Below, piece by piece: positions 1 through 64,000 of a stretch of 64,000 bases of DNA. Numbering within the stretch: position 1 is the stretch's first letter; each line of letters opens with the position of its first letter. A program made the translations under genes and the position numbers. This DNA comes from an uncultured Erythrobacter sp. (lineage in GTDB: Bacteria; Pseudomonadota; Alphaproteobacteria; Sphingomonadales; Sphingomonadaceae), in NCBI GenBank assembly GCA_947503155.1, contig CANNCL010000003.1, forward strand, positions 372,001 through 436,000, given 5' to 3'. The notes beneath the pieces are model-generated. The model worked only from the letters and a program-made list of their open reading frames with translations, was not told the DNA's origin and searched no databases.

Positions 1-1
1 T

Positions 2-33
2 TTGCAATTTGCAAGATGTTTTGCATTATGGGT
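2..33 (+). promoter_or_regulatory. LuxO-type upstream activator site
   Basis: Positions 2-14 read TTGCAATTTGCAA, which fits the palindromic LuxO box as I recall it from vibrios (TTGCA-WWW-TGCAA) at every position. A second left half-site (TTGCATTATG) follows at 21-30, 19 bp further on, so activator dimers could sit in tandem. The site lies about 90 bp upstream of the predicted sigma54 start point, a normal distance for an enhancer of this class. The regulator encoded at 657-2072 is LuxO-like, so autoregulation is the natural inference. Confidence 0.7.
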
Positions 34-91
34 CACTAGGGAGGCCAATTCAGGCCGTTTCGAGCCGCAAATTTCGGCACTCATCTTGCAA
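9..91. repeat. 10-bp inverted repeat flanking the control region
   Basis: TTGCAAGATG at 9-18 is repeated as its exact reverse complement CATCTTGCAA at 82-91, about 60 bp apart. The left arm overlaps the end of the LuxO-like box and the right arm contains the -12 element of the sigma54 promoter. The arms may simply be two regulator sites in opposite orientation, or may help loop the enhancer to the promoter. The function is inferred. Confidence 0.45.
75..90 (+). promoter_or_regulatory. sigma54 (-24/-12) promoter of the H-NOX operon
   Basis: CGGCAC at 75-80, five bases, then TTGCA at 86-90 matches the RpoN consensus TGGCAC-N5-TTGCW except for the first base. The invariant GG (76-77) and GC (88-89) have the required spacing. 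Transcription would start near 101, leaving a leader of about 25 nt with GGAG at 114-117 as ribosome binding site before the ATG at 127. RpoN is not universal in Sphingomonadales, so the host should be checked for rpoN. Confidence 0.75.
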
Positions 92-126
92 CATGCGAAA
101 CAAGGCAATTATCGGAGACGTGTCAA

Positions 127-657
127 ATGAAGGGTATTATTTACGCGGAGCTTATTGGCTTCCTTGATTCAAAAGGGGGCCCCGGCTTCACAGAAGAAGT
201 GCTTGCGGGCGCAGAACTGCCGCATGGCGGCGTATTCTCTCGTGTGTCGCTTTACCCGTGGGAACAAGCAGTCCAAGTGGTCACTTCCGCATCGCGGATA
301 AGCGGTGCCGACGCCAACGCCTTATGCGAAGAATTCGGGCAGTATCTGTTTGGCCGTTTTACAGTTTTGTACACGGAAATCGTCAACCGGTACCCGACTG
401 CCGAGAAGATGCTTGATCACGTCGAAGACCACATTCACGAAGAGGTGAAGGTGCTTTATCCCGACGCCGAACCTCCGCGGGTGTCAGCGCGAAGAGACGG
501 TGACGATTTTGTAGTCGAGTATGAATCTCATAGGCCGTTCGCTTTCATTGCCGCTGGCTTGGTTCGCGGTTGCATGAGCCACTTTGGCGATCCGCGGAAG
601 ATGGAATGGATCGATCCCGATCCTACCGGAAAAACTGCGCATTTCAGGATATATTGA
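127..657 (+). CDS. H-NOX haem nitric-oxide sensor protein
   Basis: Stand-alone haem-NO/oxygen-binding (H-NOX) domain of 176 residues, a normal length for the bacterial single-domain family. The MKG start, the helix carrying His104 followed by PPR (residues 117-119), and the haem-contacting Tyr-x-Ser-x-Arg motif (Y132, S134, R136) are all present, so His104 is the probable proximal haem ligand. Such proteins in proteobacteria usually sense NO in the cytoplasm and control a partner kinase or diguanylate cyclase. Here the gene follows a sigma54-type promoter, and its stop codon shares a base with the start of the LuxO-like regulator gene, so the two are translationally coupled. No histidine kinase is present in the window. 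Ligand preference cannot be judged by eye. Confidence 0.92.
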   Translation: MKGIIYAELIGFLDSKGGPGFTEEVLAGAELPHGGVFSRVSLYPWEQAVQVVTSASRISGADANALCEEFGQYLFGRFTVLYTEIVNRYPTAEKMLDHVEDHIHEEVKVLYPDAEPPRVSARRDGDDFVVEYESHRPFAFIAAGLVRGCMSHFGDPRKMEWIDPDPTGKTAHFRIY

Positions 658-2072
658 TGGATAGTGCACGGGTTCTTATCGTCGAAGACAGTGCGTCGCT
701 GGCGCTTGGTTATGCTGCTCAACTTGAGGATACGGGGCATGAGGTAATTCTGTGCGAAACCCTTGCAGAGGCGCGCCGCAGCCTTCTTGCTGAGACGTTT
801 GATGTCGTGCTTCTAGATTTGCAGTTGCCGGACGGAGACGGCTTGACCATTTTTGACGCTTTAGGGGACGCCGCCGGCAATCCGGGTGTCGTTGTTGTGA
901 CGGCAGACGGTTCGCTCAACCGCGCGATCGCTGCGATGCGGTTGGGCGCCTATGACTTCCTCGTAAAGCCGATTTCTGGCGCGCGATTGATCACGACGGT
1001 GGCTGCCGCTGCCCTACAGAGTGGGGGTGACAAGGGTTCCAAGCCAACACCGGAAAGAAGGGTTGAAGACAGCGAGAGCTTTCACGGCTTCATCGGCAAA
1101 TCGCAGCAGATGCAAGCGGTGTACCGCACGATTGAAAGTGTTGCGGATTCAAGAGCTACGGTTTTTGTCACTGGTGAAAGTGGGACCGGCAAAGAGGTGA
1201 CCGCGGAGGCGATACACGCCGAAAGCAAGCGTCGGAGCGGTCCATTTGTGGCAATCAATTGCGGTGCAATTCCGGAAAATTTGCTGGAATCAGAGTTGTT
1301 TGGCCACGTCAAAGGGGCGTTTACAGGCGCTGTAGAAAATAGGATCGGGTCGGCTAAAGCTGCAGACGGAGGAACGCTTTTTCTCGATGAAATCTGCGAA
1401 ATGGACCTCAAACTCCAGGTCAAATTGCTACGTTTTTTGCAGACCAGTATGATCCAGCGCGTTGGTTCTTCGACTGCTGAGCCTGTTAATGTGAGGATCG
1501 TGTGCGCGACCAATCGGGACCCTGAGCGCGAAGTTGCCGAAGGACGTTTCCGCGAAGATCTGTATTACCGCCTCAATGTTATTCCGATCTGGCTTCCTGC
1601 CTTGCGAGAGCGCGGAAATGATATTGAATTGATCGCGAAAAGCCTACTCGAACGGATTGCTGCTGAAGAAGGGCGCAAGGTTACGGGGTTCTCCAGAGCG
1701 AGTGCATCGTACCTGGCTGAGCATCAATGGCCAGGTAACGTGCGCGAACTGCAAAACGCGCTGCGCCGCGCGGTGATTACGGGAACCGGCAGCCAGCTTG
1801 ATCTTGTTGGTGCGCCTCGCGGTGCTCCGCGAACTGCGCTCATAGAGTCCAGAGCGCCTCTGACTCGGAATGATGTTGCACTTGTCAAACCCGAGGTCCT
1901 CACCAGTGATTCTGGCGCAATTGATTTCTCTGGAATGACCCTCGATCAGGTAGAGAGGATGGTAATTGAGCAAGCTATCTCGCGAACAACCGGTAATATT
2001 GTTCAGGCGGCAAAAGGCTTAGGAGTCAGCCCCTCGACCATCTATCGCAAATTGGAACGATGGTCCGACTAG
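657..2072 (+). CDS. LuxO-type sigma54-dependent response regulator
   Basis: The 471-residue protein has the three-domain NtrC layout. A receiver spans about residues 1-120, with acidic Asp11, phospho-acceptor Asp54 and a conserved Lys near 104. A sigma54-interacting AAA+ domain follows at about 145-370, with Walker A GESGTGKE and the sigma54 contact loop GAFTGA. A Fis-type helix-turn-helix occupies the last 45 residues. The AAA+ domain closely resembles Vibrio LuxO as I remember it (GFIG, YRTI, CATNRDP and FREDLYYRL stretches). The start at 657 is chosen because it overlaps the H-NOX stop and begins directly at the receiver; an upstream in-frame start at 570 would lie deep inside the H-NOX gene. 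It probably activates its own operon and possibly small RNAs or other genes elsewhere. Confidence 0.9.
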   Translation: MDSARVLIVEDSASLALGYAAQLEDTGHEVILCETLAEARRSLLAETFDVVLLDLQLPDGDGLTIFDALGDAAGNPGVVVVTADGSLNRAIAAMRLGAYDFLVKPISGARLITTVAAAALQSGGDKGSKPTPERRVEDSESFHGFIGKSQQMQAVYRTIESVADSRATVFVTGESGTGKEVTAEAIHAESKRRSGPFVAINCGAIPENLLESELFGHVKGAFTGAVENRIGSAKAADGGTLFLDEICEMDLKLQVKLLRFLQTSMIQRVGSSTAEPVNVRIVCATNRDPEREVAEGRFREDLYYRLNVIPIWLPALRERGNDIELIAKSLLERIAAEEGRKVTGFSRASASYLAEHQWPGNVRELQNALRRAVITGTGSQLDLVGAPRGAPRTALIESRAPLTRNDVALVKPEVLTSDSGAIDFSGMTLDQVERMVIEQAISRTTGNIVQAAKGLGVSPSTIYRKLERWSD

Positions 2073-2098
2073 CTAAATACACTTCGTATCCAAGCCTG

Positions 2099-2177
2099 CG
2101 TAGACGCGTCTACCAACCGTTCCCGTTGGAATCATAATCCGCGTGTCGGGGGTTCAAGTCCCTCCTCCGCTACCAAA
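2099..2177 (+). repeat. 79-bp direct repeat, left copy, with tRNA-Met 3' end
   Basis: This copy and the one at 6275-6353 differ by one base (c2122 against t6298). Bases 2131-2175 read as the 3' part of a CAU-anticodon tRNA: TCATAA of the anticodon loop, the 3' side of the anticodon stem, a 5-nt variable loop, a T arm with TTCAAGT loop, then CTCCGCT-A-CCA. The 5' part is not tRNA. It carries the palindrome GTAGACGCGTCTAC (2100-2113) and a CCAAC/GTTGG inverted repeat (2113-2129). It resembles a mobile-element attachment site made from a tRNA 3' end. Confidence 0.8.
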
Positions 2178-2241
2178 TTCATCTGGATGGAAGGCGCTAA
2201 GCTCTCGACGAGGGGCAAGGTTCTCGGCGCTAATCGGCGAT

Positions 2242-2769
2242 CTATGAGCCGCCTTGCAAAAGCAATGCCATGATCTTCTTCATCGCAGCAATTTCTGCTT
2301 CATTGATTGAGCGGTAGTATTCCACGATGGTCTCACCGATTGCGTCCATGCCTTCCCGGTCAAGACTCTCCGCCAGCTGCGTATCGGCAAATTCAAGACC
2401 AGAGATCGTTTTGGCGATCGCTGCGTGAGATTGCTCGGCTCCCAACAAAGGCGAAAAAATCAATCCAGCTATGCGCTCTGAATAGACAGATGCGCGCGAA
2501 GCAAGCGCGTCTTGAATGAGCTCTGCCATCTGGTCACGGCCGCTTGGAGTCAGCGCGTAGGATTTGCGCGGAGGGCCTTTGTCGCCCTCTTCAAGCTCGA
2601 CCGAAATCGCGCCATCGCGCTCCAGGTCTTTAAGCGTTTTGTAGATCGTCGACATGCCGATCTTGGCCCATTGGCGCATCTCTGTCCGCCGCGCGAAGCT
2701 CTCCATTTCGAAGCCATAGCGCAGGCCGGTCCCGATCAAGGCCAGCACGATCATCCGAGGTTTTTGCAT
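2242..2769 (-). CDS. PadR-family transcriptional regulator
   Basis: A winged-helix regulator of the PadR family. The N-terminal ~85 residues carry the recognisable core (IVLALIG, STIYKTLKDLERDGAI, PRKSYALTPSGRDQM), and the C-terminal helical part is typical of the longer PadR members that dimerise through it. I chose the ATG at 2769 because the family begins just before the IVLAL strand and GGAAG lies upstream; starts further out would run into the divergent gene. It is divergent from the DUF2306 gene across 89 bp, so it probably represses that gene and itself. The ligand is unknown. Confidence 0.85.
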   Translation of the reverse strand: MQKPRMIVLALIGTGLRYGFEMESFARRTEMRQWAKIGMSTIYKTLKDLERDGAISVELEEGDKGPPRKSYALTPSGRDQMAELIQDALASRASVYSERIAGLIFSPLLGAEQSHAAIAKTISGLEFADTQLAESLDREGMDAIGETIVEYYRSINEAEIAAMKKIMALLLQGGS

Positions 2770-2858
2770 CGCTTCCAGTCTGTCGCGCGCGTTGGCACAA
2801 AGGTAAAGACTTGACCAGTAGTCTATCATAGAATACATGGCTTGAAAAGGAGGCTGGC

Positions 2859-3407
2859 TTGTACCTTTCGTCAATCACTCAATATTGGGATGACCCGTTG
2901 ATGGCGGGCTTGCATGTCGTGTGCGCATTCGTCGCATTGGGCTGCGGATTGGTGGTTATCCTGCGCCGCAAGGGCGGCAAACGGCACAAGCAGATTGGCT
3001 ATGCCTACGTCGCCGCGATGCTCGCAGTGAACTTCAGCGCTCTTCTCCAGGCAGAAATCACTCTCTCTGACCCTTTCGTGATCGCGGCTTTGGTCAGTCT
3101 GACAACTGTCGCCGCGGCGATGGCCTGCGCTTTTCGTTTTCGCAGCACCCGCTCGCCTGGGATCCTCGCCGCCCACGGGACGATGATGGGATGGTCCTAT
3201 TTCGGGCTGCTTGCCGCAGGGCTGACTCAGTCGCTCACCGCTAGCGAGATCTATGCCTATGAGGGCTGGGCGCGGAACGAATACGGAGTCTACGCTCTGG
3301 TCACGCTTGCCGCGATCTGGACGATCTGGCACATCAATCGTGACACGAAATCATTGCGCATCGCTGCCCGCAAGATGGGCGAGCGGGCGCGTGTGGAGAA
3401 GGCCTGA
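2859..3407 (+). CDS. DUF2306-like membrane protein, TTG start
   Basis: The 182-residue protein has about four or five hydrophobic segments (residues near 15-35, 48-65, 70-90, 102-122 and 145-162), with conserved-looking HKQIGYAY and AAHGTMMGWSY stretches that recall DUF2306 predicted membrane proteins. The TTG at 2859 is preferred because AAAAGGAGG at 2845-2853 is an excellent ribosome binding site five bases upstream. It is divergently transcribed from the PadR gene, which likely controls it. No biochemical function is known for the family, and the family assignment itself is from memory. Confidence 0.7.
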   Translation: MYLSSITQYWDDPLMAGLHVVCAFVALGCGLVVILRRKGGKRHKQIGYAYVAAMLAVNFSALLQAEITLSDPFVIAALVSLTTVAAAMACAFRFRSTRSPGILAAHGTMMGWSYFGLLAAGLTQSLTASEIYAYEGWARNEYGVYALVTLAAIWTIWHINRDTKSLRIAARKMGERARVEKA

Positions 3408-3597
3408 TCCACCCGCTTCCTTTAAAGCACTGCCTCGTCAGTCCGCGCGGTTCTTCCTGGCTCTAGCCTCAGTTGACGTACTTCTGGTCAATCGCTTGAA
3501 AGCGCGGCTGAATGCGACGGTGTCCAAATATCTAGCCAGATAGGCGATCTCGCCGAGGGCGCCGTTGGAGCCCGTGATTTACTCAAGCGAGCGGGCA
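3408..3597. other. Intergenic stretch without a gene
   Basis: About 190 bp between the convergent DUF2306 and carbonic anhydrase genes. No ORF with a ribosome binding site, no clear terminator hairpin and no repeat was found. Confidence 0.5.
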
Positions 3598-4188
3598 CTA
3601 CCGGGGAGCCGGCCATGTGCCGGAGCGGCCCGCTGGCTCACGCTGGGTCCCAGGGCTTATGCGCAAGGGCTCTGGCGATGCAACGACCCGCGCCTTCCCA
3701 GTCTCGACATCGTATAATAGCCCTGACACGATTACCTGATCCGGGATCGTCGGATCTGCCCGCAGCTTCTCAATATCCGCCTTCAATGCATCAGCGTGAT
3801 CGTGGATCGCAATCTCCGCCACATCCACCCCGATCGACTTTCTCATGCCTTCTTGCAATTGCGGGTCCGCGAACCGCTCTGCCCCGCATTGCGTGTGTTG
3901 CATGAGGATGAGCTCAAACGACCCAGCACTTCCATCCTTGGACATCTTGGCCACCATGAATGCGAGCGCTGAGAGCTCTTTGCGGACCTGTTCGGTGACA
4001 CGCCCGCCATTGTTGCGGAACACCACTGCATCGCCGAGTTCCAGCCCAAGCACGTGCGCCGGATCAACGCGCGCGTCAACGCAAGTCAGGACGAAGGTTC
4101 GCAGCTTGGGCCCAAACGAGAAAAGCCTAGGATCGTAGTCCTTTGCAAACGTCTGATTGCGTTCGAGGATAAGATTACAGTTCGACAT
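3598..4188 (-). CDS. beta-class carbonic anhydrase
   Basis: Zinc enzyme expected to interconvert CO2 and bicarbonate in the cytoplasm. The beta-class ligands are visible as Cys36-x-Asp38-x-Arg40 (TCVDAR) and His98-x-x-Cys101 (HTQC), with the expected spacing of about 60 residues. The 196-residue length suits the shorter beta-CA clades. The start at 4188 has GAGGGA upstream; an in-frame ATG at 4215 would run into the preceding ORF. It lies 11 bp downstream of a 63-codon ORF on the same strand, so the two are probably one transcript. The C-terminal ~20 residues are Pro/Gly/Arg-rich and look less conserved. Confidence 0.88.
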   Translation of the reverse strand: MSNCNLILERNQTFAKDYDPRLFSFGPKLRTFVLTCVDARVDPAHVLGLELGDAVVFRNNGGRVTEQVRKELSALAFMVAKMSKDGSAGSFELILMQHTQCGAERFADPQLQEGMRKSIGVDVAEIAIHDHADALKADIEKLRADPTIPDQVIVSGLLYDVETGKARVVASPEPLRISPGTQREPAGRSGTWPAPR

Positions 4189-4199
4189 TGGATCGTCCC

Positions 4200-4391
4200 T
4201 CAATCTTGCTCGCACGCGCCTTGTTTCGCGGCGAGGAGTTGCACTTCGGCTTTGAGCAAGAGCAGCTCACGCTTCAGTATTGGCAGTTCTTCTCCGATGA
4301 TCTCCGCTTCAGTCATCTCCATTGCTTCGAGCGTTCGGTTCAATCGTGACCAGAAGCCGCCGCGAGGTGTTTCGTGTGATATGTCGTTCAT
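4200..4391 (-). CDS. small hypothetical protein (63 aa)
   Basis: Encodes an amphipathic, strongly charged helix-rich peptide (residues 20-55 are mostly Glu, Leu, Lys and Ala), perhaps a coiled coil. AAAGG precedes the ATG. It sits just upstream of the carbonic anhydrase gene on the same strand and is probably co-transcribed with it. I do not recognise a family; it could be a partner or leader peptide. Confidence 0.5.
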   Translation of the reverse strand: MNDISHETPRGGFWSRLNRTLEAMEMTEAEIIGEELPILKRELLLLKAEVQLLAAKQGACEQD

Positions 4392-4413
4392 AGATATGCC
4401 TTTTCAGGGGGTG

Positions 4414-4444
4414 CCGCCCGATGGTTAGGGGAACCATCGGGCGG
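4414..4444. terminator. Strong 13-bp hairpin (terminator or attenuator)
   Basis: CCGCCCGATGGTT at 4414-4426 pairs perfectly with 4432-4444 around a 5-nt loop. It lies 9 bp beyond the stop of the NmrA-like gene and 23 bp before the start of the small ORF, both on the minus strand. There is no T tract on either side, so it may be a transcript-stabilising or attenuating structure, not a classical intrinsic terminator. Confidence 0.6.
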
Positions 4445-4453
4445 TGCGGGGGA

Positions 4454-5507
4454 TCAGGATTGGGCTGCGACCAGCGTTATCTGGTCGCTCGTGGGTGGAG
4501 CAGGCTCGATGTTGATCTCAGCGCGCTCAGACGCTTCCATCCATCGCTGGCATTCATGCGCCAGCTTTGCATCAGCGATCATCGGGTAGCCGCGCTCGCG
4601 TTCCCACGCTTCCAGATCGAACGGTCGGGCGATCATCATCCGGAACAGCATCGCGAACGCGGCAGCTTTCGAACCGATCACGAAGCCCGGGTTCACCAGC
4701 GAGGGATTGGCGATGTATCGTCGCGCGGTATTCTCGAAGATTTCAGGGGGGCGGCCGGTCACTTGCTCGACGTGCTCGGTCGGTGCTGAGCGCGATTGCG
4801 GCCTTGTGAAAGTTCTGAAACGGCACGTCCTTGTAGCGCACGTTGCGGTCCAGAATCTTGGCGAAGACCGCCGCGACATCGTCAGGGCTCAGCAGTTCGG
4901 GCCCGGTCGGCCGATAGCTTCGACCGATGTGCGGAGCGGGATTTACCAAAGTGTGCGCGGCGACGCTGGCGATGTCTTCGTTTGACGGCGGAGCGTTCTT
5001 GCCATTGCCAAAGGGTGCCATCAGCTGTCCGAAGTGAACCACGGCCGGCAAGCCGAGAAAATACGGAAATGCAAACAAGCCGGGTGCCAGATGCACCACA
5101 TCAACCGAGGGCATCCAGCGATAGATATTGTGCGCGATCCAATGGCCGCGCTGGTGGATCGAAGGGTGAGATGGCGTCAGGTTCCACGCGCCCATCAGCG
5201 TAACCATCTCCAGCTTAGCTTCTTCGGCAGCGACCGCGAAGATCGTCGAATCGTAGATCGTATTGGGCGAGAAGGGCGGGTTGTGAAATGCGCGTTGGAC
5301 ACCCTTCAGCGCAAGTTCGAGATCCCGATAGTCGCGCAAATCGCCGATGAAGAGTTCAGCGCCAGCCTTCTCAAGAGCCGCAGCCCGGGCGTCGCGCGAG
5401 CGGACAAAGGCCCTTACGCTATGTCCGGTGCGAAGCAGTTCAATACACGCGGCCATGCCGACGTGTCCGGCAGCGCTGGTGACGAGGATTTTTGGTTTGA
5501 GCGACAT
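4454..5507 (-). pseudogene. NmrA-like NAD(P)-binding protein, frameshifted
   Basis: The first frame (5507 down to 4743) encodes a Rossmann-fold protein of the NmrA / atypical SDR group: ILVTSAAGHVG near the N-terminus, then FVRSRDARAAALEKAGAELFIGDLRD in two parts. The family-like C-terminal ~100 residues (EQVTGRPPEIFENTARRY onward) continue in another frame to 4454. The break falls at 4777-4784, where the + strand reads cggtcggt, a 4-bp tandem duplication. Removing one copy restores a continuous frame reading ALSTEHVEQ. It is therefore a recent frameshift, or an assembly error, in a gene of about 350 codons. It is divergent from the TetR gene, which probably controlled it. Confidence 0.85.
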
Positions 5508-5526
5508 GAGAGGGGGACTCCATTTG

Positions 5527-5567
5527 GATGATGCTTGTCATCTATTTAGATGTTCTCTATCATCTAA
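5527..5567. promoter_or_regulatory. TetR operator candidates over the tetR promoter
   Basis: Two inverted repeats lie between the divergent NmrA-like and TetR genes: GATGA-N6-TCATC at 5527-5542, and TTAGATG-N8-CATCTAA at 5546-5567. A sigma70-like promoter facing tetR overlaps both: TTGTCA at 5535-5540, a 17-bp spacer, TATCAT at 5558-5563. Binding of the TetR protein here would shut off tetR and probably the divergent gene. Confidence 0.72.
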
Positions 5568-5600
5568 GCTGTCAATAACATTTTTTTGAGGTCTCAAATC

Positions 5601-6164
5601 ATGGTGCGCAGATCGCAGTCAGAAAAGGCTGAAAGCCGAGCGAAAATCCTGGAATCAGCGGCGGGATTGATCCGTGCAAATGGGATTGAGACCACAGGGG
5701 TTTCCGAGGTCATGAAGTCCGCTGGCCTCACCCATGGCGGCTTCTATCGTCACTTTGATTCCAAGGATTCGCTGATCGCCGAAGCGATCTCCGCAGCCTT
5801 TGATTCAGGGCTCAGGATCTTCAGCGAGGATCATCCGGCGACCGCCGACGAGGTTGAAGAATATGTCGAGCAATACCTTTCAGGTGATCACATCGAAGGG
5901 CTCTTTGGTGCCTGCCCTATCCCCTTGTTAAGCGCAGATATTGCGCGTGGAAGCGATGAGTGGAAGGACGCCTTCGAGGAAGGAGTGGAGCGAACAGTCA
6001 CGAAACTCAGCGAAGGAATGGGGCAGACAGCCAAGGACGACTCCCTAGTGTTGCTGAGTGCGCTAGTCGGCGCGCTTGTGATTGCTCGTGGTGTGGGTGA
6101 AGGCCCGCTGCGCGATCAGGTTCTGCAAGTGGCGAAAGACAAGGTTCGTGGCCTTCTCCAGTGA
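5601..6164 (+). CDS. TetR/AcrR-family transcriptional regulator
   Basis: The 187-residue repressor has an N-terminal helix-turn-helix (ILESAAGLIRANGIETTGV through GLTHGGFYRHFDSKDSL, residues ~12-55) of the sub-group that has THGGFYRHF. The C-terminal domain is helical and would bind a ligand. The ATG at 5601 is chosen because GAGG lies nine bases upstream; an in-frame TTG at 5586 has no such signal. It is divergent from the NmrA-like oxidoreductase pseudogene and preceded by two inverted repeats over its own promoter, so it is probably autoregulated. The inducer is unknown. Confidence 0.9.
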   Translation: MVRRSQSEKAESRAKILESAAGLIRANGIETTGVSEVMKSAGLTHGGFYRHFDSKDSLIAEAISAAFDSGLRIFSEDHPATADEVEEYVEQYLSGDHIEGLFGACPIPLLSADIARGSDEWKDAFEEGVERTVTKLSEGMGQTAKDDSLVLLSALVGALVIARGVGEGPLRDQVLQVAKDKVRGLLQ

Positions 6165-6274
6165 GCAAAGTTGCCCGATCCCTCTAGCGCGCGCGCTTTC
6201 AACTCCAGTTTCGGACACCAGACTGAATGGTGGAGCGCAATAGGAACGGACATCTGGTAGTGCCTTGGCGTTGA

Positions 6275-6353
6275 CGTAGACGCGTCTACCAACCGTTTCC
6301 GTTGGAATCATAATCCGCGTGTCGGGGGTTCAAGTCCCTCCTCCGCTACCAAA
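6275..6353 (+). repeat. 79-bp direct repeat, right copy, with tRNA-Met 3' end
   Basis: Second copy of the repeat at 2099-2177, same orientation, one mismatch. The tRNA-like part is 6307-6351 and ends in CCA; the palindrome GTAGACGCGTCTAC is at 6276-6289. The two copies enclose about 4.1 kb of accessory genes without an integrase. Because both copies have the same non-tRNA 5' part, neither is a functional tRNA gene. Confidence 0.8.
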
Positions 6354-6426
6354 CAGTTCCCGGTAGATTGACGTGTTTTATGGACCACGAGGTGTTATTG
6401 TCCGGTAGGGTCAATTTTTGGGGGGA

Positions 6427-6840
6427 ATGAAATTGCGTAAATTTTTGATGATTGCCGCGCCTCTTGCACTTGTTGCTTGCGCTGAGGAAGCCGAAGTCGT
6501 GGAAGAAGTGGTCGAAACCGAAAGCGCTGAGGTTTTAACGACAGCAAATGGCGCTCCGACTGGCACTGGTGCAGTTACCAATGCAGCCGGAGAACCACTG
6601 GGTTCCACGGACGTTAACGCCGACGGAACTTATCAGGACTTCGATCAAGCCGGAGAGGTTGTTGCAGAGGGCACATGGGCCGTTGTTGATGGCAAGACGT
6701 GTTTCGAGCCGATCACTGAAGGCGTTGATGCCATGTGCTGGACCGAAACTGAGCCTGCGGAAGACGGTTCTTTCACTGCGACCCCTGACGAAGGCGATCC
6801 GGTCACGGTGACACCTGTGGTTTCAGAAGAAGGCGCATAG
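6427..6840 (+). CDS. small acidic lipoprotein
   Basis: Starts with a short signal peptide ending in a lipobox (ALVAC; the Cys is near residue 18), followed by a Glu/Val-rich acidic linker and a ~90-residue domain with two Cys (TCFEP and MCWTE) that could form a disulfide. Predicted to be a lipid-anchored periplasmic protein. I do not recognise the domain. The ATG at 6427 is taken as start although a TTG at 6418, with TAGGG seven bases upstream, is also possible. A strong terminator follows, so the gene is probably monocistronic. Confidence 0.75.
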   Translation: MKLRKFLMIAAPLALVACAEEAEVVEEVVETESAEVLTTANGAPTGTGAVTNAAGEPLGSTDVNADGTYQDFDQAGEVVAEGTWAVVDGKTCFEPITEGVDAMCWTETEPAEDGSFTATPDEGDPVTVTPVVSEEGA

Positions 6841-6873
6841 TCCTTCTGAACTTAAGGAAATCAATATGTGAAA

Positions 6874-6897
6874 GGGCGGCATTTTGCCGCCCTTTTT
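6874..6897 (+). terminator. Rho-independent terminator
   Basis: GGGCGGCA (6874-6881), loop TTT, TGCCGCCC (6885-6892), then TTTTT. An 8-bp GC-rich stem with a T run, 33 bp after the lipoprotein stop codon. Confidence 0.92.
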
Positions 6898-7187
6898 CGT
6901 TGGATGCTGGGCAATGGAATCGCAGTTATCGTTCCCGAGGCATAAAGAGGTCATTCCCGTTCGGTCGGAACAGGTTTGCAATATGGGCAGAGGGGTAAGG
7001 TGTGTCTCGTGGCAATTGCGCGGAGAGAATGCCGCAAAGCCGAGTGATTGGGCGGCGCGCGCACGGCAATAGCGGTGCCATAACCTGCGAATTGGATGGC
7101 CGTTTGCTGACGATCTGGCATTTTATTGAAGCTTGGAAGTCTGCTAGGAAAGCGGCATCAACAGTTCTCTAGAAAAAGTGGCAACGC
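6898..7187. other. Intergenic stretch without a gene
   Basis: 290 bp between the terminator and the acyl-CoA dehydrogenase gene. It should hold the promoter of that gene, but no convincing -35/-10 pair, repeat or small ORF with a ribosome binding site was seen. Confidence 0.5.
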
Positions 7188-8378
7188 ATGAACCTCGATC
7201 ACTCACCCGAATTGCAGAAATTCCGCTCCGAAATTCGGTCATATTTTGAGAGTGACTACCCCAAAGATATCCTCGAAAAAGTGGCAAAGGGCGCCAGTTT
7301 GACGACCCCAGAGGTTCGCAAGGCTGAAATGGCGCTTGGGTCAAAAGGGTGGCTGGCCAGTGCATGGCCGGCACAGCATGGCGGGCCGGGTTGGTCGATC
7401 GAAGAGCAATATATCTTTGATGAGGAATTGGAGCGAGCTGGTGCGCCGACGGTCACCCCGATGGGCGTCGTCTATGTCGGGCCTGTGGTCTATACGTTCG
7501 GAAGCGAAGAGCAAAAGGCCGCTTGGTTGCCGGGGATTGCCGATGGATCGGTTGGCTGGGCGCAGGGTTATAGCGAGCCTGAGGCAGGTTCCGATTTGGC
7601 TTCATTGCAGTTTTCAGCGGTCCGGGACGGCGATGAATATGTCCTCAACGGCACCAAAATATGGACCTCTGCGGCTAACCATGCCGATTGGATTTTTCTT
7701 CTGACGCGAACATCCAAGGAAGCGAAGAAGCAGATGGGCATCACGTTCATTTGCGCTGAGTTGGATCAGCCCGGTGTTACGGTAAAGCCGATTATCTCCA
7801 TCGACGGCAAATACCACCTGAGCCAAGTCGAGTTTGTCGATGTCCGGGTGCCGGTGTTCAACCGGATTGGCGAAGAGGGCAAAGGTTGGACCTATTCGCA
7901 ATATTTGTTGGGGAATGAGCGGACGTCTTATGCGCGCATAGGCGGCAAGCGAACACAGCTGGCCAATATCCGTGCCATCGCCTCGCAAATCCCGGCGGGC
8001 GGTAACCAGCGTTTGATCGACGATAACGCATTCGCGGCCCGTTTAAGTGCGGCGGAAATGCGCGTGGATGCTTTGGAAATCACGACATTGCGGGTGCTTT
8101 GTTCGGTAAAGGACGGCGGTTCTCCGGGAAAAGAAGCATCGATCCTGAAAATTATGGCAACCGAAACCGCGCAAGAAATTTCAGGTCTGTTTTGCGTCGC
8201 GGCGGCCGAACATGGGATGCGCAAATTCGAAGACAGCGTCAGCCCGGAATGGACCGACATTTCCGCCTTTGCGGCGCCGGGCGTGGCCACATATCTCGGA
8301 ACCAGAGCGCAGAGCATTTATGGCGGAACCAACGAAATTCAGCGCAATATCATCGCCAAACACGTGCTGGATTTATGA
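7188..8378 (+). CDS. acyl-CoA dehydrogenase family protein
   Basis: The 396-residue flavoenzyme has the complete acyl-CoA dehydrogenase fold: helical N-domain, middle beta domain with the FAD/substrate signature QGYSEPEAGSDL and GTKIWTS, and a helical C-domain ending in SIYGGTNEIQRNIIAKHVL. It should oxidise an acyl-CoA to the 2-enoyl-CoA with electron transfer to ETF. The acyl substrate cannot be told; the form resembles the many paralogues sphingomonads use for branched, aromatic or sterol side-chain CoAs. It stands alone, convergent with the mannonate dehydratase gene 20 bp away. Confidence 0.92.
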   Translation: MNLDHSPELQKFRSEIRSYFESDYPKDILEKVAKGASLTTPEVRKAEMALGSKGWLASAWPAQHGGPGWSIEEQYIFDEELERAGAPTVTPMGVVYVGPVVYTFGSEEQKAAWLPGIADGSVGWAQGYSEPEAGSDLASLQFSAVRDGDEYVLNGTKIWTSAANHADWIFLLTRTSKEAKKQMGITFICAELDQPGVTVKPIISIDGKYHLSQVEFVDVRVPVFNRIGEEGKGWTYSQYLLGNERTSYARIGGKRTQLANIRAIASQIPAGGNQRLIDDNAFAARLSAAEMRVDALEITTLRVLCSVKDGGSPGKEASILKIMATETAQEISGLFCVAAAEHGMRKFEDSVSPEWTDISAFAAPGVATYLGTRAQSIYGGTNEIQRNIIAKHVLDL

Positions 8379-8398
8379 GCCGGGTGCTTGCTGGGATA

Positions 8399-9586
8399 TC
8401 AAGGTGAGTTGGTCGCTTCTATCGCTCTGATAACTCCGCGAATTTCGGCCAATCCCTTCATTCGGCCAATCGCCGAATAGCCGGGGTTGGACGTGCGGCT
8501 GACATCGCCCATCATCAAATGACCATGATCAGGGCGGATGAAAATCTCACGCTGCAACGCCTGTTCATTGCCGAGTAGATGGCGAACGACCCTGATCATA
8601 TCGATGTCACTATCGAGGTGGGATGCTTCATAAAATGAACGTTGTTCCTGCGGATCACGGGTGACGCCTCGCAGATGTGCAAAATGGATGCGCTCCGAAT
8701 AATCGAGCGCCATTTGCGGCAGATCATTGTCAGGCCGGCTGCCATAAGTGCCGACGCACAATGTCATTCCATTGGCGGGACTGGGCAATGCGGCGAAGAG
8801 TTTATCAAGATCATCGGGCGTGCAAATGACGCGCGGCAATCCAAACATATCCCAAGGCGGATCGTCAGGGTGTATGGCAAGTTTTACGCCGGCCATTTCC
8901 GCGTGCGGCAATATCTTTGCGAGGAAACCAAACAGATTTTTGCGCAAAACATCATGGTCCACGCCGTGATAACGGGCCAGTGCTTTGCGGAAATCTTCAA
9001 GCGAATAGGCATCGGTCATCTTGCCGGGTAGACCCGCGATTATCGTGCGGGTTAGGTCCGATATTTCTTCGGATGCCATCGCCGCAAACAGATGCCGTGC
9101 TCGCTCATATTCATCGCCAGAATAATCATTCTCCGCGCCCGCCCGCTTTAATACGAACAAGTCGAATGCGGCGAATTTGTCTTGATCAAAACGTAGCGAA
9201 AATGCGCCGCTGGGCAGTTGATATCTTAGGTCGGTCCGCGTCCAATCAATGACCGGCATGAAATTGTAACAGACGGTTTTGACACCCTCCGCTGCGAGAT
9301 TTTTGAGCGTTTCAATCCAAGCATCAATATATGTCTCATGCCCCGGAGCCGCCAGTTTGATGTCTTCATGGACAGGGATGCTTTCGACGACCGTCCAATT
9401 TAGCGGCGCCATCGCTGCATTGTCTTTTTCGATCAGACTTTTGTGAACTTGAATAGCGGTGCGCGGCCAGACATCGCCGATTGGAATATCGTGCAGCGCG
9501 CTGACGATATCAGTCGCGCCGGTTTGACGTACCTCTGCCAAACTGACCGGATCATTCGGGCCAAACCACCGCCATGATTCACGCAT
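8399..9586 (-). CDS. uxuA: mannonate dehydratase
   Basis: A 395-residue TIM-barrel enzyme of the UxuA family, which removes water from D-mannonate to give 2-keto-3-deoxygluconate in hexuronate catabolism and needs Mn2+ or Fe2+. The family N-terminus (MRESWRWFGPNDPVSL), AIHPDDPP, and a C-terminal RPDHGH with nearby YSAIGRMKGLAEIRG are all visible, and full length is normal for the family. It is downstream of an NRAMP-type transporter gene on the same strand, 30 bp away, so the two form an operon; supply of the metal cofactor is a plausible link. Other uxu/uxa genes are not in the window. Confidence 0.93.
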   Translation of the reverse strand: MRESWRWFGPNDPVSLAEVRQTGATDIVSALHDIPIGDVWPRTAIQVHKSLIEKDNAAMAPLNWTVVESIPVHEDIKLAAPGHETYIDAWIETLKNLAAEGVKTVCYNFMPVIDWTRTDLRYQLPSGAFSLRFDQDKFAAFDLFVLKRAGAENDYSGDEYERARHLFAAMASEEISDLTRTIIAGLPGKMTDAYSLEDFRKALARYHGVDHDVLRKNLFGFLAKILPHAEMAGVKLAIHPDDPPWDMFGLPRVICTPDDLDKLFAALPSPANGMTLCVGTYGSRPDNDLPQMALDYSERIHFAHLRGVTRDPQEQRSFYEASHLDSDIDMIRVVRHLLGNEQALQREIFIRPDHGHLMMGDVSRTSNPGYSAIGRMKGLAEIRGVIRAIEATNSP

Positions 9587-9616
9587 CCAATCGCCTCTCC
9601 ATCAGCTTTCCAGCCT

Positions 9617-10876
9617 TCAACTATCAATCAGCGCCAAAAACCCCTGAAAGCCCATGTAACTGGTCATCAGGGAAAACAGGAAAATCACCGCCAATGCCGC
9701 ATTGACAGGCCCGCTGTGCCGATGCGCGCCCATTAAGTCACTGCGATTACCAAGATACAATATGCACGCCACGGTCGCGGGCAAAATCGCCACATTGAGG
9801 GCCTGGGACGCGATCATGACGAATAATGGCCGCGCGCCAATCAGCGGCACAACCAAACCAAGCAATGAGATGAAAAACACCATGACGCGGTATTTCCCCA
9901 GGGTCATGTCACGCTCGGTGCCGTTATAATCGCAGAGCAGCCATGGCAGCATCAAGACATTGGGAAATTGTGATGAAACACCCGCCGCAATAATGCCGAT
10001 GGCAAAAATAGAGGCTGCCAATGGTCCGGCGAGCGGCTCTAACAGGCCAATCATCTGAGCGGGCCGGTCGAGAGCGATCCCTTCAGCGAACAAAGTCCCT
10101 GCTGCTGCTGCCATGATAGCGGCGCTGATCACAAACATCATTACGGCAGCAAACGAGGCATCACGCTTCTGCTGCTTGTCGTCTTTGATCGTCCAGCCTG
10201 CTTCTTTCACCAAGGTCGTGCGAATGATGAACAGGCCAGAAAACAATGTCGTCCCGACCATCGATGCGATCAACAATAATGGACCTTGCCCGCCCGTTTC
10301 TGGAACATCCGGGACCGATGGGATCAAACCCGCTGCGATATCGCCCGGCGGCGGCATCAACAGAAAGAAATTCAGGACAAAGCTTGCGGCCATGATCGCG
10401 ACAATGACGGCGAGCGCGCGTTCGAAAACATGGGTGCGGCCATTCCAGAAAATGAAATACACGAGGCTGACAAAAAAGGCGGCCCAGTAAATCGGCGCGA
10501 TGCCGCCTGTGACAAATGACTTAGACCATTCGTGACTGATTTCGGCGACGATACCCATGACGCCCATCACACTGCCGGCGACGCCAGCGGTTAGGGCAAC
10601 AATGAAGAATATGCCGACAGCGGGATGAATGTGTTTTCGGAATGCCTGCAACGCGGTTTCGCCAGTGACCAGCGTGTAACGGCCATAGGTGACGATCATA
10701 ATGTAGGTCGCGGCGCAGGAAATGAGCAGCGTCCAAAGCAACGACATGCCGTAAGTCGCACCTGCTTTGGTCATCGCCGTGACGCTGCCGGTGCCGATAT
10801 TAAAGCCGAGAAGGAAGATGCCGGGCAGGAACAGGGCAAGCCTGTGCTTCAGCCCTGTTTGCGATGATGGTTGCAT
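9617..10876 (-). CDS. NRAMP-family transporter, atypical
   Basis: A 419-residue membrane protein with about eleven hydrophobic helices and the general NRAMP layout (PGIFLLGFNIGTGSVTAM in TM1, GETALQAFRKH after TM3). The metal-coordinating DPGN motif expected in TM1 is replaced by NIGTG, and the TM6 region reads SSQFPNVLMLP instead of the usual Met-Pro-His stretch, so it belongs to a divergent branch and its ion may not be Mn2+ or Fe2+. It is the first gene of a two-gene operon with uxuA. Bacteroidetes uxuA genes are, as I recall, also often paired with such transporters. Confidence 0.82.
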   Translation of the reverse strand: MQPSSQTGLKHRLALFLPGIFLLGFNIGTGSVTAMTKAGATYGMSLLWTLLISCAATYIMIVTYGRYTLVTGETALQAFRKHIHPAVGIFFIVALTAGVAGSVMGVMGIVAEISHEWSKSFVTGGIAPIYWAAFFVSLVYFIFWNGRTHVFERALAVIVAIMAASFVLNFFLLMPPPGDIAAGLIPSVPDVPETGGQGPLLLIASMVGTTLFSGLFIIRTTLVKEAGWTIKDDKQQKRDASFAAVMMFVISAAIMAAAAGTLFAEGIALDRPAQMIGLLEPLAGPLAASIFAIGIIAAGVSSQFPNVLMLPWLLCDYNGTERDMTLGKYRVMVFFISLLGLVVPLIGARPLFVMIASQALNVAILPATVACILYLGNRSDLMGAHRHSGPVNAALAVIFLFSLMTSYMGFQGFLALIDS

Positions 10877-11146
10877 TCGATATCCCCCAATTCAGATCGC
10901 AGATGCCAGACAGATGAAGCTGTGCCTAGCCACATATCGAAGCGCAAATTGCTGCGTAGGCGGGGGTAAGGCCGTTTTGGAAGCGGGATCAATACTCGGC
11001 TCACTATTGAGACTGGCAGAGATGCCAAGGTCGCATATCTCGTTGATGCGGACTTCCCTTCGCTTCTGACATTCATGCTGGAAAGTCTGCGATACAAATA
11101 TTGCATCTATGCTGCGGTGCCCATAGGCCGTTTGTCAGGGGGAATT
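10877..11146. other. Divergent promoter region
   Basis: 270 bp between the divergent NRAMP and amidohydrolase genes. It must hold both promoters; I could not fix a convincing -35/-10 pair or operator by eye. Confidence 0.5.
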
Positions 11147-12886
11147 ATGATTAGAACCGCTTTGACAATATTGCTCGCGTCTTCCTTGATTTTTGCGGGG
11201 CTGGCACATGCGCGCTCTGACGCGGGGGCAGGGCGTTATCAGGACGTGACTGTGTTCGAAGCCGCTTCGATCATCACCATGGAACCCGGCTATCCAGAAG
11301 CGAAATATGTCGCCACATCCGAAGGGATCATCCTGGGCGTGGCGCAAAGCATGGACGAGCTTTCCGCATGGACTGACGGGCGCAATGTGACAGTGGACCG
11401 CCGCTTCGCGGATCAAATTTTGATGCCGGGATTCATAGAGCCGCATATTCACCCGATGCAAACGGTGATGATGCTGCCGATCCCGTTTATCAGTCCTGAG
11501 GCGTGGGATCTTCCGGGCAAGACCTATCCCGCGGTCGTCGGGGAAAACGAATATGAGGCGCGGCTTCGCGCGGTGCTGGCCGAAAGCGATGAAGAGCTGT
11601 TCCTGACATGGGGGCATCACCGGTTGTTTCATGGCGAGATGAACCGCGCAAAACTCGATGAAATTGCACCGGACCGAGCAGTCGTGGTCTGGCAGCGCAG
11701 TTTCCACGAGATCATCGCCAACACCAAAGCATTGGAGCTGTTGGAGATCGGAACCAGTGCGGCGTTCACCGAAGAATTCGACCGCCCCGGAGTTGATCCG
11801 GGCCATGCCGATTTTGCATCCGGTGTTATTCACGAAACCGCCTTGTTCAGCGGTATCGAAAAACTGCGCCCCTATCTGTTCCCCCCGGCCAAAGTGCAGC
11901 AGGGCCTGATCGATATGCGCCAGATGATGCTCGAAAACGGCGTGACCACGAGCGCCGATCTCGCCTTTGGCGGCTTTGGCGGCGTTGCGTTAGAGGCACC
12001 CTTGTTCAAGAGCCTGTACGATCTCCCTACGACCCCGTCGCGCATTCTCGCCATTCCTGTTGCCCCCGTGGTGACAGGCGATCCCAATGAATGGCTGGCG
12101 GAGATGCAGGCGGAATATGGGAGTGAGAAATTCTTCTTCTCAAACCGGGTCAAACTCTTCGCAGATGGCGCATTCTTTGCGCAATATATGCAGATGAACC
12201 CGCCCGGTTATAGCGATGGCCACGAAGGCAAATGGATCACCGAGCCGGATGTGTTGGAGGCCCAGGCTGAGCGTTTTTGGCAAGCGGGTTGGACAATGCA
12301 CACCCATGTAAATGGCGACAAAGGCCTTGATGCCGTGCTCGACATTTTTGAACGGCTGTCAGCGCAGAATGGCCAAACCATGGTGCTGGAGCATCTGGGA
12401 TATTCCACCGAAGCCCAAAACCGGCGGATCGGGCGTCTTGGGATGATGGTTTCTGCTCAGCCAAACTATATCCGAGTGCTGGGCGATGCCTATGCGCAAA
12501 CCGGCCTTGGACCGGACCGTGCCTCGCAGATGAGCCGGCTCGGTTCTCTGGAGCGCAAAGGTGTTCCGCTTGGGCTGCACAGCGATTTCAACATGGCGCC
12601 GATTGATCCATTATATCTGGCATGGGTCGCCAGCAACCGGGTGACCTTGGCGGGCAATGTGAGAGCGCCAGCGGAGCGATTGAGTCTCGATAAGGCATTA
12701 CGGGCAATTACGATCGAAGCCGCCCAAGTGATTGGCATGGATGAAAGCGTGGGCAGCATTGCTGCGGGCAAAAAGGCAGACTTCGCCGTGCTCGACCGCG
12801 ATCCGCGTATCGGCGGGGCGCCGGCTTTGCAGGAAGTGAATGTCCTTGGCGTCGTGTTCGAGGGGCGTTGGTTCCCGGCGGAGTAA
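11147..12886 (+). CDS. exported amidohydrolase (YtcJ-like, amidohydrolase family 3)
   Basis: The 579-residue protein begins with a signal peptide (MIRTALTILLASSLIFAG, AHA cleavage site). Metal-dependent hydrolase features follow: GFIEPHIHP (His-x-His pair), a KLFADGAFF stretch, HTHVNGDKGLD, GLHSDFNMAP, and an end with AAGKKADFAVLDRDP. This layout is that of the YtcJ/amidohydrolase-3 group, which cleave amide or ester-type bonds in unknown small substrates. It would act in the periplasm. CAGGGGGA upstream of the ATG at 11147 supports this start. It is divergent from the uxuA operon, with no shared function visible. Confidence 0.85.
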   Translation: MIRTALTILLASSLIFAGLAHARSDAGAGRYQDVTVFEAASIITMEPGYPEAKYVATSEGIILGVAQSMDELSAWTDGRNVTVDRRFADQILMPGFIEPHIHPMQTVMMLPIPFISPEAWDLPGKTYPAVVGENEYEARLRAVLAESDEELFLTWGHHRLFHGEMNRAKLDEIAPDRAVVVWQRSFHEIIANTKALELLEIGTSAAFTEEFDRPGVDPGHADFASGVIHETALFSGIEKLRPYLFPPAKVQQGLIDMRQMMLENGVTTSADLAFGGFGGVALEAPLFKSLYDLPTTPSRILAIPVAPVVTGDPNEWLAEMQAEYGSEKFFFSNRVKLFADGAFFAQYMQMNPPGYSDGHEGKWITEPDVLEAQAERFWQAGWTMHTHVNGDKGLDAVLDIFERLSAQNGQTMVLEHLGYSTEAQNRRIGRLGMMVSAQPNYIRVLGDAYAQTGLGPDRASQMSRLGSLERKGVPLGLHSDFNMAPIDPLYLAWVASNRVTLAGNVRAPAERLSLDKALRAITIEAAQVIGMDESVGSIAAGKKADFAVLDRDPRIGGAPALQEVNVLGVVFEGRWFPAE

Positions 12887-13119
12887 GCGGCGGATTTGAA
12901 CCGATAACAGCTAAGGCGTGATTGCCGAAGGGATGCACTATTACCGGCGTGTTCCTTGCTCATCTGAGCCGCGTCGTGCAGACATGGCTGAATGCTAGCC
13001 GAGAAAATTCGGCAGTGTGCGCGCAGCGATTGGCTTTTTGCTCCTCTTTCTTACCGAATTTCGTCGGGGCAGGAGGGGGACGCGGACCGGTCAATCCAGA
13101 CGCCGTTTGGGGATAAAAT
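12887..13119. other. Intergenic stretch without a gene
   Basis: 233 bp between the amidohydrolase and the symporter. No hairpin with a T run and no convincing promoter were seen. Confidence 0.45.
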
Positions 13120-14571
13120 TTGACCAATATTACGGCGGCAAATGCCCCGATGCACGGGCCCTCTCTTTGGACAAAACTTGCCTACGGATTTGGCTCCGTC
13201 GCCTATGGGACGAAGGACGCTGGCCTCAAATATTTCCTCTTGCTGTTCTACGCGCAAGTTATTGGCATGGATGCGCGGCTCGTCAGTCTGGCGATCCTTG
13301 TTGCGCTCATCTTTGATGCGATCAGCGATCCGATTGTCGGTTATTGGTCTGACAATTTCCGGTCGAAATGGGGCAGGCGGCACCCCTTTATGTATGCCGC
13401 CGCAATTCCAGTTGCGGTAAGCTATTATTTCATATGGACGCCGCCGACCGGGTGGAGTGACGAGGCCCTGTTTTGGTATATCGTGGTTTTGGCGATCACC
13501 ATCCGCACGTTCATCACGGTTTATGAAACGCCCAGCACGGCCTTAGCGCCGGAGCTGACGGCCGATTATGATGAACGCAGCAGCATTTTGAGTTTTCGTT
13601 ATTTCTTCGGCTGGTTCGGCGGCAACGCCATGTCGGTCATCGCATTTGTGGCGATTTTCCCGGCCTTCGCGACGGCGGCCATTACAAATGGTCAGTTCAA
13701 TCAGGACGCTTACGCTTTCTACGGCTTGATGGGGTCGATCACGATATTTGTTGCGATTCTGATTTCAGCTGTGGGCACGCATAGCTACATTCCGCGGCTG
13801 CGATCCGCCCCGCCAAAACGTGATATGACGCTGAAGATGATCTTTAAAGAGATCTATCAAACGATCGCCGGTCGCTCGTTTTTTGCCCTATTCGCAGCGT
13901 CGCTATTGGCCTTCACGGCGAGCGGGCTGTCGGCTGGTTTGATCTTCTATTTTACGACCTATTTCTGGAATTTCACGCCAGAACAGATTGGCGCGGTGAC
14001 GTTTGGTGTGTTTCTCTCCGCCTTTATGGGGGGTGCGTTGGCACCAATTGTCACTCGAAAGATCGGCAAAAAACGCGGCGCGCTGATCGTCGGGCTTGTT
14101 GCCTTTATTGGCGCGCCTCTGCCAATATTCCTGCGGTTGATTGATGTGTTGCCAGAAAACGGAACGCCTGAGATTTTTTGGATCGTGCTGATCGCTCAAA
14201 CAATTGATGTTGGCCTGATCATTTGCTTCCAAATCCTAGCGGCGTCGATGATGGCGGATCTGGTGGAGCAAGGGGAAGCATCGACCGGCAAACGTTCGGA
14301 GGGAATGTTCTTTGCCGCTGCCACATTCATGCGCAAATTCGGTGAAGGTTTCGGCATTGTTATCGCCGGTTTCGTTCTGTCGATTGTGGGTGTTGCATCG
14401 GGCGCGCAGCAGGGTGAATTGAGCGACGAAACACTTTGGAATTTGGGCGCTGTTTTTGTTCCGACGGTTCTGACATTGTATATGTCGGTCGTCGCGATCA
14501 TCAGTTTTTACGATATTGACCGGGCAAAACACGAAAAGACGCTCAAGACGCTGGCGTCGCGCGCTAACTAG
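13120..14571 (+). CDS. GPH-family (MelB-like) cation symporter
   Basis: The 483-residue protein has twelve hydrophobic segments and glycoside-pentoside-hexuronide family marks: the N-terminal KLAYGFGSVAYGTKD, the conserved DAISDPIVGYWSDNFRSKWGRR loop (in two parts) between TM2 and TM3, and the RxxxxP arrangement in RRHPFMYAAAIP. Such carriers import glycosides or uronides with Na+ or H+. Closeness to uxuA (3.5 kb away) makes a uronate-type substrate possible but unproven. The start is a TTG with GGGGA six bases upstream; an ATG ten codons later is the alternative. Confidence 0.85.
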   Translation: MTNITAANAPMHGPSLWTKLAYGFGSVAYGTKDAGLKYFLLLFYAQVIGMDARLVSLAILVALIFDAISDPIVGYWSDNFRSKWGRRHPFMYAAAIPVAVSYYFIWTPPTGWSDEALFWYIVVLAITIRTFITVYETPSTALAPELTADYDERSSILSFRYFFGWFGGNAMSVIAFVAIFPAFATAAITNGQFNQDAYAFYGLMGSITIFVAILISAVGTHSYIPRLRSAPPKRDMTLKMIFKEIYQTIAGRSFFALFAASLLAFTASGLSAGLIFYFTTYFWNFTPEQIGAVTFGVFLSAFMGGALAPIVTRKIGKKRGALIVGLVAFIGAPLPIFLRLIDVLPENGTPEIFWIVLIAQTIDVGLIICFQILAASMMADLVEQGEASTGKRSEGMFFAAATFMRKFGEGFGIVIAGFVLSIVGVASGAQQGELSDETLWNLGAVFVPTVLTLYMSVVAIISFYDIDRAKHEKTLKTLASRAN

Positions 14572-14679
14572 GTCAGCTTTCACTGAAATGTTAAACCGCG
14601 CGGCGCAGCATTGTGCTTCGTCAGTCTCTTATGCCCAATCCGGCATGATTGCCGAAATGCCGGTCAACCCATTGGGGTT

Positions 14680-16671
14680 TTACGGGCGTTTTGGTTTGCC
14701 ATGCTTCTTGTGATTGCCCGGCTTTCCGCGGTCTTTAGGCTTGAATTTGGTTTTTCCGGCCGGTTTCCCGTCGGGCCTGCCATCGCTCTTGCCTGCGAAA
14801 TTGCCGCTTGGCTTTTTCTTGAAGGGCTTGCCGTCCCTTGCGCCGCCGTCATTCCTGCCTTCGGTGTTACCGCCTTCGCTGCGATTGCGGTTGCCTTCAT
14901 ACTTGCCGGCCTGCGAACTTTGCGGGCCCTGAAAGGGGTCGCGCGACGGCTTACGTGCAGGTTTTGGCCTTGCGCCCGGCGTGTGCTGCGTGTGCGGCCT
15001 TCCGCCACCACGCGGGGCGCTATTTGAACGCCCCTTGCGGTTCTCGCGTGCTACGACGCGGGGGCCGTCTGCGGATACTTCAATGAGGATGTTTTCCTCA
15101 TCGCCTTCGCCGCCAGCTGTGCGTAGTGCCGCCTCAGCATATTTGTCGGCCAGGGGGCGCGGGATCTGGAAATAGGTTTCATCCGGCCCGATGCGGATCG
15201 CCCCGATTTCGTTTCGCGTGACATGACCACGGCGGCAAATCAGCGGCAGAATCCAACGCGGATCGGCATTTTGTTTCCGGCCAATTTCCATGCGGAACCA
15301 CACGGTATCTTCAAAGCCGGGACGATGCTTTTCTTGCTGCGCGGCGCGGCGTGCCTCCGGCGTGTTGGGCATCAAATCTTCGGGTGCGGGCATCTTGGAA
15401 CGATGCGCATGGACGAGCATAGCAGCGAGTTCCGCTGGAGTTTTCTGCGTCATCAGCTTTTCGGCCAATTCGCGGTCTGCATCGGTCACTTCGACCGGCT
15501 CCATCAGCTTTTCAAGCAAGCGCTCGCGGTCCTTCGTCATGATCGCGTCGCGATCAGGCGCTTCGGTCCATTGCGCTTTAATATTGGCGCGGCGCAGCAT
15601 CGATTCCACCCGCTTGCGGCGGGGGAAGGGGACGATCAGGATCGCGGTGCCTTTTTTACCGGCTCGCCCGGTGCGGCCAGAACGGTGCTGCAAGGTTTCT
15701 GCATCGCGGGGGATTTCGACATGCACAACCAAGCTAAGGCTTGGCAAATCAATCCCGCGCGCGGCGACATCGGTGGCCACGCAAACACGCGCGCGCTGGT
15801 CGCGCAACGCTTGCAAGGCTTGGTTGCGTTCTTGCTGAGAATGTTCGCCGGACAATGCCACCACGCTAAAGCCGCGTTCCTGCAAAGTTGCGTGCAATCG
15901 CCGGACGCTATCGCGCGTCGCGCAGAATAGGATCGCGGTCTCCGCCTCGTGGAAACGCAGCAGATTGACGACGGCATTTTCCACCTCAGGCGGGGAAACG
16001 GTCACAGCCTGATACGAAATGTCTTCATGGCTGCGGCCTTTATCGACCGTCGCAATGCGCAGCGCGTTGGTTTGATAACGCTGAGCCAGCGCCTCAATAG
16101 GACGAGGCATTGTCGCAGAAAACATCAGCGTGCGGCGCTGATCCGGCGCGGATTCTAGGATCGCTTCGAGTTCGTCGCGAAAGCCCATGTCGAGCATTTC
16201 ATCGGCTTCATCGAGAACAATCGCCGCCAGCGCCGAAAGGTCGAGCGCCCCGCGTTCAAGGTGGTCACGCAAACGGCCCGGCGTACCGACAACGATGGTC
16301 GCGCCAGAGCGCAGCACTTTGCGTTCTTGCGACGGGTTCATGCCGCCAACACAGGTCGCAACCCGTGCGCCGGTCGCGCTGTAGAGCCAGCCAAGCTCGC
16401 GGCTGACTTGCAATGCCAATTCGCGCGTTGGTGCAATGACCAGCGCAAGCGGGCTGTTAGCACGGCGAAGATCGCCGGCCTCGTCCAACATTTCCGCAGC
16501 CATTGCGAGGCCAAAGGCAACCGTCTTACCCGACCCTGTTTGCGCAGAAACAATCAGATCACGCCCCAGAGCTTCTGGCTCCAACACGGCGGCCTGCACA
16601 TCAGTGGGCTGAGAATAGTCACGCTCTGCAAGTGCATCACGAAGGCGGGCGGGGAGGTCTTCGAAGGTCAT
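14680..16671 (-). CDS. DEAD-box RNA helicase (DeaD/CsdA-like)
   Basis: A 663-residue ATP-dependent RNA helicase. The conserved series is complete: SAQTGSGKT (Walker A), APTRELA, GTPGR, DEAD, SAT, TDVAARGID and HRSGRTGRAG. After the helicase core, residues ~450-540 look like a DbpA-type RNA-binding domain (HVTRNEIGAIRIGPDETYFQI). The last ~110 residues are a low-complexity tail rich in Gly, Lys, Arg, Pro and Asn, expected to bind RNA non-specifically and to promote condensates. The likely role is ribosome assembly or RNA turnover, often in the cold. The ATG at 16671 begins at the conserved MTFEDLP; one 12 codons upstream is possible. Confidence 0.92.
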   Translation of the reverse strand: MTFEDLPARLRDALAERDYSQPTDVQAAVLEPEALGRDLIVSAQTGSGKTVAFGLAMAAEMLDEAGDLRRANSPLALVIAPTRELALQVSRELGWLYSATGARVATCVGGMNPSQERKVLRSGATIVVGTPGRLRDHLERGALDLSALAAIVLDEADEMLDMGFRDELEAILESAPDQRRTLMFSATMPRPIEALAQRYQTNALRIATVDKGRSHEDISYQAVTVSPPEVENAVVNLLRFHEAETAILFCATRDSVRRLHATLQERGFSVVALSGEHSQQERNQALQALRDQRARVCVATDVAARGIDLPSLSLVVHVEIPRDAETLQHRSGRTGRAGKKGTAILIVPFPRRKRVESMLRRANIKAQWTEAPDRDAIMTKDRERLLEKLMEPVEVTDADRELAEKLMTQKTPAELAAMLVHAHRSKMPAPEDLMPNTPEARRAAQQEKHRPGFEDTVWFRMEIGRKQNADPRWILPLICRRGHVTRNEIGAIRIGPDETYFQIPRPLADKYAEAALRTAGGEGDEENILIEVSADGPRVVARENRKGRSNSAPRGGGRPHTQHTPGARPKPARKPSRDPFQGPQSSQAGKYEGNRNRSEGGNTEGRNDGGARDGKPFKKKPSGNFAGKSDGRPDGKPAGKTKFKPKDRGKPGNHKKHGKPKRP

Positions 16672-16982
16672 AAATTGCTTTTCATTTGCCGTGCGGCAGA
16701 ACGGCAAAAGAGCGTAAGCCCTTTGCCGCTGAGGAGTGAAAACATCCGCGGCCTCTGCCGCATCTTACCAGTTTTCAGTGAAAATCCGCGCTGGTAAATG
16801 GTGCGCGATTGAGATCATGCGAAGCGGAATGTGGATCGCTCCGGGAGCGGATTGCTCCGATTAAAGCGCGCAACTAGCTTACTTATGGTGCAGTGCGCAA
16901 TAATAATCATTTGGCTAGGCGCGCGCAGCTTGATTGACCTGCGATAGTAAGGCACCCCGGCCGCGCGGCAATTGAGAGGAAG
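16672..16982. other. Divergent intergenic region
   Basis: 311 bp between the helicase and the TIGR03084-type gene, both reading away from it. It should contain both promoters and a helicase leader. A short hairpin (GCTCC-GGG-AGC type) lies around 16837-16852; nothing else stands out. Confidence 0.45.
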
Positions 16983-17774
16983 ATGATGCAGCAAGCAGAT
17001 GATTTTCGCCACGTTTGCGGCCAATTGTATGATTTGCTGTCAGGATTGAGTGAGGCGGATTTCGCGCGGCCGACAGCGTTCAAACAATGGACCATTGATG
17101 AGATCATGCGCCATCTGCATGTGTGGAACCGCGCCGCATCGCTTTCATTGACGCAGCCGGAAAAATTCGGCGCGTTCATGCAATCGGTCGGAGCATCGCG
17201 CGGCCTCAATTTTCGCGAGTTTGAGCGCGAGCAAGCTGGCGGTTTGAGCGGGCATGACCTGTTAAATGCATGGCGCGATTTTTACCTTGAGCTGGCCGAT
17301 GCATTTGCAGAGGCTGATCCCAAAGCGCGGCTCCCATGGGCGGGGCCAAGCATGAGCGCGCGGTCATCCATCACGGCGCGGTTGATGGAAACATGGTCAC
17401 ATGCCCAAGCAATTTATGACGAACTTGGCGAAGATCGCCCACCGAGTGACGCGGTCGCCAACATCGTGGTGCTGGGTCTCAACACTTATGGTTGGACCTT
17501 CGCCAATCGCAAATTGGACGCGCCAGAGCCGAGGCCGCAATTGGTGCTGACCCTGCCATCGGGCAAGGTGCAGATATTTGGCGAAGATGCGGGTGAAGAG
17601 CGTATCGAGGGCGCGGCAGAGGAGTTTTGTCAGGTTGTCACGCAGTGCCGCAATATCGCCGACACATCTTTGAAAGTGAGCGGCGCAAATGCAAACCGCT
17701 GGATGGGTGCCGCGCAATGTTTTGCCGGTCCGCCGCAGGATCCGCCGCCACCGGGTGCGCGGGCTAAGAAATGA
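16983..17774 (+). CDS. TIGR03084-like DinB/mycothiol-type metal-binding protein
   Basis: The 263-residue protein matches the pattern of the TIGR03084 family, a DinB-like four-helix bundle related to maleylpyruvate isomerase N-domains. Putative metal-binding histidines occur in [11 protein letters not shown] and in [12 protein letters not shown]. The C-terminal part ends in a Pro-rich tail. A biochemical role is not established. GAGGAAG precedes the ATG pair at 16983/16986. Its stop overlaps the start of the following acyl-CoA dehydrogenase gene by ATGA, so the two proteins are made together and probably act on the same CoA or thiol intermediate. Confidence 0.8.
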
Positions 17775-19426
17775 GGGAATGGATCGCGCTCGCGCAGCAG
17801 GCCAGCAATGCGGCCAAACAATATCAAGAGGCCGTTCGTTCCGCGACCGCTCTGGTGGCTGCTCCTACTGGCAAGCCCGATGCTGCGCTGATTGAGCAGC
17901 ACCAGCGCCGTGTCCACGGGCTGGCGTGGATCGGGACAACCGTGGCCGCTTTGGAAGCCATCACCGACTGGGCCGCGCGTGCCGAAAATGCCGGTCGCTT
18001 TGGTGAGACGGAAGAGCTGACGCTGAAAATTGGGTTTGGCGAATATTGCCACCAATTGGTGAGCGCTGTGCCGATGAGCGCGAGCGAGTATGTTCGTCCG
18101 TCAGAATTGGACGCAGAAGCCGCCGCCGACGCGCTGAAACGCGACGCTGCTGCGGCTCAGTTCCTCTCAAGCGGCAACACAGCGCAAAACCGCGCGCGGC
18201 TTGCGGCTCTGCTATCCGAAGGCGCACGCCCTGATGAAGCGTTTGGCGACGAAACGCTCGACATGATCCGCGAACAATTCCGTGCATTCACCGCTGACCG
18301 GATCACGCCCCACGCGCATGACTGGCACCTGGCCGATGATCTGATCCCGATCGAAGTGGTGGAGGAGATGGCGGACCTTGGCGTCTTTGGTGTTTGCATC
18401 GCCGAAGAATTCGGCGGGCTGGGGTTGGGCAAGACGGCGATGTGTCTTGTCTCGGAAGAATTGTCGCGCGGATGGATTTGTGCAGGATCGCTGGGCACTC
18501 GGTCGGAAATTGCCGGTGATCTGATCGGTCAAAACGGCACGGAAGCACAGAAGGCGAAATTTCTGCCCAAGATCGCCGATGGGTCAATTTTACCGACCGC
18601 TGTATTTACAGAGCCGGACACAGGGTCTGACCTTGCTTCGGTGCGCACGCGCGCTGTCCAGCAGGATGACGGCGAATGGCATATTACAGGCGCAAAGACG
18701 TGGATCACCCACGCGGCGCGCGCCGATTTGATGACGGTGCTGTGCCGGACTGATCCCGGAGTGGCGGGATATGGCGGCTTGTCGATGTTGCTGGCGGCGA
18801 AAACACGCGGCAACGATGATGCCCCGTTCCCCGATGCGGGGATCGACGGTAGTGAGATTGAAGTGCTCGGATACCGTGGCATGAAGGAATATGCCCTGGG
18901 CTTTGACGGTTTTGCCGTGGACCCGGACGGATTGTTAGGCGGTGTGCAGGGGCAAGGTTTCAAACAATTGATGCGGACCTTTGAAGGCGCGCGGATACAG
19001 ACCGCCGCGCGGGCCATCGGGGTTGCTTGGAATGCGTTTGATCTGGCGCTTTCCTATGCGTTGGAACGCAAGCAATTTGGCAAGAACCTGCTCGCTTTTC
19101 CGCGGGTGTCGGACAAGCTGGCGCTGATGGTGGCAGAGATCGTCATGGCGCGCGAGCTGACCTATTCTGCGGCGCGCCACAAGGATAAGGGCGAGCGCTG
19201 CGATATCGAAGCGGGCATGGCGAAATTGCTCGCCGCGCGAACGGCGTGGAGCAATGCGGACAACGCTCTGCAAGTTCACGGCGGCAATGGCTATGCCTTG
19301 GAATACCCGATCAGCCGGGTGCTATGCGACGCGCGCATCCTCAACATCTTTGAAGGGGCAGGCGAAATTCAAGCGCAAGTTATCGGGCGCGGCCTGCTCC
19401 ATGACGGTCAGGCCGCGCGCCCATAA
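17771..19426 (+). CDS. acyl-CoA dehydrogenase, long form with N-terminal extension
   Basis: A 551-residue flavoprotein. The first ~150 residues are an extra helical domain (rich in Ala and Gln) not found in the common 380-residue enzymes. The acyl-CoA dehydrogenase core follows, with [15 protein letters not shown] and [17 protein letters not shown], and ends in [22 protein letters not shown]. It resembles the long acyl-CoA dehydrogenases linked to substituted-succinyl- or aryl-acyl-CoA oxidation; the exact substrate is unknown. Coupled by a 4-bp overlap to the TIGR03084-like gene, and convergent with an enoyl-CoA hydratase gene that could use its product. Confidence 0.88.
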
Positions 19427-19438
19427 TCAGAATTGTGC

Positions 19439-20230
19439 TTAGCGGCCTTTGAAGACCGGCTTGCGTTTTTCGAGGAAGGACTTGCCGCCTTCGCGTGAAT
19501 CTTCGGTAGAGCCGGCGAGACGTTGCCCTTCAGCCTCCATTTGAAGCGCGGTGTTTAGGTCGGTTTGGAGGCCATTGCGCAAATTCGCTTTCATCCGTGC
19601 AAGCGCCACGGTCGGCCCCGCAGCAAGCTTTTCGGCAATCGCGGTCGCTTCACTGATAAGCGCATCGTCCTCTACGCATTTGGTAATCAGGCCAATCCGC
19701 TCGGCCTCTTCACCGTGGATCCGTTCGCCCAGCATCATCATGCGCGTGGCCTGAGCCAGCCCCGCAAGCCGCGGCAAAATCCAGCTTGATCCGCCGTCTG
19801 GCACTAGGCCAATATTGACGAAGGCCTGGAGGAAATAGCCGCTCTTACCAGCAATCACGAAATCGCCAGCCAGTGCGATGGAGCAACCAATCCCAGCGGC
19901 AGGGCCATTTACGGCGGTCACGACTGGGATGGGCAGGTTCCACAATGCGGCCATCATCGGATTGTAGCTTTGCTGGAGGACGGTGAAAGACCTGTCTCCG
20001 CCAGAGATGGAACTGTCGCTATCACGCCCGCCAGCCAAATCAGCGCCCGAGCAAAAAGCGCGGCCCTCGCCAACAATGAGCAGCGCGCGCGCATCGCCCA
20101 GATCGCGGATCGCCGCAAAAATCTCATCGGCCATCGCGGGCGGACAAGCATTGAGCCGTTCTGGCCGGTTCAGCGTCAGCTTTGCGACATCGCCAGTGCG
20201 TTCCACGCGGATTGTTTCGTAATCGGCCAT
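19439..20230 (-). CDS. enoyl-CoA hydratase/isomerase (PaaG-like)
   Basis: A 263-residue crotonase-fold protein. The oxyanion-hole segments AFCSGADLAGG and GPAAGIGCSIALAGD are present. The position of the second catalytic acid reads LVPDGGSSW, an Asp arrangement resembling PaaG-type isomerases more than the Glu/Glu of standard hydratases. It therefore may isomerise a ring-epoxide or a double bond in a CoA thioester. Full length and free of damage. It lies alone on the minus strand between the dehydrogenase and the divergent 5-oxoprolinase operon. Confidence 0.88.
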   Translation of the reverse strand: MADYETIRVERTGDVAKLTLNRPERLNACPPAMADEIFAAIRDLGDARALLIVGEGRAFCSGADLAGGRDSDSSISGGDRSFTVLQQSYNPMMAALWNLPIPVVTAVNGPAAGIGCSIALAGDFVIAGKSGYFLQAFVNIGLVPDGGSSWILPRLAGLAQATRMMMLGERIHGEEAERIGLITKCVEDDALISEATAIAEKLAAGPTVALARMKANLRNGLQTDLNTALQMEAEGQRLAGSTEDSREGGKSFLEKRKPVFKGR

Positions 20231-20402
20231 TTCGTATCTCTCCCGAATGCATGTTTCTTGCGATCCGTCTCACCCAAACTCGTTGCAGAAAGCAACCTCT
20301 CAATTTGTGGGTTACAGCGCGGCGCACTCATTTGACGAAGGTGATTGGCCTTGCGAAGAAGGCAGATACGCGATTGGCGCATCATAAGGGGCACGACGCA
20401 GC

Positions 20403-23400
20403 ATGAACGCTTGGCGCTTCGCGATTGATCGCGGGGGGACTTTTACCGATGTCGTTGCGCTTACCCCGGATGGGCGGTTGGTGACGGATAAGCTGCTTTC
20501 GGAAAATCCCGGTGCCTATCCCGACGCGGCGAGCGAAGCGGTGCGGCGATTGATGGCGCGATATGGCGGCAGCAAGATCGCAGAGCTGCGTATCGGGACA
20601 ACGGTTGCCACCAACGCATTGCTAGAACGCAAGGGCGAGCGATTGGCATTGGCGATCACGTCTGGGTTTGGCGATGCCTTGCGGATTGGGACACAGGCGC
20701 GGCCAGAAATATTCGCGCGGCATATTGTGCTTTCTGAACAATTGCCCGCGCGCATTGTTGAGATCGAAGAACGCGTAGCGGTGGATGGAGCGGTTCTGAC
20801 TGCGCTGAATGAAACAGCCGCGCACGAACAATTCATGGCCCTGCGCAAAGACGGCTTTGACGCTATCGCTATCGTGCTGATGCATGGATGGAAATATCGC
20901 GAGCATGAGCAACGCCTTGCGGCGATCGCACGCGATGCTGGCTTTGCTCAGATCAGCACCAGTCATGAGGTTGCCCCGCTGATCAAATTGATACCGCGCG
21001 GCGACACCACTGTGGTCGATGCCTATCTCTCCCCGGTCCTGCGGCGTTATACGGACACATTGCGCTCTGAGCTGCCGGCCGCGCAGCAACTCCGCTTTAT
21101 GCAATCCAATGGCGGCCTGGCCGAGGTCGGCGCGTTCCGGGGAAAAGACGCGATCCTGTCTGGCCCGGCTGGCGGTGTGGTTGGAATGGTCGCGGCGTGC
21201 GCGCCTTTGGGCCACGGCAAGCTGATCGGTTTCGACATGGGCGGGACCAGCACCGATGTTGCGCATTATGCCGGCGAATTGGAGCTGACGGGCGACAGCG
21301 TTGTCGCGGGCGTCCGTGTTGCGGCTCCGATGATGCAAATCCACACAGTGGCGGCCGGTGGCGGTTCGATTTGCAGCTTTGATGGCGCGCGTTTCCGTGT
21401 CGGACCGGAAAGCGCTGGCGCCAATCCCGGCCCGGCCTGTTATCGCAAAGGCGGACCGCTGACGGTCACGGATTGCAATCTGTTCCTTAACCGGATTGAT
21501 CCCGCATTCTTCCCCAGCGTCTTTGGCCCCCGCGGCGATGAACCGCTGGACCGAGCAGCCGCGAAATCTGCTTTGGAAAGCGTTGCAAAAGGCTTGCCTG
21601 AAAAGCAGCCGCTTGAGGAAGTCGCGCGCGGGTTTTTAGCCATCGCGGTGGACAATATGGCGAATGCGATCCGCAAAATATCGGTCGCGCGCGGGCATGA
21701 TGTCACCGCTTACGCGCTTGCATGTTTTGGCGGCGCGGGCGGGCAACACGCTTGTAAAGTCGCGGATCAATTGGGCATGGAAACGGTGCTCGTCCATCCA
21801 TTGGCGGGGATGCTTTCCGCCTATGGAATTGGCCTCGCCCCGGTCAAAGCGATCCGAGAGGTTAGTTTGATCCGGCCTTTGGGTGAAGGCTTCGGCGAGA
21901 GCCTGCGTGAATTGGAGTTGCAGGCGCGCGGTGTGTTGGCCGCTCAGGACATTCCCGGTGATGCGATCACCGTAGAAGCCCGGGCGCGTCTCAGGTTTGA
22001 AGGTAGCGATTCTATGCTCACCATCGCTTGCGGCGAAGAAGCCCACATGGACGCCGCTTTTCGCGCGCTGCATCGGCAACGTTTTGGCTATTCCGACGCA
22101 AATGCTCCGATCATTATCGAAGCGTTGAGCGTTGAGGCCAGCGGGATGACGGGAGGCTTAGGGACGGCGCAGGTGGAGCCGGTGACCACAGGCGGGGAGC
22201 CATCAGGCGAGTGGCGCACTCTGAGACGCAGCGCGATGCTGGTGGGCGAAAGCGTCGATGGACCTGCTTTGATAATCGATCCGGGATCAACAACAATTGT
22301 CGAACCGGGCTGGCGCGCGCAGCTTGCAGAAGAGGGCAGCTTGGTCCTCACCCGTTCAGCCCCGCTCAAACGCAATCGAGCAGCAGGGACAGAGGTCGAT
22401 CCCGTCCGGTTAGAGATTTTCAACAATCTGTTCATGGCCATTGCTGAGGAAATGGGCGTGGTCCTGCAATCCACTGCGACTTCGGTGAATATTAAAGAAC
22501 GGCTCGATTTCTCCTGCGCACTGTTTGACGCGGATGGCGCGTTGATTGCCAATGCGCCGCATATTCCGGTGCATTTGGGATCGATCGGCGACAGCATTGC
22601 GCGGGTGATAGAGGCGCGCGGGGCAGAGCGCGATGGCCGGGGGTTTCGGCGCGGCGATGCCTATGTACTGAACGATCCGTATCGCGGCGGTACGCATTTG
22701 CCCGATATTACGGTGATCGTGCCGGTGTTTTATGACGAAACCGCCGCCGAACCCAATGCGTTTGTGGCGGCGCGCGGGCATCATGCGGATATTGGCGGGA
22801 TCGCACCCGGATCAATGCCGCCCGAAAGCCGCACAATCGAAGAAGAAGGGGTGATGATCGACAACCTCTTGATGGTTGATGAAGGCGCCTTTCAAGAGGG
22901 CGCAATCCGTCATGCGCTGGCTTCCGCAGAATATCCCGCGCGCAATCCGGGCCGTAACCTGTCCGACTTGCGCGCACAGCTTGCCGCTTGCACGCGCGGT
23001 GCCGAATTGCTGGCCGGGGCGGCAAGCGATCAAGGGACAGAGGTGGTCGCCGCCTATATGCGCCATGTTGTTAGCAATGCGGAAGAGAGCGTGCGGCGGT
23101 TGCTGGACCGAATGGAGGGCGGTGAATTCGCCTATCCGATGGACAATGGCGCCGTTGTGAAAGTCGCGATCCGTATCGACCGGAAGGCGCGCAGCGCGGT
23201 GTTTGATTTTACGGGCACCAGCGATCAATTGACCGACAATTTCAACGCGCCGCGATCCATTACCCGTGCTGCGGCATTGTATGTCCTGCGCACGCTGATC
23301 GACGATGCGATCCCGATGAATGATGGATGTTTGAAGCCGGTTGAGCTGATCGTGCCAGCGGGATCAATGCTGAACCCTCGGCCCGGCGCTGCGGTTGTCG

Positions 23401-24032
23401 CAGGCAATGTCGAAACCAGCCAAGCCGTAACCGACGCATTATTCGCGGCGACGGGTAGGCTTGCGCCCAGCCAAGGGACGATGAACAATTTCACCTTTGG
23501 CAATGAAACACACCAATATTACGAAACGATCTGCGGTGGATCCGGGGCAGGGCCGGATCACGATGGGACCAGCGCGGTGCAAACTCACATGACCAATAGC
23601 CGTCTGACTGATCCTGAAATCCTCGAAACACGCTTTCCGGTGCGGCTCGATCGTTTTTCGATCCGCAGGGGGTCTGGCGGGGAAGGGCGGCATAGCGGCG
23701 GCGATGGAGTGGAGCGGCGCGTGACGTTCCTTGAGCCGATGCGCGCCAATATGCTCGCCAATCGCCGCGCTGTCGCTCCGCGCGGGATTTGCGGCGGCGG
23801 TGATGCGGCGCCGGGCCGCAATTGGACCGAGCGCGCGGATGGTTCGCGCGAAGAAATTGGCGCAACCGGATCGGCGATAATGCAGCCGGGTGATACGTTC
23901 GCAATCCTAACGCCCGGAGGCGGGGGGTATGGCGGCGGTCAGGGAGGCGGTCACGGCGGCTGTCAGGACGGCGGTCAGGGCGGCGGTCAGGACGGCAGGC
24001 TTGACGAAAAAGAGCAGGAGAGTTCCCGATGA
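20403..24032 (+). CDS. 5-oxoprolinase, ATP-dependent (HyuA-HyuB fusion)
   Basis: A 1209-residue fused enzyme. Residues ~1-650 form the HyuA half ([44 protein letters not shown], the last being a phosphate-binding loop). Residues ~665-1170 form the HyuB half ([31 protein letters not shown]). The fused order resembles eukaryotic OPLAH and bacterial one-piece oxoprolinases that open 5-oxo-L-proline to glutamate with ATP. N-methylhydantoinase is the alternative, but the following DUF969-DUF979 genes point to 5-oxoproline. The C-terminal end carries an odd repeat of GG(Q/H)(G/D) units. The stop overlaps the next start by ATGA. Confidence 0.9.
23934..23993 (+). repeat. Five 12-bp tandem repeats in the 5-oxoprolinase C-terminus
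   Basis: Five units of GGCGGTCAGG(G/A)(C/A) type lie end to end, encoding [16 protein letters not shown] and GGQD. Units differ by one to three bases. Since the unit is a multiple of three, copy-number change would not shift the frame. The catalytic domains end before this tail. Confidence 0.85.
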
Positions 24033-24772
24033 ATTACTGGCCGCTTTTGGGCATCGCATTGGTCGTGATTGGCTTTGCCTTGCGCTTCAACCCGCTCATG
24101 GTGGTGGTCGGCGCGGCGCTGGTCACGGGACTGCTCGCAGGCTTTGATTTTGTGGCAGTGGTGGAGGCGCTGGGTAAGGCGTTTAACGACAACCGCTATA
24201 TTTCGGTCACGTGGATAATCCTGCCGGTTATTGGTTTGCTCGAACGTCACGGATTACAGCAACGCGCCCGCGCGGTGATCGAAAATATGCGCGGAGCGAC
24301 GATGGGTAAACTGCTGGTGATCTACCTGCTGTTCCGCCAACTCACGGCGGCATTGGGAATGAAAGACATTGGCGGCCATCCGCAAGCTGTGCGGCCTCTG
24401 GTCGCCCCGATGGCGGAGGCGGCGGCTGAAAAATCGCATGGTAAATTGCCGGAGGGAGAGCGCGAAAAAGTGCTCGCAATGTCGGCTGCGACGGATAATG
24501 TCGGCCTATTTTTCGGTGAAGACATTTTCTTCGCAATCGCCTCTATCCTATTGATACAAGGTGTTTTCGAAACATATGGTTACCCACTGACGCCGCTGCA
24601 ATTGTCTGTTTGGGCAATCCCCACTGCGATTTGTGCATTTGGCATCCATAGCTGGCGGATCATGGCGCTCGACCGCAAACTTGTAGGAGGCGGAGCCGGA
24701 TCGGAATTCTTAGCAGGGAGCAAAGATATTAAGCCCGCCACCCGAATTTCGGATCAGGGGGACGAGGCATGA
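24029..24772 (+). CDS. DUF969 protein, probable 5-oxoproline transporter subunit
   Basis: A 247-residue integral membrane protein with about five to six hydrophobic helices. The conserved DUF969 stretches [31 protein letters not shown] and [21 protein letters not shown] (each seen in order) are present. DUF969 and DUF979 proteins occur as neighbours, usually beside pyroglutamyl peptidase or 5-oxoprolinase, and are named in public annotation, as I recall, as subunits of a 5-oxoproline transporter. Start and stop overlap the flanking genes by 4 bp each, so translation is coupled through the operon. The transport direction is not shown by the sequence. Confidence 0.85.
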
Positions 24773-25719
24773 TCACCTATGAGTGGCTCTATTGGCTTGC
24801 AGGAGCCTTCTTCGCCTTCTGGTCAATCCTAAGCTTGCGCGATCAACACTATGGAAATTCAGCGTTTTGGGGGATTTTGGCCGGGAGTTTCTTTCTGGGT
24901 ACGCATTTGTCAGATTGGGCCAATGGCGTGCTCGTTCTGGCGCTGGTCGCGATTGCTGGGCTGGGCGGATTGAAGCGGAGCGAGCCTGAAACAACGACGA
25001 ATGATGAACGAGAAAAGCTCTCGCAAACATTCGGTAACAAATTGTTTATCCCGGCTTTAATCGTACCGATTACTGCTGTCGCCGGTACGTTGCTCTACAA
25101 TTACACGCCTTTGTCCGAAACGGGCCTATTCGAACCCCGCCGCGAAACTCTCATCCTGTTTGGCATTGGCGTCGTCATCGCCTTGATCGCGGCGATGGTG
25201 TGGTTGCGGCCGGCACCTCTTGCTCCGGCAGAGGAAGGGCGCCGATTGATTGATTCAATCGGTTGGGCCGCGATCCTGCCGCAAATGCTGGCGGCGCTCG
25301 GCGCGGTGTTCGCGCTTGCTGGGGTGGGCGATATTATCGGCGGCGCAGCGGGAGGGTTGATCCCAGAAGGCAGCGTGTTTCTGACCGTGGTTGTGTTCGC
25401 GCTAGGGATGGCGCTGTTCACGATGATTATGGGCAATGCCTTTGCGGCCTTCCCGGTCATGGCAGCAGCAATTGGCATTCCGCTCCTCGTGCAGACCTAT
25501 GGCGGCAATCCGGCAGTGATCGGCGCGGTTGGGATGCTGGCGGGTTTCTGCGGGACTTTGCTCACTCCGATGGCCGCGAATTTCAACATCGTGCCCGCTG
25601 CTTTGCTTGAGCTTAAGGACCAGAACGCTGTCATCCGGCAACAGGTCGGCACGGCGGTCCCATTATGGGTGTGCAACGTTGTCATCATCTATGTCGGGGC
25701 GTTCTTACTATGGAATTGA
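24769..25719 (+). CDS. DUF979 protein, probable 5-oxoproline transporter subunit
   Basis: A 316-residue membrane protein with about nine hydrophobic segments; the family core GNAFAAFPVMAAAIGIPLLV and CGTLLTPMAANFNIVPAALL (the latter reminiscent of anion-permease re-entrant loops) are clear. It pairs with the DUF969 protein immediately upstream (ATGA overlap). Together they probably import 5-oxoproline for the oxoprolinase encoded by the first gene. The 3' end overlaps the DUF2891 gene by 10 bp. Confidence 0.87.
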   Translation: MITYEWLYWLAGAFFAFWSILSLRDQHYGNSAFWGILAGSFFLGTHLSDWANGVLVLALVAIAGLGGLKRSEPETTTNDEREKLSQTFGNKLFIPALIVPITAVAGTLLYNYTPLSETGLFEPRRETLILFGIGVVIALIAAMVWLRPAPLAPAEEGRRLIDSIGWAAILPQMLAALGAVFALAGVGDIIGGAAGGLIPEGSVFLTVVVFALGMALFTMIMGNAFAAFPVMAAAIGIPLLVQTYGGNPAVIGAVGMLAGFCGTLLTPMAANFNIVPAALLELKDQNAVIRQQVGTAVPLWVCNVVIIYVGAFLLWN

Positions 25720-26711
25720 CGCAAGATATCGCTAGCAAGCTTGCTGCAATCGCTCTGGGGCATGTCGCGCAGGAATATCCCAACAAGCTTGATCATGTCC
25801 TCACTTGTGACGCGGATGCAATGGGGCCGCGCGCGCTCCATCCGGTGTTTTTCGGCAGTTTCGATTGGCATTCCAGCGTTCACAGCTGGTGGACGCTGCT
25901 GACGCTCAGGCGGCTTTATCCTGATATGCCCGAGGCGCGCGCCATCGATGAATTGGCGCAAACGACATTCACGGAGGAAAAACTGGCAGTCGAGCTGGCC
26001 TATATGCGCCAGCCGCAAGCGCGCGGTTTTGAACGGCCCTATGGCTGGGGGTGGCTGCTCTATCTGCATCACGAAGCTGCTTTGCATGAAGACCGTGAAT
26101 GGGGCGCGTTATTGGAGCCATTGGCGCAGGCATTTGCCGATAATTTAAAAGGTTATCTGCCAATCCTTACATATCCTATCACTGTGGGGACGCACGGGAA
26201 TACGGCGTTTGCCTTGGTCCTCGCACATGAATGGGCGCTGGGGCGAGATCCCGCTCTGACCGCGGCAATTGAGACTTGGTCAGATACAGCATTCGCAAAC
26301 AAGACGGATTACTCCGGGTGGGAGCCGGGGGGCGATGAGTTCCTCTCGCCGGTCCTCATTGCGGCTTTGTTGATGAGCCGGGTCATGCGGCCCCGCGTAT
26401 TTGCGAATTGGTTTGATCACCTAGTGGTCAACAATGGCTGGATTGAGCGGGAATGCCATCCGGCCCGCGTCTCTGACCGCAGTGACGGGAAAATCGCGCA
26501 TCTTGATGGGCTTAATCTAAGCCGGGCGTGGTGTTTACGCGGTGCTGGCCGTGTTTTGCGAAGTGAAGGCGTAGGCGGCGAGGCCGACGCTCTGATCGAG
26601 CTCCGCGCGCAGGCTCATTTGGAGGCTGCAATGCCGCATATTGCGGGCGAATATATGGGTGAACATTGGCTGGCCAGCTTTGCACTGCTGGCATTGCTGC
26701 GGCAGCCATAG
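25710..26711 (+). CDS. DUF2891 domain protein
   Basis: A 333-residue soluble protein with the DUF2891 pattern: LHPVFFGSFDWHSSVHSWWTLL near the N-terminus, RPYGWGWLLYLH in the middle, and HLDGLNLSRAWCLR. The alpha-helical repeats with Trp/His clusters recall glycosidase-like (alpha/alpha)6 barrels, but no activity is known. The ATG at 25710 overlaps the end of the DUF979 gene, so it belongs to the 5-oxoproline operon as the last of four genes; this suggests a hydrolase or accessory role in pyroglutamyl or peptide metabolism. Confidence 0.82.
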   Translation: MELTQDIASKLAAIALGHVAQEYPNKLDHVLTCDADAMGPRALHPVFFGSFDWHSSVHSWWTLLTLRRLYPDMPEARAIDELAQTTFTEEKLAVELAYMRQPQARGFERPYGWGWLLYLHHEAALHEDREWGALLEPLAQAFADNLKGYLPILTYPITVGTHGNTAFALVLAHEWALGRDPALTAAIETWSDTAFANKTDYSGWEPGGDEFLSPVLIAALLMSRVMRPRVFANWFDHLVVNNGWIERECHPARVSDRSDGKIAHLDGLNLSRAWCLRGAGRVLRSEGVGGEADALIELRAQAHLEAAMPHIAGEYMGEHWLASFALLALLRQP

Positions 26712-26990
26712 GTTTCAAAAAGCCGCAAATGATCGACCGGATCGGCAAAAATTCGGTAATTCCGCAAAAACAACCTGTTCGCGCGAAGAACTCCGTTTTG
26801 CGCGCTCATTTTGACCGAGTGGTAGAATTTTTCCCAGAATTCCGCGAAAAATCGGCCGAATATTGGGCGAAATGCGCCTGTCTTTAACCATATTAAACCT
26901 GTAAACTCTTGTGTCCTAACCCGCAGAAAACCGCCGTTTCGGGGATTTTGCTAACGGGTTGATAACCATTGTCTCGTATCCGCTCTAAGT
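26712..26990. other. Intergenic region before the DUF11 operon
   Basis: 279 bp, visibly more AT-rich than its surroundings (for example TTTAACCATATTAAACC around 26883-26899). It probably holds the promoter of the 10-kb operon that follows. No single promoter, operator or hairpin could be fixed by eye, and the ATG at 26991 has no good ribosome binding site. Confidence 0.5.
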
Positions 26991-27971
26991 ATGGATACGC
27001 AGAACATCAAAAACTCGCTTTTCGCCGTCTCTGTGGTGACGGTGTTTACCCTTTCAGCCCCGGCCTATGCCGATGGCGTGAGCGCGGGCACTCTCATTGA
27101 GAACACCGCGACCGCCACTTACGAGGATGGGGACGGGCCGCAGACGGTCGATTCCAACACCGTCGTCGTTCGGGTGGATGAACTATTGGATGTGACGGTG
27201 ACGTCGCTTGATGGCGGCCCGATCGGCGCCGCTCCTGGCGAAGCCATTCTCACTTACGAAGTCACCAACCAGGGCAATGGTCCAGAAGCGTATGAGCTGA
27301 CCGCTAACCCTGCGGTTGCTGGCAATGACTTTGATACTGTCATCGTGAACATCGCGGTCGATACTAACGGCAACGGCACTTATGATGCTGGCGTCGATGA
27401 AATTTTGACCGCGCCAGAAACAACGCAAGTTCTCGAGGCTGACGAAGCCCTTACGGTATTCGTGATCGTCACCGTTCCTGATGGTGTCACCGATGGTCAG
27501 GCCAGCGATGTTGAACTTACCGCAGAAGCCGCAACCGGCACCGGCGCACCGGGCACTGTGTTCGCTGGGCAAGGCGTTGATGGCGGCGATGCGATTGTCG
27601 GCACGACCGGCGCTGATGACAGCGCGACGGGATCATTGATCGTCGGGATTACAACAGTTGATCTCACCAAGTCGGTGAGCGTCCTAGACCCGTTCGGCGG
27701 AGATAGCGCCGTTCCGGGATCGATCGCGACCTTTACGATTGTCGCGACAGTATCGGGCAGCGGATCCGTCGATGACCTGATCGTCACTGACGCCATTCCA
27801 GAGGGCACAACCTATTCCGACGAAACCATCACTTTGGATGGCGGCAGTCTGACCGATGTCAGCGGCGACGATGCTGGTGAGGGATCAGACAGCAGCGGCA
27901 TTTCAGTCGATCTCGGCACGGTCGCGGGCGGCACTGTCCGCACCGTCACATTCGATGTCACAATCGATTAA
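26991..27971 (+). CDS. exported DUF11-like surface protein A
   Basis: The 326-residue protein begins with a Sec signal peptide (cleavage after AYA, residue ~27). Two beta-rich domains follow: residues ~28-195 with TATATYEDGDG and a NTNGNGTYD-like calcium-type loop (DTNGNGTYDAGVDE), and a DUF11-type repeat at ~210-326 (VDLTKSVSVLDPFGG, TIPEGT-like IPEGTTYSDET). Very acidic, no cysteines after the signal, no lipobox, no PEP-CTERM and no LPxTG tail. It ends abruptly on a beta-strand (RTVTFDVTID), as do its operon partners. First of five genes; the next starts 30 bp on. Confidence 0.82.
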   Translation: MDTQNIKNSLFAVSVVTVFTLSAPAYADGVSAGTLIENTATATYEDGDGPQTVDSNTVVVRVDELLDVTVTSLDGGPIGAAPGEAILTYEVTNQGNGPEAYELTANPAVAGNDFDTVIVNIAVDTNGNGTYDAGVDEILTAPETTQVLEADEALTVFVIVTVPDGVTDGQASDVELTAEAATGTGAPGTVFAGQGVDGGDAIVGTTGADDSATGSLIVGITTVDLTKSVSVLDPFGGDSAVPGSIATFTIVATVSGSGSVDDLIVTDAIPEGTTYSDETITLDGGSLTDVSGDDAGEGSDSSGISVDLGTVAGGTVRTVTFDVTID

Positions 27972-28001
27972 TCCATTTTCCAAGCACAGGAACCTAAGAG
28001 C

Positions 28002-28496
28002 ATGAACACGTTCAAAAAAATGGTCGCAGCTTTGCTTGTCGTTTCAAGCTCAGCAATCCCGCTTACTGCCCATGCGCAAAGCGGTAGCCCGGTCGCACTT
28101 TCCGGCGATGTGATGGCGGTAGAAACTTCGGTTGATGATGCCGGTAACACATCCACGCAGCTCGTCGAGCCGGGCGTGATTGTACCGGGTGATCGGCTTG
28201 TCTTTGGCACCGATTATGCAAATAGCGGTGATGAGCCGGTGGAGAATTTCGTTGTCACCAACCCGCTCCCATCGGCTGTGCGCCTTGCGCCGGACGCCGA
28301 TCCGGAATTGACCGTGTCGATCGACGGCGGCGAGACTTGGGGCACAATCAGCTCTCTTTCTGCTGTCACGATCGCAGACGAAGACGGTGCGATGCGGCCG
28401 GTTACCAATGCCGATGTCACGCATGTCCGCTGGACACTTGCATCAATCGCGCCGGGCGAAAGCGGCCGGCTCGAATATCCCGCCATTATCCGCTGA
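28002..28496 (+). CDS. small exported DUF11-like protein B
   Basis: The 164-residue protein has a signal peptide (cleavage after AHA, residue ~25) and a single beta-sandwich-type domain resembling DUF11: VEPGVIVPGDRLVFGTDYAN, VVTNPLPSAVRL, ASIAPGESGRL. It ends in a beta-strand (GRLEYPAIIR) with no tail. Its small size suggests a chaperone, a minor subunit or a cap for the larger DUF11 proteins, which is speculation. It lies between two longer exported proteins in the same operon, with 96 bp to the next gene. Confidence 0.8.
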   Translation: MNTFKKMVAALLVVSSSAIPLTAHAQSGSPVALSGDVMAVETSVDDAGNTSTQLVEPGVIVPGDRLVFGTDYANSGDEPVENFVVTNPLPSAVRLAPDADPELTVSIDGGETWGTISSLSAVTIADEDGAMRPVTNADVTHVRWTLASIAPGESGRLEYPAIIR

Positions 28497-28592
28497 TCAG
28501 CGGACCGAATTTCCTCCTCCAACAGGGGAAGATAACCGCCAAGTTCCGTGGGCGGACAGTTTTACACGGGGCACACGCAGAGGACCACTACC

Positions 28593-29726
28593 ATGAAAAC
28601 AACAACCCAACTGCTGGGTGCGGTGAGCGCTTTCGCGCTCGTCGCTATGTCCAGCACGCCGGCTTTGGCGGTCGGGACAACTGCTGGTGATACCATCACC
28701 AACAATGTCTCGGTCTCCTTTGAAGTTGGCGGCGAAGAACAAGACGACGTGACCGCGAGTGATACCTTCACGGTTGACCGCATCATCGACGTCGATGTCA
28801 CTTTCACAGGCGCGACGCCTGTCAACGTGTCACCAGGTCAAACGCAGGCCGGTCTTGCATTTGACGTGACCAACCTGTCGAACGACATTGTCGATCTCGA
28901 CCTCAGCACCGTCCTCACAGACGGTACTGCTGCAAACATCAGCAATTTCGAGGTCTACCTCGATAGCGATGGCAATGGCAGCTTGAGCGCGGCTGAAATT
29001 GCAGCGGGTCCGATCACCTTCCTTGACGAAGTTGCTGCTGATGATGGCCTTGGCACCGAGACTATCTCGGTCGTTGTGGTTGCCGACATCGATAACAATG
29101 CTGTCAATGATGACACGTTCGACGTCGTTCTGATCGCTGACGCACACGAAGCTGGCGCTGCTGGTCTGGGTGCGGAGATCTTTGGTCTTGCGGACACCGA
29201 TGCGAACACTGCTGGCGAAGACACTGTCCTTGCCGATGGTACGAGCACGGCTGAAGAAGTCGCCAATGCCGGTGACGATTCTGCTCTGGGTCAATTCGAA
29301 GTGGCTGGCGCGCTTGTAAGCGTCGTCAAATCGAGCCGCATCATCAGCGATCCGGTAAACGGCACGACCAACCCGAAAGCAATTCCGGGCGCTGTGATCG
29401 AATATTGTATCGCAGTTTCGAACGCAGCAGATGCGGCCACCGCAACGGCTGTGAACGTGTCGGATGACCTTCCGGCTGACGTTACTTTCACAGAAACTGA
29501 CTTCGGCATCTTTGTCGACGGCACCGCTGTGATTGATGACAACGGCACCGCAGGCGACAACACTGACGATATCGCAGTGTGTGCAGGCGGCACCGACGAA
29601 GAAGGCGGCGATGCCAGCTATAATGCTGGCGCGGGCACAGGCGGTCTCAACGAGATCACTGGTCTGCTTAGCGACCTTCCGGCGAGCACAACTCGCTCGC
29701 TCTATTTCCGCGTCACGATCAACTAA
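28593..29726 (+). CDS. exported DUF11-like surface protein C
   Basis: The 377-residue protein has a signal peptide (MKTTTQLLGAVSAFALVAM, cleavage after ALA at ~26). An N-terminal domain like that of protein A (NNVSVSFEVGGEEQDDVTAS) has a DSDGNGSLSAAE EF-hand-type calcium loop, and a C-terminal DUF11 domain begins at SSRIISDPVNG, followed by NPKAIPGAVIEY. The same ISDPxNG/PKAIPGA pair recurs in the 767-residue-ORF protein at the end of the operon. The chain ends on a strand (TTRSLYFRVTIN). AGAGGA lies before the ATG at 28593. Confidence 0.83.
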   Translation: MKTTTQLLGAVSAFALVAMSSTPALAVGTTAGDTITNNVSVSFEVGGEEQDDVTASDTFTVDRIIDVDVTFTGATPVNVSPGQTQAGLAFDVTNLSNDIVDLDLSTVLTDGTAANISNFEVYLDSDGNGSLSAAEIAAGPITFLDEVAADDGLGTETISVVVVADIDNNAVNDDTFDVVLIADAHEAGAAGLGAEIFGLADTDANTAGEDTVLADGTSTAEEVANAGDDSALGQFEVAGALVSVVKSSRIISDPVNGTTNPKAIPGAVIEYCIAVSNAADAATATAVNVSDDLPADVTFTETDFGIFVDGTAVIDDNGTAGDNTDDIAVCAGGTDEEGGDASYNAGAGTGGLNEITGLLSDLPASTTRSLYFRVTIN

Positions 29727-29748
29727 GATCAAAGGCTGGATTTAGAAC

Positions 29749-32700
29749 ATGCGTGTTCCCCCCTCTTTTAAGCGCGTGGCAGCGGCACTTTCGTTAGTGC
29801 TGCTGCCATTCGGCGTGCTTGAAGAGGGGGCGAGCGCTCAAAACACGGGCGGGTCCGACACGATCCGCACGATTGAAAACACGGCTGAGGCAACTTGGCA
29901 ATTGGTTGGGCGTCCGGTGCAAACCACCTCCAACCGGGTGACGATTGATGTCACCACTCCGCCGCCATCGATCACGGCGTTTCGCCCGACGACGCAAGGC
30001 GGCACATCTTTGGATTTCCGCGCGCCGCTATGCAGCGTTATCGGCCAAACCCCGCAAGGCGGGACCACAAGTTCAAATATCGCGCTAACCCCGCAAGAAG
30101 GCGGTGTCGAACAGACCAGCACCGTGCGGGCAGGGCAGACGGTGTTGTTCGAAGTGACCGCTTTGGCTGCGAACACAGACCCGAACGCGGTCGATCAGCT
30201 TGATATTACGATCACCACCACGACGGGTGACGTAGAAAACGAAACCATATTCGAAACTGGCGCGAACACAGGCGTGTTTGTCGGCCAGATCGATACGATC
30301 CGCATGCCGCCAAGCGCGGTGCAGGGCGATTGCCGCCTCAGCATCGTTGATGGCGCAGGCATTGCGATCACGGCATCTCTACCAGGCGATACGAGCGTCT
30401 TGGTCGAAACGCAGGTCGAAGTGCTTGCCGATCCATTTGGCGTGGTGTTCGACAGTGAAACCGGCGAACCGGTTGATGGCGCGGTTGTTACGTTGATCGA
30501 CGTCGCCACTGGCCAGCCCGCAACGGTCTTTGCCGAAGACGGTGTTACGTCATGGCCCTCGACCATTATCTCGGGTCAGCCGATCACTGATGGTGCGGGC
30601 AACGTGACCACCTTGGACGAAGGCGAGTTTTGGTTCCCGCTGACGTTCCTTGGCACCTACCGGCTCGATATCACGCCGCCAGAGCCTTACACCGCACCTT
30701 CTGTCGTTAGCCCGGCTAACATTGCGCAAATCACCCGGCCTGATGGCCGCGGGTTTATCATTCTTGATGCGTCTTACGGCGGCAATTTCGTGCTCAGCGA
30801 TCCTACGCCGGTTCAGGTGGACATTCCGCTCGACCGTCCGGGCCTCGATATTGGCCTCGTAAAGACCGCCTCGCGCCAGCGCGTACAGCCCGGCGATGTC
30901 GTGTTCTATGCGATCACTGCGAGCAACACAGACCGTTCGCGTCCGCGCCGCGATGTTGTGGTGACAGATACACCGTCGCCATTCCTGCGTCTGCGGCCGG
31001 ATTCTGTCCGTGTGGACGGGGTAGAGGCAGCAAACGCCGTGACAATCGCACCAGATGGCAGCGTCTTGACCGTTGCATTGGGCGATATTCCGGCTGGCGC
31101 GTCACGCCGTGTTACCTATGCGATGACGGTTCGCGCCGATGCCCCTCCGGGCCGGGCGCTGAATGATGCAACGATCACGGATTCGGTTGGCCGCGTGTCG
31201 CGCACCAGCGTTGCCGTTGATATTGAACGCGAATCCATCGCTGACCGTATGACCATCATTGGCCGTATCACTGACGGTCCATGCACAATTGACGATCCGC
31301 GTCCGGGTATCCCCGGCGTGCGGGTTGTGATGGAGGACGGCAGCTATGCGATCACCGATGCAGATGGCCGTTATCACTTCGAAGGCGTTGTCCCTGGCAC
31401 CCATGTCGTTGCCGTCGCTGGCATGACTTTGCCAGAGGGCACTCAGCTGGTCGATTGCCACCGCGGCACACGCAATGCCGGCAGCGCAAGCTCACGCTTT
31501 GTGATCGGACAGGGCGGCAGCCTGGTGGTCGCAGATTTCCATGCGATTGTTCCCGAAGGTTTGCTGCAAGATGCCGCGAAATTCGCTGAAACGCGCCCTA
31601 ACGGTGCAACCGCCCGCGCTCTAAACGCGATCACAGGTGATCTTCCAGCAGGCGTTGCCCCGCTGAACGGCGAGATACTTGTCGAAGCGGGCGTGCCTGA
31701 AAGCACTGCAGAAGCCGCTGACGCCGCTTTGCCTTCCTATGCACCCGGCACCGATTGGATCGCGCTGGGCGACGGCGAAGACGGCTTTCTGACACCGGGT
31801 GTCACCGCCAATCCGCGCGCCCCCGCCATTCGCGTCGCGATCCGTCACCGCAAGGGGCAGAGCGTCGTTCTGCGCATCAATGGCGAAGAGGTTAGCGGGC
31901 TGTCATTTGAGGGCACATTGAACCCAGAGCGCGGTCAGTTCGCTGTCAGCACATGGCGCGGCGTGCGGCTTGAGAATGAGCGTACTGAATTGTCCGCAGA
32001 CATCATCAACAGCTTTGGCAGCGTGAGCAAAACCTTCACCCGCGAAGTGTTCTTCACCACCACGCCGACGCGCGTTGAACTGGTGCCAGAAATGTCGAAC
32101 TTGGTCGCCGATGGCCGCACGCGTCCTGTCATTGCGATCCGCGTATTGGATCGGAACAATCGTCCGCTGCGTGCTGGTGTCTCTGGCAATTTCGAACTCA
32201 ACGCGCCGTATGAAAGCGCCGAAGCGGTTGATCGCCAACAATTGAACCAGCTGACTGGTTTTGCCCCAAGTTCCGCCCGCTGGGCTGTTGAGGGCACAGA
32301 CGGTATTGCTCTGATTGAACTCGCCCCAACTATGGTCAGCGGCTCGCTGCGCCTCGATTTTGCCTTCGATGATGGCGAAATTGAGCGCGACCAGCAGTTG
32401 GAAGCATGGATCGAGCCCGGCGATATCGAGTGGACCATTGTTGGTCTGGCCGAAGGCACCGTTGGCGCGCGCAGCGTGGCAGACAATATGGAGCGCACCG
32501 GGCGTTTCGACAGCGATCTTGGCGATGACGCCCGCGTGGCGCTCTATGCCAAAGGCCGGGTGCTCGGCGAATTTCTGCTGACGCTTGCCTATGACAGCGC
32601 GAAACAACGCGAAGATCAGCGTGTTCTCGGCACTATCGACCCGCAAGCCTATTACACAGTTTTCGCCGACGGTTCCTCGCGCCGGTTTGACGCTGCGAGC

Positions 32701-34965
32701 CGCGAAAACCTGTATGTTCGCATCGAAACATCGACATTCTTTGCGCTCTACGGCGATTTTGAGACGGCTTTCGACCAAACTCGTTTGGCCCGGTACAACC
32801 GCACCGCCACTGGCGTCCGCGCAGAGGCGCGCTTTGGCCAGATCAAAACCACCGGATTTGCCGCCGAGATTTCCAGCCGCCTCCAGCGCGATGAAATTCA
32901 AGGTCAGGGCATCAGCGGTCCCTATCAACTGGGCAACCGCAGCATCCTTGCCAATAGCGAGCGTGTGACCATCGAAGTGCGCGACCGTTTCCGTTCGGAA
33001 CAGATCGTCTCGACACGCACCCTTACGCGCTTCCTCGATTATGATGTTGATCTGCTGTCCGGCACGGTCACGTTCGCTCGCCCTGTGCTGAGCCGGGATG
33101 ACAATCTGAACCCGCAATTCATTATCGTAGAATATGAAACCGATGGGCTGGGACAAAGTGAACTCAACGCCGGCCTGCGCGCCGATTGGACCAGCACAGA
33201 TGGCCGTGTTCGCATCGGCGCCAATGCCATCACCGACAAGGGCGACGCCGCCCGCACTGACCTTGGTTCACTCGACCTGCGCGCGCAAATCGGTAACAAC
33301 ACCGAAGTGCGCGGCGAGATCGCGATGAGCCGCAGTGAAGGTGAAACTTCCACCGGTTGGATCGCCGAAGTGCAGCACCAGACCGGAAAACTCGACATTC
33401 TCGCTTATGCCCGTCAGCTTGATCAAGATTACGGCATCGGTCAGCAGAACGGCGCAGAGCTTGGCCGCCGCAAGGTTGGCGTTGATGGCCGCGTGTTCCT
33501 GGCCGACAATCTCAGCGTAATCGGCAGCGTTTGGCAGGATGACAGCCTTGCCGACAGTTCGCGCCGCCGCGCTGCTCAAACTCAACTTAATTTCACACGC
33601 CGCGACACCGACCTGCGCCTTGGCCTTACGCATTTCAATGACCGGTTGGTGGATGGCTCGACCAACACTTCAACCGTGCTCGAAGCGGGGGCGACACAGC
33701 GCCTGTTCGACAACACATTGGAACTGTCAGTCTCCAGCGCGATCGCTTTGGACAATGCCGAAAGCGTCGATCTGCCTGCGCGTCACCGGCTCGGTGTCCG
33801 CTATGCTGTGGCCCGCAATGTCCGGTTGGTCGGAACGTATGAAATCGCCGATGGCGGCAACGTCAATTCACGCCAATTGCGCGGCGGGATCGAAGCGACC
33901 CCGTGGCAGGGCGGCCAGATCATCACTTCGGTGGGTCAAGAAACAATTGGCGAGTTTGGCAACCGAACTTTCGCAGCATTCGGTCTTGCGCAAACATTGC
34001 AAGTGACGACTGAATTGACGCTTGATGCGACAATTGATGGCAACCGCACATTGAACGGTGTTCCCAATGGCAATGACCTTGTTAACCCGCTGCAACCTGC
34101 GGCCAGCGGCGGACAATTGACCGGCAATCAACAATTCGAAGACTTCAACGCTTTCACCATCGGTGCCGCATGGCGCAAGGATCGCTGGAACGTCACAGCG
34201 CGCGGCGAACACCGCGACGGCGAACAAGCGAACCGCACCGGCGCGACCTTTGGCGCGATCCGTCAATTGGGCGAAGGCAGCATTGTGGGGTCAGGCGCAA
34301 CCTGGACCCGCGCGCAAGATAATGGCTTTAACGGCGCCGGCGCCACCACAGAAATCTTTGACGCCAGCATCGCCTTTGCACACCGCCCCGACGCATCAGA
34401 AATCGCTATGCTGGGCAAACTTGAATATCGCAGCGACCGGGTAACCGGCGGCATTGCAGGCCAAGCCGGCGGCGCAGGGCGCACCGCTTTGATTGTGGAC
34501 GGTGATGCAGTGTCGCGCCGTCTGGTCGGCAGCTGGTCCACCAATTGGAGCCCGCGCGGCTGGGACGAAGACGAGTTTGGCATCGAGCATCAGACCCGCC
34601 GCGACGAATACACTTTGTTCGTGGGTGGCCGGTACAATTTTGACGAATTCGAGGGCACTGAATTTTCCGGCACTACGGTTCTGGCCGGTGCAGATGCGCG
34701 CATCGGGATCGGTGAGCGTTTCGAAATCGGTGCGACCGGCACAGTCCGAGCGAACCTCGAAGACAATGTCACCAATTTTGCATACGGCCCGACAATTGGT
34801 TTTGTGCCGGTTGATGGAATGCTGCTGACATTGGGTTACAATATCGAAGGGTTCCGTGACGGCGATTTCTCCGCAGCGCGCAACACCGATAAAGGCGTGT
34901 TCGCGGCGGTCCGGTTCAAATTCGACACCGACACTTTTGATTTCCTCGGCTTGGGAAGGCGGTGA
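29749..34965 (+). CDS. giant DUF11/Ig-like protein with outer-membrane beta-barrel
   Basis: A 1738-residue protein. After the signal peptide (ASA at 28-30) come an N-terminal beta domain like that of proteins A and C (~35-100), beta domains up to ~360, a DUF11 domain (~365-490), an SdrD-B or carboxypeptidase-regulatory-like domain (~494-600; DADGRYHFEGVVPGTHVV) and an intimin-type Ig-like domain (~769-870; TPTRVELVPEMSNLVADG). From ~907 to the end there are alternating aromatic/polar strands with many Arg, Asn and Gly, as in an outer-membrane barrel of some 20 or more strands, ending KGVFAAVRFKFDT plus ten residues. No TonB box or POTRA domain was recognised. It is the only plausible outer-membrane component of the operon, so it may anchor or export its DUF11 partners. 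Confidence 0.8.
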   Translation: MRVPPSFKRVAAALSLVLLPFGVLEEGASAQNTGGSDTIRTIENTAEATWQLVGRPVQTTSNRVTIDVTTPPPSITAFRPTTQGGTSLDFRAPLCSVIGQTPQGGTTSSNIALTPQEGGVEQTSTVRAGQTVLFEVTALAANTDPNAVDQLDITITTTTGDVENETIFETGANTGVFVGQIDTIRMPPSAVQGDCRLSIVDGAGIAITASLPGDTSVLVETQVEVLADPFGVVFDSETGEPVDGAVVTLIDVATGQPATVFAEDGVTSWPSTIISGQPITDGAGNVTTLDEGEFWFPLTFLGTYRLDITPPEPYTAPSVVSPANIAQITRPDGRGFIILDASYGGNFVLSDPTPVQVDIPLDRPGLDIGLVKTASRQRVQPGDVVFYAITASNTDRSRPRRDVVVTDTPSPFLRLRPDSVRVDGVEAANAVTIAPDGSVLTVALGDIPAGASRRVTYAMTVRADAPPGRALNDATITDSVGRVSRTSVAVDIERESIADRMTIIGRITDGPCTIDDPRPGIPGVRVVMEDGSYAITDADGRYHFEGVVPGTHVVAVAGMTLPEGTQLVDCHRGTRNAGSASSRFVIGQGGSLVVADFHAIVPEGLLQDAAKFAETRPNGATARALNAITGDLPAGVAPLNGEILVEAGVPESTAEAADAALPSYAPGTDWIALGDGEDGFLTPGVTANPRAPAIRVAIRHRKGQSVVLRINGEEVSGLSFEGTLNPERGQFAVSTWRGVRLENERTELSADIINSFGSVSKTFTREVFFTTTPTRVELVPEMSNLVADGRTRPVIAIRVLDRNNRPLRAGVSGNFELNAPYESAEAVDRQQLNQLTGFAPSSARWAVEGTDGIALIELAPTMVSGSLRLDFAFDDGEIERDQQLEAWIEPGDIEWTIVGLAEGTVGARSVADNMERTGRFDSDLGDDARVALYAKGRVLGEFLLTLAYDSAKQREDQRVLGTIDPQAYYTVFADGSSRRFDAASRENLYVRIETSTFFALYGDFETAFDQTRLARYNRTATGVRAEARFGQIKTTGFAAEISSRLQRDEIQGQGISGPYQLGNRSILANSERVTIEVRDRFRSEQIVSTRTLTRFLDYDVDLLSGTVTFARPVLSRDDNLNPQFIIVEYETDGLGQSELNAGLRADWTSTDGRVRIGANAITDKGDAARTDLGSLDLRAQIGNNTEVRGEIAMSRSEGETSTGWIAEVQHQTGKLDILAYARQLDQDYGIGQQNGAELGRRKVGVDGRVFLADNLSVIGSVWQDDSLADSSRRRAAQTQLNFTRRDTDLRLGLTHFNDRLVDGSTNTSTVLEAGATQRLFDNTLELSVSSAIALDNAESVDLPARHRLGVRYAVARNVRLVGTYEIADGGNVNSRQLRGGIEATPWQGGQIITSVGQETIGEFGNRTFAAFGLAQTLQVTTELTLDATIDGNRTLNGVPNGNDLVNPLQPAASGGQLTGNQQFEDFNAFTIGAAWRKDRWNVTARGEHRDGEQANRTGATFGAIRQLGEGSIVGSGATWTRAQDNGFNGAGATTEIFDASIAFAHRPDASEIAMLGKLEYRSDRVTGGIAGQAGGAGRTALIVDGDAVSRRLVGSWSTNWSPRGWDEDEFGIEHQTRRDEYTLFVGGRYNFDEFEGTEFSGTTVLAGADARIGIGERFEIGATGTVRANLEDNVTNFAYGPTIGFVPVDGMLLTLGYNIEGFRDGDFSAARNTDKGVFAAVRFKFDTDTFDFLGLGRR

Positions 34966-34970
34966 TTAAA

Positions 34971-37265
34971 ATGACTAAATCCGCCAATTTCGCGTCTAAG
35001 GTAAACACTGTGTTTACCATGCCGGGCTATTCGCAAGGCATGACCGAACGCTTCTTGATTGCTGCGCGTGTTTTAGTTTGCGCAATTGCTGTCTTGTTTG
35101 GGGCAGGGATGCTCGCATCCGGTTCTGCACATGCGCAAACCGCCGATGTCGATTGGGCGGATGCAGGCATTGGCAGTCAGGGCAACCTGCCATCGGGGAC
35201 CACTGCGACCGGGTCTGATGGGACCGTTGCAACGATAACGTGGTCAACGCAGACTGTCGGCGGGAGCACGTTTACACCGCCATTTGCGCCGAGTTTTGTA
35301 AGCTATTTCAACGGCACGATCGGCGATGGCCCATCGCCGCTATTCATGAATTTCAACAATTCTCAATTTGATCCGCTCGATAAAGTCACAATGACAATCA
35401 CGCTGAGCCGGGCTGTCACCGATTTGAATTTCTCGCTCAGCAATGTTGATCAAAACGGATTTACCGACGCGGTCGAAGTGTTCTTCGACGACAATACCAG
35501 CGGCGGTTTTACCAACGCTGCGACCAACACGTCGTTTTGGACCGCAGGTTCGGCTGTAACCCGCACAAATGATGCGACGGTCAATGGCTGGCGCGGCACC
35601 GCCGCTTCGGGCTTCACCTCTACAGATGGCAATGTGAATTTCGATTTTGGCGGACAAGCGGTCCAGCGGATCCAGATTGTGTATTTCAGCTACACAGGGT
35701 CAGGCGATCCGGGCAATCAGTTCATTAGTATTTCGGATTTGGATTTCTTCTCACCTGCCGCCGATCTGTCGCTTTCTAAAGCTCTGATTGGTTCGCCGCC
35801 GATTTCCGGGGGCACTGCAACCTGGCGCTTAACGGTCACCAATGATGCAGGATCATTGCTGACGGCAGACGGCGTTTTGGTCGAAGACACGTTCCCAGCC
35901 GGTTTCACATTCAGCAGTGCGAGCGGTGATGGTTCATTCAACTCGGGCACCGGCGTATGGGATGTCGGCACACTGGCACCGGGCGATAGCGCAGTTCTGA
36001 ATATAACAGGCACAGTGTCATCGGCGGCCGGGACGACGATCACCAACACAGCAGAAATCACCGCGAGTAGCGTAAACGATTCCGATTCCACGCCTAATAA
36101 TGGTGCGGCGTCAGAGGATGATTTCGCATCCTCATCCTTTGTCGTTCAAAGCGGCCGGGCACCCGGTGTTCCGCCGGTTCTATCTTGCCCTGTTGGCGTC
36201 TCATTGTTTGACTGGGACACGGTTTCGGGTTGGACGCCGGGTACGGTTGATAACACCTATGATTTTGATAATTTGGGTGAAATCCGCTTTGAACTCGACA
36301 ATGATGGTGCATTTTTGAACAATGCCAGCTTTGGCGGACAATCACCCAACATAGAGCCGGTTTTTAGCGGCGGATTAGCGAGTGCAGAGGCCGCTCTCAA
36401 TATGTTGGCGAACCAAGCCAACCAAACCGACGATGTTGAAATCACGATCACCTTGCCGCGCACTCTAACAGGCGTGCAGTTTACGATCTTCGATGTCGAC
36501 TTCCTTAGCGGGCAATTCGCAGACCGGATCGAAGTGGTCGGCACCAATGGCGGCGGCGCGGAATTTGATGCGATTGTAACGAATGGCAACGTCAACTTTG
36601 TCACCGGCGGAAATGTCGCAATCGGTGACGGTGCCTCGGCATCGAACGAGGCTTTCGGGAACATCGTGGTGACGTTCACACAGGCGGTCGACACGATCAC
36701 CGTGCGTTACGGCAACCACACAACTGCGCCCGTCGATCCCGGCCAACAGGCCATCGGCATCCACGATATCACGGTTTGCCGGCCAATTACGACGCTCTCT
36801 GTCAGCAAAATTAGCTCGGTCATTTCTGATCCGATCAACGGCTCTGTCGCCGATGGTAATTTGCCGAAGGCGATCCCGGGTGCGACGGTTGAATATCTGA
36901 TCACCGTAAACAACACAGGTACTGAGGCCACCGATGCGGATACCGTCGTGGTGTGGGACGATGGTCCAGCGGATGCGAAAATGTGCCTCATGGGGCGAAG
37001 CGGCGGGCCGGTTATCTTCGGCGATCCGGGCAGCAATACGGGCCTAACCTACGACTATGGCGGATCTGGCAGTATTGCGGGCGATCTACTGGTTGTTGAT
37101 GATGATCTGGAATTTTCCGACGATGATGGCGCAACCTTTGATTACGACCCGAGCGATGATGGCGAAGGATGCGACACCGAGATCACTGACTTCCGCGTTC
37201 GTCCGGGCGGCGCAATGGCGGGCGGGAGCACTTTCACGATCCGCGTGCGATACGAGATCGAGTAA
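34971..37265 (+). CDS. exported DUF11 protein D with duplicated domains
   Basis: A 764-residue exported protein. A hydrophobic signal segment (FLIAARVLVCAIAVLFG, cleavage after AHA near residue 53) lies behind an unusually long ~22-residue polar N-terminus; an internal ATG at 35040 would give a normal signal peptide. The mature part has two copies of a jelly-roll-like domain (~60-265 and ~400-600), each followed by a DUF11 repeat (~268-380 and ~610-764). The last DUF11 carries ISDPINGSV and PKAIPGATVEY, as in protein C, and ends on a strand (TFTIRVRYEIE). It starts five bases after the giant gene, so it is certainly co-transcribed. Confidence 0.8.
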   Translation: MTKSANFASKVNTVFTMPGYSQGMTERFLIAARVLVCAIAVLFGAGMLASGSAHAQTADVDWADAGIGSQGNLPSGTTATGSDGTVATITWSTQTVGGSTFTPPFAPSFVSYFNGTIGDGPSPLFMNFNNSQFDPLDKVTMTITLSRAVTDLNFSLSNVDQNGFTDAVEVFFDDNTSGGFTNAATNTSFWTAGSAVTRTNDATVNGWRGTAASGFTSTDGNVNFDFGGQAVQRIQIVYFSYTGSGDPGNQFISISDLDFFSPAADLSLSKALIGSPPISGGTATWRLTVTNDAGSLLTADGVLVEDTFPAGFTFSSASGDGSFNSGTGVWDVGTLAPGDSAVLNITGTVSSAAGTTITNTAEITASSVNDSDSTPNNGAASEDDFASSSFVVQSGRAPGVPPVLSCPVGVSLFDWDTVSGWTPGTVDNTYDFDNLGEIRFELDNDGAFLNNASFGGQSPNIEPVFSGGLASAEAALNMLANQANQTDDVEITITLPRTLTGVQFTIFDVDFLSGQFADRIEVVGTNGGGAEFDAIVTNGNVNFVTGGNVAIGDGASASNEAFGNIVVTFTQAVDTITVRYGNHTTAPVDPGQQAIGIHDITVCRPITTLSVSKISSVISDPINGSVADGNLPKAIPGATVEYLITVNNTGTEATDADTVVVWDDGPADAKMCLMGRSGGPVIFGDPGSNTGLTYDYGGSGSIAGDLLVVDDDLEFSDDDGATFDYDPSDDGEGCDTEITDFRVRPGGAMAGGSTFTIRVRYEIE

Positions 37266-37326
37266 GCGATACTTCGCAGTTATGTGTTGCGTTGAGGTTC
37301 GAAAGAGGCGGCTGGATCAAGCTGCT

Positions 37327-37352
37327 ATATGAACCGGCCATATGAACCGGCT
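37327..37352 (+). repeat. 13-bp tandem duplication
   Basis: ATATGAACCGGCC (37327-37339) is followed directly by ATATGAACCGGCT (37340-37352). It lies between the convergent DUF11 operon and the CheY-like gene and touches the stop codon of the latter, whose last residues are therefore set by the repeat edge. Confidence 0.8.
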
Positions 37353-37812
37353 AGATAAACCGCCGGGGCCCCGGTTCTGGCTCCCGAACCATCCCGGAAC
37401 TGTTCGCCAAATAGGTTTCTAGATCGGTATGGCGCGGTGCGTCTTTGCGCTTTGATAAGACGCGGTGCACACGGCTAGTTAGGCCGCGCGGATCAAACGG
37501 TTTGCGGACAAAATCCTGCGCTCCGGCATAGATCGCCTGCGCCTCGTCCTCCGCTCCGGCCATTGCGGTGAACATCACCACGGGCAAGTCGTAATATTGC
37601 GGCGACTGGCGCAATTTGCGGAGCAATGTCACGCCGGTCATTCCCGGCATATTTTGATCCAGCAACATCACATCAGGGCGGCGATGTTTAAGCAGGCTGA
37701 GAGCCTCTTCTCCGCTTGTGACCCATCCGCAGGCGTGGCCTGCATCGATCAAGACTTGTGAGGCAAGTTCTGCGATCAATTCGTCGTCATCGGCGATCAA
37801 GATATAGGCCAT
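37351..37812 (-). CDS. single-domain response regulator (CheY-like)
   Basis: A 153-residue protein that is mostly one receiver domain: acidic Asp8/Asp9/Asp10 near the N-terminus, phospho-acceptor Asp52 (MLLDQNMPG), Thr in FTAMAG and Lys in VRKPFDP. About 25 residues follow the domain, with no DNA-binding or enzymatic output, so it must act by protein contact, like CheY or the DivK group. No kinase lies nearby. It is convergent with the DUF11 operon and divergent from the phosphatase gene. Confidence 0.9.
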   Translation of the reverse strand: MAYILIADDDELIAELASQVLIDAGHACGWVTSGEEALSLLKHRRPDVMLLDQNMPGMTGVTLLRKLRQSPQYYDLPVVMFTAMAGAEDEAQAIYAGAQDFVRKPFDPRGLTSRVHRVLSKRKDAPRHTDLETYLANSSGMVREPEPGPRRFI

Positions 37813-37995
37813 GCTTTGGGTGCCTTCATTGGGAATTGGCGGGTGTTGCGGCTGTGATCTGTGTCCGATATCTCTACGCGCAATCCTCCCAAGCCCCCCT
37901 TTGGCCCGCCCCTCGCACGACTACTTAGGCATTTATCCCAGAGCGATATGGCTGTGCGGTTGCGGGGCCGGGGCCGCGATGCCACTGATAGCGCT

Positions 37996-38787
37996 ATGAT
38001 TCGAGCCTCAGAAAAACAGCCGTTCTTGCCAACCGATGGCATCCATAATTTGCGCGATTACGGGGGCTATACGGCCGCCGATGGCGCGCGTGTAAAGACA
38101 GGACTGTTGTTTCGATCAGGCCAGCATATGGAGGCTAGTGATGGGGATTTGGATTTGATCCAAAGCCTCGATATTCGCACGATTATCGATTTGCGCGGGA
38201 CTAGCGAACGCAGCGGGTTTCCTTGTCGTCGCCACGACAATTTCGGCGCAGAGGTGATTGCATTTGATGGCGAAACCACCAGCTCTCCTCCGCATGAGGG
38301 AGGGGGTGGCGCGGTAGAAATGACCGCAGAAAAGGCGCGGGACCGGATGATCGCGGTCTATACTCGGATGCCTGTGAACCCGGCGATGATCGACATGTTC
38401 TCGCGCTATTTCGCCGCCTTGGATGCCAATGATGGCGGCAGTTTGGTCCATTGTTTCGCAGGTAAAGATCGCACCGGGGTCGCGGCCAGTTTGCTGCTGC
38501 ATGTTTTGGGCGCTCATGAAGACGATTACATTGCCGAGTTTCTGCGCACCAATGATGCCCCTACACAGCATATTTTGGAGCGGCAGTCGCTGCCTCGGAT
38601 GGAGGCGCATTACGGCGAAATCGAACCGCAGGCGATCCGCAATCTGATGGGTGTTTTGCCCGAATATATTGAGACATATCTCGGTGAGCTTCGGCGTGAT
38701 CATGGATCGGTCGATGCCTATCTGGCGCAAACTTTAGGTGTGGATGAGGCAAGGAAAGCTCGTTTGAGGGAACGTTTCCTGACGTGA
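37996..38787 (+). CDS. tyrosine phosphatase (Y_phosphatase3 type)
   Basis: The 263-residue protein carries the N-terminal signature DGIHNLRDYGGYTAADG and the catalytic loop HCFAGKDRTG (Cys153 and Arg159 counted from the chosen start), as in the PF13350 tyrosine/serine phosphatases that can also use phosphoinositides. The start is uncertain: ATG 37996 fits the family length, but ATG 37948 and GTG 37861 are in frame and none has a good ribosome binding site. An odd Gly-rich insert (SSPPHEGGGGAVEM) precedes the active site. It may be co-transcribed with trxB, 61 bp downstream. Confidence 0.82.
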   Translation: MIRASEKQPFLPTDGIHNLRDYGGYTAADGARVKTGLLFRSGQHMEASDGDLDLIQSLDIRTIIDLRGTSERSGFPCRRHDNFGAEVIAFDGETTSSPPHEGGGGAVEMTAEKARDRMIAVYTRMPVNPAMIDMFSRYFAALDANDGGSLVHCFAGKDRTGVAASLLLHVLGAHEDDYIAEFLRTNDAPTQHILERQSLPRMEAHYGEIEPQAIRNLMGVLPEYIETYLGELRRDHGSVDAYLAQTLGVDEARKARLRERFLT

Positions 38788-38848
38788 CAAGCGGCATGTG
38801 CGTTCCCATATCCACCGCAACAAACAACACGATTTGAAGAGACACAAA

Positions 38849-39823
38849 ATGGCTACTCACCACACAAAGATGCTCATCATCGGTTCTGGCCCAGCGGGTT
38901 ATAGCGCCGCGATCTATGCCGCGCGTGCAATGTTGGCGCCGATTGTGGTGCAAGGATTGCAGCCCGGTGGTCAGTTGACGATCACAACCGATGTCGAGAA
39001 TTACCCCGGTTACCGCGACGTGGTGCAGGGGCCGTGGCTGATGGAGGAAATGCAGGCGCAGGCCGAGCATGTTGGCACGCGTATGATGTGGGATACGATT
39101 GTTTCGGTCGATCTTGAAAATGGGGCGCCGTTCAAAGCCATTGGCGACAGCGGCGATGAATATATTGGCGAGACTTTGGTTATCTGCACTGGCGCTCAGG
39201 CCAAGTGGCTTGGCGCCCCTGGTGAACAAGAGCTGGGCGGTAAGGGCGTTTCTGCCTGCGCGACGTGTGACGGGTTCTTTTATCGCGGCAAGAAAGTGGC
39301 TGTGATCGGCGGGGGTAACACCGCCGTTGAGGAAGCTTTGTACCTCACCAATCATTCCGACGATGTGACCCTGATCCACCGCCGCGATGAATTGCGCAGC
39401 GAGAAAATTCTCGAAGAGCGGCTGATGAAGAACCCCAAGATTTCGGTTCTTTGGAACACCACCGTTGAGAGTTTTGAAGCGGGTGAGAGCGGCGCGCTGC
39501 ACCACCTTGCCTTGAAAGATACGCAGACAGGCGAAGCATCGACATTAGAGGTCGACGGCGCATTCGTCGCCATCGGCCACGCGCCCGCGACAGAACTGTT
39601 CAAAGGCAAATTGCCGATGGATGGCGGCGGCTATCTCGACACAGAACCGGGCACGCCAAAGACGGTCATTCCCGGTGTCTTTGCCGCAGGCGATGTGACC
39701 GATCATACTTACCGCCAAGCGGTAACGGCAGCGGGAATGGGCTGCATGGCTGCTCTCGATGGAGAACGGTATTTGGCTGAGTTAAAAGACGCAGCCGAGC
39801 CAGCGGTGGAAGCGGCGGAATAA
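38849..39823 (+). CDS. trxB: thioredoxin-disulfide reductase
   Basis: A 324-residue NADPH- and FAD-dependent enzyme that keeps thioredoxin reduced in the cytoplasm. The FAD-binding GSGPAGYSAAIYAAR, the redox-active Cys137-Ala-Thr-Cys140, the NADPH-binding GGGNTAVEEALYL and the C-terminal GVFAAGDVTDHTYRQAVTAAG (in two parts) are intact. The ATG at 38849 follows GAAGA. A hairpin at 39808-39834 spans the stop codon. Confidence 0.97.
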   Translation: MATHHTKMLIIGSGPAGYSAAIYAARAMLAPIVVQGLQPGGQLTITTDVENYPGYRDVVQGPWLMEEMQAQAEHVGTRMMWDTIVSVDLENGAPFKAIGDSGDEYIGETLVICTGAQAKWLGAPGEQELGGKGVSACATCDGFFYRGKKVAVIGGGNTAVEEALYLTNHSDDVTLIHRRDELRSEKILEERLMKNPKISVLWNTTVESFEAGESGALHHLALKDTQTGEASTLEVDGAFVAIGHAPATELFKGKLPMDGGGYLDTEPGTPKTVIPGVFAAGDVTDHTYRQAVTAAGMGCMAALDGERYLAELKDAAEPAVEAAE

Positions 39824-39834
39824 CCACCGCTTCC
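39808..39834. terminator. Hairpin terminator at the trxB end
   Basis: GGAAGCGGCGG (39808-39818) pairs with CCACCGCTTCC (39824-39834) with one internal mismatch around the loop AATAA, which contains the trxB stop codon. TTCCTTTAG follows on the plus strand. It could serve both trxB and the convergent MAPEG gene. Confidence 0.65.
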
Positions 39835-39839
39835 TTCCT

Positions 39840-40271
39840 TTAGCCGAAGACCACCAGCGCCGCTTTCACGATCAACGCGATCAGAACCACGCTGGAAAGC
39901 AAGAACAGGATAAACCGCACCATCACCTTATTCGCGGTGACCTGAACCAGTGAATGTACGACGCGCAGGCCGGTGTAAATCCACGCCAGAAATGCGTTCA
40001 TTCCGTCGCCTTGGCCAACAATCGCAAGCACAATTGCCACCGCATAAAACAGCGTAGGCGCTTCATGCAAATGGTTGTAATTATGCGCTTTCCATTGGAC
40101 GCTAGCGGGCAGGCTGCGATCTAACGAGGCATCGGGATCGCTGACCAACTTGTTCACATCGACCTGCGCCTTTTGCATCGCAGGAATGCGGGTCGCATAC
40201 ATCCACGCCCAGATAATCATCGTCCAAATCATCAGCGCAACCGCCGGTTGCAGGATGTCCATTCCGATCAT
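39840..40271 (-). CDS. MAPEG-family membrane protein (second of two)
   Basis: A 143-residue protein with four hydrophobic helices and the MAPEG signature NYNHLHEAPTLFYAVAIVLA followed by LAWIYTGLRVVHSLVQ. MAPEG proteins are glutathione-dependent transferases or related membrane enzymes; bacterial members of this DUF-like branch have no defined substrate. It is a close relative of the gene at 40314-40763 just upstream, evidently a tandem duplication. A hairpin with trxB separates it from the convergent gene. Confidence 0.87.
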   Translation of the reverse strand: MIGMDILQPAVALMIWTMIIWAWMYATRIPAMQKAQVDVNKLVSDPDASLDRSLPASVQWKAHNYNHLHEAPTLFYAVAIVLAIVGQGDGMNAFLAWIYTGLRVVHSLVQVTANKVMVRFILFLLSSVVLIALIVKAALVVFG

Positions 40272-40313
40272 GTCAAATAATGTCCTTTTGAAAAATTCGA
40301 ATTTGGCGGCGTT

Positions 40314-40763
40314 CTAAGCGGCGATGCTCGGATCAGCAAAAACCGTCGCCATGGCAGCCCGAATAGCGAGCGCGATCAGCACAAATGAGCTGAGCAGGAA
40401 CAGCACGAAACGCAGCCGAACTTTGTTGACCAATATCTGCCACAGCGAGTGGACAATGCGCAGGCCAACATAGATCCATGCCAGCAGCATATCGAGCGCG
40501 CTTGGCCCGACAATCGCGAGGATCACGACCACGGCATAGAACAAGGTTGGTTGTTCATGCAGGTGCGTGTGATTGTGCGATGGCCAATTCGCTTTGTCAG
40601 GGATCACCCCTTCCAAATCTTGGCCGCGTGCCCCTTTTTTGCCGGAGAATTGAGATTTGTCGACCTTGGCAATGGCGCCAAAGCGCACCGGCACAATCCA
40701 GAGCATGACGATGAGTGTCCAAACCACCAAGACGGCGGCAGGCGCGAGCATTTGCGCTTGCAT
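40314..40763 (-). CDS. MAPEG-family membrane protein (first of two)
   Basis: A 149-residue protein with the same four-helix pattern and signature (NHTHLHEQPTLFYAVVVILA, LAWIYVGLRIVHSLWQ) as its neighbour, about half identical by eye. A hydrophilic loop after TM1 is longer and rich in Lys/Gly (SQFSGKKGARGQDLEG). The pair may form a hetero-trimer, since MAPEG proteins are trimeric. Separated by 77 bp from the end of btaB upstream, so co-transcription with the lipid genes is possible but not certain. Confidence 0.87.
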   Translation of the reverse strand: MQAQMLAPAAVLVVWTLIVMLWIVPVRFGAIAKVDKSQFSGKKGARGQDLEGVIPDKANWPSHNHTHLHEQPTLFYAVVVILAIVGPSALDMLLAWIYVGLRIVHSLWQILVNKVRLRFVLFLLSSFVLIALAIRAAMATVFADPSIAA

Positions 40764-40840
40764 GATAACGGTATCCCCTCAAACCCTTATTGTTTTGCAG
40801 TAACTTGCGAGCGCCGGGGTGAATTGTCAATTGCAACCGA

Positions 40841-41506
40841 TCACGGCGCTTTGATCACGTGCAGTTGGAAATAGCCAAGCTTTCCGCGTGTCGAGGTCAG
40901 GTCCATCCCCTTATCTGTTGCCAGTCTGGCCGCAGCTTTTGGCAATGCGTTGCGGGTCTGCACATGGAATTTGGCGAGCCAATTATGCATCATCCGCTCA
41001 AGCGGTCCCGGCAGACCTGACAGATCACCGAAATCGACCAGATGCAATTCGCCGCCGGGCGCGAGTTGCCCCGCAGCATGGCTAAGCGCGCTCTCCCAAT
41101 CTGGGATCATAGAGAGCGCATAAGACACCGCGATCCGGTCGAAACCACCCTTTGGCGCGTTATCGCCAAACACGGCGCGCGGTTCAAACGAGCAAGCATC
41201 GCCTTGCCCTAAATACGCCCGCTGCCCCAATGCTTTGCCTGCATTCTTGAGCATCTCTGCCGAGATATCGAGACCATAAAGCTGCGCGCCGGGCCACGCT
41301 TTGCCGACTTTCGCAAGGTTGCGCCCGGTGCCGCATGCAACCTCCAAAACCCGCATTCCCGGCTGAGCATTCAGCCCCTCGATCAGGGTGTCGCGCCCAA
41401 ACAGGTAGTATTTGCGGGTCAGGTCATAGATGTGGCGCTGCCCCTTATAGACGCTATCCATCAGCGCCCCATGATCCGCCTCCTGAGCCGTCTCAGTGTC
41501 CGTCAT
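40841..41506 (-). CDS. btaB: BtaB-type S-adenosylmethionine N-methyltransferase
   Basis: A 221-residue class I methyltransferase: motif I MRVLEVACGTGRNL and a post-I region LYGLDISAEML are clear, and FGDNAPKGGFDRIAVSYALSM fits the family. In betaine lipid synthesis BtaB adds three methyl groups to diacylglyceryl-homoserine, giving DGTS. Its start overlaps the btaA stop by 4 bp, and the order btaA-btaB on one transcript is as in other alphaproteobacteria. The function rests chiefly on this pairing. Confidence 0.88.
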   Translation of the reverse strand: MTDTETAQEADHGALMDSVYKGQRHIYDLTRKYYLFGRDTLIEGLNAQPGMRVLEVACGTGRNLAKVGKAWPGAQLYGLDISAEMLKNAGKALGQRAYLGQGDACSFEPRAVFGDNAPKGGFDRIAVSYALSMIPDWESALSHAAGQLAPGGELHLVDFGDLSGLPGPLERMMHNWLAKFHVQTRNALPKAAARLATDKGMDLTSTRGKLGYFQLHVIKAP

Positions 41507-42726
41507 GCGAGCTCATACAGATGCACACCGCCATAGATCGACGACCGATCCCGCGCGGTCAGATCAGCTGACGTTTCGTCCAAATACCGCCATTTCGACA
41601 GGATTGCGTCATTCAGCCGCCCCGGCAACAAGCTGGGTTCCGCAGCTGTACGGAACAACACCCGCGCGCCCGGACGCGAGGCGCGGGTGATCCGGCTCCA
41701 CAATTCATCCAGCTGTGTGTCATTCATCCAATCTTGCGCATCCAGCAGGACGAAGCGGTCCATCGACGCTTCTTCGCGGTCCCCGATCCATTCCACCATA
41801 TTCGATCGCACCACATCCAGCCGATCGACACGTTCGCGCATGATGTCCCAATTTTGGCGTTGCAGATAAGGCGGCAAGGGGGCCTCTTCTTTGCGGTCAT
41901 AACCGCGTCCGAATGCCTGCCATGCGAAGTAGTTATCCTTGATCTCAAAGTCGCAGGCCAGCTTTTCCAAACGCCGCCGCAAAACCTCGGCCATGCGTTC
42001 ATCCCCGGCCAGTTCGTCAAACTGCGCAGGGGGAATGCCAAGACCAAACAGCGAAGCGGGCTGATCGGTAAGCCAGCGCACGAACTTCTTGTCGAACACC
42101 GGCGCTAGCTCGGTTTCGAACACCGCGCGCTGCTCCTCAATCGTCTCCGCTTCGAGCAGGTGATTGAGGTCCACCTTGTACAATTTCGCAAACAGATGCG
42201 CGAGGCCGATGAAGTTGCCCAACAGCCCTTTGCGGTACAGCCCCTTTGTGAAGTAGGAGATGCGTTTGCGCCCTCTGATGTCGCGCTTTTCCCAATATTT
42301 GCGGCTCGCCATATCCAGATGCGGGGCGATCATCTCTTTATAGACCGCCTTGTTCTCCTTGTGATCGGCGTGGCCGAAGAACCGCTGAAACCGTTCATAG
42401 TTCGGCAGGTGTTTGATCGCCGTTATCTTGAGCTGGCCCAGCGCAACATGCGCTTTATTGAGATCCACCGCGGTCACCTGCGCCGGGTTCGCCGTGAGAT
42501 AGGACAGCGCATTGCACGACCCGCTGGCGATGCACATCACGCGGCTGTCGGGCTGGATCGCTAGACCCTCCATATCAACCACCGGGTCTTCCCATATCTG
42601 GGCATAGACAAGGCCGCCAAATGCCAGCGCGAACGCTTTGTCGAGCAGCTTGTCCTTTGCGCTCGCATCCTTGCGCACCACGGCGTCTTCGATGATCCGA
42701 TTGGGTTCTACAATTGTTGAAGGCAT
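41503..42726 (-). CDS. btaA: BtaA, S-adenosylmethionine:diacylglycerol 3-amino-3-carboxypropyl transferase
   Basis: A 407-residue DUF3419 protein: FGGLVYAQIWEDPVVDMEGL near the N-terminus, VMCIASGSCNALSYL as an SAM-binding loop, VDLNKAHVALGQLK, and SNMVEWIGD in the C-terminal half. It makes the ether-linked homoserine head group on diacylglycerol, the first step to the phosphorus-free betaine lipid DGTS. Followed by btaB with a 4-bp overlap. Only 51 bp separate it from the upstream dehydratase gene, too little for the usual Pho-regulated promoter, so the promoter may lie further upstream. Confidence 0.93.
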   Translation of the reverse strand: MPSTIVEPNRIIEDAVVRKDASAKDKLLDKAFALAFGGLVYAQIWEDPVVDMEGLAIQPDSRVMCIASGSCNALSYLTANPAQVTAVDLNKAHVALGQLKITAIKHLPNYERFQRFFGHADHKENKAVYKEMIAPHLDMASRKYWEKRDIRGRKRISYFTKGLYRKGLLGNFIGLAHLFAKLYKVDLNHLLEAETIEEQRAVFETELAPVFDKKFVRWLTDQPASLFGLGIPPAQFDELAGDERMAEVLRRRLEKLACDFEIKDNYFAWQAFGRGYDRKEEAPLPPYLQRQNWDIMRERVDRLDVVRSNMVEWIGDREEASMDRFVLLDAQDWMNDTQLDELWSRITRASRPGARVLFRTAAEPSLLPGRLNDAILSKWRYLDETSADLTARDRSSIYGGVHLYELA

Positions 42727-42777
42727 TGAGGGGGAGCCTTGTTCAGCGAAAAGGGGGCTAGCGACGGTTGTGTGTTT

Positions 42778-43740
42778 CTAGATAGTGCCTCCAATCGTCT
42801 GTGCAAAGCGGGCCGGATCGGCATTGCCGCCAGTGACCATGATGACTGTGCCTTCATCGACCGGCACCTTACCCGATAGCGCCGCCGCCAGAGCCGCCGC
42901 GCCGCCGGGTTCGACCACAATGCGCATATTTGCAAAGGCCCAGCGCTGGGCGTCTCGCACTTCGTCATCGGTGACCGCCACGCCCGGCTCCGCACGGCCC
43001 GACAGCACGTCCAGGTTGATCTGCTTCGTCGCATTGGGTTGCAATGCGTCGCATATGGTGGAGGGGGCATCCGCCGCTGCCGCGACGATCTCGCCCGCGC
43101 TCAGCGCTCGGCCCACCATGTCCCAGCCCACCGGTTCTACCACGTTGATTGCCGCATCGCCGCACGCCAGCGCCAATCCCGCCGCCAGTCCGCCGCCGCC
43201 GCAGCATACGATGAAACGCGACGGTTCTCGCCCTGCTAGGCTCTGCATCTGCGCGGCTGCTTCGATGCCTGCGCTGCCTTGCCCCTCGATCACCCACGGA
43301 TCGCCAAACGCATGGACCAGCACACCGCCGCGATCCGCGATCAGCTTTTCTGCCACCGCATCGCGGTCCTCTCCGGGACGTTCATACAGCACCACCTCTG
43401 CGCCCAGTGCCCGCGTGTTCGCCAGCTTCACCTCAGGCGCATCGCTGGGCATCACGATGGTCGCCGCGATACCCAGCCTGCGCGCCGCCCATGCGACCCC
43501 TTGCGCGTGGTTGCCCGAGGATACGGCCACGACGCCCGCCGCGCGCTCTGCTTCGGAGAGGTTTGAGAGCCGCCACCAGCCCCCTCTGATCTTGAACGCG
43601 CCGATGGGTTGCAGGTTTTCCGCCTTCACCCACGCCCGCACACCGCCGATTTCCGCCGGCAATAGCGGGGTTGGCGGCAGGATCGCCGCGACTGCTTCGG
43701 CTGCGCCTAGGACGCCTTCTCTGGTCGGATTACGGCTCAT
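42778..43740 (-). CDS. threonine/serine dehydratase, PLP fold type II
   Basis: A 320-residue PLP enzyme: KAENLQPIGAFKIRGGWW holds the Schiff-base lysine (Lys50), SSGNHAQGVAWAARRLG follows, and CCGGGGLAAGLA is the phosphate-binding glycine loop. This is the catabolic threonine dehydratase/serine racemase form without the ACT regulatory domain of IlvA. It should deaminate threonine to 2-oxobutyrate, or handle serine or hydroxyaspartate. The ATG at 43740 has GGAG eight bases upstream; the in-frame ATG ten codons earlier does not. Likely leads a transcript into btaAB. Confidence 0.88.
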   Translation of the reverse strand: MSRNPTREGVLGAAEAVAAILPPTPLLPAEIGGVRAWVKAENLQPIGAFKIRGGWWRLSNLSEAERAAGVVAVSSGNHAQGVAWAARRLGIAATIVMPSDAPEVKLANTRALGAEVVLYERPGEDRDAVAEKLIADRGGVLVHAFGDPWVIEGQGSAGIEAAAQMQSLAGREPSRFIVCCGGGGLAAGLALACGDAAINVVEPVGWDMVGRALSAGEIVAAAADAPSTICDALQPNATKQINLDVLSGRAEPGVAVTDDEVRDAQRWAFANMRIVVEPGGAAALAAALSGKVPVDEGTVIMVTGGNADPARFAQTIGGTI

Positions 43741-43954
43741 TTCAGGCTCTCCGTGACACACCTGACACACAGTCTAGGGGCAAAAATCTCGTCTTGGCCA
43801 AAACGGCCATTTTCAAGGCGGCGTGAGTGGTTCAAATTGGTCATATTTCGCCCATTACAGCGCGCGGCGATGGTAGGAAACATCGGATCGTTTGAGACTG
43901 CCCGCGCATTGCCCTAATAGCTCGCCAAAGAATCAATTCCAGAAGGTCAGGTCT

Positions 43955-45193
43955 ATGTCGAAAATTCTCGTAATCGGGGCAGGGGGCGTCAGCTCCGTCT
44001 GCGTCCACAAAATGTGCATGAACGCGGATATTTTTCCCGAAGTGCATTTGGCGAGCCGCACGAAATCAAAATGCGATGCGATTGCGGCCTCTGTCAAAAC
44101 CCGCACCGGGCAGACCGTGCCGACCTATGAAATTGACGCAGAAGAAACGCCCGCATTGGTGAACCTCATCCGCAAAACCGGCGCGACCTTGGTGGTGAAC
44201 CTTGCGCTGCCTTACCAAGATTTGCTGATTATGGATGCGTGTCTGGAGGCGGGCGTCCATTATCTCGACACGGCCAATTACGAACCCAAAGACGAAGCGA
44301 AGTTCGAATATCACTGGCAATGGGCCTATCACGACCGGTTTAAAGACGCGGGCCTGATGGCGCTGCTGGGATCAGGGTTTGATCCCGGCGTAACCAGCGT
44401 GTTCACGATGTGGCTGAAGAAGCACAAGCTCAAGACCATCCGCACGCTCGACATTCTCGATTGCAATGGCGGCGATCATGGTCAGGCATTTGCGACCAAT
44501 TTCAATCCCGAAATCAACATCCGCGAAGTGACGGCTCCGGCCCGTCATTGGGAAAAGAAACCGGGCGAAGATGGCGCATGGGTCGAGACGCCCGCAATGC
44601 AGGTCGTGACCGAGTTTGATTTCGAAGCGGTGGGTAAGAAAAACGCCTATCTGATGTATCACGAAGAGCTGGAAAGCCTCTCCAAATTTAACCCGGAAAT
44701 GGAGCGTGCGCGGTTCTGGATGACGTTTGGCGATGAATATATCAAACACCTCACCGTGCTCCAGAATGTCGGCATGACCGGGATCGAACCGATCCGTTAT
44801 CAAGGCAAAGACATCATCCCGCTGCAATTCCTCGCGGCCGTGCTGCCTAAGCCGGAAAGCCTTGGCGAAACCACCAAGGGCAACACCAATATCGGTGTAA
44901 TTGCGACCGGCGAGGCGCTGGATGGGTCGGGCGAAAAAACGTTCTATATCAACAATATCTGTTCGCATGAGGCCGCGTTTGAGGAAACCGGCAACCAAGC
45001 GGTCAGCTACACCACAGGCGTTCCCGCAATGATCGGCACCGCGATGATGGTGACGGGCAAGTGGGCCGGGCCGAATGGCGAGGGCGGCGTGTTCAATATG
45101 GAAGAAATGGACCCCGATCCGTTCATGGACATGCTGAATGCGCATGGGCTGGCATGGCAGGTTAAAGAACTTGATGGCCCGGTTGGGTTTTGA
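43955..45193 (+). CDS. carboxy(nor)spermidine dehydrogenase
   Basis: A 412-residue enzyme of the saccharopine-dehydrogenase superfamily: Rossmann motif ILVIGAGGVSSVCVHK, LPYQDLLIMDACLEAGVHYLDTANYE in two parts, GSGFDPGVTSVFTMW, and DILDCNGGDHG. These marks fit carboxy(nor)spermidine dehydrogenases, which condense putrescine (or diaminopropane) with aspartate semialdehyde and reduce the imine with NADPH. With the decarboxylase gene at 46693 and ornithine decarboxylase at 50347, the route to spermidine without S-adenosylmethionine is complete here. AGAAGGTCAG precedes the ATG. Confidence 0.93.
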   Translation: MSKILVIGAGGVSSVCVHKMCMNADIFPEVHLASRTKSKCDAIAASVKTRTGQTVPTYEIDAEETPALVNLIRKTGATLVVNLALPYQDLLIMDACLEAGVHYLDTANYEPKDEAKFEYHWQWAYHDRFKDAGLMALLGSGFDPGVTSVFTMWLKKHKLKTIRTLDILDCNGGDHGQAFATNFNPEINIREVTAPARHWEKKPGEDGAWVETPAMQVVTEFDFEAVGKKNAYLMYHEELESLSKFNPEMERARFWMTFGDEYIKHLTVLQNVGMTGIEPIRYQGKDIIPLQFLAAVLPKPESLGETTKGNTNIGVIATGEALDGSGEKTFYINNICSHEAAFEETGNQAVSYTTGVPAMIGTAMMVTGKWAGPNGEGGVFNMEEMDPDPFMDMLNAHGLAWQVKELDGPVGF

Positions 45194-45206
45194 TGGTTAG
45201 GCCGGC

Positions 45207-46619
45207 CTAGCTTTTGGCGCGCCTTGGCACATAGGCGAGGATAAGCCGCCAAAGCGCCCAAGCGATCCCGGTAAAGACGCAGGCGATCATCGCCAGACCG
45301 ATGTCGGGCTGGAACAGCCGTATCGTGGGGAAGGGCGCGCCGAAAAGCCTTGGGATCAGTCCAAAAATCAGCCCACCGATTCCCAGTGTCATTACGAGCG
45401 GGAACCACAGGCTGAATATGCCAAAAGCGCCCGACTTTGCACGGATAACGGCGCGTTTCCGCCAAGCCCAGAACATGCTGCTTAGGAACAGGACCGGCAT
45501 CAAAATCAGGCCAACAAAGGTTGCTTTGGCCTGCCACGGATCGGTCTCGCCGCTATAATCGAGACCAATCGCTCTTGCGGTAACACCGTTGCGCAATTGG
45601 ATCGTTTTACCAAATCCGGTGCCGGACCCGGCATTGACGAGCACCGCAACGCCCTTTTTCTGCGCCGGGATCATGGTGGCCAATGCTTCATAGCCGGGGT
45701 TGGAGCCGGAGTGATAGACCGTCCCGCGATCAGCATCGATGAACCAGCCAAAGCCGTAAAAAGGCGATGCGTTGCTTGCGGGTTGCATCATCTGCGCTTT
45801 GCCGGCTGCGCTTAAGATGTCGTCTTCACCGTTCATCATAATCGCCAGATATTTCGCCATATCCCTGCCGCTGGCGACAATCCCGCCTTGCGGGCCAGAC
45901 CCTGTGCCGGACAGTTTTTGTGGGTTGGCGGTTTTTGAACCAAACCAAGGCCGGTGGCCCACTGCCAATGTTGCAGGATCGCCGCCCGGATGGACAAAAC
46001 TGTCCGTCATTCCCGCAGGCGCGAGGACGTTGCCCTCGATATAGCTGGCAAAATCTTGTCCGCTCAACACCTCGATCACGCGGCCCAGCACTTGATAATT
46101 GGCGTTGGAATATTCCCATGTTTCGCCGGGCGCATGGGGCGGTGTCATCCCTGCGACTTTTGCCACGCGGCGCTCCAACGCGTCTTCGGCCATCGAAAAA
46201 TCGGTTTGGGAGGCATTACCTTGAAACGTTGAATAGCCGCTTGTGTGGCTGAGCAATTGGCGAAGTGTGATCGCGCCGTGGGGTTTGCCCGCAAAAACAG
46301 AGAGGTAGCGCGCGACCGGCGCATCCAATTCGGCTTTTCCTGCTTCGACCAATTGCATCACGCCCAGCGCGGTGAAGCTTTTGGAGACAGAACCTGTTGC
46401 AAAGGGTGTTGCCGGGCCGACCGGGGTGTTTTCACCGACCTTTAGAACGCCGCGTTGATCGCCCGATATCTCGCCATCTAATGCAACCCCATAAGACAAT
46501 CCGGGTGCGCCGGATGCCAACATTTCGGTGGTCAAAAATTCGTCCATAGAGCTGTGCGGGCTGCTGGCCTGTAGAGAAACTGCCAGTCCGAACACCAAAA
46601 TTACCAAAATTCGAACCAT
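45207..46619 (-). CDS. serine hydrolase (beta-lactamase class C-like) with C-terminal membrane segments
   Basis: A 470-residue protein. After an N-terminal signal (MVRILVILVFGLAVSL), a class C beta-lactamase/DD-peptidase domain has Ser77-Val-Ser-Lys80 and the Tyr-Ser-Asn motif in EYSNANYQVLG; HSGSNPGY stands for the third motif. The last ~110 residues hold about three membrane helices, an arrangement seen in FmtA-like or esterase-type members. Likely acts on cell wall or ester substrates at the periplasmic face. GGGAGG five bases before the ATG at 46619 fixes the start. It sits convergent between the two polyamine genes and shares no obvious function with them. Confidence 0.88.
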   Translation of the reverse strand: MVRILVILVFGLAVSLQASSPHSSMDEFLTTEMLASGAPGLSYGVALDGEISGDQRGVLKVGENTPVGPATPFATGSVSKSFTALGVMQLVEAGKAELDAPVARYLSVFAGKPHGAITLRQLLSHTSGYSTFQGNASQTDFSMAEDALERRVAKVAGMTPPHAPGETWEYSNANYQVLGRVIEVLSGQDFASYIEGNVLAPAGMTDSFVHPGGDPATLAVGHRPWFGSKTANPQKLSGTGSGPQGGIVASGRDMAKYLAIMMNGEDDILSAAGKAQMMQPASNASPFYGFGWFIDADRGTVYHSGSNPGYEALATMIPAQKKGVAVLVNAGSGTGFGKTIQLRNGVTARAIGLDYSGETDPWQAKATFVGLILMPVLFLSSMFWAWRKRAVIRAKSGAFGIFSLWFPLVMTLGIGGLIFGLIPRLFGAPFPTIRLFQPDIGLAMIACVFTGIAWALWRLILAYVPRRAKS

Positions 46620-46692
46620 TCGATCCTCCCGTTCTTGGGCATTGCTAGCACAGCCACGTGATCTTCGTGAAAATTCCGCTAAGGGGTGCTTC

Positions 46693-47892
46693 ATGACTAT
46701 GCAAACCCAAGCAGGCGGCCCCGGCGCCTTCGCCCAATTCGACCTCTCCCGCGTGGACAGCCCGGCTTTCGTGGTGGACGCCGCGAAGATCCGCGAAAAC
46801 TGCCAAATACTCGCCGAAATCCGCGACGAAGCCGCCAGCGACGGGGCCAGCATCAAGGTCTTCGCCGCGCTCAAGGCGTTCTCCATGTGGTCCACCGCGC
46901 ACATCATTGGCGAATATCTCGACGGAGCCTCCACCAGTGGCCTTTGGGAGGCCCGGTTGGCGTCCGAGTTTTACGACGGCGAAATCGCCACCTATTCCGC
47001 CGCGTTTAAGCCGGAGGAATTGGAGGAAATCTGCCGCCTGTCCGAACATGTGATCTTCAATTCCCCCGCTCAGATGAAACGCGCCGCACTGATCCTAGAT
47101 CACGCCGCCACCACGGGCGGTGATGTGTCGCCGGGCCTGCGGATCAATCCGATGATCGCGACCGGCGAAGTGCCCAAATATGACCCAAGCGCGCCGGGAT
47201 CGCGCCTTGGTTTTCCCATCGATCAGCTAACCGATGAAGCGATGGAAGGCGTCGAGGGTATCCATTTCCACAATTTGTGCGAGCAGACATTCGAGCCGCT
47301 TAAGCGCACATGGGATCAAGTTTTCGACGCGATTGAGCCGTGGTTTGGGCAGATCAAATGGATCAATATGGGCGGCGGACACCACATCACCCGCGCCGAT
47401 TATGAGCGCGATGAGCTGACCGAATTCCTGCGCGATGCGGCCGCCGATACTGGCGCGCAAATCATCATCGAACCGGGCGAGGCGATTGCTTTGGATGCCG
47501 GAATTTTGGTGGGCACTTTGCTCGATACCGGTTTTAACGAAGTGCCGCTGGGCATCACCGATGTTTCCGCCACCTGCCACATGCCCGACGTGTTGGAGGC
47601 ACCGTATCGGCCCGCAATGCTGGGCGAGCTAACCGACCAAGACGCAATCCCGATCCGGCTAGGCGGGCCGTCCTGTCTCGCCGGCGATGTGATCGGTGAT
47701 TACCGCCTGCCTGTCCCGGCGGAGGCGGGCGCGCGGTTCGCGTTTCTGGATCAGGCGCATTATTCGATGGTCAAAACCAACACATTCAACGGCGTGCAAT
47801 TGCCCAGCCTGTGGCTGTGGGACAGCGAAACCGACGCGCTGGAATGCGTGAAGTCGTTTTCTTACAACGATTTCCGTGACAGGCTGAGCTAA
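46693..47892 (+). CDS. nspC: carboxynorspermidine/carboxyspermidine decarboxylase
   Basis: A 399-residue PLP enzyme of the alanine-racemase-fold decarboxylase group: VFAALKAFSMWSTAHII holds the PLP lysine, GIHFHNLCEQ the conserved His, NMGGGHHITR the phosphate-binding glycines, EPGEAI, and GPSCLAGDVIGDY the catalytic cysteine. It removes the carboxyl group from carboxyspermidine, completing the pathway begun by the gene at 43955. AAGGGG precedes the ATG at 46693. Whether spermidine or norspermidine is made depends on the diamine supply, which here is putrescine from the ornithine decarboxylase. Confidence 0.93.
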   Translation: MTMQTQAGGPGAFAQFDLSRVDSPAFVVDAAKIRENCQILAEIRDEAASDGASIKVFAALKAFSMWSTAHIIGEYLDGASTSGLWEARLASEFYDGEIATYSAAFKPEELEEICRLSEHVIFNSPAQMKRAALILDHAATTGGDVSPGLRINPMIATGEVPKYDPSAPGSRLGFPIDQLTDEAMEGVEGIHFHNLCEQTFEPLKRTWDQVFDAIEPWFGQIKWINMGGGHHITRADYERDELTEFLRDAAADTGAQIIIEPGEAIALDAGILVGTLLDTGFNEVPLGITDVSATCHMPDVLEAPYRPAMLGELTDQDAIPIRLGGPSCLAGDVIGDYRLPVPAEAGARFAFLDQAHYSMVKTNTFNGVQLPSLWLWDSETDALECVKSFSYNDFRDRLS

Positions 47893-47947
47893 GACCTGCT
47901 GGCGGCGGGGACGGCCAATATTGGCCGCCTGCCATTGGGGGGATACT

Positions 47948-48475
47948 ATGGAACATCTATTGATCGCGGCAACGCTTGCAGGATCGGCGGCCACCTTGCT
48001 GCCAGCTCAACTCGCCGCACAGGATATGCCTGCACCGGCCTATAGCGATCAGCAGATAATCGAGAATTTCGAGATGCCCTTGATCGCGGCAATTGCCGAG
48101 GCGAACGGGTATGTCTTGGTGGAAGACCCCGAAAATGCCCCGTCCATCACCATACAGAATGTCCACGGAGAGCAAGCGGTCCTGGGCGCACGCACATGCG
48201 AGGATGAGGCGCGGGAACGCAATTGCACTGGTCTGGTGATCGCGCGACTTTTTGCCGATGGGGCGACGCTTGATCCGGCCAATATCGCCTTAGCCGGGCG
48301 AGAATTTCTCTCGCTCAAACTGTATCTCGATGAAAACTCGGCTTTGGTCGCTGAACGCTATGTCATCACCGATGGCGGTGTGACGATGAAACATGTCGCG
48401 TTGAACATCGATTTGGTGTTCGACGCTTGGCAGGTCGTGCGCCCATATGTGACCGGCGAAGAGACGCTCGAATAA
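47948..48475 (+). CDS. exported hypothetical protein, possibly YbjN-like
   Basis: A 175-residue protein with a signal peptide (MEHLLIAATLAGSAATLLPA). The mature part has alternating helix and strand segments around SITIQNVHGEQAVLGART, with two Cys in CEDEARERNC, and MKHVALNIDLVFDAWQVV at the end, a distribution reminiscent of YbjN/type III secretion chaperone-like domains. The match is weak and the function unknown. It follows nspC by 55 bp on the same strand and ends against the convergent DUF3137 gene. Confidence 0.7.
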   Translation: MEHLLIAATLAGSAATLLPAQLAAQDMPAPAYSDQQIIENFEMPLIAAIAEANGYVLVEDPENAPSITIQNVHGEQAVLGARTCEDEARERNCTGLVIARLFADGATLDPANIALAGREFLSLKLYLDENSALVAERYVITDGGVTMKHVALNIDLVFDAWQVVRPYVTGEETLE

Positions 48476-48478
48476 TAA

Positions 48479-49462
48479 TCAGCCGCTGGCCTTGTTCGCA
48501 TAAGCCCCGCCAATGGCGCGCCCGCGCTCCGTCTGATTAATCGCCAGCGCCAACCGTGCCATCGCGCCAAATTGCTCGGCCGCTTCGGCAACGCGGGCGT
48601 GATCTTCGCTGGCATTCATAGACCCGCTTTCGAACAGATTGCCGCTTTCGACCGCCAAAATCACCTCTCCGCCGCGGAACAAGGCGCGCACCGCATCGCC
48701 GTTAAAGGCGCTCTCTAACGCCAATAGATGTTCCACATAAGAAGGGTGAATGAGCACGCGGGCCTCGACCTGATCGTCGCTCCAGACCTCAAACACATCT
48801 TCGAAATCGGGGTGAACCTGATCAACATAGTCCAAACGGTGCCCGCCAAAACTCACGTGATCCTTGCGCCCGCCAAGCCCCAGCCATTTCTTATGCTTGC
48901 CCTTGCGTTGCAAAAGGGTGGTCGAATGAAAGCTTCGGCCAAAATCCATATTCAGGATCGCCCCGCGAAACACCGTGACCCAGCGGCGGTTCTTGCCCGA
49001 TCCGCGGCGTTCTTCCAAATGCGCTTCGTATAAGGCGAAGCCGTGCCCCTCCAGCGATCCAAACCAGCGGTCTTCGAAACTGTCACGGTCGCAGCTGGGA
49101 AGCAGGCCATAAGTGCGCGCGGCCTCATATTCTGCGCCGGGCGTCACGTCGTGATCGTAGGAAATGCCCAATTCGCGCGCGATGGCGGAATTGATCCCGA
49201 TTTTGATCGCCTTCTTCGCCTCTGCAATTGGGCCGTACCCCCAAGCGCCGATCCCGACGAGCACAATGAAGGTGAGGGCAAAACCAAACATGCCAAGCGA
49301 GAAGGGGCCAAACCAAATGACGGCGAGGACCGGCAAGCTGGCAAGCCCGGCATAGAACCAGCGGTCGCGGCTTTTCTTGTTCGCCTCTGCGCGCATGGAT
49401 TCCTGATCTTTGAGCCAGTTGCCCAGCTCCCCATCCATCAATGTTTGAATATCGGCCTGCAT
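48479..49462 (-). CDS. DUF3137 membrane protein
   Basis: A 327-residue protein: two adjacent N-terminal membrane helices (residues ~36-78, WFYAGLASLPVLAVIWFG and FALTFIVLVGIGAWGYG), then a cytoplasmic beta-rich domain with GSGKNRRWVTVFRG and WSDDQVEARVLIHPSYVE as in DUF3137. Such genes are usually next to lemA, as here (divergent, 138 bp). A role in envelope stress or in scaffolding has been proposed for LemA systems, but not shown. Twelve-base repeats lie directly before its start. Confidence 0.85.
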   Translation of the reverse strand: MQADIQTLMDGELGNWLKDQESMRAEANKKSRDRWFYAGLASLPVLAVIWFGPFSLGMFGFALTFIVLVGIGAWGYGPIAEAKKAIKIGINSAIARELGISYDHDVTPGAEYEAARTYGLLPSCDRDSFEDRWFGSLEGHGFALYEAHLEERRGSGKNRRWVTVFRGAILNMDFGRSFHSTTLLQRKGKHKKWLGLGGRKDHVSFGGHRLDYVDQVHPDFEDVFEVWSDDQVEARVLIHPSYVEHLLALESAFNGDAVRALFRGGEVILAVESGNLFESGSMNASEDHARVAEAAEQFGAMARLALAINQTERGRAIGGAYANKASG

Positions 49463-49468
49463 TTTGCC

Positions 49469-49515
49469 CCCTGTTTACCGCCCTGTTTACCGCCTGGTTT
49501 AACGCCCTGATTACG
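49469..49515. repeat. Degenerate 12-bp tandem repeat before the DUF3137 start
   Basis: CCCTGTTTACCG occurs twice exactly (49469-49480 and 49481-49492), then as CCTGGTTTAACG (49493-49504) and the shortened CCCTGATTACG (49505-49515). On the minus strand the repeat supplies GGCGGTAAACAG units ending seven bases before the ATG, so copy-number change would alter the translation-initiation region. Confidence 0.8.
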
Positions 49516-49600
49516 CTCGCTTACGCCGCCGCAATCTAGGCTCTTTCCCTTAACCTCTTGGTGCTACTATAAAGACGCTCGGTAAAGGAGGGGCAAACAA

Positions 49601-50158
49601 ATGGGAATGTTGGGTTTTGTTTTGATCGGTGTGGCACTTGTCGCCGCATTTGTGGTGATTGGTATTTACAACCGGCTGGTTGGGCTGCGTCAAAATGTGC
49701 GGCAAGGCAAAGCGGATATCGACGCGCAATTGCGCCAACGTCACGATCTGATCCCCAACTTAGTTGAAACCGTGAAAGGCTATGCCGGACACGAGGCATC
49801 AACTTTGGAAGCGGTGATCGAGGCCCGCAACACCGCCCAAAAAGGCGAGCCCGACAGCGGCAGCGAGAAGGGCCTTCGGGTCGCACTCGACAATCTGCTG
49901 GCGCTCGGCGAAGCGTATCCGGACCTCAAAGCCTCCACCAATTTTCAGGAATTGCAGCGCGAGCTGGCCGATATCGAAGACAAATTGGCCGCTGCTCGCC
50001 GCGCGCTCAATGCCGCTGTTGCGCAATTTAACACCGCGCGCGAGGCGTTTCCCGCTGTGGTGTTTGCCGGCGGTTTGGGTTTTCAAGAGGCCGATTTCAA
50101 CACGCTCGATGATAGCGAGCGCGGCACCGTTGATCAGGTGCCAACAATCGGATTTTGA
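49601..50158 (+). CDS. lemA: LemA family protein
   Basis: A 185-residue protein with one N-terminal membrane helix (MLGFVLIGVALVAAFVV region), the LemA signature YNRLVGLRQNVRQGKADIDA and RHDLIPNLVETVKGYAGHE, then long helices forming a coiled bundle (LQRELADIEDKLAAARRA), and the FNTAREAFPAVVFAG segment. The N-terminus is periplasmic or cytoplasmic depending on the species; the function of LemA is still unclear. Strong AAGGAGGGG before the ATG. It pairs with the divergent DUF3137 gene. Confidence 0.93.
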   Translation: MGMLGFVLIGVALVAAFVVIGIYNRLVGLRQNVRQGKADIDAQLRQRHDLIPNLVETVKGYAGHEASTLEAVIEARNTAQKGEPDSGSEKGLRVALDNLLALGEAYPDLKASTNFQELQRELADIEDKLAAARRALNAAVAQFNTAREAFPAVVFAGGLGFQEADFNTLDDSERGTVDQVPTIGF

Positions 50159-50204
50159 CCAAGCGGTAAAAAACCACCGAATTACCCGGTGTTTCCGAAC
50201 GATT

Positions 50205-50242
50205 TTGATTGCGAAAGCGCGCATGGTATATATATGCGCGCT
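50205..50242 (+). promoter_or_regulatory. Ornithine decarboxylase promoter with palindrome over -10
   Basis: TTGATT (50205-50210), 16 bases, then TATATA (50227-50232) form a plausible sigma70 promoter. A perfect inverted repeat AGCGCGCAT (50216-50224) and ATGCGCGCT (50234-50242) encloses the -10 box, as expected of an operator for a dimeric repressor. The leader from about 50240 to the start at 50347 is ~107 nt long and could hold an RNA regulator such as the alphaproteobacterial speF element; I cannot verify that by eye. Confidence 0.6.
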
Positions 50243-50346
50243 CTCGCTGCCGGGGCCCTTTGTGAAATGAGGGCGGGGACACAACCACAAGGCAGCCCAT
50301 CACCGCGAAAGTGGTCAGAAACTAAACCTTCTGGGGGTCCCTTGAA

Positions 50347-51552
50347 TTGCTCACCTACCCTAACGCCAAGACTGTAGCCCGGGCATTATCGCCTGATGAG
50401 CCGGTTATCCTGAACCGCCCCCATGCGGCGCGGCGGGCGGCGCAGTTCTTTACCCAAAAATTCCCCGGCAAGGTTCTCTATGCCGTCAAAGCCAATCCCG
50501 CGCCCGATCTGATCGAGGTTTTGTGGGACGCTGGCGTCACCCATTACGACGTTGCATCCATCGCAGAGGTGCGGTTGGTGCGGCAAACACTGCCCGATGC
50601 CGATCTGTGCTTCATGCACCCAATCAAAACGCCGCGCGCGATTTCAGAGGCGTATCATAAACACGGCGTCCTCACCTTCAGCCTCGATAGCGTCGAAGAG
50701 CTGGAGAAAATCGTCGATGCCTGCCGCGACCCGGAAACAGGCGAAGCGGCAGAGGATTTGCGCCTGTGTGTGCGGATTCGCGTTTCCAGCGAATATTCAG
50801 AGCTAAGCCTTGCGTCGAAATTCGGCTGCGACCTGATCGAGGCGCCCGAATTGTTGCAAATTGCCCGCCAGCATTGCGATTGGCTGGGCGTGTGTTTCCA
50901 TGTCGGCAGCCAAGCGATGACGCCGTTCGCTTTCGTTCAAGCGCTGGACCGCACCCGCGCCGCGATTGCTCAGGCCAGCGTGGTGATCGATATGATCGAC
51001 GTGGGCGGGGGTTTTCCCAGCATCTATCCCGATATGGAACCGCCCCCGCTGGAGGATTATTTCGCGATCATCCACCAACATTTCGAAGCGCTGCCGATCG
51101 CCTACAACGCAGAATTGTGGTGCGAGCCGGGCCGGGCGCTGGCGGCGGAATATTCGTCAATGATCGTGAAAGTGGAACGCCGCCGCGGCACGGAACTCTA
51201 CATCAATGACGGTGCCTATGGCGCGCTGTATGATGCGGCGCATGTGTCATGGCGTTTCCCGGTGGAGGCGCTGGAAGATGACCTGCGCGATGCGGATGAA
51301 GACTTCGCATTTTACGGCCCAACCTGTGACGATGCCGATTACATGGCCGGGCCATTCGCGCTGCCCGGGGATATTCAAGCGGGCGATTACATCGAGGTCG
51401 GAATGCTGGGCGCATACGGCGCGGCGATGAAGACCGGTTTCAACGGTTTCGGCGACGCGGAAGTCGTGGTGGTGACGGACGAACCGATGATGAGCCTGTT
51501 CGACGGATCGCGGCAGCGTGTGGCTAGCGATAATGTGGTGAGCTTGCGGTAG
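50347..51552 (+). CDS. ornithine decarboxylase (alanine-racemase fold)
   Basis: A 401-residue group IV PLP decarboxylase: VLYAVKANP with the Schiff-base Lys48, CFHVGSQ, DVGGGFPSIY (phosphate-binding glycines), WCEPGRALAAEYSS, and the active-site cysteine in YGPTCDDADYM. Such enzymes convert ornithine (some also lysine) to putrescine (or cadaverine). It supplies the diamine for the carboxyspermidine enzymes at 43955 and 46693. The start is a TTG at 50347 with GGGGG about ten bases upstream; a long leader precedes it. The gene ends before a poorly supported ORF. Confidence 0.93.
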   Translation: MLTYPNAKTVARALSPDEPVILNRPHAARRAAQFFTQKFPGKVLYAVKANPAPDLIEVLWDAGVTHYDVASIAEVRLVRQTLPDADLCFMHPIKTPRAISEAYHKHGVLTFSLDSVEELEKIVDACRDPETGEAAEDLRLCVRIRVSSEYSELSLASKFGCDLIEAPELLQIARQHCDWLGVCFHVGSQAMTPFAFVQALDRTRAAIAQASVVIDMIDVGGGFPSIYPDMEPPPLEDYFAIIHQHFEALPIAYNAELWCEPGRALAAEYSSMIVKVERRRGTELYINDGAYGALYDAAHVSWRFPVEALEDDLRDADEDFAFYGPTCDDADYMAGPFALPGDIQAGDYIEVGMLGAYGAAMKTGFNGFGDAEVVVVTDEPMMSLFDGSRQRVASDNVVSLR

Positions 51553-51606
51553 GGGCAGGTTGCGAGCCAGTTGCGGACGTTCTTGTTTGAGTTTATTCAT
51601 TTCCCC

Positions 51607-52026
51607 ATGAACAAGCTCGGATGCGTAACACTGATGGCGGTATTCGCATTAATCAGTCTCCCGATATGGGGGATGGGGCCAGCAGTATTTTTCGCTACTG
51701 AGCGCACGATACGCGCTACTCAAATCTCACCGAACGGTGGGCGCGTCGCGACAGTCGAGCAATTGGTCGTCGGCGGTGTTCCGATCATTGTTGTCGTCGT
51801 ACGAGATTGGTGGCTCCCAAGCTGGTATCTTACTGGCTGCGTTGCGAGTGCACATTATGACGCCGTAGATGTAACGGCAAAGTGGGCGACAGATACCTCG
51901 ATCATACTGACTTCGGACTCCAATCCAAGAAAGTGGAACCCTGATTCTGCTCCTTTTCGGAGTGCCCCATGCAAAGCTGTGACAGTTTCTCTGGAGCAGC
52001 AGGCAAAATGGGATGATGTCCGCTAA
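51607..52026 (+). CDS. hypothetical protein with N-terminal membrane segment
   Basis: A 139-residue ORF: a signal-anchor or signal peptide (VTLMAVFALISLPIWGM) followed by a small domain with QISPNGGRVATVEQLVVGG and two Cys. The ATG at 51607 has no good ribosome binding site and a TTG at 51571 is the alternative. Codon use looks less GC-biased at third positions than in the neighbours, so it may be acquired, decaying or non-coding. No family recognised. Confidence 0.45.
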   Translation: MNKLGCVTLMAVFALISLPIWGMGPAVFFATERTIRATQISPNGGRVATVEQLVVGGVPIIVVVVRDWWLPSWYLTGCVASAHYDAVDVTAKWATDTSIILTSDSNPRKWNPDSAPFRSAPCKAVTVSLEQQAKWDDVR

Positions 52027-52045
52027 CCGCCCCGATTATCGCCCC

Positions 52046-52720
52046 TCAATCGAACCCCACAAACCGGGCCGCTTCTTCGACACTCTTCCGCTCGCTCACC
52101 ACGGCATTCGCCGGAAAGTCCGGGTCGGGCCAGCCCATTGCGACCGCTTTCATTATTACTTGATCGTCTGGGATGCCTGCATGTTCGCGCACGACCGGCG
52201 ATTGCATGATCCCTTGCGAATTGATGACACAGCCTAGCCCGCGCGACCATGCGGCGTTGACCAGCGCCGTGGTGGCGGCTCCGCAATCGAAGGCGGTGTC
52301 GTCGCTGGTGGTGAGTTCGCGGTCATAGGTCACGATCACGCAGACCGGCGCGTCGAATTGGCGGAAACCGCGCAGCACCCAATCTTGGCGCGCGTCTTTG
52401 TCGTCGCGCTCAATCCCCATCGCGCCGAACAATTGTTTTGCCACGTCAATCTGGCGGGTGCGGTGGATCCCGGCAAAAGGCTCTCCGCGCCGGAATTCGC
52501 GGCTGTCGGGTTCGCCGGCCAAAATGCGTTCAGTGTTGCCTTTGCGGATCCGGTCGAGCGGTTCGCCTGTGATCACATGGAAATGCCACGGCTGTGTGTT
52601 CATCGAAGTGGGGGAGCGGACCGCGAGGGCAATCACCTCTTCAATTACCGACTGCGCCACAGGCTTATCGAGATAGCCGCGAATTGAGCGGCGCCCGAGC
52701 ACCACGTCATCATAATTCAT
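52046..52720 (-). CDS. nitroreductase family protein
   Basis: A 224-residue FMN oxidoreductase: RRSIRGYLDKPV at the N-terminus (phosphate-binding Arg pair), RSPTSMNTQPWHFHV, and GLGCVINSQGI with MGWPDPDFPAN near the C-terminus. It reduces nitro groups or quinone-type substrates with NAD(P)H. The ATG at 52720 begins at the family-type MNYDDVVLGRRSI, though its ribosome binding site is weak. It directly follows the TauD-type dioxygenase gene by 28 bp on the same strand. Confidence 0.9.
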   Translation of the reverse strand: MNYDDVVLGRRSIRGYLDKPVAQSVIEEVIALAVRSPTSMNTQPWHFHVITGEPLDRIRKGNTERILAGEPDSREFRRGEPFAGIHRTRQIDVAKQLFGAMGIERDDKDARQDWVLRGFRQFDAPVCVIVTYDRELTTSDDTAFDCGAATTALVNAAWSRGLGCVINSQGIMQSPVVREHAGIPDDQVIMKAVAMGWPDPDFPANAVVSERKSVEEAARFVGFD

Positions 52721-52748
52721 GTTGGATAGGTCTTTCAGTTTTTGAAAT

Positions 52749-53606
52749 TCAAGCTTCGAAATAGGGTTTGTCGCCCGCAATCGTAACACGCTCCATCACG
52801 CGGCGCGCGGGGAAATAATCGGACACGGCAAGGTGTTGGCAAACCCTATTGTCCCAGAACGCGATTGATCCGGCGCGCCAGCGGAAACGGCACTGTGTCT
52901 CAGCATCTTTGGCGGCCGCATAAAGGTGATCGAGCAGCCAACGGCTTTCTCCGGCGGACAGCCCTTCGATATGGCTGGTGAAGGCGGTGTTGACGTAAAT
53001 CACCCGCTCGCCGGTTTCGGGATGCGTGCGGATCACCGGATGGCGCATGGGCGGGTATTTTTCGTGCAAGTCCTCTGGCGCTTTGCCCAGCCGTTTGGCG
53101 AAAACGCGGCTAATGTCATGCACCGCCGTCAGCCCTTCGCAAAAACGCTGCATCTGTTCGGAAAGACGCTCATAAGCGAGGTGCATATTGGCAAACAGAG
53201 TATCACCGCCGCATTCGGGCACTTCGCGCGCGAGCAGGATGGAACCAAGCGAGGGTTCGCCGCGCCATGTCACATCGGAATGCCAGTAATTTTCTTGGCC
53301 GCGACTTTTGGGCCCGTGCGAAATGCGCAGGACCTCTGGGTTTACCTGATCCTTTGGCGTCGCTGGATGCACTTCTAACGCACCGAAATGGCGGGCGAAG
53401 GCGATGTGCTGTTCCTGCGTCAAATCTTGATCGCGAAAGAAGATAACACCGTGTTTCAGCAAGGCGCTGCGGATTTGCGGGATGCTGTCCGCGATGCCGT
53501 TTGCGCCAAGGTCGATATCGAGGATTTCCGCACCAATAGCCGGCGTCATCGGTTTGATGTTGAGCGTTCCGGTATCCAGTTTTGTGCGGTCAAAGGTGGT
53601 GGCCAT
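52749..53606 (-). CDS. TauD/TfdA-family 2-oxoglutarate-dependent dioxygenase
   Basis: A 285-residue Fe(II) enzyme with the facial triad His109-x-Asp111 (YWHSDVTW) and distal His258 (CQHLAVSDY), plus the Arg residues that bind 2-oxoglutarate in FPARRVMER. It is a taurine dioxygenase-like sequence, but tau genes are absent and members of this group also hydroxylate alkyl sulfates, herbicides or amino acids, so the substrate stays open. It lies upstream of the nitroreductase on the same strand and downstream of hemA by 40 bp. Confidence 0.92.
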   Translation of the reverse strand: MATTFDRTKLDTGTLNIKPMTPAIGAEILDIDLGANGIADSIPQIRSALLKHGVIFFRDQDLTQEQHIAFARHFGALEVHPATPKDQVNPEVLRISHGPKSRGQENYWHSDVTWRGEPSLGSILLAREVPECGGDTLFANMHLAYERLSEQMQRFCEGLTAVHDISRVFAKRLGKAPEDLHEKYPPMRHPVIRTHPETGERVIYVNTAFTSHIEGLSAGESRWLLDHLYAAAKDAETQCRFRWRAGSIAFWDNRVCQHLAVSDYFPARRVMERVTIAGDKPYFEA

Positions 53607-53646
53607 TTTACTCTCCCAAAGCTGGCTGAGCGAGGTTGTGCCCGTT

Positions 53647-54876
53647 TTACGCCGCCTGCGCCAGAGCCATATCGAGCCGGTCCCAAATCTCCACCAGCGC
53701 CTGCGTCAGCTCATCCATCAACTCGATTGTGTGGTGCGGGCCGGGGGTAAAACGCAGCCGTTCTGTACCGCGCGGTACGGTCGGGAAATTGATCGGTTGA
53801 ACATAGACGCCGTATTCAGCCAACAGGATGTCGCTGATCTTCTTTGCGCGCACCGGATCGCCCACCATTAACGGGACGATATGCGTCGTGGAATCCATCA
53901 CCGGCAGGCCCGCCTCGGCAAATTTCAGTTTCAGCGTCGCGGCGGCTTGTTGATGCGCGTTACGTTCCACATTGCTGCTTTTCAAATGCTTGACCGATGC
54001 CAGCACCCCGGCGACCAAAACCGGCGATAAAGACGTCGTGAAAATGAACCCGGGGGCATAGGACCGGATGCAATCAATCACGCGCGTATCGGCCGCAATA
54101 TAACCGCCCATCACGCCGAACGCTTTGCCCAAAGTCCCCTCGATAATGTCGATCCGGTCTGCGGCATTATCGCGTTCCGAAATGCCGCCGCCATGGTCGC
54201 CATACATGCCGACCGCGTGAACTTCGTCGATATAGGTGAGCGCGCCGTATTTTTCCGCGAGATCGCAGATTGCGTGGATCGGGGCGACATCGCCGTCCAT
54301 CGAATACACGCTTTCAAACGCGATTACTTTTGGCGTTGCGGGGTCTTGTGCTGCCAGCAATTGTTCGAGATGCGCGACATCATTGTGGCGGAATACTTGT
54401 TTCTCACAGCCCGAATTGCGGATGCCCGCGATCATGCTCGCATGGTTCAGCGCATCGGAGAAAATCACACAGCCCGGCAGCAGTTTCGCCAGCGTCGACA
54501 AAGTTGCGTCATTGGAGACATATCCGCTGGTGAACAGCAAAGCGCCTTGTTTGCCGTGCAGATCGGCCAGCTCATTTTCCAACTCAACATGCAAATGCGT
54601 GTTGCCGCCAATATTGCGCGTTCCGCCGGACCCGGCGCCGACATCATGCAGCGCGTCTTCCATCGCGGTGATTACTTTTTCATGCTGACCCATTGCGAGG
54701 TAATCGTTGGAGCACCAAACCGTGATCGGTTTCGGCCCATTATGCCCGTGAAAACACCGGGCATTGGGATAGGATCCTTTGTTGCGCATGATGTCGATAA
54801 AGACGCGGTAACGACCCTCTTCGTGAAGACGGTCAATCGCGGAATCGAAAATTTGATCGTAATTCACTTGTCTCAC
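53647..54876 (-). CDS. hemA: 5-aminolevulinate synthase
   Basis: A 409-residue PLP enzyme that condenses glycine with succinyl-CoA, the first step of haem synthesis in alphaproteobacteria. Visible marks: [17 protein letters not shown] N-terminus ([17 protein letters not shown]), [18 protein letters not shown] (family start PxxxxxWCSNDYL), [23 protein letters not shown], and the PLP lysine Lys251 in [14 protein letters not shown]. Full length. The promoter should lie in 54877-55037. Confidence 0.97.
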
Positions 54877-55037
54877 GCTTTAGTCTGAATGGACGGCCCG
54901 TTTGTGCGGGCTCTTAGCGTCCAAATTTCGGATCGCATCGGCCACACAACCCCCTGGTGGCCCATCGGTTTCTTGGGTGCGGGTTTTAGCAAGCGCGGCG
55001 CATTTGAAAACCGCGATCTTTGCGAGTGGTTTGCAGG

Positions 55038-55850
55038 TTAGAACGGCTCCGCTGCGCCAAATCCGCGCGCGGTCAAAGCGGCTTCCAGACCGTTTGCGGC
55101 ATCAGCCGCTCCGGTGAAGACAAAGCGCGGCGCCGCCGCCGCAAAACTCTGCCCCTCCAAACGCTCGGCAATCCGCCGCGCAATCCCTTGCGCGCCGTCA
55201 ACAAACCGCAAATCGGCGGAAAGGCCCATATCTTTCACCGCAACATCCATCAATTCCTCGCGCAGCAACGGGAAGTGGGTGCAGCCCAGCACGATATGGT
55301 CGATCCGAGGCCCCGTCCCGCTGTCTTCAAGCCCCTTCAAAGCAGTCTTCAAGACCGCGCGGTCCACCGGTTTGCCGCGCAATTTGTTCTCCGCCTCGTT
55401 CACCAAAGCAGGCGCGGCATGGCGCAGCAGGGTCTTTCCCGCCGCAAAGTCGCGTTCAAGATCGTCAACGTAACGCTGACGGATGGTCGCCGCCGTGCCA
55501 AGCAGGCCGATGACGCCAGATTTGCTGGCTAATGCCGCAGGCTTGATCGCGGGAACCGTGCCGACAATCGGTATCTCCAACACTTCGCGCACCATGCCCA
55601 GCGCGATTGTACTGGCGGTGTTGCAGGCGATGCAGGCGAGGCGCGGCGCGAACCGCTCGCTCATCCGCCCCAGCAGCCCGGCGACCCGCGCGGCAACCTC
55701 TGGTTCGGATTTGGTGCCGTATGGCATTCCGGCAAAATCAGCGGCGTAAATGATCGGCGCATCGGGCAACACTTCGCGCAGAGCATCAAAGACACTCAGG
55801 CCGCCAACGCCGGAATCGAACAGTAAAATCGGGGCAGAGGGATTGGAAAT
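55038..55850 (-). CDS. murI: glutamate racemase, apparent ATT start
   Basis: A 270-residue enzyme that makes D-glutamate for peptidoglycan. The N-terminal strand with catalytic-site Asp12 (ILLFDSGVGG) is encoded in frame upstream of the first conventional start (GTG at 55772), which would delete it. The only candidates further upstream are ATT or ATC codons; ATT at 55850 has AGGA (55857-55860) six bases before it. Catalytic cysteines Cys76 (CNTAS) and Cys190 (GCTHFPLL) are present. I therefore extend the gene to 55850 and infer a rare ATT start, as in infC. A sequencing error at a normal ATG is the alternative. Confidence 0.9.
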   Translation of the reverse strand: MSNPSAPILLFDSGVGGLSVFDALREVLPDAPIIYAADFAGMPYGTKSEPEVAARVAGLLGRMSERFAPRLACIACNTASTIALGMVREVLEIPIVGTVPAIKPAALASKSGVIGLLGTAATIRQRYVDDLERDFAAGKTLLRHAAPALVNEAENKLRGKPVDRAVLKTALKGLEDSGTGPRIDHIVLGCTHFPLLREELMDVAVKDMGLSADLRFVDGAQGIARRIAERLEGQSFAAAAPRFVFTGAADAANGLEAALTARGFGAAEPF

Positions 55851-55956
55851 GATGCGTCCTAAGGGTCTGCAAACTTGCCGTAATGCGGTCTATTACTTAG
55901 GCATCGTAAAAAGGAAAGTCGGGCATTTGCCTAGGGCGACCGGCTAAAGGGATATA

Positions 55957-56553
55957 ATGGAACCATTTCTCGCAGCTTTTATCGGATATTTATGCGGCTC
56001 AATCCCGTTCGGCTTGCTCCTGACAAAGGCGGCGGGAATGGGCGATGTGCGCGACATCGGCAGCGGCAATATTGGCGCGACGAATGTCCTGCGCACCGGC
56101 AATAAAGGGCTAGCGGCGGGCACGTTGCTGCTCGATCTGCTCAAAGGGTTGGCGCCAGTTTTGGCCGCCGGAATGATCTGGACCGGGGATATGAGCGATG
56201 TTGCCAAGGCGTTTGCCGCAGGCGGCGCGGTTATCGGGCATTGTTATCCGGTCTGGCTCAAATTTAAGGGCGGCAAAGGCGTCGCAACCAATGCAGGCGT
56301 CGCCTTTGGTCTCGCATGGCCGATTGGGCTGGCCTATGCCGCGATTTGGATCAGTATGCTGGGCATTTTCCGCATTTCCTCGCTCGCCGGGATGGCGGCC
56401 GTTGTGGCCGCCGCTGCCGCCGCACCCTTGTTCGGATTTCCGCAATTCTTCCCCGTTTTGGCGGCGATTGCGGCGCTGATTATCTATCTCCACCGAGCCA
56501 ATATTGGTCGGTTGATGAAGGGTGAGGAGCCCAAAATCGGCGGGAAGAAGTGA
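55957..56553 (+). CDS. plsY: glycerol-3-phosphate acyltransferase PlsY
   Basis: A 198-residue membrane enzyme with about five to six helices and all PlsY motifs: GSIPFGLLLTKAAGMGDVR, DIGSGNIGATNVLRTGNKG, and HCYPVWLKFKGGKGVAT. It transfers the acyl group of acyl-phosphate to glycerol-3-phosphate, the first step of phospholipid synthesis. Overlaps the dprA start by 4 bp (GTGA), so the two are coupled, a common pairing in sphingomonads. Confidence 0.96.
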   Translation: MEPFLAAFIGYLCGSIPFGLLLTKAAGMGDVRDIGSGNIGATNVLRTGNKGLAAGTLLLDLLKGLAPVLAAGMIWTGDMSDVAKAFAAGGAVIGHCYPVWLKFKGGKGVATNAGVAFGLAWPIGLAYAAIWISMLGIFRISSLAGMAAVVAAAAAAPLFGFPQFFPVLAAIAALIIYLHRANIGRLMKGEEPKIGGKK

Positions 56554-57704
56554 CAGGTGACCAGAGCCGCGAAAACAGTATCTCGGTGCTGTCGCAGCAA
56601 GAGGCTTTTGCGCGCATCCGTTTGCTGCGTTCCCCCAATATTGGACCTGTAACCTATCGCCAATTGATCGCGCGTTTCGGCAATGCGGCGGCGGCGATAG
56701 AGGCATTGCCTGAATTGGGCAGTCGGGGAAAATTTCGGTATCGCGCCGCGCCCAAGGACCGGATCGAACGCGAAATAGAAGGCGTGATCGCGGCAGGCGC
56801 ACGGTATCTGTTCCATGATCAACCGGATTATCCCGAATTGCTGAGTTCGCTGGCCAGCGCGCCGCCGATTATCACCTGCCGGGGGCGGCTCGAATTGGCG
56901 TCAAAACCCTGCGCCGCTTTGGTCGGCGCACGCAGCGCGTCTGCGGGTTCGATCAAATTGGCGCGGACCTTTGCCAGCCGATTGGCGCAAGCAGGTTTCA
57001 CCGTCGTATCCGGGTTGGCGCGGGGCATTGACGGCGCGGCGCATGAAGGCGCTTTGGACGCTGAAACAGGCGGCGGCGGCACGATCGGCGTGATCGCAAG
57101 CGGGATCGACATCGCTTACCCCCCGCAACATGAAAAGCTTCAGGAACGCATCGCTGAGGAGGGTTTGTTGATCGCCGAACAACCACCCGGCACAGAGCCG
57201 CGCGGACAACATTTCCCCAGCCGCAACCGCATCATTGCCGGGCTATCAAGCGGGACTTTGGTGGTGGAGGCCGCGCCCAAATCCGGCTCGCTCATCACCG
57301 CGCGATTGGCGGCAGAGGCAGGGCGCGAGGTGATGGCGATCCCTGGCTCACCGCTCGACACACGGTCATTGGGTTGCAACCAATTGATCCGCGACGGGGC
57401 CGTTTTGATAAGCGACCCGGCAGATGTGATCGAATTGCTTGAAAGTTTCACTGGTGCGCCCCGATCAACCTACCGTGTGGCGGAGGAGGGGGATGAATAT
57501 GATCACACCATGATCACCGACGACGCACCCATCGACGCCGGAATCATCGAAGACATGTTATCCGCAGCGCCCATTGCGATTGATGAATTGATCCGCCAAT
57601 CGGGGGCCAGCAATGCGGCGGTTCAGATGGCATTGTTGGAATTGGAATTGTCCGGCTCGCTCGAACGCCATAGCGCGGGGCATGTTAGCTTGAACGGCGA
57701 TTAG
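56550..57704 (+). CDS. dprA: DNA-processing protein DprA
   Basis: A 384-residue protein with an N-terminal SAM-like/HhH part (FARIRLLRSPNIGPVTYRQL), the Rossmann-like DprA core with AALVGARSASAGSIKLA, SGLARGIDGAAHEGAL, FPSRNRIIAGLS and GSLITARLAAEAGREVMAIPG, and a C-terminal winged-helix-like domain (residues ~320-384) as in longer DprA proteins. DprA loads RecA on incoming single-stranded DNA in transformation. Start GTG at 56550 overlaps the plsY stop. Confidence 0.95.
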   Translation: MTGDQSRENSISVLSQQEAFARIRLLRSPNIGPVTYRQLIARFGNAAAAIEALPELGSRGKFRYRAAPKDRIEREIEGVIAAGARYLFHDQPDYPELLSSLASAPPIITCRGRLELASKPCAALVGARSASAGSIKLARTFASRLAQAGFTVVSGLARGIDGAAHEGALDAETGGGGTIGVIASGIDIAYPPQHEKLQERIAEEGLLIAEQPPGTEPRGQHFPSRNRIIAGLSSGTLVVEAAPKSGSLITARLAAEAGREVMAIPGSPLDTRSLGCNQLIRDGAVLISDPADVIELLESFTGAPRSTYRVAEEGDEYDHTMITDDAPIDAGIIEDMLSAAPIAIDELIRQSGASNAAVQMALLELELSGSLERHSAGHVSLNGD

Positions 57705-57734
57705 AGCAGGTAATACGGGGCAAACAAACGGTAC

Positions 57735-58418
57735 ATGGCGTATATTCAAGACCGGCGGGCAGATGTCGGAGAACTGTTGTCGGGCACATTCACCGAAATC
57801 GCGGGGATCAAGCGGGAACTCGCTCTGTATTTCGGTGCGTTCTTGATCGCGGGTCTGGCGGTGGATTTTGTCGGCGCGTTGCGCGGTTTGACCGGGACCG
57901 CGGCATTTTTCGGGTATTTCGCGGGGCAATATTACCTGTACCGCGCGGTGCTGGCCAAAGCTGGGATAATCTATGACCCATCTTTTAAGGTGTTCAGCCT
58001 GTTTTTCATGGCAATGTTTCTGAGCTTGCCGATCCTGTTCGGCCTGAATTTTTTCTTCATTCCCGGTATTTTATTGGCGGCGAAATGGGTGATGGCGCCG
58101 ACATTTTTGGTGGCAGAGGAAATGAACATGTTCGAAGCCATCGGTGCAAGCTGGCGGGCCAGCAGCGGGAACACGCTGGCGCTGTCTGTCGTCTTCGCCG
58201 TGCTCACCATCATCTGGTTTTTTATCTTCGGAATTGGCGGCAATCTGCTCGGCGGCTTAGGCAATGCGGCGGCGCGCGCGGCGGGAGGGAGCGGCGCGCC
58301 CAATGCGTTTGGCTGGCTGTTGGTGCACACGCTTCCGGTTCTGTTTATGGGGCTTTCGGTCAGCGCATACCGGGCGCTCAGCGATAGTGAGAATGACTAT
58401 GTTTCGGTTTTTGAGTAA
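57735..58418 (+). CDS. integral membrane protein (first of a related pair)
   Basis: A 227-residue protein with about five to six hydrophobic helices and a central amphipathic stretch FLVAEEMNMFEAIGASWRAS that resembles glycerophosphodiester-phosphodiesterase membrane domains and related DUF-type families. The C-terminus LSDSENDYVSVFE matches the end of the next protein (KEELAGVFE), and both share IPGxxL and WxxxxG patterns, so the two are paralogues. The function is unknown. It lies 30 bp after dprA. Confidence 0.78.
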   Translation: MAYIQDRRADVGELLSGTFTEIAGIKRELALYFGAFLIAGLAVDFVGALRGLTGTAAFFGYFAGQYYLYRAVLAKAGIIYDPSFKVFSLFFMAMFLSLPILFGLNFFFIPGILLAAKWVMAPTFLVAEEMNMFEAIGASWRASSGNTLALSVVFAVLTIIWFFIFGIGGNLLGGLGNAAARAAGGSGAPNAFGWLLVHTLPVLFMGLSVSAYRALSDSENDYVSVFE

Positions 58419-58419
58419 T

Positions 58420-58451
58420 GCTGTGTCTGAATAAGGCTGTGTCCGAATAAG
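58420..58451 (+). repeat. 16-bp tandem duplication between the membrane-protein genes
   Basis: GCTGTGTCTGAATAAG (58420-58435) is repeated as GCTGTGTCCGAATAAG (58436-58451), one mismatch. It fills most of the space between the two related genes. Confidence 0.8.
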
Positions 58452-58462
58452 GGGGTGTTCAA

Positions 58463-59176
58463 ATGAATGATTCAGTAAACCTATCCAGTATCCTGTCGGG
58501 CATGATCGATCAGATACAGCAGCACTCGCGTTTAGCGATAATCTACCTTGCGATCATGACCCCGCTGGCGGCCGCGTCGTTATATTTCGAAGGGCAGGGC
58601 GGGAGAGCTTCGAATTTCAATTTCGGGCTGATGATTGACGAAGCGCTCCTTTCGCAAGGGGCAGTTGCTGTGATCGTGGTGATCGGCGTTTTCGTGGTCG
58701 GATTGCTGGCGCATTATTGGCTTTTCGCTGGAATGACGCGGAACACTGAAACGCCGTCTTTTGACCGGTTCTGGCCCTATCTAGGCATCTATATCCTGTC
58801 GTCATTTGCCATCGGGTTGGGTTTTGTCGCTCTGATTATTCCCGGTTTCATATTGAGCGTGCGCTGGATCGCATTGTTGCCATCGGTAATTAACCGCAGC
58901 GAAGGCGCGATGGATGCGTTTGGCGAAAACTGGGAGATGACGAAGGGCTATGGTTGGTCGATTTTTGGTGCCGGTCTGATCATCGGTGTCGTATTGATCA
59001 CAGTTGCAATCGTCATAGGTATTATGGCGGCTTTCTTAGGCGAAGCCTCGTTCATTGCGAGCTTCCTCGCCGCGACTTTGGAGACCGTCTTCACGCTGGT
59101 TTTCGTGGCTTTTTCTGTGACGGTTTACCACCAATTGCGCGACGACAAAGAAGAGCTGGCCGGAGTGTTTGAATAG
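58463..59176 (+). CDS. integral membrane protein (second of a related pair)
   Basis: A 237-residue protein with about six hydrophobic helices and FVALIIPGFILSVRWIALLP followed by EGAMDAFGENWEMTKGYGWSI, the counterpart of the corresponding segment in the preceding gene product. Ends in GVFE. GGGGGTG upstream of the ATG gives a ribosome binding site. The function is unknown; a heteromeric pair is plausible because the genes are adjacent and of similar size. Confidence 0.78.
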   Translation: MNDSVNLSSILSGMIDQIQQHSRLAIIYLAIMTPLAAASLYFEGQGGRASNFNFGLMIDEALLSQGAVAVIVVIGVFVVGLLAHYWLFAGMTRNTETPSFDRFWPYLGIYILSSFAIGLGFVALIIPGFILSVRWIALLPSVINRSEGAMDAFGENWEMTKGYGWSIFGAGLIIGVVLITVAIVIGIMAAFLGEASFIASFLAATLETVFTLVFVAFSVTVYHQLRDDKEELAGVFE

Positions 59177-59285
59177 ATCAGTTCAAGCGGTTGTCTGAAC
59201 AACACGGCGCGTCGATGCTCATAAACGGTTCATCGCGCCAGCCATAATTCTCCAGCCTCAAACATTGCTGGTCGGGGAGTCATTT

Positions 59286-60881
59286 ATGAAACGGGTTGTT
59301 GCGATTGCGTGCTGTGCGAGCCTTGCTGTGGGCGGCCTCGCTATGCCAAGTTTTGCGGGGCAAGCTCGCGGTAATGACGTTCCGCCTGCGGCAAATTCAC
59401 CGCGCCTTGCTGGGCCAGATCGCGGGTTTTGCCGGGGGCCGGCTGCGCTGCCGGATTTGGGCAATGAAGCGGTGATTAATCAGCAGCAACGCCCCGGCCG
59501 TCTTGAGCGCCGCGGCAGCGCCTATTCTTCCGTCGCAGCGCCTGCTGTTATGCCAGCGCCGCCGCCGCCGCCGCCGCCGCCGCCTCCCGCTGGTGCGCCC
59601 GCTGAAGCAAGCGCGGACGCTATTTCTGTACCCGGCAGCCGCGCCGCGTCCGAAGCCGAAGTATCCGCCGCATATTCCGGCGATATCGTGCGATCTATGC
59701 CGCGCCCTCCTATGCCCGGCCCGATCCCGCCGCGCCCGCCGCAACCGCAACCACAAGCCGGACTGCTCACAGCGGGCGAGCATGACGATTTGCTCAACCC
59801 GGAATTGTATGAAGAATATCGGAGCAAATCGAACCTAGGCCAATCGGTCCAAAGCCTGCCAGTGGTGGACACTGGACGGTTGCTGACGGTCGAACTGCGT
59901 GATCGGCGCGGGCGCGCTGTGCCCTTTGGCGACGTTGAAGTGCGCTGTTCCGACGGCAATTCAATTAAACTCAAAACCGTTGCCGATGGGAGGGCGGTGT
60001 TCTTTCCCGGCCTTGACCGGTTGAGCGATGATATTTGGGTGCGCGCAGGCGGCAGCGATTGGCGCAGCGTGCGTCTATCGCGCGATCCCGGCGCGCAGAC
60101 GGTGCAAATCACCCAGCGCCGCGCGGCTGCTCAGGTGCAAAAACTTGACCTTGCTTTGGTCGTCGATGTCACCGGTTCGATGACCGATGAATTGAGCTAT
60201 CTCCAAACCGAACTCACATCGATTATCGGCGCGCTCGAAACGCGGCATTCTGACCTCGATGTGCGGGTCGCATTCACATTTTACCGCGATGAAGGCGATG
60301 AATTCGTCACGCGCACTTATGGTTTTGACGGCAATTTACAGCGCGCCCAAACACGCATTGGCCAACAAAGCGCGGCAGGCGGAGGGGATTATCCAGAGGC
60401 GATGCAGGACGCGATGGTCCGCGCCGCGCAGATGGATTGGCGCGATGACGCGGTGAAGACGTTGTTGTTGGTCGCCGATGCGCCGCCGCATAATCACGAT
60501 GTCGCGCAGACATGGTTGGCGGCGGAACATTTGCGCAGCGAACGGGTGCATATTGTCCCGGTGGGCGCATCGGGCGTCGCGGACATGGCCGAATATGTGA
60601 TGCGGGCAATGGCGGCGGTGACTCAGTCGCGTTACACATTCCTCACCGATGATAGCGGGATCGGCAATCCGCACGCGCCGCCTGCGGTCGATTGCTACCT
60701 TGTTACCCGGCTCGATCACCTGCTGCGCCGGGTCATCGACAGCCAAATTTCGGGCCGCCGGATCGAACCCGCGCGGGCAGAGATTGTGCGCGCTGTTGGT
60801 GAGTATGATGCGGGCCGCTGTGTGTTGCCGCCGGATTTTCAGGCGGCTCGTGAACAGACAGGGGAAGACAACGGCGCATAG
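59286..60881 (+). CDS. exported VWA-domain protein with polyproline linker
   Basis: A 531-residue protein. A signal peptide (MKRVVAIACCASLAVGGLAM, cleavage after SFA) is followed by ~90 low-complexity residues including a run of ten Pro and later PRPPMPGPIPPRPPQPQPQ. A small beta domain with Cys (VRCSDGNSIKLKTVADG) comes next, and then from residue ~285 a von Willebrand A domain with the MIDAS start Asp294-x-Thr-Gly-Ser (VDVTGSMTDELSYL). It is probably a periplasmic or surface adhesion/assembly factor. GGGGAG six bases before the ATG fixes the start. Confidence 0.85.
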   Translation: MKRVVAIACCASLAVGGLAMPSFAGQARGNDVPPAANSPRLAGPDRGFCRGPAALPDLGNEAVINQQQRPGRLERRGSAYSSVAAPAVMPAPPPPPPPPPPAGAPAEASADAISVPGSRAASEAEVSAAYSGDIVRSMPRPPMPGPIPPRPPQPQPQAGLLTAGEHDDLLNPELYEEYRSKSNLGQSVQSLPVVDTGRLLTVELRDRRGRAVPFGDVEVRCSDGNSIKLKTVADGRAVFFPGLDRLSDDIWVRAGGSDWRSVRLSRDPGAQTVQITQRRAAAQVQKLDLALVVDVTGSMTDELSYLQTELTSIIGALETRHSDLDVRVAFTFYRDEGDEFVTRTYGFDGNLQRAQTRIGQQSAAGGGDYPEAMQDAMVRAAQMDWRDDAVKTLLLVADAPPHNHDVAQTWLAAEHLRSERVHIVPVGASGVADMAEYVMRAMAAVTQSRYTFLTDDSGIGNPHAPPAVDCYLVTRLDHLLRRVIDSQISGRRIEPARAEIVRAVGEYDAGRCVLPPDFQAAREQTGEDNGA

Positions 60882-61008
60882 GAAAGCTAGAGGCCGCTGA
60901 AATCGTGCGAGGTGGGTTGACGGAACTTCCAAACCCGTTCCACCCTCGCGTGTACACACACACGAACGGGCACATGCCTGGGCACACGTAGGGATTTCAG
61001 AAAACTCC

Positions 61009-63633
61009 ATGCAGCTTGTCATTGTTGAATCGCCGGCCAAGGCGAAGACTATCGAGAAATATCTGGGCGCGGATTTTAAAGTCCTCGCCAGCTATGGCCA
61101 CGTCCGCGACCTGCCGCCGAAAGACGGCAGCGTGCGCCCGGACGAGGATTTCGCGATGGATTGGGAATTGTACCGGGACAAACAAAGCCGGTTCAAAGAA
61201 ATCGCCGATGCAGCCAAAGACGCCAGCCGCCTCATTCTCGCGACCGACCCTGACCGCGAAGGGGAAGCGATCAGCTGGCATGTTCAAGAGCTGCTGAGGA
61301 AACGCAAACGCCTGCCGACTAAGGTCGACCGGGTAACGTTTAACTCGATCACGAAAAAAGCCGTGACCGAGGCGATGGCCGCCCCGCGTGAGCTCGATCA
61401 ACCGCTGATCGATGCCTATCTGGGCCGCCGCGCGCTGGATTATCTGTTCGGCTTTACCCTGTCGCCTGTGCTGTGGCGCAAATTGCCCGGTGCAAAATCT
61501 GCCGGCCGGGTGCAATCCGTCGCTCTGCGTTTGATCGTGGACCGTGAACGCGAGATTGAGGCTTTTAAGGCCGACGAATATTGGTCCGTACTGGCGAAAC
61601 TCGAACATGCCGGGACCGCGTTTGATGCGCGGCTTGTGCGGTATAAGGGTGAGAAGCTCGAGAAACTCAGCCTCGGCAAAGAAGGCGCCGCGATGGAGGC
61701 TAAGGCCGCCGTGGAAGCCGGACGCTTTACGGTTGAGGGCGTCGATACAAAGCCGCTGAAACGCAATCCCGCTCCTCCATTTACAACCTCGACCATGCAG
61801 CAAGAAGCCGCGCGTAAGCTTGGTTTTTCCGCCAGCCAAACGATGAGCACGGCGCAGCGCCTCTATGAACAAGGCGCGATCACTTACATGCGGACCGACG
61901 GCGTTCAGATGGATATGAGCGCGATCATGGCCGCGCGCGACGCGATCGAAGAACGGTTTGCCGCCGAATACCGCCCGGAAAAACCGCGTTTCTACAGCAC
62001 CAAGGCCAAGAACGCCCAAGAAGCGCACGAAGCGATCCGGCCCACGAATTTCAGCCGTGATACCGTCGGCAGCGGCGATGAGGCGAAGCTCTATTCGCTA
62101 ATCTTCAAACGCGCGATGGCCAGCCAAATGTCGGCGGCACAGCTCGAACGCACCACCGTTACGATGCGCGATGCGACCGGCCAGCATGAATTGCGCGCCA
62201 CCGGACAAGTCATCAAATTCCCCGGCTTTTTCGCGGTCTATCAAGAAGGCTTTGACGACAAAGAAGACGATGAAGACGGATTGTTGCCCGCGATCAAAGA
62301 CGGCGATGTCCCGGCGAAGAAGGGCGTGGAGGCGAGCCAGCATTTCACACAGCCGCCGCCGCGTTTCTCCGAAGCCAGCCTTGTCAAACGCCTCGAAGAG
62401 CTCGGCATTGGCCGCCCCTCGACTTATGCGTCCACCATCCAAACCGTGCGCGACCGCGACTATGTCCGCATGGAGAAAAACCGGTTCTTCGCAGAGGAAT
62501 CGGGCCGTCTGCTGACCGCGTTCCTCGAACGTTTTTTCCCCACCTATGTCGCCTATGATTTCACGGCGAGCATGGAGGACGAGCTCGACACGGTTTCCGA
62601 CGGGCGCGAAGATTACAAAACATTGCTCGCGAAATTCTGGAAGGATTTCAAACCCAAGACCGAAGAGGTCATGGAAAAACTCCCTTCCGAAGTCACCGAA
62701 GAGCTTGACGAATATCTATCCGATTTCCTCTTTCCCCCGCGCGAAGACGGCAAAGATCCGCGTCATTGCCCGCTATGCGAAACCGAAGGGCGCGAAGGCG
62801 GACGGATTGCGCTGCGCGGCGGCCGCTTTGGTGCGTTTGTCGCTTGTCAGAATTATCCCGAATGCAAATTCACGCGCCGCTTTGCCCAACCGGGCAGCGA
62901 CGGTGATGACGGCGCCCAAGATGGTCTGATGGGTCAGCACCCCGATACGGGCGCTGATATCCACCGCAAGACGGGGCGCTTTGGCCCCTATGTGGAAATG
63001 GAGCACGAGGACAAAAAGAAGCGCGCCAGCATCCCCAAGGATTTGGACGATTTCGATCTGCAATGGGCGGCGAAATTGCTCGATCTGCCGCGTATTATCG
63101 GCGCGCATCCCGAAACCGGCAATGAAATCGAAGCAGCGATTGGCCGCTATGGTCCTTATCTGCGCCATGACGGCAAATATGCCAAATTGACCAGCACCGC
63201 CGATGTGTTCGACACGGGTATGAATGCGGCGGTGACACTGTTGGCAGAGGCCGCAAACCGCAAAGGCGGCGGACGCGCCAAGGCGGAGCCGATCAAGACA
63301 TTGGGCGAACACCCGACCAGCGGCGGCGAGATCAAGGTCATGCCGGGGCGCTACGGTCCCTATGTCACCGACGGCACGACCAATGCGACCATTCCCAAGG
63401 ATGTGAAGCCAGAGGATATCGAAGCCGCACAGGCGATTGAGTTGATTGACGTGCGCGCCGCAAAAGGCCCGGCCAAGAAGAAGGGCCGCAAGAAAGCCGC
63501 GCCGAAGAAGAAGGCTGCTCCAAAGAAGGCAGCTGCGAAGAAACCAGCAGCCAAGAAGGCGGGTGCGAAAAAGCCAGCGGCCAAGAAAGCTGCGGCGAAG
63601 AAGGCCCCGGCTAAAGAGGCGCCTGCGGAATAA
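61009..63633 (+). CDS. topA: DNA topoisomerase I
   Basis: An 874-residue type IA topoisomerase that relaxes negative supercoils. The TOPRIM part (VIVESPAKAKTIEKYLG, DPDREGEAISWH), the active-site Tyr293 in AITYMRTDG, and RPSTYASTIQTVRDR in domain I are present. One C-terminal Cys4 zinc motif follows (CPLC-x20-CQNYPEC type), then two or three Cys-free topoisomerase C-terminal repeats (GADIHRKTGRFGPYVEM, IEAAIGRYGPYLRHDGK, IKVMPGRYGPYVTDG) and a 60-residue Lys/Ala/Pro tail. Full length. Confidence 0.97.
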   Translation: MQLVIVESPAKAKTIEKYLGADFKVLASYGHVRDLPPKDGSVRPDEDFAMDWELYRDKQSRFKEIADAAKDASRLILATDPDREGEAISWHVQELLRKRKRLPTKVDRVTFNSITKKAVTEAMAAPRELDQPLIDAYLGRRALDYLFGFTLSPVLWRKLPGAKSAGRVQSVALRLIVDREREIEAFKADEYWSVLAKLEHAGTAFDARLVRYKGEKLEKLSLGKEGAAMEAKAAVEAGRFTVEGVDTKPLKRNPAPPFTTSTMQQEAARKLGFSASQTMSTAQRLYEQGAITYMRTDGVQMDMSAIMAARDAIEERFAAEYRPEKPRFYSTKAKNAQEAHEAIRPTNFSRDTVGSGDEAKLYSLIFKRAMASQMSAAQLERTTVTMRDATGQHELRATGQVIKFPGFFAVYQEGFDDKEDDEDGLLPAIKDGDVPAKKGVEASQHFTQPPPRFSEASLVKRLEELGIGRPSTYASTIQTVRDRDYVRMEKNRFFAEESGRLLTAFLERFFPTYVAYDFTASMEDELDTVSDGREDYKTLLAKFWKDFKPKTEEVMEKLPSEVTEELDEYLSDFLFPPREDGKDPRHCPLCETEGREGGRIALRGGRFGAFVACQNYPECKFTRRFAQPGSDGDDGAQDGLMGQHPDTGADIHRKTGRFGPYVEMEHEDKKKRASIPKDLDDFDLQWAAKLLDLPRIIGAHPETGNEIEAAIGRYGPYLRHDGKYAKLTSTADVFDTGMNAAVTLLAEAANRKGGGRAKAEPIKTLGEHPTSGGEIKVMPGRYGPYVTDGTTNATIPKDVKPEDIEAAQAIELIDVRAAKGPAKKKGRKKAAPKKKAAPKKAAAKKPAAKKAGAKKPAAKKAAAKKAPAKEAPAE

Positions 63634-63644
63634 TTGCGTCGACG

Positions 63645-63670
63645 GAGCCTGAACCGCGCGGTTCAGGCTC
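63645..63670. terminator. 26-bp perfect palindrome after topA
   Basis: GAGCCTGAACC (63645-63655), GCGC, GGTTCAGGCTC (63660-63670) form an 11-bp stem 12 bp after the topA stop. No T run follows, so it is a Rho-assisted terminator or 3'-end protecting hairpin, not a classical intrinsic terminator. Confidence 0.65.
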
Positions 63671-63749
63671 TGCGCGCCATGCAATCGCCGGCGCTCACGT
63701 TTCCTTTAGTATTGTCCCCTAGGTCTGAATTCAGATCAGGGATAATGCT

Positions 63750-64000
63750 GTGATTGAAGTCGAAATTCAGAATGAAACCCACCAAACGCAGGAGCGGATT
63801 CGCTTTGCTGCGGTTCCGCGTATTGGCGAAGGCATCCGTCTGAAAGAGCCCGACGGTGTTTGGGCGAGCTACGATGTCATCGATGTGTGGTATCAAAAGG
63901 CCGAATTTGGCGATATTTGGACGCCGTATCTGCACATTTGCATGACACCGGCAGACACGCAGGAAGTGGCTGTAGAACCCGCATTTGAGCAGCAAGCGAT
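63750..64000 (+). CDS. partial hypothetical protein, runs off the right edge
   Basis: An open frame starts with GTG at 63750 (CAGGGA eight bases upstream) and stays open for the remaining 83 codons: VIEVEIQNETHQTQERIRF at the start, then PRIGEGIRLKEPDG and VIDVWYQKAEFGDIW. It reads like a small conserved beta-rich protein. An upstream ATG at 63745 is out of use since it meets a stop after two codons. No family recognised. Confidence 0.6.
   Translation, partial: MIEVEIQNETHQTQERIRFAAVPRIGEGIRLKEPDGVWASYDVIDVWYQKAEFGDIWTPYLHICMTPADTQEVAVEPAFEQQA

Follow-up and report, generated by a model that had tools for sequence, protein, structure and literature searches.

Most of what is known about H-NOX pathways comes from vibrios, Shewanella and a small number of other bacteria, and the outputs are mostly c-di-GMP or quorum sensing. 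The closest working parallel to the locus described here is the HnoX-HahK-SypF/LuxU-SypG-syp circuit of Vibrio fischeri (PMC12369376, PMC10162802). As outlined in these sources, an H-NOX nitric oxide (NO) sensor signals there through a kinase, an Hpt relay and a σ54-dependent LuxO-like regulator to a gene cluster for polysaccharide export; the same parts are predicted here from sequence. In V. fischeri, the operon partner of hnoX is a kinase gene, hahK, whereas here it is the regulator gene; the published SypG site is TTCTCANNNTGMDWN (PMC10162802), whereas a LuxO-type palindrome is found here; and the sphingomonad module differs in carrying sensor, relay, regulator and polysaccharide genes in one block. 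The H-NOX-HqsK-LuxU-LuxO-Qrr circuit of Vibrio harveyi is similar in that H-NOX acts on a kinase, followed by an Hpt step and a LuxO-type σ54 activator (PMC6769237), and its DNA site is the same as here (PMC10162802). That circuit is described as acting on Qrr small RNAs and quorum sensing. Here the likely targets are polysaccharide genes, and the stretches searched yielded no small RNA. The Hno network of Shewanella oneidensis (PMC12471899, PMC8738867) also has an H-NOX/kinase response regulator that controls the hno genes in a transcriptional feedback loop. As described, however, HnoC represses transcription and is released from DNA on phosphorylation, whereas an activator-type protein with a GAFTGA motif and -24/-12 sites is predicted here.

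The hnoX and luxO genes open a 64,000-nucleotide stretch of an uncultured Erythrobacter sp. genome (the window; Table 1). The hnoX product belongs to the H-NOX family, since it scores 90.4 bits with PF07700 (HNOB domain) against a cut-off of 25.5, and its closest solved structure is 6ocv (E 2.8e-20). His102 and Tyr132-x-Ser134-x-Arg136, which we take to be the proximal haem ligand and the YxSxR motif, do not vary across 30 aligned sequences, its own included. Residue 141, at the presumed distal-pocket position where O2-binding H-NOX proteins are assumed to have a Tyr, is a non-polar Ile. Because O2 binding by H-NOX is stated to require a distal Tyr (PMC8738867), this residue argues against O2 binding. 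The protein is predicted to be a nitric oxide sensor, with NO presumably bound on its haem.

Table 1. Features of the control region, the two genes and the tRNA fragments. Positions are those of the window unless prefixed with a contig of the same genome (C3).
Feature	Position	Strand	Remarks
LuxO/SypG-type upstream activator site TTGCAATTTGCAA	2..14	.	candidate box; matches the published LuxO site perfectly
Degenerate second site TTGCATTATGGGT	21..33	.	by eye, weak; one half-site good
Predicted -24/-12 σ54 promoter of the hnoX-luxO operon, CGGCAC-N5-TTGCA	75..90	+	pattern and comparison
Near-perfect box TTGCAACATGCGA overlapping the -12 element	86..98	.	box scan
hnoX, predicted haem NO-binding sensor	127..657	+	176 aa; PF07700 match, alignment
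luxO, LuxO-like σ54-dependent response regulator	657..2072	+	471 aa; domain matches, alignment, tree
Displaced 3' part of tRNA-Met with 5' arm	2099..2177	+	directly after luxO
Further tRNA-Met fragment copy, 99%	6275..6353	+	bounds the next cassette of the array
tRNA-Met fragment copy, 95%	C3:358402-358482		immediately precedes the kinase gene at the far end of the module

As proposed in the initial annotation, the two genes overlap by one base, the TGA of hnoX and the ATG of the regulator gene having A657 in common. The regulator possesses a receiver domain with Asp54, a σ54-AAA+ domain with GAFTGA and a Fis-type HTH ending in SPSTIYRK. A search for rpoN, which had been suggested as a check, located this gene at C1:436878 (224 bits); these domains together with σ54 in the genome are those of a group I bacterial enhancer-binding protein. 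Asp54 is invariant in the regulator and 19 aligned orthologs (relative G204, discussed below, is outside this alignment), which points to phosphorylation. The initial annotation also called the protein LuxO-like. This stands for a LuxO-like σ54 activator, but a LuxO ortholog was rejected: its score with the LuxO equivalog model NF041946 is 525.5 bits, under the curated cut-off of 800. This cut-off was passed in 8 of 398 genomes of the phylum, all from genus g203 of family f53, and judged by the cut-off these eight proteins would be Vibrio LuxO. In a tree of 57 of the 93 regulators (short or broken ones were removed beforehand, and sphingomonads were thinned to 23, 18 random and 5 chosen), they formed a separate clade (support 100/100), whereas the sphingomonad regulators grouped with two gammaproteobacterial ones in one clade (support 100/99); a long-branch warning applies to paralogs from the same genome as the window. 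By this comparison the sphingomonad regulators are a clade of their own, LuxO-like rather than vibrio LuxO. Two second regulators in the tree (L307 and L308) may be SypG-like.

The site at 2..14, already read as a LuxO box, corresponds to the published sequence TTGCAWWWTGCAA (PMC10162802) and lies, as LuxO sites do, upstream of -24/-12 promoter-like elements. It sits in the gap common to hnoX-luxO on the right and wza-wzz-wzy on the left. The polysaccharide genes (wza-wzz-wzy, glycosyltransferases, wzx and wecG; the Wzy- and Wzz-like labels come from position and weak matches) are divergent and immediately left of the window, which is why they had been missed. Taken singly in this window, box and promoter are weak evidence: GGCACN5TTGCA occurs once against 0.30 expected, with one copy in 27 of 100 shuffles, and boxes with one mismatch allowed occur 5 times against 3.7 expected. 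It is the sequence comparison across relatives that argues for their being real. We used 48 wza/hnoX regions, namely 47 named loci plus our own, a divergent wza within 700 bp being required. Their gaps contain 36 exact boxes, while 200 dinucleotide shuffles gave a mean of 0.17 and a maximum of 2; no exact box was found in 23 of the 48, and no relaxed box in 7. Likewise, the -24/-12 promoter proposed before hnoX has a counterpart, GGCAY-N5-YTGC at most 130 bp from hnoX, in 38 regions (shuffle mean 0.3, maximum 3) and none in the other 10. The degenerate site at 21..33 was not picked up by a box scan that tolerated 2 mismatches; a stretch of it, TTTTGCATTATGGGTCA, recurs in the nearest relative, G180. 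A relaxed box at about 86..98 is present only in our locus and three others (L123, L129 and L157) among the 48, and its overlap with the -12 element could reflect chance or an autorepression site.

Elements were also found in the opposite direction. Toward wza, a GGCAY-N5 element with a looser -12 (TTGC/A/G) was detected in 42 of the 48 regions (shuffle mean 0.74). Its -12 is TTGC in 8 of the 42 and departs from it in the other 34, TTGA or TTGG being found in most members, and the wzx element of our own locus also reads TTGA. The case for σ54 at these two elements is therefore weaker than for the hnoX promoter. The departures would fit a regulator that mainly controls its own operon, with the polysaccharide genes on a housekeeping promoter and the shared-gap boxes serving hnoX-luxO alone, as would the relaxed boxes that accompany hnoX-luxO in 8 of 13 loci without a divergent wza. 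We consider this reading quite improbable, because the wecG/wzx gap, which is remote from hnoX-luxO, has boxes and promoter-like elements of its own, and because relative G204 keeps its boxes and wza element though hnoX is gone. In 42 wecG/wzx gaps, 10 exact boxes (shuffle mean 0.13) and 36 relaxed boxes (shuffle mean 0.3) were counted, and elements with TTGC/A were present toward wzx in 36 (shuffle mean 0.29) and toward wecG in 26 (mean 0.4). In the two polysaccharide intergenic regions, the density of exact boxes exceeds that in the remainder of these loci about 150-fold (44 boxes in 27,736 bases versus 11 in 1,039,268), and successive boxes (n=31) are spaced by 22-23 bp in 16 cases and by 43-44 bp in 5.

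The gene order is widely kept. Among 80 named loci, which are the best-scoring of 140 relatives, 59 have the regulator gene immediately 3' of hnoX, 46 of them with a divergent wza; one comparison covered 57 loci, 3 of which have slightly less than 1 kb of downstream sequence. The other 13, for which a divergent wza was not observed (in some the contig is short or the cluster is located elsewhere), include 9 with the promoter element before hnoX, and such boxes and elements indicate that polysaccharide need not be the sole output. From its sequence context, hnoX with the LuxO-like gene seems to be the control end of a polysaccharide-making cluster of about 16 kb, and this cluster is probably the main target of the regulator. 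H-NOX, kinase, Hpt, regulator and polysaccharide export genes are all encoded in one genome and, apart from rpoN, within C3:358647-374072. No published description of such a sphingomonad H-NOX/LuxO-like circuit appeared among the matches listed, in line with the earlier remark that it was not known from the literature, and the available text of a Sphingomonas exopolysaccharide screen (PMC11340318) mentions neither nitric oxide nor HNOX nor σ54. In this arrangement, compact and widely conserved in marine sphingomonads, a predicted NO sensor and a LuxO-like regulator share their control region with the polysaccharide genes that they probably govern, a candidate case of NO-controlled matrix production outside the vibrios. 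It would also extend regulators of the LuxO/SypG type, and their site, to Alphaproteobacteria.

Looking for kinase and Hpt genes left of the window, another of the suggested checks, revealed a histidine kinase gene (HK1) and a HisKA-REC-Hpt gene (HK2) at C3:358647-361815, at the opposite end of the polysaccharide cluster and about 12-15 kb from hnoX. This distance, together with the adjacency and overlap of hnoX and luxO, would fit the direct coupling of sensor and regulator assumed in the initial annotation, in which contact of NO-bound H-NOX with the receiver or the AAA+ domain would gate σ54 activation without a kinase; G204, which has neither H-NOX nor the phospho-Asp, fits a direct receiver contact too. 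However, the wecG flank was retrieved for 26 relatives, and in 24 of these a kinase/Hpt relative adjoins wecG (in G236 the kinase/Hpt gene has hnoX in between, and G204 has none). In 7 of the 80 named loci such a gene precedes hnoX by no more than 500 bp; Qipengyuania flava has a form with the kinases immediately before hnoX and no polysaccharide genes observed next to it. With Asp54 invariant and vibrio H-NOX described as acting on kinases (PMC6769237), we set direct coupling aside as very improbable. Given the kinase and REC-Hpt genes at the far cluster end, a relay of the vibrio kind probably connects sensor and regulator. Neither HK2 nor its four tested relatives has a recognisable ATPase domain, and no testable feature typical of an H-NOX partner was found in HK1, so that phosphate entry into the relay is inferred. 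The Hpt match of HK2 is under the Pfam cut-off (over it in 3 of the 4 relatives).

Co-occurrence bears on the nature of the signal. Among 397 genomes, H-NOX and the regulator occur together in 35, H-NOX only in 4, the regulator only in 1 and neither in 357, as raw counts that ignore kinship. G204 has no H-NOX match in its genome, no kinase in its examined wecG flank and a regulator with Ala in place of Asp54, and it keeps the polysaccharide genes and exact boxes in both gaps. It represents one natural co-loss of H-NOX, wecG-side kinases and phospho-aspartate. Such polysaccharide genes without H-NOX might be expected if the main driver were another signal (redox, light or surface cues) perceived by PAS domains of HK1 and HK2, H-NOX being a minor modulator or an oxygen/redox sensor and NO not the physiological input. 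PAS_3 matches are indeed present in both kinases, weak and under the cut-off, and over it in HK2 of relative L213. This alternative appears unlikely, in view of the joint loss in G204, of the 35 genomes with both proteins against 5 with one, and of the non-polar residue at the presumed distal-pocket position of H-NOX.

We therefore favour, at a probability of roughly three in four, a horizontally spread NO-sensing control module for polysaccharide making and export, with hnoX and luxO as its control end. In this scheme, NO binding to the H-NOX haem would alter the activity of the module's own HK1, and HK2 would hand phosphate on from HK1 through its REC and Hpt domains to Asp54 of the regulator. 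The phosphorylated regulator would bind the TTGCA-N3-TGCAA boxes in both divergent gaps and drive σ54 RNA polymerase at the -24/-12 elements, rightwards to hnoX-luxO (autoregulation), leftwards to wza-wzz-wzy, and also to wecG and to wzx and the glycosyltransferases. By analogy with the circuits reported in vibrios (PMC12369376, PMC6769237), NO would most likely shut the kinase and thereby lower polysaccharide output. The self-activating loop of the initial annotation is retained as a possibility, given that a LuxO-type site and a -24/-12 promoter precede the activator's own operon.

A genome-wide scan for pairs of box and promoter had been recommended as a way to small RNAs. Our genome has 10 exact and 20 relaxed boxes (0 and 8 in the reversed control) and 18 copies of TGGCAYN5TTGC (6 for the control), a pattern that excludes the hnoX promoter (CGGCAC). 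By eye, the two lie within 250 bp of each other only in the wecG/wzx gap and upstream of a gene that we take to be DUF885-like. No Rfam match indicating a Qrr-like small RNA was obtained in L014, L015, L022 or positions 1-6000 of the window. Before the DUF885-like gene, overlapping boxes at C3:516935-516961 occur with TGGCATGCAAGTTGC, a 7-bp tandem repeat running over the promoter itself, and this candidate target was set aside as probably incidental. The remaining exact boxes (L011-L013, L018-L020) were set aside as further targets, having no TGGCAYN5TTGC within 250 bp; a looser score gives partial promoter matches near them.

The position of the module between repeats of the tRNA-Met 3' end (Table 1) suggests a tRNA-bounded island in this genome. 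Tycheposons and other tRNA-linked islands, as described in PMC10872708, similarly have tRNA 3'-end repeats around their cargo and tRNA-Met at a border, but here no tyrosine integrase gene lies inside the array: none of the 10 PF00589 matches of the genome (9 over the cut-off) falls within C3:339870-378353. A tycheposon was rejected on this ground, although the cassette is bounded by partial tRNA repeats, a trait found in our genome only. No convincing flanking repeats were seen in 16 other genomes, and none longer than 22 bases in their 16 flank pairs (16 of the 17 listed, G032 being left out as it has no HK1 match). The module seems to have moved between species, and the arrangement suggests that such a switch can be passed on as a block. 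More tentatively, and with the odds somewhat against it, the entire NO-to-polysaccharide switch, from sensor, kinase and Hpt relay to σ54 activator, sites and the whole Wzx/Wzy-type biosynthesis set, may spread between sphingomonads, and from them to gammaproteobacteria, as a single tRNA-targeted cassette that is complete with its own control and needs only the host σ54. On that view the LuxO-type relay began as a mobile biofilm switch that predates vibrio quorum sensing, the latter being one use derived from it. The distribution of the module in marine sphingomonads is patchy, and its carriers include Citromicrobium sp. JLT1363 and Erythrobacter sp. NAP1, the latter an aerobic anoxygenic phototroph.

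The hnoX gene and the LuxO-like regulator gene (luxO) that follows it overlap by one base, and the LuxO-type box and -24/-12 sigma54-type element proposed in the initial annotation were both found where it had placed them, in a source genome (3.14 Mb; window at C3:372001-436000) that also carries rpoN. Judged within a single window these motifs are weak evidence; they are secure because of the comparison with relatives, the nearest named ones being Erythrobacter (among the best 80 of 140). The promoter, the site and the possible loop are real sequence features, but the direct coupling of sensor and regulator proposed with them was not supported. The two are most likely coupled through a kinase/Hpt relay aimed at a polysaccharide cluster left of the window; the sign of the NO effect is proposed by analogy.

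Features of the hnoX-luxO region and its left flank (bare coordinates are window positions; C3 is the contig carrying the window)
Feature	Position	Strand	Remark
Intact tRNA-Met gene	C3:339870-339946		
HK1	C3:358647-360164		HisKA + HATPase; beside wecG, with HK2
HK2	C3:360127-361815 (L021:7127-8815)		HisKA + REC + weak Hpt; beside wecG, with HK1
wecG fused to sugar-phosphate transferase	beyond wzx/glycosyltransferase genes	minus	
wzx and three glycosyltransferase genes	beyond Wzz-/Wzy-like genes	plus	
Wzz-like gene, Wzy-like gene	after wza		divergent from hnoX; labels from position and weak or no matches
wza	C3:370629-371906	minus	divergent from hnoX
LuxO-type box TTGCAATTTGCAA	2-14		
-24/-12 element CGGCAC-N5-TTGCA	75-90		
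hnoX	127-657		H-NOX domain, PF07700
luxO	657-2072		receiver-AAA+-HTH activator
3' piece of tRNA-Met	2099-2177		just after luxO; partial copy
Partial copy of tRNA-Met	6275-6353		

The genes seen in the stretch left of the window (C3:353001-372200, L021) make the control region common to the hnoX and wza sides. This cluster matched the families Poly_export, Polysacc_synt_3, Glycos_transf_2, Glyco_trans_1_4 and Glyco_tran_WecG with Bac_transf. The published LuxO site reads TTGCAWWWTGCAA in an extract of PMC10162802. Across 48 wza/hnoX intergenic regions, 36 exact boxes (TTGCA-N3-TGCAA) were spread over 25 regions (shuffle mean 0.17) and 73 relaxed ones (T[TC]GCA-N3-TGC[AG]A) over 41 (shuffle mean 0.41). 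A -24/-12 element points toward hnoX in 38 of the 48 (shuffle mean 0.3) and toward wza in 42 (shuffle mean 0.74); for the latter TTGC, TTGA or TTGG was allowed at -12, and 8 have TTGC. The 42 wecG/wzx regions at the other end hold 10 exact boxes in 9 regions (shuffle mean 0.13) and 36 relaxed ones in 28 (shuffle mean 0.32). Elements with TTGC or TTGA at -12 face wzx in 36 of these regions (shuffle mean 0.29) and wecG in 26 (shuffle mean 0.4). Successive boxes lie 22-23 bp apart in 16 of 31 cases and 43-44 bp apart in 5 of 31, about two and four helix turns.

Within the source genome, TGGCAYN5TTGC occurs within 250 bp of a box only in the wecG/wzx region and before a DUF885-like gene, which makes the predicted regulon mostly local. 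At the latter place TGGCATGCAAGTTGC (C3:516924-516961; L022:7924-7961) overlaps a 7-base unit repeated three times that resembles the box, and the gene that follows is presumably a DUF885-like peptidase gene.

Candidate relay proteins are encoded beside wecG. The Hpt match of HK2 scores 17.7 bits, below the cut-off of 24.6, and exceeds the cut-off in three of four relatives tested. None of these five HK2 proteins shows an ATPase domain, which HK1 would therefore need to provide. The HisKA-to-receiver interval is about 165 residues in L212 and L213 and only about 30 in the source genome, L203 and L204 (L numbers are fetched loci); these HK2 proteins read as a degenerating kinase that may have turned phosphorelay protein.

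A related kinase or REC-Hpt gene adjoins wecG in 24 of 26 relatives with a fetched wecG flank; in genome G236 hnoX separates the two. A gene of this kind precedes hnoX by no more than 500 bp in L135, L152, L159, L161, L170, L177 and L178, and H-NOX, kinase and regulator genes are close together in L200 and L294. In the latter, from another family of the order (G686), the genes for H-NOX, kinase and LuxO-like regulator stand one after another, and an exact box precedes hnoX.

The remaining flank, that of G204, has no kinase beside wecG. This genome carries the regulator and polysaccharide genes, lacks any H-NOX match genome-wide, and its regulator (L221) has Ala at the Asp54 position. Both of its intergenic regions retain an exact box, and the wza element is also kept; the stretch that was scanned showed no -24/-12 element directed at the regulator gene. 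In this single case the input parts are absent as a group and the output parts retained, as expected if the parts form one pathway.

Extracts of published work offer parallels, the best working one being HnoX-HahK-SypF/LuxU-SypG-syp of V. fischeri (PMC12369376), followed by the vibrio H-NOX-HqsK-LuxU-LuxO route (PMC6769237) and Shewanella HnoC feedback (PMC12471899, PMC8738867). Among the best open-licence literature matches listed, none dealt with sphingomonad H-NOX in connection with LuxO, sigma54 or polysaccharide genes.

For its receiver and AAA+ portions, the regulator's closest match among solved structures is LuxO (5ep0, E 6e-117). The LuxO model matched 39 of the 398 phylum genomes at E 1e-140; in 8 the protein scores above the model's cut-off and is for that reason taken as Vibrio LuxO. 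Our regulator scores under the cut-off and falls in a different clade of the tree from these eight. By sequence comparison, LuxO-like proteins extend beyond the vibrios.

Copies of tRNA-Met bear on how the block may have been acquired. The intact gene is followed by six partial 3' copies (at about 341.1, 342.5, 347.7, 358.4, 374.1 and 378.3 kb on C3), all in the same direction, over 38 kb (C3:339870-378353); three share an arm with GTAGACGCGTCTA(C/T), and those at 358.4 and 374.1 kb closely bracket the HK1-to-luxO block. The same fragment lies 3' of the regulator gene in L122, which is among the two closest named relatives. Nine of 57 named loci carry an intact tRNA gene (Ser, Met, Lys, Val or His) no more than 1 kb past luxO, always oriented with its 3' end toward luxO; the more distant sequence, with 2 tRNAs in 344,404 bases, would predict 0.33. 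The copies read as a tandem cassette array with no integrase gene inside, and 16 other genomes showed no convincing direct repeats flanking the module. On balance, insertion as an island is likely for the source genome but unproven in general, the tRNA evidence speaking for it and the missing integrase and repeats against.

Among 397 genomes of the family, an H-NOX match was obtained in 55, strong in 39 (E 1.4e-28 or better, set by eye), the regulator in 36 (E up to 1e-130) and Wza in 33 (E up to 1e-40). Strong H-NOX and regulator occur together in 35 genomes, H-NOX only in 4 (G023, G036, G130, G211), the regulator only in 1 (G204) and neither in 357. The G023 regulator falls short of the search threshold, and genes of G130 and G211 look decayed or split: the whole block of G130 (L092) looks decayed, and in G211, Citromicrobium bathyomarinum IOP_28 (L090/L188), hnoX is split, as is the regulator gene. 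Only 2 of 11 same-genus genomes listed carry module genes, so presence is patchy.

Of the named loci compared (the best 80 of 140), 59 have the regulator gene immediately after hnoX, and in 46 of these wza is divergent. The block also occurs in a Salinisphaera MAG and Kushneria phyllosphaerae (L179, L180); because their regulators nest within the sphingomonad clade beside Novosphingobium beihaiensis (support 99/99), the tree points to transfer into gammaproteobacteria. In Novosphingobium loci L183, L184, L185 and L190, a tandem pair of H-NOX genes lies near kinase genes. The same polysaccharide cluster comes next in L183 and L184; L185 contains a LuxO-like gene, and wecG lies at the end of L190.
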